A stretch of 34,995 bases of DNA from Bacteroidales bacterium (GTDB taxonomy: Bacteria; Bacteroidota; Bacteroidia; Bacteroidales; JAOZQN01). The notes below the pieces were generated by a model. That model searched no databases. It was not told the origin of the DNA and saw only the letters and a program-made list of their open reading frames with translations. The stretch lies in contig JAOZQN010000007.1 in assembly GCA_029932195.1 (NCBI GenBank), forward strand, positions 1 to 34,995. Direction: 5' to 3'. Made by a program: the position numbers and the translations under genes. Of this stretch, positions 1-34,995 are shown one piece after another (the stretch's first letter is position 1; every line of letters begins with the position of its first letter).

Positions 1-152
1 TAGGTTTTCGGATTTCAAAAAATCAAATTCATATTTGCCTCGTGCAGGTGTTTTTTACCTGCACGCAGCCCCCACAAATAAATATGTGTAAATGCAGTCA
101 GGTGAAAAACACCTGACTGAGGCAAAAAATCCGATAACCTAATTCACTTCAG
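1..152. repeat. MITE-like palindromic element, copy 1 (left end cut by window)
   Basis: The element has imperfect terminal inverted repeats: TAGGTTTTCGGATTT at 1-15 pairs with AAATCCGATAACCTA at 127-141 with one mismatch. Inside are an outer stem (34-41 with 119-126) and two perfect hairpins, 41-49 with 57-65 (9 bp) and 95-104 with 110-119 (10 bp, five-base loop). Together they would fold as a three-way junction. A diverged copy lies in inverted orientation at 17469-17599, and the terminal sequence alone recurs at 15878-15899. There is no coding capacity. A non-autonomous transposable element is the best reading, but no matching transposase is in the window. Confidence 0.75.
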
Positions 153-206
153 TATAAATAAGAATTTGGATAAATAAACTAATCAATAAATAGCTATCTA
201 TTATCA

Positions 207-1028
207 ATGAAAAATAAAATATCAGTTCAAGGTAAAGAAATTTCAATTTTCAGTAAAAAACAAGAAGATTATATTTCACTTACAGATATTGCAAAATACA
301 GAAATAAAGATGCACCTGTTGATGTTGTGAAAAATTGGATGCGAACAAAAAGCACAATAGAATTACTTGGTCTTTGGGAAAAATTAAATAATCCAGATTT
401 TAAACAGGTCGAATTCGACCTGTTTAAAAATGAGGCTGGAGCAAATTATTTTGTATTATCACCTAAAAAATGGATTGAAACAACAAATGCAATAGGTGTA
501 ATTTCAAAATCTGGGAGATATGGTGGAACTTTTGCCCATAAAGATATTGCTTTTGAATTTGCTTCTTGGGTTTCGGTAGAATTCAAATTGTATTTTATTA
601 AAGAATTTCAAAGACTAAAAGAAGAAGAAAATAGGACAAAATCGTTGGAGTGGAATTTACAAAGAACATTATCAAAAATTAATTATCGTATTCATACTGA
701 TGCAATAAAAGAAAAATTAATTCCACCTGAATTAACAAAACAACAAATAGGTTTTGTTTATGCAAACGAAGCAGATGTGTTAAATGTTGCTTTATTTGGA
801 CGAACAGCAAAAGAATGGCGAAATGAAAATCCAACTAAAAAAGGAAATATAAGGGATTATGCAAATATTGAACAATTAGTTATTTTGACAAACATGGAAA
901 GTATTAATGCCGTTTTAATACGAAGAGAACTTTCTCAAAGTGATAGATTAATTAATCTAAATGATATTGCAAAAACACAAATGAAATCGTTAATGGCAAA
1001 TCCAACAATGAGAGAATTAAAATCATAA
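207..1028 (+). CDS. KilA-N domain protein
   Basis: The 273-residue protein has a KilA-N DNA-binding domain over about residues 5-140, recognisable from ISLTDIAKY near the N-terminus, the VVKNWMRTKSTIELLG stretch and the GRYGGTFAHKDIAFEFASW block. The remaining half is helical and charged, with no domain I recognise. KilA-N proteins are common in phages and in accessory DNA, often as putative antirepressors or regulators. No other phage gene is nearby. It sits directly after a MITE and just before an efflux adaptor gene, at the point where a TolC-type gene often lies in such operons, so it may be an insertion. The ATG at 207 fits the start of the domain. Confidence 0.85.
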   Translation: MKNKISVQGKEISIFSKKQEDYISLTDIAKYRNKDAPVDVVKNWMRTKSTIELLGLWEKLNNPDFKQVEFDLFKNEAGANYFVLSPKKWIETTNAIGVISKSGRYGGTFAHKDIAFEFASWVSVEFKLYFIKEFQRLKEEENRTKSLEWNLQRTLSKINYRIHTDAIKEKLIPPELTKQQIGFVYANEADVLNVALFGRTAKEWRNENPTKKGNIRDYANIEQLVILTNMESINAVLIRRELSQSDRLINLNDIAKTQMKSLMANPTMRELKS

Positions 1029-1131
1029 TATTTATTATTTCCAACTTCTCACACACTACGTAAGCAATTGGATAAAATATTAAATATCAATATAAAAGAG
1101 CATAAAATCATAATTTCAAAATATAAAAAAC

Positions 1132-2256
1132 ATGAAAAAAACAATCTTATTTTCAATAATAATAGCTGGGCTGTTAATTTCTTGCAGTCCTAAAAAAGAA
1201 GGTAACGAGGTAATTAAAGAACAAATATCTAAGTATAAAACACAGGTTGCCGACTTAAACAATAAAATTACCGAATTAGAGGCTCAATTAGATATTGATA
1301 ATATTTCTATCAATACAATAAAAGTCAAAACGATAGTGCTTAAGAAGCAGTCATTTGAACATCATTTTGAAGCAACTGGTAATATCGAAGCTGTAAAAGA
1401 AGCGTTTATAAGTCCTGAAATGGGTGGACAAATAAAAAAAGTATATGTAAAAGAAGGAGATAAAGTTTCAAAAGGAAAGACGCTTGTTGCTTTAAATTCA
1501 GAGGTTTTGTATAATAATTTAGCAAGTCTTGAACCTAATTTAGAACTCGCTACAACAATGTATGAAAAACAAAAAGAACTTTGGGAACAAAACATAGGTT
1601 CGGAGGTTCAATATCTGCAAGCCAAAACCCAAAAAGAATCGCTGGAAAGAAATGTGCAAACAATAAAATCGCAAATTAGAATGACAACTCTAAATGCTCC
1701 TTTCTCCGGAATTGTTGATCAAATTTTCCAAAAGGAAGGAGAACTCGGTGCTCCTGGGATGAGAATTATTCAACTCGTTAGTTTAGATTATATGTATGCA
1801 ACTGCCGAAATATCAGAAACTTATTTATCAAGTATAAACAAAGGAGACTCGGTGAAGATTAGTTTTCCTTCGTATCCTGATATGGAAATAAATTCGTTTG
1901 TGTATCAAAAAGGAAACATTATTAATCCTAATAATAGAACTTTTCAAATAAAAATTAAGTTCAGAAATATAGAAAATAAAATTAAACCAAATTTATTGGC
2001 TGTAATTACATTAAATGATTATTTTGACGCAGAAGCAATTTCTGTTCCCACACTAATTGTAAATCAGGATATTAAAGGCTCGTTTGTATATGTGGAGGCA
2101 GACAAAGGAAACAAAAAAATAGCACAAAAAAGATACGTAGAAACTGGCTTATCAAATGGCTACAACACAATAATTAAAAGCGGACTGCACGAAAACGAAA
2201 AAGTAATTATTGAAGGCTATCATCTTGTAAAAGACGGAACTGTAATTAATGAATAA
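1132..2256 (+). CDS. RND efflux periplasmic adaptor (membrane fusion protein) lipoprotein
   Basis: The 374-residue protein bridges an inner-membrane RND pump and an outer-membrane channel. It has a lipoprotein signal with lipobox LLISC (Cys18) and a predicted coiled coil at about residues 24-53. A biotinyl-lipoyl-like half-motif follows at about 90-122 (PEMGGQIKKVYVKEGDKVSKG). Next come the alpha-helical hairpin at about 125-185, the second lipoyl half with NAPFSGIVDQI near 188-198, and beta-barrel and membrane-proximal domains to the end. This is the HlyD/AcrA order. The pump it most likely serves begins at 4849, after three intervening genes. In this family adaptor and pump genes are normally adjacent, so the gap looks secondary. 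Confidence 0.93.
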   Translation: MKKTILFSIIIAGLLISCSPKKEGNEVIKEQISKYKTQVADLNNKITELEAQLDIDNISINTIKVKTIVLKKQSFEHHFEATGNIEAVKEAFISPEMGGQIKKVYVKEGDKVSKGKTLVALNSEVLYNNLASLEPNLELATTMYEKQKELWEQNIGSEVQYLQAKTQKESLERNVQTIKSQIRMTTLNAPFSGIVDQIFQKEGELGAPGMRIIQLVSLDYMYATAEISETYLSSINKGDSVKISFPSYPDMEINSFVYQKGNIINPNNRTFQIKIKFRNIENKIKPNLLAVITLNDYFDAEAISVPTLIVNQDIKGSFVYVEADKGNKKIAQKRYVETGLSNGYNTIIKSGLHENEKVIIEGYHLVKDGTVINE

Positions 2257-2275
2257 TTTTAAAGGTATTAGATTA

Positions 2276-2637
2276 ATGAAAAACAGCGAGCAGAATATAA
2301 TCATATATAAAAATAAACAAGGCACTATAAAATTAGATGTTAATTTGCAAGATGAAACAGTTTGGCTAACTCAAGAACAAATAGCACAACTTTTTGATAA
2401 AGCAAAATCAACAATTAACGAACATATTAAAAATATTTTTAAAAAGGGAGAGCTTGTAGAATCAGAGGTTAAACAGAAATTCGGAATTTCCGAATTTCAG
2501 AGAAAAAGAACTTTTAACAAATGCAGGTGAAACAAACCAAAGTAGAGTATGAAAAATATCGTAAAACTGAAAATGAAAAATATATTTCCGATTTTGACCG
2601 TGAAATGAAAAAATTAGGAAATAAAGTTATACGTTAG
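2276..2637 (+). pseudogene. Decayed rhuM (virulence RhuM family) gene
   Basis: This is a broken gene. From the ATG at 2276 the frame reads a RhuM-type N-terminus (QDETVWLTQEQIAQLFDKAK, then STINEHIKNIFKKGEL) and stops at 2530. From about 2499 a second frame reads REKELLTNAGETNQ, matching the LLTNAG block near the RhuM C-terminus. From about 2524 a third frame reads KVEYEKYRKTENEKYISDFD followed by a short basic end, the usual RhuM C-terminal helix, and stops at 2637. The central part of the family is therefore missing and at least two frameshifts separate the rest. Intact RhuM proteins are about 300-350 residues; this remnant spans about 120 codons. It overlaps or abuts the adaptor stop codon and separates adaptor from pump. 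It is probably not functional. Confidence 0.8.
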
Positions 2638-2770
2638 GCTTCATTGTTACAATTTAATAAACGGAAATATTGTTAAGAATTAATTAAGCTGCTTTTTGAT
2701 AAAAAATGATAATTTAACGGATAAGAAAAATCTGATTTACAAATAAATTAGAACCTAAACAAATATAATT

Positions 2771-3070
2771 ATGAAAAAAAACACAATTTGTCCAAAATGT
2801 AATTCAAAAAAAATAGGGTATTTAAAAAATGTGATAAACAAAACAGACAGTAATAGTCCTTCTGTTGCAGTAGGATACCCTAAGGCACCAGTAGGAATTA
2901 CAGTTGCAGGAACAAAAAAAATGTTTGGACTTTCAATAACACAAATAACTGGAGTAGGCGAATTAGAAGCATACTTTTGCACTGATTGTGGCTTTTTTGA
3001 AACTTATGTAAAAAATCCTGAAAAACTTGATTTTGAGCAAATTGAAGGTTTTAAAATGCTAAAATTGTAA
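2771..3070 (+). CDS. Small zinc-ribbon protein of unknown function
   Basis: The 99-residue protein has two CxxC pairs, CPKC at 7-10 and CTDC at 70-73, that would form one zinc ribbon. The 60 residues between them are rich in Gly, Val and Ile (SVAVGYPKAPVGITVAGTKK). No signal peptide or membrane helix is evident. The next gene also begins with zinc ribbons, so the two may act together or share an origin. I do not recognise a specific family. The coding frame is supported by an ATG after a 130-base gap, a typical composition and the paired cysteines. Confidence 0.7.
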   Translation: MKKNTICPKCNSKKIGYLKNVINKTDSNSPSVAVGYPKAPVGITVAGTKKMFGLSITQITGVGELEAYFCTDCGFFETYVKNPEKLDFEQIEGFKMLKL

Positions 3071-3151
3071 CACCGTATTAGATAATTGGAAATATTATCA
3101 GAAAAAAAGTTATGAGCATCTATAAATTTCAAAACATCTTATATAAAAAAA

Positions 3152-4822
3152 ATGAAAACAATAAATATCCAATTAGAAATAACAACAAGATGTAAAACAT
3201 GTGGTGATGCAGTAGCACTAAACGCAGCAGTAAATAAAGTATGGTGTCCTAAATGTAACGGGCAAGTTGCAATTTCCTCTAAATTATGGACACTTTTATT
3301 CAATGAAGTTGCTGAAACAGCAAAAAATATTCACCTTGGCGAAGCAAGACGAATTTCTGTTAATGATAATAAAACTGGAACAGTGCGACTTGTAATGAGA
3401 AAAAACTCGGCATTTTGTCCAGAATGTAAAGAAATAATTTCATCAATACTGGCAGATAATAATAAAATAGTATGTAAAAATTGTAATACAAGTTTAACCG
3501 TGCGAAATAAATCGGACGGAATTTCATCAAAGCAACTTGCATATTTTTTTAGTGAAGACAAATATCAATTAGAAGAAGCAAAGCAAAAATCAAATATCCA
3601 AAAAACAGAAGAAATTGATTGCAATAATTGCGGAGGAAGTTTAGATGTTGATGGTTCTGCAAGGCTTGTAGATTGCCCATATTGCCAAAGTAAAAATATG
3701 CTTTCCGACCAAGTATGGCATCGTTTACATCCTTCGGCAAAAGTAAGAATTTGGAATATAGGATTAAAATCGGAAACAGCAAAAGACATAAAAGTGTGGA
3801 CTTTTAACTCTGTTGAAGATGTATGTTACGGAAAAGAAAATACACTTTATTGCACAGGCAAAAACGAAGGAGATGATTTCGCTCTATGGGCAATGACACC
3901 CAAAGCCGAACTAAAATGGATGACATTATTACCTGATAATTCAACTTGGGGAGAATATAAAATTGCACTTTTGCCCAACAATCAATTATTAGTTTGGAAT
4001 AAAGCAGAAACACATCATGCTTGTATATACGATGCAAAAACTGGAGAATTTATCAAAAAAATAGGAGGTTTAGAGCCGTTAAATGCAAAAAAACATCATT
4101 TTGATTTATATCATTGCAATTCCCTTGCTACCGACCCCGATGGAACAATTATTTGTTTAATTGCTTTGCGAATTTTACGTTATTCAAAAGACGGTGAAGG
4201 AATATACACTTGGGGAAAACCTTCTTTTTTCGGAAAAAAATTAAAAGCCCTCTACAAAAACAGAAAAGATAAGAAAAAAGATATTTCTACCGATTTTTTA
4301 AGAAAAGGTCGCTGGGCTTATGCTCATAAAATAAAAAATCGTTCACTTACTTATTCGATAATACCTGGAGAATGCTCTGTCCATATAGGAAACGATAGTT
4401 CTTTGTATATTCTTAATTCAATGCCATTTAACATAAAAAGAGGTGGATTACTTGCTAAATTTAACAGAAAAGGCAAAATAATTTACAAAGTTGATTTTGG
4501 AGCTTACGACCCTGTTAATCAAATTAATATTCGCACCGATGAACAAGGTTTTGCATATATTTTACTTAATGATTCCAAAACAAGTCAACACTTTGAAGAA
4601 AACGGACGCATTATAAGAGTATCTCCCGATGGCAAAGAAGTAAAAGTAATTGTTGAAGGAAGCAATTCACAGATTTCTGCAATGTTTCAAAAATTTGCAG
4701 TTTCCGAAGACGGTAATATTTACACAATAGGTATTGACGACCAAATACGGCATTACGACAGAAACGGTGAACAAATTTGGCGAAGCAAATCAGCACAAGA
4801 ATTTGATAATGAACGGAATTAA
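3152..4822 (+). CDS. Triple zinc-ribbon protein with C-terminal propeller-like repeats
   Basis: The 556-residue cytoplasmic-looking protein has three successive zinc ribbons: C14/C17 with C32/C35, C89/C92 with C108/C111, and C157/C160 with C175/C178. The rest (about 190-556) has recurring strand patterns of the kind 'gxlyilnx...fnrkGkiiykvdf...dgxiytigxddqi..yDrnG', resembling NHL, PQQ or other beta-propeller blades. No signal peptide or transmembrane helix is visible. I know of no named family with this arrangement, so the function is open; a role in binding nucleic acid or protein is only a guess. It lies between the efflux adaptor and pump genes without any evident link to efflux. It ends 26 bases before the pump start. 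Confidence 0.75.
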   Translation: MKTINIQLEITTRCKTCGDAVALNAAVNKVWCPKCNGQVAISSKLWTLLFNEVAETAKNIHLGEARRISVNDNKTGTVRLVMRKNSAFCPECKEIISSILADNNKIVCKNCNTSLTVRNKSDGISSKQLAYFFSEDKYQLEEAKQKSNIQKTEEIDCNNCGGSLDVDGSARLVDCPYCQSKNMLSDQVWHRLHPSAKVRIWNIGLKSETAKDIKVWTFNSVEDVCYGKENTLYCTGKNEGDDFALWAMTPKAELKWMTLLPDNSTWGEYKIALLPNNQLLVWNKAETHHACIYDAKTGEFIKKIGGLEPLNAKKHHFDLYHCNSLATDPDGTIICLIALRILRYSKDGEGIYTWGKPSFFGKKLKALYKNRKDKKKDISTDFLRKGRWAYAHKIKNRSLTYSIIPGECSVHIGNDSSLYILNSMPFNIKRGGLLAKFNRKGKIIYKVDFGAYDPVNQINIRTDEQGFAYILLNDSKTSQHFEENGRIIRVSPDGKEVKVIVEGSNSQISAMFQKFAVSEDGNIYTIGIDDQIRHYDRNGEQIWRSKSAQEFDNERN

Positions 4823-4848
4823 AAAAAACTAATAAAACCAACATAAAA

Positions 4849-7800
4849 GTGGAACAAAAAAACGAAATAATAAGAGATTTTAAATTAACTTCTCTTGCTC
4901 TCAAAAACAAAAATACTGTTTACTTAATACTCTTTGTATTAATTCTTTTTGGTGCAATATCTTATGTAACACTTCCAAAGGAACTTTTCCCGGAAGTAAA
5001 TTTTCCTACAGTTATGGTGCAAACCATATATCCGGGAAACTCGGCTACCGATATGGAAAACCTTGTGAGTAAAGAACTGGAAAAAGAATTAAAATCTTTG
5101 AAAGGAATAAATGCTTTAAAATCAACTTCTGTGCAAGACGTATCTATGATTTTTATTGAATATACGCCAAGCACTCAAATTGATGAAGTCCTGCCAGATG
5201 TAAAAGATGCGGTGGACAAGGCTCGCCAAAATTTACCAGAAGACTTGCCAAGCGACCCAATTGTTATGGAGGTGGATATGTCTGAGTTTCCAATTATAAA
5301 CATCAATCTTTCAGGAGATTATAATTTAGATGAGCTAAAAGAATATGCTGAATATTTGCAAGACGAATTTGAAGGAATTTCGGAAGTCTCCAAAGTCGCA
5401 ATTAAAGGGTTGAGTGAGAAAGAGATACAAGTAAATATAGATATTCATAAAATGGAAGCGGTGGGGATTAGTTTTACTACTATTGAGAATGCTATTGCTT
5501 ACGAAAATATTACAATGTCGGGTGGAGATATTGAAATGAACGACAGCAGACGTTCAGTTAGGATTATTGGAGAATTTAAAACGCTAGACGAAATAAAAAA
5601 TATTGTTGTAAAAAATCAAAATCAAAATATAGTTTATTTGCGTGATATTGCGGAAGTTATAAATACTTACGCTGATGCCGAAAGTTATGCAAGACTAAAT
5701 AAACACCCTGTAGTATCACTTCAAGTAATTAAAAAATCGGGAGAAAACTTGATAAAAGCAACCGACCAAATTTATGAAAAGATTGAAGAAGCAAGAGAGG
5801 CAAATCTAATTCCCGAAGACCTAAATATTTCTATTACCAACGACCAGTCCGACCAAGTGAGAATGCAACTTGCTAATTTAGAGAATAGTATGATTATCGG
5901 AATTATCTTCGTTGTAGTTGTTCTGTTTTTCTTTTTGGGACTAAAAAATGCGTCGCTTGTAGGTTTTGCAATACCTATTTCTATGTTGTTATCCTTTGTT
6001 GTTTTGAGCTTTATGGGAGCAACAATAAATATGATAATCCTTTTTGCCCTAATTCTCGCACTCGGTATGCTTGTGGACAACGCCCTTGTGGTGGTGGAAA
6101 ATATTTACCGCTTTGTGGACAATGGATACACAATAAAACAGGCAGCACGGCAGGCAACTGGCGAAATTGCAATTCCAATTATTGCTTCTACACTTACAAC
6201 TCTCGCTGCTTTTTTTCCACTGTTGTTTTGGGACGATATTATGGGCGAGTTTATGAAGTATCTACCTATAACTCTGATAATTGTGCTTAGTTCTTCGCTT
6301 TTTACGGCACTTATTATAACACCCGTTTTGGCAACCAAACTAATAAAACGAAAGGAAGACGAAAAAGCAATAAATAAGAAAAAATTATCAATTATTTCGG
6401 GAGCTTTGATGTTATTATCAATACCTTTTTACTTAAAAACTTCATATACTTTTGCTAACTTATTGATGGTTTCGGGAGTCCTCACGTTATTATACACTTT
6501 TATTTTTGAACGTATTGCAAATTGGTTTCAAGAAAAAGCCCTTCTCTGGTTAGAAAACTTTTATCTTAAGTTTTTAAGTTTTACTTTATCTGGAAGCAAA
6601 CCGTATTTGTTTTTTGTAGGAACAATTGTTCTGATGATTGCAACTCTTGTGGTATTTTTTGGAGTTCGCCAGCCAGACATCAGCATGTTTCCTGACAATG
6701 ATCCAGAATATATAAATATTATTGCAGAACTCCCCGTTGGAACAGACTTAGAAGCAACAGATTCTATTATCAAAATAGTGGAAAAAGATTTATACGAACA
6801 ATTAGAACCACATATTAAAAATGTAGAATCGGTGCTTACAACCGTTGGGAAAGGTGCAACACGAGACGGCGAAATGTCCATTGGCAATAATTCTAACAGG
6901 GCAATAATAATAATAAAATTTATTGATTTTCAATTTCGGGAAAACCTAAATACTTCTGTTTTGATGCAGGAACTCGCCACACATTTTGATAACAGATATT
7001 CGGGAATTACTTTTTTTGTGGAGAAGAATAAAAAAGGACCACCAGCGGGGCATCCAATTAATTTAGAGCTTACAGGAAAAGATATGCCATCTCTTATTGC
7101 TTTAAGTGACAGCATTATAATGAAAATAGAAAATGCAAATATAGATGGTATTGAAGGGCTAAAAATAGATATTGAAACAGGAAAACCTGAATTAATAATA
7201 ACTATAGACCGTGAAAAAGCACGACGTTTTGGACTTTCTACAGGGCAGATTGCCAGCACAATAAGAACATCTATTTTTGGAAAAGATATTTCCGATTTTA
7301 AAGTTGGAGAAGATGAGTATCCTATACAACTGCGATTTGCAAAAAAATATCGTTATAATTTGCCTTCTTTAATGAACCAAAAAATTACGTTCAGAAATCA
7401 GCAAGGAAAAATGTTAAGTGTTCCTATTTCTGCTGTCGCAAATGTTGAATATTCAAGCAGTTATGGTGCAGTAAAACGAACAGACCAAAAACGAACTGTA
7501 ACAATATTTTCTAACGTAATTGAAGGATATAATGCAAATCGAGTAAATAAATTAATACAAGCAGAAATTGCAGATTATAAATATCCAGCTGGTTACGGTA
7601 TAGATTTTACGGGCGAGCAAGAAAAAATGAAAGAAACAATGGCTTTTCTTTCCACAGCTCTATTAATTGCTGTTGCATTGATACTAATAATTCTCGTAAC
7701 ACAGTTTAATTCAATATTTAAGCCACTCATAATTATGGCAAGTGTGCTGTTTAGTCTTATTGGAGTTTTTGGCGGAATTGCAACTTTTGATATGGATTTT

Positions 7801-8253
7801 ATTGTAATAATGACAGGAATTGGTATAATTTCACTTGCAGGAGTTGTGGTAAACAACGCAATTGTGTTAATAGATTATATTGATTTGATAAAATCTAATC
7901 GTAAAAAAGAGCAAAATTTAGACGACGACGACAACCTAAACATAGACGAAATAAAAGAGAGCATCTTAGAAGCAGGAAAAACGAGACTGCGACCAGTTTT
8001 ATTAACAGCAATTACTACAATTCTCGGTCTTGTGCCAATGGCAATAGGATTTAATATAGATTTTAACACTATGTTTAGTGAATTTAGACCTCAAATATAT
8101 TTGGGAGGAGAAAATGCAACATTCTGGGGACCAATGGCATCAACAGTAATTTTCGGATTAGCATTTGCAACATTCCTAACACTTGTAATTGTGCCAGTTA
8201 TGTATCTTATCGGAAATAAAGTAAAGCTATATTTTGTGAATAGAAAAAAATAA
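4849..8253 (+). CDS. RND-family efflux transporter, inner-membrane permease
   Basis: The 1134-residue protein is a proton-driven RND pump of the AcrB/HAE type. It has a first transmembrane helix at about residues 21-41, a large periplasmic loop, helices 2-6 from about 345, a second periplasmic domain and a final helix group ending near 1125. Helix 4 carries LALGMLVDNALVVVEN with D410-N411, where AcrB has two aspartates; a D-N pair is also seen in related Bacteroidota pumps. A hydrophobic insert at about 515-560 lies between the halves. The start codon is GTG; the N-terminal sequence fits the family and no nearer ATG does. Its adaptor partner is probably the gene at 1132-2256. No outer-membrane channel gene is in the window. 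Confidence 0.93.
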   Translation: MEQKNEIIRDFKLTSLALKNKNTVYLILFVLILFGAISYVTLPKELFPEVNFPTVMVQTIYPGNSATDMENLVSKELEKELKSLKGINALKSTSVQDVSMIFIEYTPSTQIDEVLPDVKDAVDKARQNLPEDLPSDPIVMEVDMSEFPIININLSGDYNLDELKEYAEYLQDEFEGISEVSKVAIKGLSEKEIQVNIDIHKMEAVGISFTTIENAIAYENITMSGGDIEMNDSRRSVRIIGEFKTLDEIKNIVVKNQNQNIVYLRDIAEVINTYADAESYARLNKHPVVSLQVIKKSGENLIKATDQIYEKIEEAREANLIPEDLNISITNDQSDQVRMQLANLENSMIIGIIFVVVVLFFFLGLKNASLVGFAIPISMLLSFVVLSFMGATINMIILFALILALGMLVDNALVVVENIYRFVDNGYTIKQAARQATGEIAIPIIASTLTTLAAFFPLLFWDDIMGEFMKYLPITLIIVLSSSLFTALIITPVLATKLIKRKEDEKAINKKKLSIISGALMLLSIPFYLKTSYTFANLLMVSGVLTLLYTFIFERIANWFQEKALLWLENFYLKFLSFTLSGSKPYLFFVGTIVLMIATLVVFFGVRQPDISMFPDNDPEYINIIAELPVGTDLEATDSIIKIVEKDLYEQLEPHIKNVESVLTTVGKGATRDGEMSIGNNSNRAIIIIKFIDFQFRENLNTSVLMQELATHFDNRYSGITFFVEKNKKGPPAGHPINLELTGKDMPSLIALSDSIIMKIENANIDGIEGLKIDIETGKPELIITIDREKARRFGLSTGQIASTIRTSIFGKDISDFKVGEDEYPIQLRFAKKYRYNLPSLMNQKITFRNQQGKMLSVPISAVANVEYSSSYGAVKRTDQKRTVTIFSNVIEGYNANRVNKLIQAEIADYKYPAGYGIDFTGEQEKMKETMAFLSTALLIAVALILIILVTQFNSIFKPLIIMASVLFSLIGVFGGIATFDMDFIVIMTGIGIISLAGVVVNNAIVLIDYIDLIKSNRKKEQNLDDDDNLNIDEIKESILEAGKTRLRPVLLTAITTILGLVPMAIGFNIDFNTMFSEFRPQIYLGGENATFWGPMASTVIFGLAFATFLTLVIVPVMYLIGNKVKLYFVNRKK

Positions 8254-8264
8254 GTAGGTATATC

Positions 8265-8292
8265 GTAGAGACGTTACATGTAACGTCTCTAC
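8265..8292. repeat. 28-bp perfect palindrome
   Basis: The left half GTAGAGACGTTACA is followed directly by its exact reverse complement, giving 14 bp per arm with no spacer. It lies 12 bases after the pump stop codon, between convergent genes, so it may serve as a bidirectional transcript end or be a copy of a dispersed palindrome family. There is no T-tract typical of an intrinsic terminator. Confidence 0.8.
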
Positions 8293-8303
8293 TGTGTTTT
8301 AGG

Positions 8304-8340
8304 CAAACCCGAAAGCGTCTGCAAGACCTTTCGGCGTTTG
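8304..8340. repeat. Dispersed hairpin repeat, copy 1
   Basis: CAAAC and CCGAAAG at 8304-8315 pair with CTTTCGG at 8328-8334 and GTTTG at 8336-8340. An inner stem GTCT/AGAC (8317-8320 with 8324-8327) closes a GCA loop, and there are two single-base bulges. Near-identical copies lie at 12130-12163 and 15902-15936 on the same strand. This copy has the most complete pairing. It sits between convergent genes. Confidence 0.8.
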
Positions 8341-8390
8341 AAAAAAACTTAAAAGCTAATTTTCTTTTGTTGGAAGTAGTTGTAACAATT

Positions 8391-8972
8391 CTAAAATCCA
8401 AACATCATCACAAAAAGTAAAATATTTACAGGCAAGCCAATAGCTGTTCCTATAAGTATTTTTTTTCGCTTTATACGGTGAGCTTCCTGTGAATAATAGC
8501 TAATATATTCCGAGTTATTTTCGTATTCTTTGGGAATATTTAGATTTTGTGCTTTTGGTGATTGTGAAGCAACAATTGCTGCTGCTGGCAAGCCAATGGG
8601 AGAGCATGTTGCTGTGCAACAACCAACTCCAATTGCAGATGTAGATGTTTTATAATTTTCTTTGGCATCTTTTATTGCAATAGCTTTTATGTCTGTGTTC
8701 AAAAAAACTTTAATATTAGTAGTATCAATATTATTTTTCACATCTCGTAAAACAATAGTGCTACCATCTTGATACTTAATAAGTAAAATATTAGTCTTTT
8801 CAATCATAAAGGTTTCTCCCGCCATATCGTCAAACAGTCTGTAACTTACCGTAGTCTCGTGAAAATCAAGAATTTTAACCTTAAGTTCTTGCCCTGAGTG
8901 TAAAATTATATAATCTTGTGAAAAAACCGAAGTAGAAATAAGTATCAATAATATAATGTGTAAATTTTTCAT
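8391..8972 (-). CDS. Secreted or membrane-anchored protein of unknown function
   Basis: The 193-residue protein starts with a signal peptide ending SVFSQ at about residue 19. About residues 20-75 form a small beta-rich domain (DYIILHSGQELKVKILDFHE, then YRLFDDMAGETFMIEKTNIL) of a type I have seen in many Bacteroidota secreted proteins of unknown role. A Cys/Gly/Ala-rich stretch (IGVGCCTATCSPIGLPAAA) follows, and a C-terminal hydrophobic segment (ILIGTAIGLPVNILLFVMMF) could anchor it in a membrane. It stands alone on the minus strand between the pump gene and recQ. A TATATTTG box on the same strand lies only five bases before the start, so either the transcript is nearly leaderless or the box is fortuitous. 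Confidence 0.75.
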   Translation of the reverse strand: MKNLHIILLILISTSVFSQDYIILHSGQELKVKILDFHETTVSYRLFDDMAGETFMIEKTNILLIKYQDGSTIVLRDVKNNIDTTNIKVFLNTDIKAIAIKDAKENYKTSTSAIGVGCCTATCSPIGLPAAAIVASQSPKAQNLNIPKEYENNSEYISYYSQEAHRIKRKKILIGTAIGLPVNILLFVMMFGF

Positions 8973-9004
8973 GCAACAAATATAATTATTTATTTTAAAA
9001 TTTG

Positions 9005-9012
9005 TATATTTG
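9005..9012 (+). promoter_or_regulatory. Putative -7 promoter box TATATTTG
   Basis: The sequence matches the Bacteroidota -7 consensus TAnnTTTG and is followed by GCAC. No clear -33 TTTG lies about 20 bases upstream, so support is moderate. The first full gene downstream is recQ, about 310 bases away. Confidence 0.45.
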
Positions 9013-9106
9013 CACAGTTAAAAAAAAACAAACATGAAAACGGTATTGGGTTTTTAATCTGTATTATTTCTAATTCATTAAAAATGGAACTAATTTTAAT
9101 TGTTTT

Positions 9107-9189
9107 GAGTGTGTAACATATTGGGGGAGTTTAGCTTTTGGCAGTTGGCTTTTGGCTTCGCAAAGCGAAAAAGATTAGAGTGTGTATAC
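9107..9189. repeat. Dispersed repeat with TCGCAAAGCGA palindrome, copy 1
   Basis: It begins GAGTGTGTAACATATTGGGG and carries TTTTGGC-type units and a TTCGCAAAGCGAA palindrome. It ends GATTAGAGTGTGTA, so the ends share GAGTGTGTA as a direct repeat. The same elements recur at 34811-34870 and, inverted, from 34897 to the end of the window. Confidence 0.7.
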
Positions 9190-9280
9190 TAAAAAAGGTT
9201 TATTCATTTATTCTTTATTTGATTGTGTATTAGTTGGTTGCAAAATACAAAAAGTGAATATTTTAACCTAATTCAGCATA

Positions 9281-9323
9281 TTCATTGTTCATTGTTCATT
9301 ATCCATTGTTCATTATTCATTAT
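9281..9323. repeat. TTCATTG/TTCATTA minisatellite
   Basis: Five to six imperfect units of 7-8 bases (TTCATTG, TTCATTA, CCATTG) lie directly before the recQ start. They have no coding potential and no CRISPR-like spacers. Confidence 0.75.
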
Positions 9324-9325
9324 TT

Positions 9326-11233
9326 ATGAGTAGATATACCGAAATATTAGAAAAAATTTGGGGATACCCAAGTTTTAGGGCAATGCAGGAAGATATAATT
9401 ATCTCTGTAGCAGACCATAATAAAGACACTCTCGGGCTTTTACCTACTGGAGGTGGAAAATCTATTCTTTTTCAAGTTCCGGCACTTGCCAAAAAGGGAG
9501 TTTGTATTGTGGTTACTCCACTAATTGCCTTGATGAAAGACCAAGTAGAAAATCTCAAACGGCAGAATATCAAAGCAATAGCCGTTTATACTGGCATGAC
9601 GAGGCATGAAATAGGAATTGCTCTTGACAATATTGTTTTTGGTAATTATAAATTTCTGTATCTTTCCCCCGAACGACTTGGAACAGAGTTGTTTCTGGCA
9701 AAATTGCCAAGCATGAATATCAATCTTATTGCAATTGATGAAGCACATTGTATTTCGCAGTGGGGCTACGATTTTCGTCCTTCTTATCTTAAAATAGCAG
9801 ATATAAGACAACATTTGCCCAATATTCCAATTCTTGCACTAACAGCAACTGCCACTCCAGAAGTCGCCGATGATATTCAAGAAAAACTTCAATTTAAAGA
9901 GCCTAACTTATTTAGGAAGAGTTTTGAACGCACCAACCTTATTTACATTGTTAGAAAGGTTGAAGACAAGTTAAGATATTTGCTCAAAATAGCAAAAACG
10001 ACTAAAGGAACTGCCGTTGTGTATGTTCGAAATAGAAAGAAAACTAGAGAAATAGCTCAATTTTTACAAAAAAATAATATTTCTGCCGATTATTTTCATG
10101 CAGGAATAGACCCAAAAGAAAAAGACCGTAAACAAGATGCCTGGAAAAACAACAAAATAAGAATTATTGTTTCCACAAATGCTTTTGGAATGGGGATAGA
10201 TAAATCTGATGTTCGTTTTGTGGTTCACATGGGTTTACCCGACACTGTGGAGGCATATTTTCAAGAAGCGGGTAGGGGAGGACGAGACGAAAAAACGGCT
10301 TATGCAGTTTTGCTCTACAATAATATGGATATTGCAAATTTAAAACGCAGTATTGCAAATGCTTATCCCGAAAGGGAAATGATAAAAAAGATTTACACTG
10401 CACTCGCAAATTTTTTGCAAATACCAATTGGTGCGGGTAAAGGCTTCTCTTACGATTTTAATATTTCTGAATTTGCAAGACGATATAAATTACCTATTTT
10501 ACAGGTATTTAGTAGTTTAAAGTTTTTGCAAAGAGAGGGTTATTTAGAATTTACAGAAGAGATTTTTCAGTCATCAAAATTAATTTTTAATGTAGGACAG
10601 GAGGATTTATACAGATTTCAGGTGGCAAATGCTAACCTTGATGCTTTTATAAAACTCATACTTCGCACATACTCAGGAGTTTTTAGTAATTATACAAATA
10701 TAAACGAATATAGACTTGCCAAAAAAGTAAACACTACCAAAGATGTTATTTATAAATATTTACAAAAACTGGCAAAATTTAAAATCATAACCTACATTCC
10801 GCAGCGTAAAACACCCTACATAATATACACAGAAGAGCGTTTGGACGATAAAAGTGTGTGGATTTCTAAAAATAATTACGATAATTTAAAAAACAGACAA
10901 ATACAAAGAATTGATAGCATAATAAATTATATCACAAATAATGATAAGTGCAGAAGCCAAATGTTGCTTGCTTATTTTGGCGAAAAAGATGCCAAAGAAT
11001 GTGGCAATTGTGATTATTGCAGTCGTAAAGAAAAACAAAGTATTCTCAAAAAAGAATATGATTTAATCAAACTAAAAGCCAAAGAATTGACTGAAAATAA
11101 GGCTGTTACGTTTAAAGAACTTATTGATAAAATAGATAAAGACGAAGATAAGGTAATCAAAATTATTAGAGAGCTACAAGAAAATAAAATTATTATTACA
11201 GATGATAAATTAAAGCTCGTTTGGGCTGAGTAA
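9326..11233 (+). CDS. recQ: ATP-dependent DNA helicase, RecQ family (short form)
   Basis: The 635-residue protein is a 3'-5' DNA helicase acting in recombination and repair. Walker A is LPTGGGKS (39-46). The DEAH box is at 138-141 in AIDEAHCISQWGYDFRP, which includes the RecQ aromatic loop. TATATP is at 173-178 and motif VI QEAGRGGRDE at 313-322. The RecQ zinc site is C542-x16-C559-x2-C562-x2-C565. After it only about 70 residues remain, enough for a winged-helix remnant but not for an HRDC domain, so this is the shorter of the RecQ forms found in Bacteroidota. The ATG at 9326 follows a minisatellite and fits the family N-terminus. Confidence 0.95.
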   Translation: MSRYTEILEKIWGYPSFRAMQEDIIISVADHNKDTLGLLPTGGGKSILFQVPALAKKGVCIVVTPLIALMKDQVENLKRQNIKAIAVYTGMTRHEIGIALDNIVFGNYKFLYLSPERLGTELFLAKLPSMNINLIAIDEAHCISQWGYDFRPSYLKIADIRQHLPNIPILALTATATPEVADDIQEKLQFKEPNLFRKSFERTNLIYIVRKVEDKLRYLLKIAKTTKGTAVVYVRNRKKTREIAQFLQKNNISADYFHAGIDPKEKDRKQDAWKNNKIRIIVSTNAFGMGIDKSDVRFVVHMGLPDTVEAYFQEAGRGGRDEKTAYAVLLYNNMDIANLKRSIANAYPEREMIKKIYTALANFLQIPIGAGKGFSYDFNISEFARRYKLPILQVFSSLKFLQREGYLEFTEEIFQSSKLIFNVGQEDLYRFQVANANLDAFIKLILRTYSGVFSNYTNINEYRLAKKVNTTKDVIYKYLQKLAKFKIITYIPQRKTPYIIYTEERLDDKSVWISKNNYDNLKNRQIQRIDSIINYITNNDKCRSQMLLAYFGEKDAKECGNCDYCSRKEKQSILKKEYDLIKLKAKELTENKAVTFKELIDKIDKDEDKVIKIIRELQENKIIITDDKLKLVWAE

Positions 11234-11262
11234 CACAAAAAAACGTAACAATTTTTTTCACT

Positions 11263-11303
11263 CAACACTTACTAACGTCCCGTAGGGACTTAGTAACGTG
11301 TTG
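11263..11303. other. Intergenic 18-bp bulged hairpin
   Basis: CAACAC, TTACTAA and GTCCC pair with GGGAC, TTAGTAA and GTGTTG around a GTA loop, with two one-base bulges. It lies between recQ and the glycosyltransferase gene. It could be a transcript end or a processing site, or a dispersed repeat. A T-run at 11252-11258 precedes it rather than following it. Confidence 0.65.
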
Positions 11304-11335
11304 CCTCGATAATCACTTAACACACATAACAATAA

Positions 11336-12088
11336 ATGGTAAAAATAAGTGTAACTATTATTACTTACAACGAGGAAAAAAACATTAAGCGTTGTTTGGA
11401 ATCTGTAAAAGATATTGCAGATGAGATAGTTGTAGTAGATTCTTTTTCTACTGATGCAACAGAAAATATAGCCAAAAAATTTGATGTGCGTTTTATCAAA
11501 AACAAATTTGAAGGACATATTGAGCAAAAAAATTTTGCGATGGAGCAAGCAAGCTACAATTATATATTATCCTTAGATGCCGACGAAGTTGTTAGCCCGA
11601 AGCTCTTGGAACTAATAAAAGAGGTGAAAAATAATTGGCAAAACGATGCTTATTATTTTAATCGTTTGAATAATTTTTGCGGAAAATGGATAAATCATTC
11701 TGGTTGGTATCCCGATAAAAAACTCCGTTTGTGGGACAGACGAAAAGCAAAATGGGGAGGCACAAATCCTCACGACACAGTTATTTGCCAAAAAAAATAC
11801 ACCAAAAAATATCTAAAAGCAGATTTACTGCATTATTCTTTTTACTCCATAGAACAACATGTTGGGCAGATAAATAAATTTTCGCAAATAGGAGCTTTGG
11901 AACTTCACAAAAAAGGGAAAAAAAGTAGCTTGATGTTGATAATATTTAGTCCTATTTTTATGTTTATAAGAACATATTTTTTTAAACTTGGCTTTTTAGA
12001 TGGATATTATGGTTTTGTTATAGCCGTAAATTCGGCACATGCTAAATTTTTAAAATATTCTAAATTAAGAGAATTGATGAAGAGTTAA
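11336..12088 (+). CDS. Family 2 glycosyltransferase
   Basis: The 250-residue protein transfers a sugar from an activated donor, probably in lipopolysaccharide core or surface glycan synthesis. The N-terminal GT-A fold shows ISVTIITYNEEKNIKRCLES, then EIVVVDSFSTDAT and the metal-binding LDADE with D81 and D83. The KLRLWDRRKAKWGG and HDTVI stretches resemble the WaaE/KdtX-like branch of GT2 enzymes. A hydrophobic patch near the C-terminus (LMLIIFSPIFMFIRTYFFKL) probably binds the membrane. No other glycan gene is adjacent, so the acceptor cannot be told. The ATG at 11336 places the first strand at residue 3, as expected for the family. Confidence 0.9.
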   Translation: MVKISVTIITYNEEKNIKRCLESVKDIADEIVVVDSFSTDATENIAKKFDVRFIKNKFEGHIEQKNFAMEQASYNYILSLDADEVVSPKLLELIKEVKNNWQNDAYYFNRLNNFCGKWINHSGWYPDKKLRLWDRRKAKWGGTNPHDTVICQKKYTKKYLKADLLHYSFYSIEQHVGQINKFSQIGALELHKKGKKSSLMLIIFSPIFMFIRTYFFKLGFLDGYYGFVIAVNSAHAKFLKYSKLRELMKS

Positions 12089-12129
12089 AAGCTTCCAAGT
12101 TGCCAAGCAAACTTTTATGTTCTGTTATT

Positions 12130-12163
12130 AAACCCGAAAGCGTCTGCAAGACCTGTCGGCGTT
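12130..12163. repeat. Dispersed hairpin repeat, copy 2
   Basis: It is nearly identical to 8304-8340 and to 15902-15936 (AAACCCGAAAGCGTCTGC onward). One base change in the right arm (CTGTCGG for CTTTCGG) breaks one pair of the stem; the same change is present in copy 3. It lies between two plus-strand genes. Confidence 0.8.
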
Positions 12164-12178
12164 AAACCACCCTACCAA

Positions 12179-12997
12179 ATGAAAACACTAATTTTAATTA
12201 TAATATTTAGCATAATTACTGTTTTTGCCTTTGGGCAAAAAACGTACCCAGACACATTACACAATACTGAATTTATTGATGTAGTAAGATTGAAAGATAG
12301 TGTTTATTCTATTGGCGAATATAGTTTTGCGAGAGAGAAAATAGACGAAATAAGTTTTTCTAATGGAAAAAAGGTATGTTGTTATAGTGGTTATCCAACC
12401 AAACTTTCTCAAAATGAAAAAATTATTCTTTGTATTAATTATAAAGAAAATTTATATAGCTACAAACAGTTTCTAAACACAACATTAGACGTTTATAATC
12501 ATAAAGGAGAATTAGTGAAAAATTTCCCATATTATATAGAACACGAATATGTATGTAAAATACTGGCTTATCATGTTTTTAATAACGGAGATTTACTTAT
12601 ACTAAATGCCTCAGATCATATTGATAATATGAGATTGTATTTATATAAAAATGATACTGTAATAAAAATACTTGACCAAGTATTTGGCGAAAATACTATA
12701 AAAACAAAAAGAATTGATGGCTTATACTATTATTTTATTAACGAAATAGGATTAATGTTAATTCCTGCGTGGTCAGGTAAAGACAGCCAACTACTACTTT
12801 ATGATTACTCAGGGAAATTAATTAATGTTTATAATATTGAGAATAGTTCTTCATGCGTAGTTAGTGATTTTAAATACGATAAGAAAACAGGTAATGTTCT
12901 AATTAGTTATCAACTAATAGAGAAAAATAAAGGCATAGTAACTTATAAAATAATATATGATATTAAAAATAATGAATTTAGAGAAATTGAAAAATAG
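12179..12997 (+). CDS. Secreted protein of unknown function, possibly propeller-like
   Basis: The 272-residue protein has a signal peptide with likely cleavage after FAFGQ at residue 20, so it is exported. The mature part has repeating beta-strand patterns with turns such as NHKGEL and DYSGKL (for example TLDVYNHKGELVKNFPYYI and LLLYDYSGKLINVYNIE). These suggest blades of a six-bladed propeller, as in some Bacteroidota secreted proteins. I recognise no catalytic motif and no C-terminal sorting domain. It is flanked by a hairpin repeat upstream and convergent polA downstream, so it is probably transcribed alone. Confidence 0.7.
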   Translation: MKTLILIIIFSIITVFAFGQKTYPDTLHNTEFIDVVRLKDSVYSIGEYSFAREKIDEISFSNGKKVCCYSGYPTKLSQNEKIILCINYKENLYSYKQFLNTTLDVYNHKGELVKNFPYYIEHEYVCKILAYHVFNNGDLLILNASDHIDNMRLYLYKNDTVIKILDQVFGENTIKTKRIDGLYYYFINEIGLMLIPAWSGKDSQLLLYDYSGKLINVYNIENSSSCVVSDFKYDKKTGNVLISYQLIEKNKGIVTYKIIYDIKNNEFREIEK

Positions 12998-13061
12998 AAT
13001 ATTATCTTTATTTATACTTCATCTGCAGTTCAATATTTTTATGGTTATATCATGAAAACAA

Positions 13062-15842
13062 TTAATGTGCTTCGTTCCAATTTTTTCCTTCGCTCATGTC
13101 AATAGTAAGAGGAACAGATAGTTGCATAACGTTTTCCATTTCTTCTTTTATAATATTTTTAATAGTTTCACTTTCCGAAATTGGCACATCAAAAGTTAGC
13201 TCATCGTGAACTTGCATAATCATTTTTGATTTTAATTTTTCGGAATTTAAACGATTAAAAATATTTATCATAGCCAGCTTAATTAGGTCGGCAGCAGAAC
13301 CTTGAATAGGAGCATTTATAGCATTTCTTTCAGCATTACTACGCACAAGTCCGTTTCGTGAATTTATATTTTTCAAAGATCTTTTTCTTCCTTTTATTGT
13401 CCAAACAACCTCTGTATCTCTGGCATCTTTGATGCTTTTAACCATAAATTCTTTTACTTTCGGATAAGTTTTAAAGTAACCATCAATTAGTTCTTTTGCT
13501 TCTTTTGTAGGAATGCCAAGATTTTGTGCAAGCCCAAAAGCCGAAGAGCCATAAATTATAGCAAAGTTCGCCGATTTTGCTTTATTTCTCATTTCAGAAC
13601 TTACATCTTGTAGGCTGACATTAAATATTTTTGCTGCTGTTGCCGAATGTATATCTTCACCAGACAAGAACGCCTCAATCATATTTTCGTCTTTACTCAA
13701 GTGTGCCATCAGGCGAAGTTCCACTTGCGAATAATCGGCATCAATTAAAATATTATCGTCAGACGAAGGAATAAATGCCTTTCTAATTTCTCTGCCCTCG
13801 GCTGTTCGGATAGGAATATTTTGTAAATTAGGATTGTTGGAACTTAATCGCCCTGTTGCTGTTACTTCCTGATTATAAGAAGTGTGTATTCTTTCAGTTT
13901 TAGGATTTACCAATTCTGGCAAAGCATCAATATACGTATTTAAAAGTTTTTTGAGAGAACGATATTCCAAGATAAAAGCAATAATTTCGTTGTCGTCTTT
14001 TAATTTTGTGAGAACATCTTCTGCAGTAGAATATTGTTTAGTTTTTGTCTGTTTTGGTTTTGGCTTTATATTTAATCTATTGAATAACACCTCGCCAAGT
14101 TGTTTGGGCGACGAAATATTAAACTCCCCTTTGGATAATTTATAAATATTGGTTTCTATCGCTTTTATTTTATCCACAATTTCCGAACGATAGTTTTGCA
14201 GAAATTTGCTATCTAATTTAACACCAGTAAATTCCATATCTGTAAGCACTTTAACAAGTGGCATTTCTATTTCGTTAAACAGTGTATCTAATTGCTGGAT
14301 AGTAAGTTCTGTTTGCAAAATGTTTTTTAGTTGTAAAGTAATATCAGCATCTTCGCAGGCGTAGTTTTTGACTCGTTCGGGAGCAATATTTCTCATATTT
14401 CCCTGATGTTTACCTTTTTTTCCAATTAATGTTTCTATTGATATGTTTTTATAGTTTAAGTAACTCTCTGCAAGTTGGTCTAAATTATGCTTTTGCTCTG
14501 GATACAATAAATAATGTGCAATCATTGTATCAAATAATTTTCCTGCTACTTCAATATCATAATTTTTAAGAATTTCTAAATCATACTTTATATTTTGACC
14601 AATTTTTAGAATCTCTGGATTAGAAAATAGTGGTGTAAATTCCTCCAAAATAGCTTTTGTTTCCGTCTGACTTTTAGGAAAAGGAATATAACTTGCAGAT
14701 AACTCTTTGCAAGAGAAAGAAATACCTACTATCTCTGCAAGACTAGGTTTTATATTTGTGGTTTCTGTATCAAAACAAAACTCTGATTGTTCCAGCAAAT
14801 GAGAAATCAATTTTGCTCGCTCTTCTTTGGTTGTTATTAAATTATACTTTACAGGAAAATCTTTATAGGTTTTAAAAATCTTTTGAGGCTCTTTGGTTGT
14901 AACTTCTCCCATTCCAAAAAGATTAATTTGCCCGCTTGCAGAAACTTGCTGTTTAACAACTTCTTTGGTTTCAGTTGTTTTAATAATATTATTTAACTTT
15001 GTTCTAAACTCTAACTCTGTAAAAAGTTCTATAAGTTTATCTTTGTTTGGCTTGGTGAGTTCAAATTCTTTTTCGTTAAAATCTACATCAACATCTAATT
15101 TTATTGTAACCAAAAACTTGGAAAGTGCTAATTGTTCCTTAAAATTAATCAGATTTTCTTTTTGCTTGCCTTTTAATTTATCTATATTTTTATAAATCCC
15201 ATCAATACTCCCAAACTGATTAATCAATTTCATTGCAGTTTTTTCTCCAATTCCAGGAACTCCAGGAATATTATCCGATGTATCTCCCCAAAGTGCGAGA
15301 ATTTCAATAAATTGGTCAGGATCTTTTATTTTATATTTTTTTTCAAGCTCAGCCAATCCAATGATTTGATTATCATTACCTCTACTTCTGGGTTTAAACA
15401 TTTTTATATTTTCCTCAAGCAATTGCTGATAATCTTTGTCGGGAGTCATCATAAAAACATTGTAGCCTTCTTTTGCTGCTTTTTTTGCAAGCGTTCCAAT
15501 AGCATCATCTGCCTCAAATCCAGGAGTTTCAATAACAGGAATATTGTAGGCTTGCAAAATATCTTTAATATATGGCACAGCCGAAATAATATCCTCTGGC
15601 GTAGGCGAACGATTTGCCTTATATTCTTTAAAAATTTCTTTACGAAATGTAGGAGTTTTGGTATCAAAAGCAACGGCTATATGCGTTGGCTTTTCTTTAT
15701 TCAAAATCTCTTCGAGCGTATTTACAAAACCATAAATTGCCGAAGTATTTTGCCCTTTAGAATTATAACGAGGATTTTTGATAAATGCGTAGTATGCTCT
15801 GAATATCAAAGCATAAGCGTCTAATAGGAATAGTTTTTTCAT
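13062..15842 (-). CDS. polA: DNA polymerase I
   Basis: The 926-residue enzyme removes RNA primers and fills gaps in replication and repair. All three domains are present. The 5'-3' exonuclease spans residues 1 to about 290 (KLFLLDAYALIFRAYYAF, GFEADDAIGTLA, GVPGIGEKTA). The 3'-5' exonuclease spans about 330-520, with its acidic pair in FDTETT (D358, E360) and YACEDAD near 494-500, so proofreading is probably active. The polymerase domain has motif A DADYSQVELRLMAH from about 701, motif B RNKAKSANFAIIYGSSAFG from about 752, and motif C MQVHDELTFD around 879-881. Length and order match the family. It is convergent with the gene at 12179 and divergent from the transporter at 16168. Confidence 0.98.
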   Translation of the reverse strand: MKKLFLLDAYALIFRAYYAFIKNPRYNSKGQNTSAIYGFVNTLEEILNKEKPTHIAVAFDTKTPTFRKEIFKEYKANRSPTPEDIISAVPYIKDILQAYNIPVIETPGFEADDAIGTLAKKAAKEGYNVFMMTPDKDYQQLLEENIKMFKPRSRGNDNQIIGLAELEKKYKIKDPDQFIEILALWGDTSDNIPGVPGIGEKTAMKLINQFGSIDGIYKNIDKLKGKQKENLINFKEQLALSKFLVTIKLDVDVDFNEKEFELTKPNKDKLIELFTELEFRTKLNNIIKTTETKEVVKQQVSASGQINLFGMGEVTTKEPQKIFKTYKDFPVKYNLITTKEERAKLISHLLEQSEFCFDTETTNIKPSLAEIVGISFSCKELSASYIPFPKSQTETKAILEEFTPLFSNPEILKIGQNIKYDLEILKNYDIEVAGKLFDTMIAHYLLYPEQKHNLDQLAESYLNYKNISIETLIGKKGKHQGNMRNIAPERVKNYACEDADITLQLKNILQTELTIQQLDTLFNEIEMPLVKVLTDMEFTGVKLDSKFLQNYRSEIVDKIKAIETNIYKLSKGEFNISSPKQLGEVLFNRLNIKPKPKQTKTKQYSTAEDVLTKLKDDNEIIAFILEYRSLKKLLNTYIDALPELVNPKTERIHTSYNQEVTATGRLSSNNPNLQNIPIRTAEGREIRKAFIPSSDDNILIDADYSQVELRLMAHLSKDENMIEAFLSGEDIHSATAAKIFNVSLQDVSSEMRNKAKSANFAIIYGSSAFGLAQNLGIPTKEAKELIDGYFKTYPKVKEFMVKSIKDARDTEVVWTIKGRKRSLKNINSRNGLVRSNAERNAINAPIQGSAADLIKLAMINIFNRLNSEKLKSKMIMQVHDELTFDVPISESETIKNIIKEEMENVMQLSVPLTIDMSEGKNWNEAH

Positions 15843-15877
15843 CTAAGAATATATTGTAAAATTGTTTTATTATTAAA

Positions 15878-15899
15878 CTGAAGTGAATTAGGTTTTCGA
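15878..15899. repeat. Solo terminal repeat of the MITE family
   Basis: CTGAAGTGAATTAGGTTTTC matches the reverse complement of the right end of copy 1 (131-152) with one mismatch. No internal part of the element follows. It is probably a deletion remnant, or a different element using the same ends. Confidence 0.6.
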
Positions 15900-15901
15900 A
15901 T

Positions 15902-15936
15902 AAACCCGAAAGCGTCTGCAAGACCTGTCGGCGTTT
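15902..15936. repeat. Dispersed hairpin repeat, copy 3
   Basis: It is the same sequence as copy 2 (12130-12163), extended by one T. It lies between divergent genes, which argues against a simple terminator role for the family. Confidence 0.8.
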
Positions 15937-16113
15937 TAGACATCTGAAACATTATTAGTATTAGATCGTTATGTTTTTAACATTGCTGTTGTTCTATTTT
16001 TTCTGTTCCAGTTAATTTGAAAATTTCTGAAGTTGTAAAATTAAACTAATAGTTTGTAAATACAAATGTATTTTTTATTTCTGGAAATTTAAGAAGAAAT
16101 ATAAAAATGTAGT

Positions 16114-16121
16114 TACTTTTG
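16114..16121 (+). promoter_or_regulatory. Putative -7 box TACTTTTG for the transporter gene
   Basis: It matches TAnnTTTG and lies 46 bases before the GTG start. A -33 element is not clear. Confidence 0.45.
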
Positions 16122-16167
16122 CCACAAATTTTTTAAAAATAGACAAAAAGTTAATATAAATAGACCA

Positions 16168-17442
16168 GTGTTAAAAATAAAGAATATTTCTGAAAAAAAA
16201 ACATTTCGCTTACACGTAATTTATTCTATTATTGATGGAATTTTATACGGTATTTTGGCTTTAAATGAATTTATTTTGCTCAAAAGTTTAAGGGGAACAG
16301 ATTATCAGATTGGCTTTTTGTTTCAACTGCCAGTAATTGTTTTGCTTTTTTCAATTCTATTTAATGAATTGATTAAAAGAACTATCCATAAAAAAAGATT
16401 TTTAAATATTTTCACAATTCTTACTCGTTTACCATTACTCTTGGTTTTGTTTTTTCCAAATAATGTTGAGTCTATAACTATTTTTCATCAATATGCTTTT
16501 TTATTTATTCTCTTAATTTATTTTTTTTCCACACCTATAATTTTACCAACAATAAATTTGTTTCTAAAACAGGCTTATACACATGAAAATTTTGGTAAAT
16601 ATTATAGTTACGCATCATCTATAAGTAAAATTGCTGCACTTTTTAGCACCTTTCTTGCAGGTTTTATTTTAGATCTTAATCATTTTAATTTCAAGTATTT
16701 ATATATTGTAATGGCTGCTGGCGGTATTTTTTCTACATTTATACTTACTCGCATTGATTTTTACGATAAAATTCCCATTATTAAGAAAAGTTTATTTCAA
16801 TCAATAAATACATCTTTAAAACAGATGAAAAATATTCTGACAACCAACAAACCATTTCTTCATTTTGAAGTTGGTTTTATGCTCTATGGGCTTGCATACA
16901 TGGCAACAAGCGGAGTAATTTCTTTATTTTTAAATGATGCTTTAAATCTCAATTACTCCTCTTTGGCTTTTTATAAAAATGGTTATAACACAATTAATAT
17001 TATACTGTTACCAATATTTGGCAAGCTAATTGGCAAAATAGATCCTCGCAAGTTTGGAATAATAACTTTTTCTGCTTTGGGACTTTTTTTCTTATTCTTT
17101 TTTATAACAACTATTTTTAATTCTTATTTTGAAATATGGAACATAAAAATTTATTATTTTCTTATTGTTTCGTATCTTTTTTATGGTGTTTTTGCAGCCA
17201 CAATGGGCTTGTTATGGTTCATTGGTTCTGCATATTTTTCTAAAAACGAACAAGTTGCAGACTATCAGTCAGTTCATTTGTCTTTAACAGGATTCAGAGG
17301 GCTTTTTGCTCCTCTAATGGGTATTTATTTTTATCTTTTAATTGGTTATCAAGGAGTGTTTTTGATGGGAGTTGTTTTGATTATTTTCTCGGTGGTTATG
17401 ATGCTATGGTCGTTAAAGAAATATAAACTTCAAAACAAATAG
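16168..17442 (+). CDS. MFS-like membrane transporter
   Basis: The 424-residue protein consists almost wholly of hydrophobic helices, about twelve in number, with a short cytoplasmic N-terminus (MLKIKNISEKKTFRLHVIYS) and a charged C-terminus (SLKKYKLQNK). The helix pattern and the loop near residues 195-215 (DFYDKIPIIKKSLFQSINTS) between two six-helix halves fit the major facilitator superfamily. No substrate-specific motif is recognisable. The chosen start is GTG because the sequence from it leads directly into helix 1 and the promoter box lies at a suitable distance; no in-frame ATG precedes the helix. It is probably monocistronic. Confidence 0.75.
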   Translation: MLKIKNISEKKTFRLHVIYSIIDGILYGILALNEFILLKSLRGTDYQIGFLFQLPVIVLLFSILFNELIKRTIHKKRFLNIFTILTRLPLLLVLFFPNNVESITIFHQYAFLFILLIYFFSTPIILPTINLFLKQAYTHENFGKYYSYASSISKIAALFSTFLAGFILDLNHFNFKYLYIVMAAGGIFSTFILTRIDFYDKIPIIKKSLFQSINTSLKQMKNILTTNKPFLHFEVGFMLYGLAYMATSGVISLFLNDALNLNYSSLAFYKNGYNTINIILLPIFGKLIGKIDPRKFGIITFSALGLFFLFFFITTIFNSYFEIWNIKIYYFLIVSYLFYGVFAATMGLLWFIGSAYFSKNEQVADYQSVHLSLTGFRGLFAPLMGIYFYLLIGYQGVFLMGVVLIIFSVVMMLWSLKKYKLQNK

Positions 17443-17468
17443 GATTATATATTAAAAAAGATTTATTC

Positions 17469-17599
17469 GTTTATCGGATTTTTTGCCTCAGTCAGGTGAC
17501 AGTTACTCACATTTATTTGGGGCTGCATGCAGGTTAAAAACACCTGCACGAGGCAAATATGAATTTGATTTTTTGAAATCCGAAAACCTAATTCACTTG
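17469..17599. repeat. MITE-like palindromic element, copy 2, inverted
   Basis: It is the reverse-complement orientation of the element at 1-152. It keeps the outer TTGCCTC/GAGGCAA stem, the TGCAGGT/ACCTGCA hairpin and the right end AAATCCGAAAACCTAATTCA. The second hairpin is degraded by a deletion of about 20 bases, and the left terminus has decayed (CGTTTATCGGATTT). It lies between the transporter and a minus-strand lipoprotein gene. Confidence 0.75.
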
Positions 17600-17681
17600 A
17601 ATACAATCCCGAAATAGTTGTTTTTTTGCAAAATATTATTCAAAACTTCATAATTTTTCCAGCTTAGGAGTCCCCTTATTT

Positions 17682-18563
17682 CTAACAGCCTGGAGATTCT
17701 ATATAGGTCTCTAAATTTGTTATTTGAAAAACATTATTTACTTCATCTTTTTCAAACGTAATAAATAATTCGCCGTATGTATCTCCGTCGTCAAAGTTCA
17801 AACTTATTGTTATAGTGGTAGTTCCATATTTAGTAACTTCATAATCATCAATATATAAAATGCCTTTTTGATATTCGCCTGTAAAATATAAAATATTATT
17901 AATTGAGTAAATATAATTACTTCGTCCAGAAATTAAAGACGATTCTGTAACGCCTCCTAATATTTCATGTCGATCTATAAAGCATTCATTTTCAGAAAAA
18001 TAGGTAAACAGTGAGTCTTGTGTTATAGTATCTATCTGCTGTGAACTATATACTTTCCAGGCAACTTGAAAAAAGTTAGTAATTTCCTTAAAATCAGTTT
18101 TTTTTAGAGATAGAAATTTCACATTTCGTTTTTCTTTTGCCTCTTCTTTATGCTTTCCATTTGGCATAAGGTTCAGGTAATCGCTATATGAGTAAAATGT
18201 ATTTTCACTGCTCGATTGTTCCCAAAGGTCGTCGTCGGCAAGTTCTGCCTTGTTAAATTTTTCTATTACAAATTTTGCTTCCTCCACAAATATCCCTTCT
18301 GGATATTCAGAAATATATCTTTCAAAATCTTCTTTCTTGCCATCTTCTTTTGCCATTTCCCATGCAAGAGAATCTAATGTTAGTTCATTTTTGAACACTA
18401 TAATTAGACTATCTGCTTCCGTAATATGTTCACTTTCTGGATTTTCACTTACATATTTTTCGTATCCTGCGAGTGTATTTTTCAATTGTGCTTCTTCCCA
18501 TTTTTTGTCGGCACAACTTACCAAAAATAACGATAACACTAATAAATAAAAAATCTTTTTCAT
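17682..18563 (-). CDS. Lipoprotein with three TPR-like repeats
   Basis: The 293-residue protein has a lipoprotein signal with lipobox LFLVSC (Cys17). Three repeats of about 38 residues follow, each with a Trp/Ala helix and the pattern 'Y..Y....P.g....EA': around YEKYVSENPESEHITEA, FERYISEYPEGIFVEEA and YSDYLNLMPNGKHKEEA. Such half-TPR repeats mediate protein contacts. The C-terminal 130 residues are beta-rich and could be an NTF2-like fold, but this is uncertain. It is transcribed alone on the minus strand; a TATATTTG box at 18586-18593 lies 22 bases before the start. Confidence 0.75.
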   Translation of the reverse strand: MKKIFYLLVLSLFLVSCADKKWEEAQLKNTLAGYEKYVSENPESEHITEADSLIIVFKNELTLDSLAWEMAKEDGKKEDFERYISEYPEGIFVEEAKFVIEKFNKAELADDDLWEQSSSENTFYSYSDYLNLMPNGKHKEEAKEKRNVKFLSLKKTDFKEITNFFQVAWKVYSSQQIDTITQDSLFTYFSENECFIDRHEILGGVTESSLISGRSNYIYSINNILYFTGEYQKGILYIDDYEVTKYGTTTITISLNFDDGDTYGELFITFEKDEVNNVFQITNLETYIESPGC

Positions 18564-18585
18564 AGCTCTAATTTTAATATTTTTA

Positions 18586-18593
18586 CAAATATA
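18586..18593 (-). promoter_or_regulatory. Putative -7 box TATATTTG for the TPR-like lipoprotein gene
   Basis: On the minus strand the sequence matches TAnnTTTG, 22 bases before the ATG at 18563. The -33 element is unclear. Confidence 0.5.
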
Positions 18594-18808
18594 TTCTTAT
18601 TTTTGAACTTATTTATTCTTTTCATAAAAAAAAACAAAATTATTTTGAAGTAAACTAATTTTATAATCAGGTATTTTAATGCGATAAAATATCTGAAAAA
18701 TATTTGTCATTTCTCCATAACAGCGAATTAAAAATCCAACAACTAAATTTTGAGACTATCCGATAGTAAATAATAATGTGTAAAATTCATTATTTAAAAA
18801 ATATTTTG

Positions 18809-18816
18809 TATTTTTG
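18809..18816 (+). promoter_or_regulatory. Putative -7 box TATTTTTG for the HNH-ATPase operon
   Basis: It matches TAnnTTTG, followed by C. It lies 39 bases before the ATG at 18856, so the transcript would begin near 18823. It overlaps the palindrome at 18812-18835. Confidence 0.5.
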
Positions 18817-18835
18817 CATTTAATTTTATGCAAAA
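18812..18835. promoter_or_regulatory. Possible operator palindrome over the HNH-ATPase promoter
   Basis: TTTTGCAT (18812-18819) and ATGCAAAA (18828-18835) are perfect inverted repeats with an eight-base spacer. They overlap the -7 box and the likely start of transcription. The symmetry could bind a dimeric repressor; no regulator gene is adjacent, and chance in AT-rich DNA cannot be ruled out. Confidence 0.4.
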
Positions 18836-18855
18836 TTCTAAGATAATAATAAATC

Positions 18856-20790
18856 ATGATTTCTGTAAAAAAAGATTTTAATAAAACACCAACTGCTTTG
18901 CTTTCTGGCAAAAAAGACGCATGGAAAGACAAAAGTGTTTTGAGTGAACTCACTGCACTTTATAATGGCAAATGTGCTTATTGCGAAACCAAAACAACCG
19001 ATTTACAAATAGACCATTATCGCCCAAAAGATAAATATCCTTGGCTTGCTAATGAATGGAGTAATTTATTGCCCGTTTGTGAAGATTGCAATAATGCCAA
19101 AAGAAATAAATTTCCCATTGATAACAGAAAAGTAGAACCCGAAAATAAAAACGCCGAAATATTAATAAAAGAAGAACCAATAATTATTAACCCAGAAATT
19201 GACACAGCAGAAAATCATTTTTATTTTAACAAAGGCGGACTTATTTACGGACACACAAACAGAGGTAGAAAAACTGTTGATATATTAGATTTAAACAGAG
19301 CTTCTTTAATAAAAGAAAGAAAAAAACTTTACGATTTCTTTTTTGAAGGCTTGAAAAATAATATTATAAAAGAAAAAAGAGACAAAAATTATTATAAAAA
19401 TTTAAAAGAAGCAACATTTGAACAAAAAGAGTTTTCACTTTTTGGACATCAGATTTGTTATCAATTTGCAAAATTAACTCTTGATGAAGTAATTGAATAT
19501 ATTAGTATAAATAGATATATGATATTTGACGAAGAACATGATTATATGTTTAAAAAAGGAATTTCTGAGGATAATATTGAAATTAGTGAGATTAGTGATA
19601 TTTATGAACAAGAGATAGTATTAGAATTAGATGAATATTATAAAAATATATTTGAATATGAACCAAAGAAAAAATTAGAATTACCATTTTCAATAACAGA
19701 CCTTTCCATAACTAAATTTCAAGGAATAAAACAGTTAGATATAAAAAATATACTCGCAGACACACAATGGATTTTTCTTACAGGAGAAAATGGTTTTGGA
19801 AAAACATCAATACTTAGAGCTATTTTATTAGGACTAATTGGAAACAAAGAATTTAGACAGGAGGAGATAGATAAAAATACAAAAATTGAATTAAAATTAT
19901 TTAATACTCTGATGTCTGAATATTTTGTAAATGAATCCAAAATGTATTACAATATTTTTGGAACACATTTTCAGAAACAGTTTAATTCTGTAGTTGTAGC
20001 TTACGGAGCAAATAGAACTAATCTGAAAAAAGATGATAGTAAATCAACAATTTCGGGTAATCTATTTGAAAAACCAGAATCAGATTTATATAATTTTGAA
20101 AGAAGGTATAAAGATTTAAAACTTTTTCCAAAAATAAATAAAGAACAAATTAATTCTTTTGAAAATTTCTTTAAAAAAATTATACCTAATTTAAGTAAAA
20201 TAGACATTAATTCTGAAACATCAGAAGTTATTTATTTTGAAAATGCTGAAAATGGAGACGAACTTCCTCCTGTAACTTTTAATAAATTAGCTATGGGAAT
20301 GCGAAGTGTTTTGGCAATGAGTGGAGATATTGTTCAAAAATTATCGGAAGGATACCTTGCTGTTAAACCATTTAAGGAATATAAAGAATTTTCAGGCATT
20401 GTAATAATAGATGAATTTGATAACCACCTTCACCCAAAGTGGCAAAAAATGCTTGTGGAAAAATTTACAAAAATATTTCCAAAAGTTCAGTTTATAGTTT
20501 CTACGCATAGCCCAATACCATTGCTTGGTGCACCAAAAAACTCGGTTGTGCTAAAAGTAGATAGAACAAAAAAAGACGGCATAACTGCAGAAAAACTTGA
20601 TATTGATATTTCTACACTTTCGCCAAACTCAATTTTGACTTCACCTATTTTTGGGTTTAGAGATATTATTTCAGAGGCAAATAAAGACTTGTCTAAATTA
20701 AGAACAGAAGATGACTACGATGAGATTTTGTTTAATAAAGAAATTGAAAAAAGACTTAATAAATTTGTTAATGAAAATAAATCAGAATAA
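18856..20790 (+). CDS. HNH nuclease-AAA ATPase fusion, Septu-like (PtuB-PtuA) defence protein
   Basis: The 644-residue protein joins two functions that are separate in Septu. Residues 1 to about 215 form an HNH nuclease of the PtuB/TIGR02646 kind: CAYCE (C40, C43), the catalytic-type DHYRP (H54), WSNLLPVC (N70, C75) and C78. Residues about 278-644 form an ABC/SMC-type ATPase: a strand start at SITKFQGIKQLDI, Walker A GENGFGKT (310-317), a signature-like LAMGMRSVLAM (478-488), Walker B IVIIDE (D519, E520) followed by NHLHPKWQ, and the switch histidine in STHSP (H551). The ATPase half resembles PtuA, which pairs with PtuB to cleave nucleic acid upon phage infection. The next gene, three bases later, encodes a second HNH protein. 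A fused HNH plus a free paralogue is unusual. No retron reverse transcriptase is nearby. Confidence 0.85.
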   Translation: MISVKKDFNKTPTALLSGKKDAWKDKSVLSELTALYNGKCAYCETKTTDLQIDHYRPKDKYPWLANEWSNLLPVCEDCNNAKRNKFPIDNRKVEPENKNAEILIKEEPIIINPEIDTAENHFYFNKGGLIYGHTNRGRKTVDILDLNRASLIKERKKLYDFFFEGLKNNIIKEKRDKNYYKNLKEATFEQKEFSLFGHQICYQFAKLTLDEVIEYISINRYMIFDEEHDYMFKKGISEDNIEISEISDIYEQEIVLELDEYYKNIFEYEPKKKLELPFSITDLSITKFQGIKQLDIKNILADTQWIFLTGENGFGKTSILRAILLGLIGNKEFRQEEIDKNTKIELKLFNTLMSEYFVNESKMYYNIFGTHFQKQFNSVVVAYGANRTNLKKDDSKSTISGNLFEKPESDLYNFERRYKDLKLFPKINKEQINSFENFFKKIIPNLSKIDINSETSEVIYFENAENGDELPPVTFNKLAMGMRSVLAMSGDIVQKLSEGYLAVKPFKEYKEFSGIVIIDEFDNHLHPKWQKMLVEKFTKIFPKVQFIVSTHSPIPLLGAPKNSVVLKVDRTKKDGITAEKLDIDISTLSPNSILTSPIFGFRDIISEANKDLSKLRTEDDYDEILFNKEIEKRLNKFVNENKSE

Positions 20791-20793
20791 ATT

Positions 20794-21504
20794 ATGATTA
20801 AGGTAATAAAAACAGCAGATGTTCCAGACAGTTTAAAGAATGAAAAATTTCAAAAACATTTAATAAGATTAAAAAACAATAAAGCAAAAGTATCTGGTGG
20901 TTATTATGGAGCAAAAGATGTTAGAGAAAGTCTAAAAAATGAATTTAATAATAAATGTGCTTATTGCGAAACAAAAGAATTTAGTCCTGAAATTGAGCAT
21001 TATAGACCACAAAGCAAATATGAATATTTAAGTTATGAATGGACAAATTTAATACCAGTCTGTCGTAGTTGTAATCGTAGTAAATCAAATAAATTTCCTA
21101 TTGAAAATAAAATCACAATAAAGAATTTAGAAAAATTAGGAACTGCATTAAATATTTTAAATGAAAAAGAAAAACCATATATTCTTAATCCTGAAATAGA
21201 TAGCCCAAAAGAACATTTTAGTTTTAATACATTGGGCGAAATTTATAGCAAAACTAAAAAAGGCAAAATTACAATCTGTGTCTGTAATCTTAATGATGAA
21301 ACTTTAATATACAGACGAAAAAAAGAATACGACAACATTTTGAAAATTATAGAAATGGCAAAATTAAATAATACCAATATTGGAAAAAAGACTTTAAATA
21401 TTATCAAAGAAGTAGTAAATAAAAATAAAAAAAAAGAACACGAATATTCATTGTTTTGGCAAAATATTTCTCTTGATTTAGAAAATTTGATTGACAACAA
21501 CTAA
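20794..21504 (+). CDS. Stand-alone HNH nuclease, PtuB-like, partner of the HNH-ATPase fusion
   Basis: The 236-residue HNH endonuclease is of the PtuB/TIGR02646 kind, with CAYCE (C55, C58), EHYRP (H69), WTNLIPVC (N85, C90) and C93. It aligns over its whole length with the N-terminal domain of the preceding fusion. Shared blocks include CAYCETK, NPEID followed by HF.FN, and an EYSLFW/EFSLFG end. The two are therefore paralogues, probably from a domain duplication. Its N-terminus is about 15 residues longer. The start ATG is three bases after the upstream stop, so translation is probably coupled. It contains no ATPase domain and presumably needs the upstream protein for activation. It is followed by aspS, which is unrelated. 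Confidence 0.87.
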   Translation: MIKVIKTADVPDSLKNEKFQKHLIRLKNNKAKVSGGYYGAKDVRESLKNEFNNKCAYCETKEFSPEIEHYRPQSKYEYLSYEWTNLIPVCRSCNRSKSNKFPIENKITIKNLEKLGTALNILNEKEKPYILNPEIDSPKEHFSFNTLGEIYSKTKKGKITICVCNLNDETLIYRRKKEYDNILKIIEMAKLNNTNIGKKTLNIIKEVVNKNKKKEHEYSLFWQNISLDLENLIDNN

Positions 21505-21521
21505 AATAAAAATATATAAAA

Positions 21522-23270
21522 ATGTATAGAACACATAATTGCGGCGAATTAAAAATTTTGGACGCAAACAAACAAGTTACACTCAGCGGTTGGGTGCAAA
21601 CAAATAGAAATCTCGGTGGCATGACTTTCATAGACCTAAGAGACCGATACGGAATTACCCAACTCGTTTTTAATTTAGATACAAACGAAGAACTTTGTAA
21701 CAACGCCAGAAAACTTGGTAGAGAATATGTTGTAAAAATAACTGGAACAGTTGCTGAGCGGAGTAATAAAAATAAGAAAATCCCAACAGGAGAGATAGAA
21801 ATAATAGTTTCGGAACTGGATATTTTAAATAAATCGGAAACTCCACCATTCACAATTGAAGACGAAACCGACGGAGGTGAAGAATTACGAATGAAATATC
21901 GTTATCTAGATTTACGTAGAAATCCGTTACGCAAAGCATTGGAAATTAGACATAAAATGGTTAGCGAAGTCAGAAGGTATCTTGACGAACAATCATTTTT
22001 TGATATAGAAACTCCCGTTCTCATAAAATCTACTCCCGAAGGAGCGAGAGATTTTATTGTGCCTTCACGAATGAATGCAGGAAGTTTTTATGCACTCCCA
22101 CAGTCGCCACAAGTTTTTAAACAGCTACTTATGGTGGCAGGTTATGATAAATATTTTCAGATAGTTAAGTGTTTCCGTGATGAAGATTTGCGAGCAGATC
22201 GTCAGCCAGAGTTTACACAAATTGATTGCGAAATGTCGTTTGTAGAACAAGACGATATTTTAAATACTTTTGAAGGACTTGCAAAACATTTGTTCAAAGA
22301 GCTAAAAGGTGTTGAAATAGAAGGTGATTTTATTCAAATGCCTTATGCAGAAGCAATGGAAAGCTACGGAAACGATAAGCCAGACCTGCGTTTTGATATG
22401 AAAATAAATGATATTTCGGAAACAGTAAAAGGCAATAATTTTAAAGTTTTTGATGAAGCAGAATATATTGGAGGAATCTGTGCAACAAATTGTGCATCAG
22501 ATTATTCTCGTAAGAAACTTGATAAGCTAATAAAATTTGTTCAAAAACCACAAATTGGAGCAAAAGGTCTTGTTTATGTAAAATGCAATGCTGATGGAAC
22601 TTATAAATCGTCGGTAGATAAATTTTATTCGCAAGACGACCTAAAACAATGGGCAGAAAAATTAGACGCAAAACCAAACGACCTTATTTTAGTGATTTCT
22701 GGCGATAAGGTTCAGAGTCTTAAAGCACTAAGCGAATTAAGATTAGAAATGGGACGCACTCTCAATCTTATGGACAACAATAAATTTGCACCACTTTGGA
22801 TTGTAGATTTTCCTCTTTTAGAATGGGACGAAGAAACAGAACGTTATCATGCTATGCACCACCCGTTTACATCACCTAAAAAAGAAGACTTTGAGCTTTT
22901 GGAAACTTCACCAGAAAAAGTTAGAGCAAATGCTTATGACCTTGTTATCAATGGAGTAGAAATTGGCGGAGGCTCAATTCGTATCCACGATAGCAAATTG
23001 CAAGCAACAATGTTCAAACTACTTGGTTTCACCAAAGAAGAAGCACAAGAGCAGTTCGGATTTTTGATGAATGCTTTTAAATATGGTGCACCACCACACG
23101 GCGGAGTAGCCTTTGGATTAGACCGTTGGGTTGCACTTTTCAATAATTCGGAAAGCATAAAAGAAGTAATTGCTTTTCCAAAAAACAACTCTGGACGAGA
23201 CGTTATGATAGACTCACCATCATCGGTGGATACGGCTCAATTAGATGAGCTAAAATTGAAATTAGTTTAA
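21522..23270 (+). CDS. aspS: Aspartyl-tRNA synthetase
   Basis: The 582-residue class II synthetase charges tRNA-Asp. It has the N-terminal anticodon-binding OB fold (about 1-105, [20 protein letters not shown]), the bacterial AspRS catalytic core with motif 2 ([20 protein letters not shown]), a GAD insertion domain in the middle (about 270-420), and motif 3 (GLDRWVALF) near the end. The presence of the GAD domain marks the bacterial form. The length is normal. It begins 17 bases after the HNH gene, so read-through from the defence locus is possible, and a strong hairpin follows it at 23273-23305. Confidence 0.97.
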
Positions 23271-23272
23271 CT

Positions 23273-23305
23273 ATTCACCCGCTCACTTCAAGTGAGCGGG
23301 TGAAT
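23273..23305. terminator. 16-bp hairpin after aspS
   Basis: ATTCACCCGCTCACTT and its exact reverse complement are separated by one base, so the top of the stem would open into a loop. It starts three bases after the aspS stop. No T-tract follows, so it may stabilise the mRNA end or attenuate rather than act as a classic intrinsic terminator; cvpA starts 14 bases later. Confidence 0.55.
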
Positions 23306-23318
23306 ATACACACAAAAA

Positions 23319-23924
23319 ATGAACGTAGATTTTGATTTAGACATATTTTTTAGTCTTTTTGACTTGGCAATTGTAGGATTACTTTGTTGGGGAGCGTGGC
23401 TGGGATACTCAAAAGGAGCTATTGTGCAAACAATTTCTCTTTTTGCTCTTGTTGCAGCTTTAGGAATTTCTGCTATCACATCAAAATTTATATATGCTTT
23501 TTTTATTTCCAACGGATCAAAAACTCCCGATCTTTTTGCTGCTTTATGGCTTGCAGGACTTTTTACAGCAGGTATTTTTGGTTCTGGTTGGGTTCGAGGA
23601 ATTGTTCAAGACCGTGTAAAAGAATTAAAAAAGACCAAAAACGACCAATTAATTGGTCTCGGAATGGGGGTTGTGAAAATGTTTTTAATTATTAGTCTTT
23701 ATTCTTTTGTAATTTATAATGTAGATTATTATGGACATTTTTTACCTAAAAGTGAACAAAGAAGTAAACTTGGAAAAGGCACGTCAAAAGTAGTTCCCAC
23801 AATGTTCAAATTTTTAAGGTGGAATAAAACAAGAGATGACACAATAGAATTTCAAAATATTGATGATGTTTACGAAAATTTGAAAGATAGTTATCCTAAT
23901 CAATTTAATGATGAGGAATTTTAA
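23319..23924 (+). CDS. CvpA family membrane protein
   Basis: The 201-residue protein has four predicted membrane helices in about the first 150 residues, with LFDLAIVGLLCWGAWLGYSK then GAIVQTISLFALVAALG, the typical CvpA start. A charged cytoplasmic tail follows. CvpA of E. coli is needed for colicin V production and for envelope homeostasis; its exact activity is not known. It is followed without any gap by the FkbM-type methyltransferase, and a strong hairpin lies just upstream after aspS. Confidence 0.88.
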   Translation: MNVDFDLDIFFSLFDLAIVGLLCWGAWLGYSKGAIVQTISLFALVAALGISAITSKFIYAFFISNGSKTPDLFAALWLAGLFTAGIFGSGWVRGIVQDRVKELKKTKNDQLIGLGMGVVKMFLIISLYSFVIYNVDYYGHFLPKSEQRSKLGKGTSKVVPTMFKFLRWNKTRDDTIEFQNIDDVYENLKDSYPNQFNDEEF

Positions 23925-24677
23925 GTGTTCTATTCTTTATTTGCTAAATTATTTATTAAATCACCTGTAAATTGTAAATTTGATTACATGAAAACTTTTC
24001 ATAAATTATTAAGGCTTCCAAAAGTCTTGCAAGGAAAAGATTTTTATTTTCCTATACAAATAAAAAAAGAATGCTTAGAGTTTGGTAACCAGGGTGCTAA
24101 TTGGACTTTTATTCCTGGAAATTTAGATGAAAATAGCATAATTTATTCCTTTGGAGTTGGTGAAGATATTTCTTTTGACTTAGGATTAATCAAAAAGTTT
24201 GATTTGCAAATTTATGCCTTTGACCCTACACCAAAGTCAATAAAATGGGTTAAATCTCAAAAAACACCTGTTAATTTTAAGTTACACGAATATGGACTTT
24301 CGGATAAGAATGGAGAAGTAACTTTTTTTCCTCCCAAGAATCCAAATCATGTATCTGCAACACTTTTAGATCGACCAGAAACCAAAGAAAATGCTTATAA
24401 TGTTCCTGTTAAAAATCTAAAAACAATACTTAAAGAGCTAAATCATAGCTGTATAGATTTATTAAAAATAGATATAGAAGGAGCAGAATACAGTGTTATT
24501 GATAATATTATTGAATCAAAAATAGAAATAAAGCAATTATTGATAGAGTTCCATCATCGTTTTGAAAACGTAGGAATGGAAAAAACAAAAGAAGCTGTTA
24601 TTAAGTTAAATAAGGCTGGTTACTTAATCTTTAACATCTCTAAAACAGGAGAAGAGTATTCATTTGTGAAAAAATAA
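23925..24677 (+). CDS. FkbM family methyltransferase
   Basis: The 250-residue protein is a SAM-dependent O-methyltransferase of the FkbM type. The SAM-binding part starts with IIYSFGVGEDISFDLGLIKK and continues with YAFDPTPKSIKWV. The FkbM signature LLKIDIEGAEYSVIDN lies near residue 185. FkbM enzymes often methylate sugars or polyketides; the substrate here cannot be told. The frame opens with a GTG that touches the cvpA stop codon. An in-frame ATG at 23988 (MKTFHKLLRLPK) is an alternative start that would leave the domain intact. The next gene is another methyltransferase six bases downstream, so the two may share a pathway. Confidence 0.87.
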   Translation: MFYSLFAKLFIKSPVNCKFDYMKTFHKLLRLPKVLQGKDFYFPIQIKKECLEFGNQGANWTFIPGNLDENSIIYSFGVGEDISFDLGLIKKFDLQIYAFDPTPKSIKWVKSQKTPVNFKLHEYGLSDKNGEVTFFPPKNPNHVSATLLDRPETKENAYNVPVKNLKTILKELNHSCIDLLKIDIEGAEYSVIDNIIESKIEIKQLLIEFHHRFENVGMEKTKEAVIKLNKAGYLIFNISKTGEEYSFVKK

Positions 24678-24683
24678 TATTAA

Positions 24684-25580
24684 ATGAAAATAGAGAAAGG
24701 AGCAACAAAATCGCATATTGCACACGAAAAACATCTTGTAGATTTGATACACGAAAAAGACAAGCGTTTTTTTACTATGCAAAATAATGATTGCGTTGCA
24801 TATCAATTACATACAATAACTTTGGACGCATTAAACCCGTTCTTATCTAAGGAAAATACTTGGCTTACGGTTGGAGACTACCTTGGTTTTGAAGCGAAAT
24901 ATTTTCAAGAGCATAATCAAAAAGTTATGGCTTCTGATATTTCAGATGCTTTTTTGAGTGAAGCAAAAAAAGAAGGCTTGATTGAAAATTATAGCAAAGA
25001 AAATGTTGAGCATTTAAGTTTTTCTGAAAATAAATTTGACTATGTATCTTGTAGAGAGGCTTATCACCATTTTCCACGAGCATATCTGGGTGCGTATGAA
25101 ATGATTAGAGTTGCAAAAAAAGCAGCAATAATTATTGAGCCGATAGATATTTTGGCTAAAAGTGCTTTATTGTTGTATATCAAAAATATAGCAGATATTT
25201 TTAGTCCTTATTTGATAAATAAAATATGGAAAAATAGATTTTCGTGGGAAACAGTAGGAAATTATGTGTTCAAAATTTCAGAACGAGAAGTTGAAAAAAT
25301 GGCTATGGGTATAGGTTTGCCATGTATTGCCTTCAAAAGCATGAATCTTCACTTAAAAATAAAGGAAAATATAAACGAAGTTCCTACAAATCAAAAATTA
25401 TTAAATAAAATTAATAGAAGAACAAAATTCAGAAACTTATTGAGCAAATTGAGAATTGTCCCTTACAACACCCTTATTTCTGTGATTTTTAAAGAAATGC
25501 CAAGCGAAAAAATGTTATCTGAAATGAAAAAAGAAGGTTATAAAATAATACAACTGCCAAAAAATCCATATATAAAATAA
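24684..25580 (+). CDS. SAM-dependent methyltransferase, class I
   Basis: The 298-residue protein has a Rossmann-type methyltransferase fold: WLTVGDYLGFEAKYFQEHNQ (motif I with an aspartate in place of the second glycine), VMASDISDAFLSEAKKEG (motif II) and FDYVSCREAYHHFPRAYLGA (the Methyltransf_11-type post-II block). EMIRVAKKAAIIIEPIDIL is the usual 'leader helix and strand' before the C-terminal half. The C-terminal 120 residues are basic and specific to this protein. The substrate is unknown. Its position beside an FkbM methyltransferase suggests a common target such as a surface sugar. Confidence 0.85.
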   Translation: MKIEKGATKSHIAHEKHLVDLIHEKDKRFFTMQNNDCVAYQLHTITLDALNPFLSKENTWLTVGDYLGFEAKYFQEHNQKVMASDISDAFLSEAKKEGLIENYSKENVEHLSFSENKFDYVSCREAYHHFPRAYLGAYEMIRVAKKAAIIIEPIDILAKSALLLYIKNIADIFSPYLINKIWKNRFSWETVGNYVFKISEREVEKMAMGIGLPCIAFKSMNLHLKIKENINEVPTNQKLLNKINRRTKFRNLLSKLRIVPYNTLISVIFKEMPSEKMLSEMKKEGYKIIQLPKNPYIK

Positions 25581-25585
25581 AAATT

Positions 25586-25810
25586 ATGATAAATTATCAC
25601 AACATAATAACAATAAAACCTGGTAAACGTAGCGGAAAACCATGTATAAGAGATTCAAGAATTACAGTTTATGATGTATTTATGTGGTTTGCTTCTGGCA
25701 TGACGCAGGAAGAGATATTAGATGATTTTCCAGAATTAACAAAAGAAGATATTCTCGCTTGTTATGCCTATGCAGCAAACAAGGAAAAATTAGTTACTCA
25801 TGCTGCTTAA
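25586..25810 (+). CDS. DUF433 family antitoxin
   Basis: The 74-residue protein matches the DUF433 pattern: IITIKPGKRSGKPCIRDSRI at residues 6-25, then TVYDVFMWFASGMTQEEILD and FPELTKEDILACYAYAANK. DUF433 proteins have a winged-helix-like fold and are usually the antitoxin to a PIN-type DUF5615 toxin. That toxin gene follows ten bases later. The gene begins five bases after the methyltransferase stop. It probably represses its own operon and neutralises the toxin; both are family knowledge. Confidence 0.9.
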   Translation: MINYHNIITIKPGKRSGKPCIRDSRITVYDVFMWFASGMTQEEILDDFPELTKEDILACYAYAANKEKLVTHAA

Positions 25811-25820
25811 ATTTTGTTAA

Positions 25821-26153
25821 ATGAAAATCCTTTTAGATGCTAATATTTCTTATAGAGTTGTAAATAAAATTAAAGATGTTTTTCCAAAAGCAAGTCATCT
25901 TAAGTTTCATACATTAGAAGAGTGTGATGATATAAAAATATGGGAGTTTGCAAAAGAAAATAATTATACAATTATTACAAATGATTCTGATTTTAATGAT
26001 TTTTTAATGGTTTGGGGTATGCCTCCTAAAATAATATGGCTACGTATGGGAAATTTATCAACAAAAAATATTATAAAGTTATTGATTTCTAAAAAACAAA
26101 ATATTTTGGATTTTATCAATAACGAGAAAACAGGAATATTAATTTTTGAATAA
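25821..26153 (+). CDS. DUF5615 family PIN-like toxin
   Basis: The 110-residue protein begins MKILLDANISYRVV with the first PIN-type aspartate (D6). It continues with HTLEECDDIKIWEFAKENNY and TIITNDSDFNDF, the second acidic cluster, which matches the DUF5615/Mut7-C-like PIN nucleases. Such toxins are RNases held in check by the partner antitoxin, here the DUF433 protein just upstream. The length is usual. The stop codon lies four bases before the likely holB start, so the toxin is in the same transcript as an essential replication gene. Confidence 0.9.
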   Translation: MKILLDANISYRVVNKIKDVFPKASHLKFHTLEECDDIKIWEFAKENNYTIITNDSDFNDFLMVWGMPPKIIWLRMGNLSTKNIIKLLISKKQNILDFINNEKTGILIFE

Positions 26154-26157
26154 AAAA

Positions 26158-27312
26158 ATGCTTTTTAAAGATATAATAGGACATAAAGATATTAAAGAAA
26201 AATTGATTAATTCGGTGAAAAACAATCGGATAAGTCATGCACAATTGTTTTTGGGTAAAGGCGGAACAGGTAAACTTTCGCTAGCAATTGCTTATGCTCA
26301 ATACGTTTCGTGCATCAATAAAACAGAAGACGACTCTTGCGGAACTTGTAAATCGTGCAGAAAATATAACAAACTTATTCACCCCGATTTGCATTTTGTG
26401 TATCCTGTTGTGAGAACAAAAAAGTTTAAAAAACCTGTAAGTTCCGATTTTTTACCAGAGTGGAGAAGTTTTGTTATAAAAGATAAGTTCCACAGTTACA
26501 ACGACTGGATAGATGGCATCGGAACTGATAAGTTACAAGGGAGTATTTATGCCCAAGAAAGTCAGGAAATTATAAAAAAATTAACTCTTAAAACTTTTGA
26601 GGCAGAGTATAAAATAATGATTATTTGGATGGCTGAAAAAATGAATGTTTCTGCATCTAATAAATTATTAAAAATGATAGAAGAGCCTCCACAAAAAACA
26701 CTTTTTATTCTTGTTGTGGAAAATGAGGAGCAAATAATAACAACTATAAGGTCTCGTATTCAGCTAATTAAAATAAACAGGCTTAGTGAAAAAGATATTT
26801 CCGATGAGCTTGAGAAGATATTTCCTACGGCAGAAGGTGAACTTATAAAAGACTCGGCAAGAATTGCTGACGGTAGTTTTAGTGTTGCCAAAAAAAATAT
26901 TGAGCAGGTTTTAGACCCAACTTTTATTGATGCTAATACCAAAAATTTTGAGTTATTTACAAATTTGATGCGAATTGCCTACGGAGCAAATGTTTTGAGA
27001 ATGGTATCTTGGGTAGATGAGATTTGTAAATTTGGTAGGGAGCAAGAAAAATCATTTTTTCAATATGCTTTAAGACTAATTAGAGAAAATTTTATATTGA
27101 ATATTACACCAGAAAACAAAGATGAGATTACTTTTTTATCGGATAAAGAATATCAATTTTCGAAAAATTTTAATCGTTTTATAAATAAAAATAATATTAC
27201 AAATCTTTACGAAGAGTTTGGCAAAGCACAGGCAGACATAGAACGAAATGCCTACGATAAAATCGTATTTTTAGATTTAGCTTTAAAAATAGCACAATTA
27301 CTTCGTAAATAA
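26158..27312 (+). CDS. holB: DNA polymerase III subunit delta'
   Basis: The 384-residue clamp-loader subunit (delta') is needed to load the sliding clamp. MLFKDIIGHKDIKEKLINSV is the family start. The P-loop-like GKGGTGK lies near residue 35 and a zinc site CGTCKSC follows near residue 65. KIMIIWMAEKMNVSASNKLL and KMIEEPPQKTLFILV match the sensor region. An upstream TTG at 26146 also opens the frame, but it overlaps the toxin gene and the family starts at the ATG at 26158, so I chose that. Zinc site and P-loop being both present is typical of Bacteroidota delta'. Confidence 0.92.
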   Translation: MLFKDIIGHKDIKEKLINSVKNNRISHAQLFLGKGGTGKLSLAIAYAQYVSCINKTEDDSCGTCKSCRKYNKLIHPDLHFVYPVVRTKKFKKPVSSDFLPEWRSFVIKDKFHSYNDWIDGIGTDKLQGSIYAQESQEIIKKLTLKTFEAEYKIMIIWMAEKMNVSASNKLLKMIEEPPQKTLFILVVENEEQIITTIRSRIQLIKINRLSEKDISDELEKIFPTAEGELIKDSARIADGSFSVAKKNIEQVLDPTFIDANTKNFELFTNLMRIAYGANVLRMVSWVDEICKFGREQEKSFFQYALRLIRENFILNITPENKDEITFLSDKEYQFSKNFNRFINKNNITNLYEEFGKAQADIERNAYDKIVFLDLALKIAQLLRK

Positions 27313-27340
27313 ATTTTGAAGTTTTGAATTTGAGAAGTTT

Positions 27341-27369
27341 TCAAACCTTCAAACCTTCAAACCTTCAAA
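27341..27369. repeat. Period-8 TCAAACCT tandem repeat
   Basis: Three copies of TCAAACCT and a partial fourth lie between holB and ricT, in a gap with other AAGTTTT/AAAACTT repeats. There is no coding potential. Confidence 0.75.
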
Positions 27370-27400
27370 ATTTCAGAACTTCATAAATTCAAAACTTAAA

Positions 27401-28696
27401 ATGAAAGATTTAGATAACTATATAAAAACAACACGAGGTTGCACGCACTGCGAGTCGGGAGGAAAATGTCGTCATGCAACCGTTAATAAATTAGATACAT
27501 ACAATTGGCTTGAAGATATAAAAGCTCCTAATGAAACCGTAGATATTATTGAAGTTAGGTTTAAATATACAAGAAAAGATTTTTTCTTGAACGAAACAGG
27601 AGAAGATTTTGTTGCAGGAGATTTAATTGCCGTAGAGTCATCGCCCGGACACGACATGGGAATAGTTTCACTTACTGGTGAAATAGTTTATAATCAGCTA
27701 CGTAAATTGAATATTCCGTTGGATGCCGATTTCAAAAAAGTATATAGAAAAGCAAAAGATACTGATATTGAAAAGTGGAAAAAATCTATTGAAAGAGAGA
27801 CTGAATTATCGCAAAAATCTAAGGAAATAGTAAACGAACTTAATCTTAAAATGAAAATTGGTGATGTGGAATTACAAGGAGATGGCACAAAAGCAATCTT
27901 CTACTACACTGCTGATGAGAGAGTTGATTTTAGAGAGTTGATAAAACTGCTTGCAGAAAACTTCAGGTTAAGAATAGAAATGAAACAAATTGGGGCAAGG
28001 CAAGAGTCGGGTAGGATAGGAGGTCTTGGAACCTGTGGCAGAGAACTTTGCTGTATCAGTTGGAAAACAAATTTTATTTCTGTTACAACAAAAGCTGCGA
28101 GATTACAAGAACTTTCGCTCAATCCCGCAAGACTTGCAGGGCAGTGCGGGAAGCTCAAATGTTGCTTAAACTACGAATTGGATACCTATATAGACGCTAA
28201 AAATAATTTCCCCGACACAAAAGTTCGTCTTAAAACAAAAGAAGGGACTGCATTTTTTCAAAAAAGTGATGTCTTCAAAAAATTGATGTGGTACACCGTT
28301 AATCCAGACAAATCTTATGTAATAGTTCCTGTTCCTGTGGAGCGAGTGGAAATAATTATTAAAATGAATAAAAAAGGAATTTTTCCAGAAACTTTACTTC
28401 AAGACAAAAGAGATGTGGGCGAGATGATTAGAAAAAAACACAATATAAATGCCGAAAGAAGAGATGTTCTTGATGATATTGACAAATCTAAAGGTGTTCT
28501 GAAAAAAAATACTGTTAATAAGAAAAAATATAAGAAAAATACAAAATATAAAAAGACGATAAAATTTGATAAGAATGAAAATAAAGATAGAAATAAAAAA
28601 ACAGAACATTCAAACAAGGCTAAAATAAAAAATAATAACAAGATAAGAACGGTTCAGGTAATTCATAAAAAAAAGAAACAAAATGAAAAAAAATAA
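27401..28696 (+). CDS. ricT: PSP1 domain protein, RicT/YaaT family
   Basis: The 431-residue protein has the PSP1 domain with the conserved clusters CGRELCC (about residue 210) and CGKLKCC (about 250), plus an N-terminal CTHCESGGKC. In Bacillus, RicT (YaaT) forms an Fe-S complex that promotes RNase Y-dependent mRNA maturation; the Bacteroidota role is less studied. The last 90 residues are a Lys/Asn-rich basic tail (KKKYKKNTKYKKTIKFDKN), common in this phylum's copies and likely to bind RNA. The frame overlaps gldH by 14 bases, an arrangement I know from many Bacteroidota. Confidence 0.9.
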   Translation: MKDLDNYIKTTRGCTHCESGGKCRHATVNKLDTYNWLEDIKAPNETVDIIEVRFKYTRKDFFLNETGEDFVAGDLIAVESSPGHDMGIVSLTGEIVYNQLRKLNIPLDADFKKVYRKAKDTDIEKWKKSIERETELSQKSKEIVNELNLKMKIGDVELQGDGTKAIFYYTADERVDFRELIKLLAENFRLRIEMKQIGARQESGRIGGLGTCGRELCCISWKTNFISVTTKAARLQELSLNPARLAGQCGKLKCCLNYELDTYIDAKNNFPDTKVRLKTKEGTAFFQKSDVFKKLMWYTVNPDKSYVIVPVPVERVEIIIKMNKKGIFPETLLQDKRDVGEMIRKKHNINAERRDVLDDIDKSKGVLKKNTVNKKKYKKNTKYKKTIKFDKNENKDRNKKTEHSNKAKIKNNNKIRTVQVIHKKKKQNEKK

Positions 28697-29147
28697 TGTT
28701 TTAATTATCACATTTTTACTGTTTTTTGTTGTAGCTTGCAATAATAATTCTGTTTATAAGGAATCTGTTGATATACCAAATTCTATTTGGAATATGAATA
28801 ATACCATAAAGTTACAAGCTCATATTGACGATATTGAATTGGAATATAATTTAGATATAAGTATAAGACATGCAGAGTTTTATCCTGCACAAAATTTGTG
28901 GTTATTTATCAAAACAACAGCTCCAAGTGGCGAATTTCAAAGAGATACGGTAGAGTGTATTCTTGCCGACGAAAATTATAGATGGAAAGGAAAAGGACTT
29001 GGACAAATCTGGGACGTAAAAGTGCCATTCAAAAGAGGTATTAAATTTATTGAAAAAGGAGATTACTCGTTTGAAATTCAGCATGGTATGAGAATGGAAC
29101 AATTGCCACAAGTAATGAAAATAGGAATACAAATTGATAAATTATAG
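28683..29147 (+). CDS. gldH: Gliding motility lipoprotein GldH
   Basis: The 154-residue lipoprotein has lipobox FVVAC (Cys19). The mature part matches GldH: VYKESVDIPNSIWNMNNTIK near the start, then FIKTTAPSGEFQRDTVECIL, and the C-terminal GDYSFEIQHGMRMEQLPQVM with the conserved HGMR. GldH is required for gliding in Flavobacterium, but many non-gliding Bacteroidota also carry it, so motility cannot be concluded. It overlaps the end of ricT by 14 bases, which supports the assignment. Confidence 0.92.
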   Translation: MKKNNVLIITFLLFFVVACNNNSVYKESVDIPNSIWNMNNTIKLQAHIDDIELEYNLDISIRHAEFYPAQNLWLFIKTTAPSGEFQRDTVECILADENYRWKGKGLGQIWDVKVPFKRGIKFIEKGDYSFEIQHGMRMEQLPQVMKIGIQIDKL

Positions 29148-29171
29148 ATTATTAAGTTTTTGTATTGATAA

Positions 29172-29300
29172 AATTGTTTTATTGTTGCATTGTTAAAATG
29201 GTTAAATTATTTAATTGTTAAGTTGTTGTAACACAGCAACTTTAGTAATTCAGCAATAAAATGAATTTTCAACAATGCAACAATTTAACAATAAAACAAT
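29172..29300. repeat. Inverted minisatellite before trmB
   Basis: ATTGTTTTATTGTTGCATTG (from 29173) pairs with AACAATGCAACAAT...AACAATAAAACAAT (to 29300), with an eight-base insertion in the right arm. A smaller AGTTG/CAACT stem lies in the middle. The right arm could be mis-read as an N-terminal extension of trmB. Confidence 0.7.
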
Positions 29301-29308
29301 ATAAAAAA

Positions 29309-30010
29309 ATGTCGAAAAATAAGTTGCAAAAATTTGAGCAAATGGAGGGTTTTGAAAATGTTATTCAGCCAAACATTAAAGACCTTTTGAATATAAACTT
29401 CTCATTAAAAGGAAATTGGAATAAGGATTTTTTCGAAAACGGAAATCCGATAGTTTTGGAGGTGGGAGCAGGAAAGGCAGAATACACAGTTGCTCTTGCC
29501 GAAAAATATCCCGAAAAAAACTTTATTGCAATAGATATAAAAGGTGCAAGACTTTGGAAAGGAGCAAAAGATGCCTTGGATAAAAATTTGAAAAATGCCG
29601 CATTCCTTCGCACAAAAATAGATTTTATAACTTCTTTTTTTGATAAAGATGAAGTTAGCGAAATCTGGATTCCATTCCCCGACCCACAACCACGAAAACA
29701 GCGAAAAAGACTTGTTGCTCCTATGTTTTTGAACCGATACAGGCAGTTTATAAAAGAAGAAGTAATAATAAATCTCAAAACAGACAACAGATATTTATTT
29801 GAATATACTTCTGCAATGTTGAAAGAAAATAATATTGAGCCAATAGAAAAAATAGAAGACTTATATAATTCCGAAACAAAAAGTGATGTGAAAATCACTA
29901 AAACTTTTTACGAAAAAAAATTTATTAAGAAAGATGCCAAAATAACTTATCTAAAATTTCGTATTAGTAGAAATACCGAACTTGTAGATATTGATTTTGA
30001 AAAAATATAA
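29309..30010 (+). CDS. trmB: tRNA (guanine-N7-)-methyltransferase
   Basis: The 233-residue enzyme makes 7-methylguanosine at position 46 of tRNA. The SAM motif EVGAGKAEYT is at 51-60. IPFPDPQPRKQRKR at about 121-134 is the family's catalytic FPDPxP block. An upstream in-frame ATG at 29261 would add 16 residues, but those codons lie inside a minisatellite, and MSKNKLQKFEQMEGFENV is the usual start. The last 30 bases recur downstream at 31041-31070 (identical) and 32197-32226 (26 of 30). The gene itself is intact. It follows gldH and is followed three bases later by a broken rpn gene. Confidence 0.95.
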   Translation: MSKNKLQKFEQMEGFENVIQPNIKDLLNINFSLKGNWNKDFFENGNPIVLEVGAGKAEYTVALAEKYPEKNFIAIDIKGARLWKGAKDALDKNLKNAAFLRTKIDFITSFFDKDEVSEIWIPFPDPQPRKQRKRLVAPMFLNRYRQFIKEEVIINLKTDNRYLFEYTSAMLKENNIEPIEKIEDLYNSETKSDVKITKTFYEKKFIKKDAKITYLKFRISRNTELVDIDFEKI

Positions 30011-30017
30011 ATAATGG
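29979..30017. repeat. 39-bp direct repeat, copy A (trmB 3' end)
   Basis: It spans the last ten codons of trmB, the three-base gap and the first four bases of the rpn gene. It is identical to 31039-31077. Confidence 0.95.
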
Positions 30018-31018
30018 CGAAAGAACAAATAAATTCACACGATAGTTTTTTTACCAATTTATTTTCTAAAAAAGACGAAGTCGCTGAGTTTCTTGCAAAA
30101 ACAACACCAAAAGAAATAGTTGAAAAATTAGATTTAGATAGTCTAAAACTAGACTCAACAAAATATATAGACAGCGATTTGAAAAAACATTTTGCCGATG
30201 TAGTCTATAATTGTGATTATGCTTTTGAAAATAATGAAACAAAAACTATTAAAATAACGTTTCTTTTTGAGCATAAAAGTTACAGAGAGAATATGCCATA
30301 TATTCAACTTGGCAAATATTTATTTAATATTTGGTCTGTTCAAAGAAGTCAGGCAAGAGAATGAAAGGTGAAGATGAAAGATTTTCGTTTACAAGCAGTT
30401 ATCCCGATAATTTTTTATCACGGCACAACAAGTTGGAATAAAAAATCATTTGAAGAGTATTTTGAAGGAATGGATAATTTTTTATTGCAATTTCTTCCAC
30501 GTTTTGACTATCATCTTGTTGATATGAAAAACTATTCCAACAAAGAAATAGAAAACTTATTTGAAGACAAGCAACTACAAATAAGTCTTTTATTGATGAA
30601 AAATATATTCTACGAAACATCATTATTGAATTTAACCCGACAAATTTTTTCAACATCAATAGACTTACCAAACAAAGAATACGAAAATCAATTTTACGAA
30701 GTAATAACAAGTTATATTTACTATTCCACAGATATTAACATTCAAAAATTTATAGAAATTATGGAAACACTAAGAACACAGCAATCCGAAAATTTTGTAT
30801 CTACAGCAATGCAACTTAAGATAAGTGGACGAAAAGAAGGACGAAAAGAAGGACGGCGAGAGGGAGAAATAAAAAAGACAATAAAAGTTGCATATACTTT
30901 AATTAATGAAGGTTTTGATAATTTTATGATTCGTAAAATAACAGAATTAAATTTTGTGCAAATAGATTATTTAAGAACTCACGAAAATACAGATGTTGAC
31001 GTTTTGTATAATTTATAA
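30014..31018 (+). pseudogene. Rpn family (PD-(D/E)XK) nuclease, split by an in-frame TGA
   Basis: The 335-codon reading frame is interrupted once by TGA at 30362-30364; the frame is the same on both sides. The N-terminal part (116 residues) has the nuclease core: HDSFFTNLFSKKDEVAEFL, D62 in HFADVVY, and E86/K88 in FLFEHKS. The second part begins with KMKDFRLQAVIPIIFYHG, the conserved VIPIxxYHG block. It ends with a GRKEG-repeat tail and a short helix, as in other Rpn/PDDEXK family transposase-like proteins. Rpn proteins promote recombination in E. coli. It is enclosed by 39-bp direct repeats. Either it is inactivated, or the halves are made separately from a GTG at 30368; read-through is possible but unlikely. 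Confidence 0.88.
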
Positions 31019-31038
31019 AAAAGTTCCTAAAAACATTA

Positions 31039-31077
31039 AACTTGTAGATATTGATTTTGAAAAAATATAAATAATGG
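31039..31077. repeat. 39-bp direct repeat, copy B
   Basis: It is identical to 29979-30017, including the trmB stop codon and the following ATGG. Here the ATG opens only a 12-codon frame, so this is a duplicated border, not a gene start. Confidence 0.95.
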
Positions 31078-31148
31078 TTTGTTTTTTACTCTTTTGTTTG
31101 AAATTAGATTAATTGTTGAATTATAAAAGCAAAAACATTGAAAGTAGT

Positions 31149-31985
31149 ATGAATAATTTTATAGATTACAAAAAAATCCCAAGTGACGATAGTGCAAAAG
31201 ATTTGATTTTGTTGTTAGAAAAAAACAAAATACATTTTGAAATTGAGGATAGAAGTCAGCGATTTAGTTTAGTTGATGACCCTACAGATGACTTTTTTAT
31301 TGTAAGAATCAAAGTAGAAGATTTTAAGACAGTTGATGAATTGGTGCAAGTTCAGAGTAAAAGTGAGGTTGATCTTTTAGGAGATGACCACTATTTACAT
31401 ACTTTTTCTAATGAAGATATTATTGATACCATAGCTAATCCCGAAGATTGGAGTAGAGCAGAGATAAAATTAGCAAAAAATATTGCTCAGCAAAGAAAAA
31501 TTGACCTTTCGATAAAAAAGCTAAATAAATTTAAGCAGAAAAATATTGACGAAAATAATAAAAAGGCTGGTAAGTTACTCAAAAACACTTCAAATTGGTT
31601 CATTTTAATTGCAATATTTTCTGTAATAAATTCAGTATTTTTAGTAGTGGAACTACCCATAAAGTTTACTTTGGGCTTAGGTATTTCTGAATTTACAAAT
31701 GGTATTTTATTAGCTTTTACTGGAAAAATGGGCTTATTGAATATTGTTGTAACTGTTTTTATATCATTGATTTATGTAGTATTTTGGTATTTGGCAAGAA
31801 AAAAAATGGAATGGGCTTTAATTGCTGGCGTTATTTTTTATGGTTTTGATACAATACTATTATTGGTATTTCAAGATTTTTTAAGTGTAGCAGTCCACAT
31901 TGTTATAATTGTTTTTATTTTAATAGGACATATAAAAATTCAAAGAAAAAAAATGAGAAGGCGTGAGGCTGAAGGACATGAATAA
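31149..31985 (+). CDS. Membrane protein with N-terminal DUF2007-like domain
   Basis: The 278-residue protein has a soluble N-terminal part, FIDYKKIPSDDSAKDLILLL followed by EIEDRSQRFSLVDDPTDDFF, that resembles the DUF2007 'putative signal transducing protein' domain. LHTFSNEDIIDTIANPEDWS follows, then a basic helix. Four transmembrane helices fill about residues 157-270 (WFILIAIFSVINSVFLVV, LLNIVVTVFISLIYVVFWYL, WALIAGVIFYGFDTILLLVF, LSVAVHIVIIVFILIGHI). The function is unknown. A TTG at 31113 would add 12 residues, but the ATG at 31149 is a better start. It lies between copies B and C of the trmB 3' end, so it may have arrived with foreign DNA, although related proteins are common in this phylum. 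Confidence 0.75.
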   Translation: MNNFIDYKKIPSDDSAKDLILLLEKNKIHFEIEDRSQRFSLVDDPTDDFFIVRIKVEDFKTVDELVQVQSKSEVDLLGDDHYLHTFSNEDIIDTIANPEDWSRAEIKLAKNIAQQRKIDLSIKKLNKFKQKNIDENNKKAGKLLKNTSNWFILIAIFSVINSVFLVVELPIKFTLGLGISEFTNGILLAFTGKMGLLNIVVTVFISLIYVVFWYLARKKMEWALIAGVIFYGFDTILLLVFQDFLSVAVHIVIIVFILIGHIKIQRKKMRRREAEGHE

Positions 31986-32042
31986 AATTAATATTTAGCC
32001 AATATGAAAAATATAATGCTTACATAATAAGTAGTTAGTTTA

Positions 32043-32163
32043 GGGCATTCCTAAAAACTCAAAAATCAAGGCTTTCAAAATTCTTAAAGTTTGAGTTTAC
32101 TCTTGTAAATGAGTATTTTAATGATTTTGTATAACGCAGAGTTTGGGGTTTTTAGGAGTGCCC
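32043..32163. mobile_element. Small MITE with 25-bp inverted ends
   Basis: GGGCATTCCTAAAAACTC at the left and the reverse complement of AGTTTGGGGTTTTTAGGAG with TGCCC at the right match at 21 of 25 positions. TTTA lies on both sides (32039-32042 and 32164-32167) and is a possible target-site duplication. The 121-bp element has no coding capacity. The matching transposase is not in this window. Confidence 0.75.
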
Positions 32164-32196
32164 TTTAAAAAAAGAGTATAAAGTTAGAAGTAATTT

Positions 32197-32226
32197 CTTA
32201 TATATATTGATTTTGATAAAGTATAA
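32197..32226. repeat. Degenerate trmB 3' end, copy C
   Basis: It matches the last 30 bases of trmB (29981-30010) at 26 positions and still reads LIYIDFDKV and a stop, against LVDIDFEKI and a stop in trmB. It ends three bases before the porW start, just as copy A ends three bases before rpn. Confidence 0.75.
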
Positions 32227-32229
32227 AAT

Positions 32230-34806
32230 ATGAAAATTTCCAAAATAATAATAACTGTTGCTTTTATTTTTTCTGTATTAGCAATAAATAGTTGCTCAAC
32301 CGAAAAAAATACTGCAACTACACGCACATTCCACAATCTAACAGCACATTACAATGTGTATTTTAATGGATACGAAAGTTATAATTCAGGTGTGAAACGT
32401 GTTAATGAAGACTATAAAGATAATTATAGCGAAATATTGCCTATTTTTAGATATTCAGACGAAAAAGTAGTAACTATTGCAGTCGGAGATATGGACTATG
32501 CCGTAACAAAAGCAGCAAAAGCTATCACAAAACATTCTATAACAGCAAAACCCAAACTCAAAGACCGTAAAAATGGTCAAACAAAACGGGACAAGGAGTT
32601 TATGAAAAAGAATGAATATTGCAATTGGATAGATGATAGTTATTTACTTATGGGGAAATCTAATTTCTACAAGCAAGATTATGCACGAGCAATACGCTCT
32701 TTTCGTAGGATTATTAATCTTTATAAAAAAGAAAATACACGATTTGAAGCCACACTTTGGCTTGTGAAAACTTATATTGAGCAAAAAAAATACTCCGATG
32801 CCAGCAAATACCTCTCCGAATTAGAAGGAGATGAAAAACATCCTAAAAAATTAGATAAGGAAATAAATCTCACATTTGCAGACCTTTATATGAGGCAAGA
32901 AGATTATACCAATGCAATTGTTAGGTTAGAAGCCGCAATTGAACTCACTCGCAAGAAGAAGGAAAAAGCAAGATATATTTTTATTCTTGCACAACTAAAT
33001 TACGAAATTGGAAACCTTGATGAATCGGCAGATCTTTATAAAAAAGTTATAAAAATGAATCCGCCTTATGAAATGGCTTTTAATGCTAAAATCAACAGAG
33101 CCACAGCTTTCCGAAATGGCGACTCCAAAGATATAAAAAGACAGCTTCGTAAAATGCTTAGAGATGAGAAGAACGAAGAATATCAAGACCAGATTTATTT
33201 TGCCCTTGCAAATATTGAATTTAACGATGGCAACGAACCAGAAGCAATAGAATATTATAAGTTGTCGGCACAAAATAGTGTCTCTAATGATAATCAAAAG
33301 GCGTTGTCGTTTTTGGCTCTTGCAGATATTTATTTTTCTAAGCCAAAATACTTAATAGCAGGTGATTATTACGATAGCACTATGCAATATCTTAATACAG
33401 AGTATTCTCGCTATCCACAAATAAGTAAAAAGGCTTCAAATCTTTCCAGTCTTGTTACTTATTTGAGAGAAGTTCAAAATCAGGATAGCCTGCAAATGGT
33501 GGCTTCTTGGGACGAAACAAAACGAAATAAATTTATTAATAGATTAATACAGGACGTTATAGAAGAGGAACGCTTGGCAAAGGAACGTGAAGAGGAAATG
33601 TATGAGCGAACTTATGACAATGACGGTCTTAATAATAACAACAATAATCAGGGAGGAAAGTGGTATTTTTATAATCCGTCGCTTGTTAGCAGGGGAGCAA
33701 ACGAATTTAAGAAAAATTGGGGAACACGAAAATTAGAAGATGATTGGAGACGTAGTAACAAAAACACAAATACTTTTGTGGAAGATGAAGAAATTATTGA
33801 CTCTACAAGAATTACGGATAATAAAACAGTAGAGTATTACTTGCAAGACCTACCTTTAAATGATTCGTCATTGACTGCATCTGAAAATAAAATAATAGAG
33901 TCGCTTTTTGGTGCAGCAGAAGTTTACGAAGAGAAATTGCAAGATTATCAGGAAGCAATAAATACTTATGAGCTTTTAATCTCCCGTTATCCTAAAAATA
34001 TTTATGAATTGGAAAGTTTTTACCGATTATACAAACTTTGTGATAAAACAGGAAACACAGCAAGGTCTGATTATTATAAAAATCAGATAATTACAAGGTA
34101 TCCAAACAGCCGATATGCCAAAATTTTGAGCGACCCAAATTATATCTTGCAAATAAGGGCAAAAGAACAGAAAGCAATTAGTTTTTATCAAAATACATTA
34201 AAAAAATATAATGAAAATAAATATTCAGAAGTAATTACAGATGCAAATTCGGGAACACAAAGTTATCCAGACAGTGATACTTATCCTAATTTTCTTTTTC
34301 TAAAAGCAAAAGCTTATGGAAGTCTTGGAAATCTGGACAGCCTTTATGTAATTATGAAGCAGATTGTTGAAGGTTATCAAAGTTATGAAATAGCAGAACT
34401 CGCCGCAGAAATAATAACTATTGTAGAAAGTGGAAAATTTGACACCGATATTTATACTGCCGACTCAACTGTTAAACATTTCTATGTTTTAATGGTAGAT
34501 AAAAAAAATGATATGGCAGGTATTAATTTTAAACTCAAAAAACACGCTGCAAATCATTCAGATAGCACATATACTACCGAAATAAAAACTTTAAACCCTC
34601 AATACAAACTTATAATTGTAAAAAGTTTTATCGACCAAAAAGATGTTATGGCTTTCTATAATTCTGTGATAACTAACTTTATACTTAAAGATATTCCTGC
34701 CAATGAATACGAGCATTTCGCAATGAGCAAAGCAAACTTAGATGTTTTTATGGAAGATAAGATTACAGAAAAATATCTTAAATTTTTTAACGAAAATTAT
34801 AAATAG
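32230..34806 (+). CDS. porW: TPR lipoprotein of the type IX secretion/gliding apparatus (PorW/SprE)
   Basis: The 858-residue lipoprotein has lipobox AINSC (Cys22). The start of the mature part, TRTFHNLTAHYNVYFNGYES, is the PorW/SprE hallmark, followed by ILPIFRYSDE and KAAKAITKHSITAKPKLKDR. Tetratricopeptide repeats run from about 135 (DDSYLLMGKSNFYKQDYARA) to about 400 and again from about 555 (YEEKLQDYQEAINTYELLIS) to 680, with a basic/acidic Asn-rich linker between. PorW links the PorK/N ring to the Sov translocon in type IX secretion, and SprE is needed for gliding. With gldH it points to this apparatus, whose other parts are not in the window. The TAA ends at 34806. Confidence 0.92.
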   Translation: MKISKIIITVAFIFSVLAINSCSTEKNTATTRTFHNLTAHYNVYFNGYESYNSGVKRVNEDYKDNYSEILPIFRYSDEKVVTIAVGDMDYAVTKAAKAITKHSITAKPKLKDRKNGQTKRDKEFMKKNEYCNWIDDSYLLMGKSNFYKQDYARAIRSFRRIINLYKKENTRFEATLWLVKTYIEQKKYSDASKYLSELEGDEKHPKKLDKEINLTFADLYMRQEDYTNAIVRLEAAIELTRKKKEKARYIFILAQLNYEIGNLDESADLYKKVIKMNPPYEMAFNAKINRATAFRNGDSKDIKRQLRKMLRDEKNEEYQDQIYFALANIEFNDGNEPEAIEYYKLSAQNSVSNDNQKALSFLALADIYFSKPKYLIAGDYYDSTMQYLNTEYSRYPQISKKASNLSSLVTYLREVQNQDSLQMVASWDETKRNKFINRLIQDVIEEERLAKEREEEMYERTYDNDGLNNNNNNQGGKWYFYNPSLVSRGANEFKKNWGTRKLEDDWRRSNKNTNTFVEDEEIIDSTRITDNKTVEYYLQDLPLNDSSLTASENKIIESLFGAAEVYEEKLQDYQEAINTYELLISRYPKNIYELESFYRLYKLCDKTGNTARSDYYKNQIITRYPNSRYAKILSDPNYILQIRAKEQKAISFYQNTLKKYNENKYSEVITDANSGTQSYPDSDTYPNFLFLKAKAYGSLGNLDSLYVIMKQIVEGYQSYEIAELAAEIITIVESGKFDTDIYTADSTVKHFYVLMVDKKNDMAGINFKLKKHAANHSDSTYTTEIKTLNPQYKLIIVKSFIDQKDVMAFYNSVITNFILKDIPANEYEHFAMSKANLDVFMEDKITEKYLKFFNENYK

Positions 34807-34810
34807 ATTT

Positions 34811-34870
34811 GAGTGTGTAACATATTGGGGGCTTTTGGTAGTTGGCTTTTAGCTTCGCAAAGCGATAAAA
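34811..34870. repeat. Dispersed repeat with TCGCAAAGCGA palindrome, copy 2
   Basis: It starts GAGTGTGTAACATATTGGGG like 9107-9189 and carries the same TTCGCAAAGCGA palindrome, but lacks about 11 bases after the G-run. Confidence 0.7.
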
Positions 34871-34896
34871 AATAAGCCAATAGCCACATGCATGAG

Positions 34897-34995
34897 ATGT
34901 TACACATTCTAATCTTTGTCGCTTTGCGAAGCCAAAAGCCAAAAGCTAACCGCCAAAAGCCAAAAGCCAAAAGCTAACCGCCAAAAGCCAAAAGC
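34897..34995. repeat. Inverted copy of the dispersed repeat with CCAAAAG minisatellite
   Basis: GATGTTACACATTCTAATC and the palindrome TCGCTTTGCGAAGCC are the reverse complement of the repeat at 9107-9189. They are followed by GCCAAAAGCCAAAAGCTAAC-type units to the edge of the window. With 34811-34870 it forms a large inverted repeat around 34880. Confidence 0.7.

Follow-up and report, generated by a model that had tools for sequence, protein, structure and literature searches.

A Septu-type locus from a Bacteroidales bacterium with a PtuB-like HNH domain on its PtuA ATPase and a free PtuB beside it

Genes and features of the locus

The window, i.e., the whole stretch of 34,995 nucleotides from a Bacteroidales bacterium that was analyzed here, carries two adjoining open reading frames on its forward strand. 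The first (18856-20790) encodes a 644-aa protein in which an HNH domain precedes an ATPase domain; the second (20794-21504), set off by a 3-bp spacer (20791-20793), encodes a 236-aa HNH protein. A sequence-only reading of this DNA had placed both ORFs at these positions and named a set of motif residues, all of which are present. The fused HNH copy has C40, C43, H54, N70, C75, C78, and N79, and the free copy has the corresponding set C55, C58, H69, N85, C90, C93, and N94. The ATPase has the Walker A residue K316, the Walker B pair D519-E520, and H551 of the H-loop. The features are as follows.

18856..20790, + strand: PtuA-type ATPase with an N-terminal PtuB-like HNH domain, 644 aa (ORF; PADLOC PtuA1 PDLC00292; NF041760; TIGR02646)
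18856..19560, + strand: fused PtuB-like domain, residues 1-235 (Pfam HNH 40-85; secondary-structure order in the AF2 model equal to that of the free PtuB)
19015..19017, + strand: codon of fused H54; 18 of 29 fused homologues lack this His (motif table)
19684..20787, + strand: PtuA ABC/SMC-like ATPase domain, residues 277-644 (profiles; closest solved structures, the PtuAs of retron type I-A and of Septu)
19783..19806, + strand: Walker A, GENGFGKT, with K316 (sequence; Walker A in 29 of 29 fusions)
20410..20415, + strand: Walker B, D519-E520 within IIDEFDNHLH (sequence; D-E in 29 of 29 fusions)
20794..21504, + strand: free PtuB-type HNH endonuclease, 236 aa, probable catalytic effector (NF041761, TIGR02646, AF2 model and PDB match)
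20998..21000, + strand: codon of free H69, intact in 27 of 27 readable partner HNHs (motif table)
21503..23270, + strand: flank with the aspartyl-tRNA synthetase gene aspS, ORF 21522-23270 (ORF; comparison with the same-genus genome G001)

The AspS proteins of G001 and the window are 86% identical, and homology between the two resumes at window base 21503, the end of the free HNH gene. No Septu locus lies upstream of aspS in that genome; the site is empty, and the window locus is therefore accessory. The other scanned genes of the window are mostly ordinary according to Pfam (efflux pump genes, RecQ, a glycosyltransferase, DNA polymerase I, an MFS transporter, and GldH). A Pfam scan of the ORFs on both sides found housekeeping neighbours and no obvious or classical defence island, and promoter and terminator scans gave no more matches than shuffled sequence did. 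At 25821-26153, beside a gene of the DNA polymerase III delta-prime type, a 110-aa DUF5615 protein is encoded (E 2.9e-32); DUF5615 is a family of PIN-like toxins from toxin-antitoxin pairs.

Assignment to Septu

Pfam recognizes an HNH domain (residues 40-85, E 1.5e-7) and an AAA_21 domain (residues 307-553, E 4.1e-19) in the first protein, and an HNH domain (residues 55-100, E 3.5e-8) in the second. In PADLOC, the fusion is best matched by PtuA1 PDLC00292, over residues 24-633 at E 3.8e-96; thus, the fused architecture is not a product of chance. The free HNH protein matches PADLOC PtuB1 at E 7.3e-42. Among NCBIfam profiles, the fusion matches PtuA NF041760 (E 1.4e-33) and the free HNH matches PtuB NF041761 (E 1.6e-19). 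Both HNH domains narrowly pass the TIGR02646 cut-off of 52.15 bits, the fused one at 53.0 and the free one at 54.6. The PtuA, PtuB, and TIGR02646 searches thereby bear out the proposal of a Septu-type locus, and the arrangement of one HNH built into the ATPase with a paralogous HNH in trans likewise fits the sequences of both proteins.

The two HNH proteins had been said to align along their whole length. Taken literally this does not hold, as BLASTP aligns 156 columns (residues 10-160 against 27-180, 46% identity, E 2e-38). What stands is a shared fold: PtuB-like profiles cover residues 1-209 of the fusion and 1-234 of the free protein, and the order of helices and strands is alike in the AlphaFold models of the two, which together support a full-length PtuB-like fold for both. 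The free PtuB was modelled by AF2 with a pLDDT of 91.9, and its best PDB match is PtuB of retron Ec78 (9u9y_H, Foldseek E 3.2e-8). The model of the fused domain is of moderate quality (pLDDT 75, pTM 0.54) and carries no information on domain arrangement. By fold, the fusion matches PtuA at a Foldseek E of 3.6e-17. PtuA and PtuB from retron type I-A and from Septu are the closest PDB relatives, both in sequence and in fold. A recent tandem duplication of the HNH within the window was considered and rejected, given that the copies are only 46% identical, fall in different clades, and each have nearer relatives in other loci.

Like Septu type I, the locus is a two-gene operon with an ABC/SMC-like PtuA ATPase followed by a PtuB/TIGR02646 HNH. 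The PtuA-type ATPase has intact Walker motifs, and the gene of the PtuB HNH endonuclease adjoins it. In Septu, moreover, ATPase and nuclease are separate polypeptides and PtuA itself carries no nuclease domain. Here the window locus differs: its PtuA bears an extra full PtuB-like domain at the N-terminus, which solved PtuAs (matched chains of ~370-550 residues) lack. Judged by its sequence, the locus is Septu in every tested feature except this domain and is treated here as a Septu variant. The PtuAB of retron type I-A (Ec78/Eco7, Ec83) is a homologous ATPase/HNH pair and supplies the best PDB matches; in contrast to these systems, no reverse transcriptase or other retron component was found among the window ORFs in the Pfam scan of both sides. 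The scores also fall far under the cut-offs of the NCBIfam equivalogs for retron Ec78 (NF041760, 116.6 bits against 500; NF041761, 60.7 and 70.6 bits against 150), and membership of a retron was rejected. RecF/SbcC membership was rejected as well, with RecF at 23.6 bits against a cut-off of 172 and RecN at 15.8 against 408.

The fusion is already on record, being contained in the PADLOC profiles PDLC00292, PDLC00288, and PDLC00291 (726-773 positions), PtuA profiles that span HNH and ATPase end to end. A Rhizobium fusion (L163), for example, matches PDLC00292 at E 4.6e-246 over positions 7-752, and the window is a distant member. These profiles are labelled only "AAA ATPase domain" and are silent on the fused HNH, the loss of catalysis, and the paired free HNH. 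No description of an HNH-fused PtuA was found in the literature searched, from whose coverage key Septu structure papers were absent, so that an earlier mention is possible. The fusion is thus catalogued in the PADLOC PtuA profiles and undescribed within the literature searched.

Recurrence and pairing of the fusion

Fusions were sought among relatives, in 396 genomes of the phylum and 295 of the order, and in GTDB species genomes, plasmids, and viral contigs. Candidates entered the sample through their similarity to the fusion itself, and 29 distinct fusions remained once duplicates had been removed. They come from Bacteroidota, a Desulfobacterales MAG, an Acidobacteriota MAG, plasmids of alpha-, beta-, and gammaproteobacteria, a Priestia plasmid (Bacillota), and proviral contigs. 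At least 3 of the 396 genomes that sample the phylum evenly carry full fusions, with the best three candidates per genome scored. No close DNA relative of a fusion on a Klebsiella plasmid was found in 5,426 E. coli genomes.

Directly behind the fusion and on the same strand, an unfused HNH gene follows in 28 of the 29 cases, at a gap of -8 to +10 bp and most commonly with a 4-bp overlap. The expectation that the free HNH always follows is therefore met with a single exception (L056/L085), in which the fused HNH is catalytically dead (IDEYRP) and no HNH gene adjoins. The sequence-only reading had named two outcomes that would speak against it, membership of a RecF/SbcC branch and an absence of conserved pairing; neither occurred.

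Several plasmid and provirus copies have defence genes as neighbours. L163 lies next to Gabija genes, L271 next to a Shedu gene, L273 next to a reverse transcriptase of a retron, and L268 next to a match to LmuC of Lamassu. These surroundings bear on the possibility that the locus is not a defence system at all and encodes an SMC-like ATPase of DNA repair or housekeeping with a nuclease partner. Weak SMC_N and RecF profile scores on the ATPase and the housekeeping genes around the window locus would fit such a function. However, the matches to PtuA and PtuB are far stronger than that to RecF (E 1e-33 versus 2e-5), the same-genus genome lacks the locus at this site, and its relatives elsewhere travel on plasmids and proviruses beside the defence genes just listed. 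We consider a repair or housekeeping role highly improbable.

Two individual loci deserve mention. On a Priestia megaterium plasmid (L273:2815-6968), the fused PtuA and free PtuB lie immediately next to a retron reverse transcriptase gene (PADLOC RT_III-A) that runs in the opposite direction. In a same-genus genome (contig C604, L081:5203-6011), the free HNH partner is frameshifted into two overlapping ORFs, and the fused copy has an open frame without the catalytic His; either the locus is decaying or the assembly is in error here, one of which is probable.

Active sites of the fused and free HNH copies

To read the active sites, we aligned 181 canonical PtuBs with the fused HNHs and the free HNHs that accompany them. 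The catalytic His (H69 in the window) is intact in all 27 readable free partners and in all 179 readable canonical PtuBs. The equivalent His of the fused copies (H54 in the window) is lost in 18 of 29, with eight different replacements (Gln in seven, Arg in three, Phe and Tyr in two each, and Glu, Leu, Lys, and Asn in one each). For His loss in fused copies against free partners, Fisher's test gives p 1.9e-7, a value that is descriptive since the compared sequences are not independent; the count on the tree is the safer measure. On the tree of the fused domain, at least 7 changes between His and another residue are needed, 3 of them forced by well-supported branches. The zinc Cys residues of the fused copies are kept in 27-29 of 29 per position. 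The ATPase motifs are complete throughout, with Walker A in 29 of 29 and the Walker B D-E pair in 29 of 29 (26 by pattern and the other 3 by reading the sequence).

A characterized Septu of E. coli lost its defence when PtuB was mutated at H75 or N91, and likewise when PtuA was mutated at the Walker residues K43 or D316 (PMC13096335). Because these residues are required there, loss of the His in a fused copy implies loss of cleavage. From the pattern of His loss, the retained zinc Cys residues, and these mutants, the fused copy thus appears to decay as a nuclease yet stay folded, and the free copy to remain the nuclease.

This asymmetry weighs on the alternative that the fused and free HNHs both cut, either at different targets or as a hetero-pair nicking both strands. 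The full H-N-N triad is kept in 7 of 29 fused copies, that of the window and six others, all from Bacteroidota. In these seven loci both triads are intact, and the nearest relatives of the window (L039, L041) are among the intact cases. However, 18 of the fused copies have lost the His, including close relatives of the window (L061, L079, L009, L040), the free copy never has, and one HNH type suffices in canonical Septu. Two active nucleases therefore seem rather unlikely. The earlier proposal of two nuclease types per complex is accordingly not borne out as a general reading, and it stays conceivable for the window locus itself, whose fused copy has every catalytic and zinc residue, as do the six others. 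The other option offered there, a regulatory subunit, agrees better with the asymmetric loss of the His.

Exchange of the N-terminal module

The fused HNHs of the Bacteroidota type form one clade (support 98/100), which includes an unfused HNH upstream of the ATPase at another locus of the window's genome (L013). The ATPases of these same fusions fall into two distant clades. When the window is compared with L089, the fused HNHs are 45% identical, against 25% for the ATPases and 26% for the free PtuBs; with L086, the values are 44, 25, and 27%. Correlations of pairwise distances are 0.80 for ATPase and free PtuB, 0.60 for ATPase and fused HNH, and 0.51 for fused HNH and free PtuB. Clade discordance, identity contrast, and distance correlations all point the same way: the ATPase and free PtuB travel together as a working pair, and the fused HNH has been handed from one such pair to another. 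This evidence comes from one of two fused groups. In the other group, most of whose members are proteobacterial, Pearson correlations between the three parts are similar (0.72-0.79) and rank correlations are weak; there the fused module seems to have stayed in place. On the ATPase tree, 8 fusion or fission events are counted, 6 of them forced; the figure is an upper-side estimate, as some loci scored as split have an N-terminus that is truncated or highly degenerate (e.g., L138).

L013:3519-6438, on contig C5, is an unfused trio of an HNH with Gln in place of the catalytic His, an ATPase, and an intact HNH, and shows that this module exists in unfused form too. The genome of the window, a 6.7-Mb draft (97.6% complete, 2.2% contamination), holds 31 ATPase-HNH pairs (the window locus and loci L009-L036), all divergent, spread over about 28 contigs with a GC content of 25-32%. 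Many of its PtuAs carry other N-terminal modules: LRR repeats in L020:3272-5440, L027, L028, L035, L015:7649-9958, and L024; TPR repeats in L025, L026 (two genes), and L031; HNH_2, NB-ARC, and TPR together in a 1408-aa PtuA (L012:1510-5736); and a restriction-endonuclease-like domain in L017. Several further PtuAs have N-terminal domains without a known assignment. In the LRR and TPR forms, PADLOC profiles reach only the ATPase part. Since sister PtuAs bear LRR, TPR, or NB-ARC modules in this position, the fused HNH sits in a slot that is filled elsewhere by sensor-like repeats. Among genomes of the same order, five others had 15-31 matches and the remaining 35 had 0-1. Other match-rich genomes were one of Desulfobacterales (93) and a 2.4-Mb genome of Campylobacterales (41).

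The slot also matters for a more specific role, that of an integrated decoy: the fused domain would mimic PtuB or another HNH and bait phage inhibitors, whose binding would switch on the real PtuB. The domain stems from the effector's own family, is often catalytically dead with its fold kept, and occupies the position of LRR and TPR modules in sister PtuAs; in addition, L094 has a related, degenerate domain joined to a GHKL ATPase (see below). A structural or dominant-negative role would nevertheless leave the same pattern, and we hold the decoy to be quite unlikely.

An exchangeable N-terminal module has a precedent of a kind in defence ATPases of the DndF type, which have variable N-terminal domains, including inactive enzyme copies beside active ones (PMC10853773). 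The theme is alike, but the ATPase family is different, and the comparison is an analogy only. What we would regard as new here is the pseudonuclease pattern, together with the exchange of the module.

Proposed function and significance

Taken as a whole, the anatomy of the locus, the conserved pairing of fused and free genes, the unequal conservation of the two HNH copies, and the exchange of the module, each read from comparative sequence data, make it probable, with real room for doubt, that this is an anti-phage operon of the Septu type whose PtuA is modular. The free PtuB would be its nuclease, and the fused PtuB-like domain would serve as an exchangeable regulatory or sensor module and not as a second effector. 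PtuA would assemble with the free PtuB as in the known complexes of Septu, where PtuA:PtuB oligomers of, for example, 6:2 occur, and of retron type I-A. A signal linked to infection would reach the ATPase via the N-terminal module; it may consist of unusual DNA ends, of a nucleotide change, or of a phage protein. An ATP-dependent rearrangement would then free or position the free PtuB, which would cleave nucleic acid. In characterized relatives, the target is DNA (Septu) or tRNA-Tyr (retron Eco7 and Septu EcB88) (PMC11555353; PMC13096335). The fused domain may act as a scaffold, a sensor, or a brake, perhaps by pairing with PtuB or mimicking it. Because the fused triad of the window is intact, residual activity of this particular copy is possible.

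A broader interpretation would treat PtuA as a modular receptor with NLR-like logic, in which one ATPase core and one PtuB effector are combined with exchangeable N-terminal modules (LRR, TPR, NB-ARC-TPR, pseudo-PtuB) in ~31 divergent copies within a single genome. The mostly dead fused domain would then serve as an integrated decoy, or as a mimic of the effector, through which countermeasures of phages against PtuB are sensed. We regard this combined picture as unlikely.

What activates Septu is called unclear in the table of a recent review (PMC12198126). A usually dead effector copy on the ATPase beside a live one would offer a natural handle on triggering and specificity. For annotation, defence profiles silently pool PtuAs that carry a fused pseudo-nuclease with ordinary ones. 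In some environmental Bacteroidales, Septu is not a single system but an enlarged repertoire that includes LRR and TPR modules.

A PtuB-like module also occurs outside PtuA. In L094:4762-6963 (= L171), a degenerate PtuB-like HNH that has lost its His (IKQYIP) is joined to a Methylase_S specificity-like domain and a GHKL/HATPase_c domain. Directly behind this fusion lies a gene for a 304-aa protein without a Pfam match (L094:6969-7883). The arrangement is possibly another defence architecture that uses a PtuB-like module.
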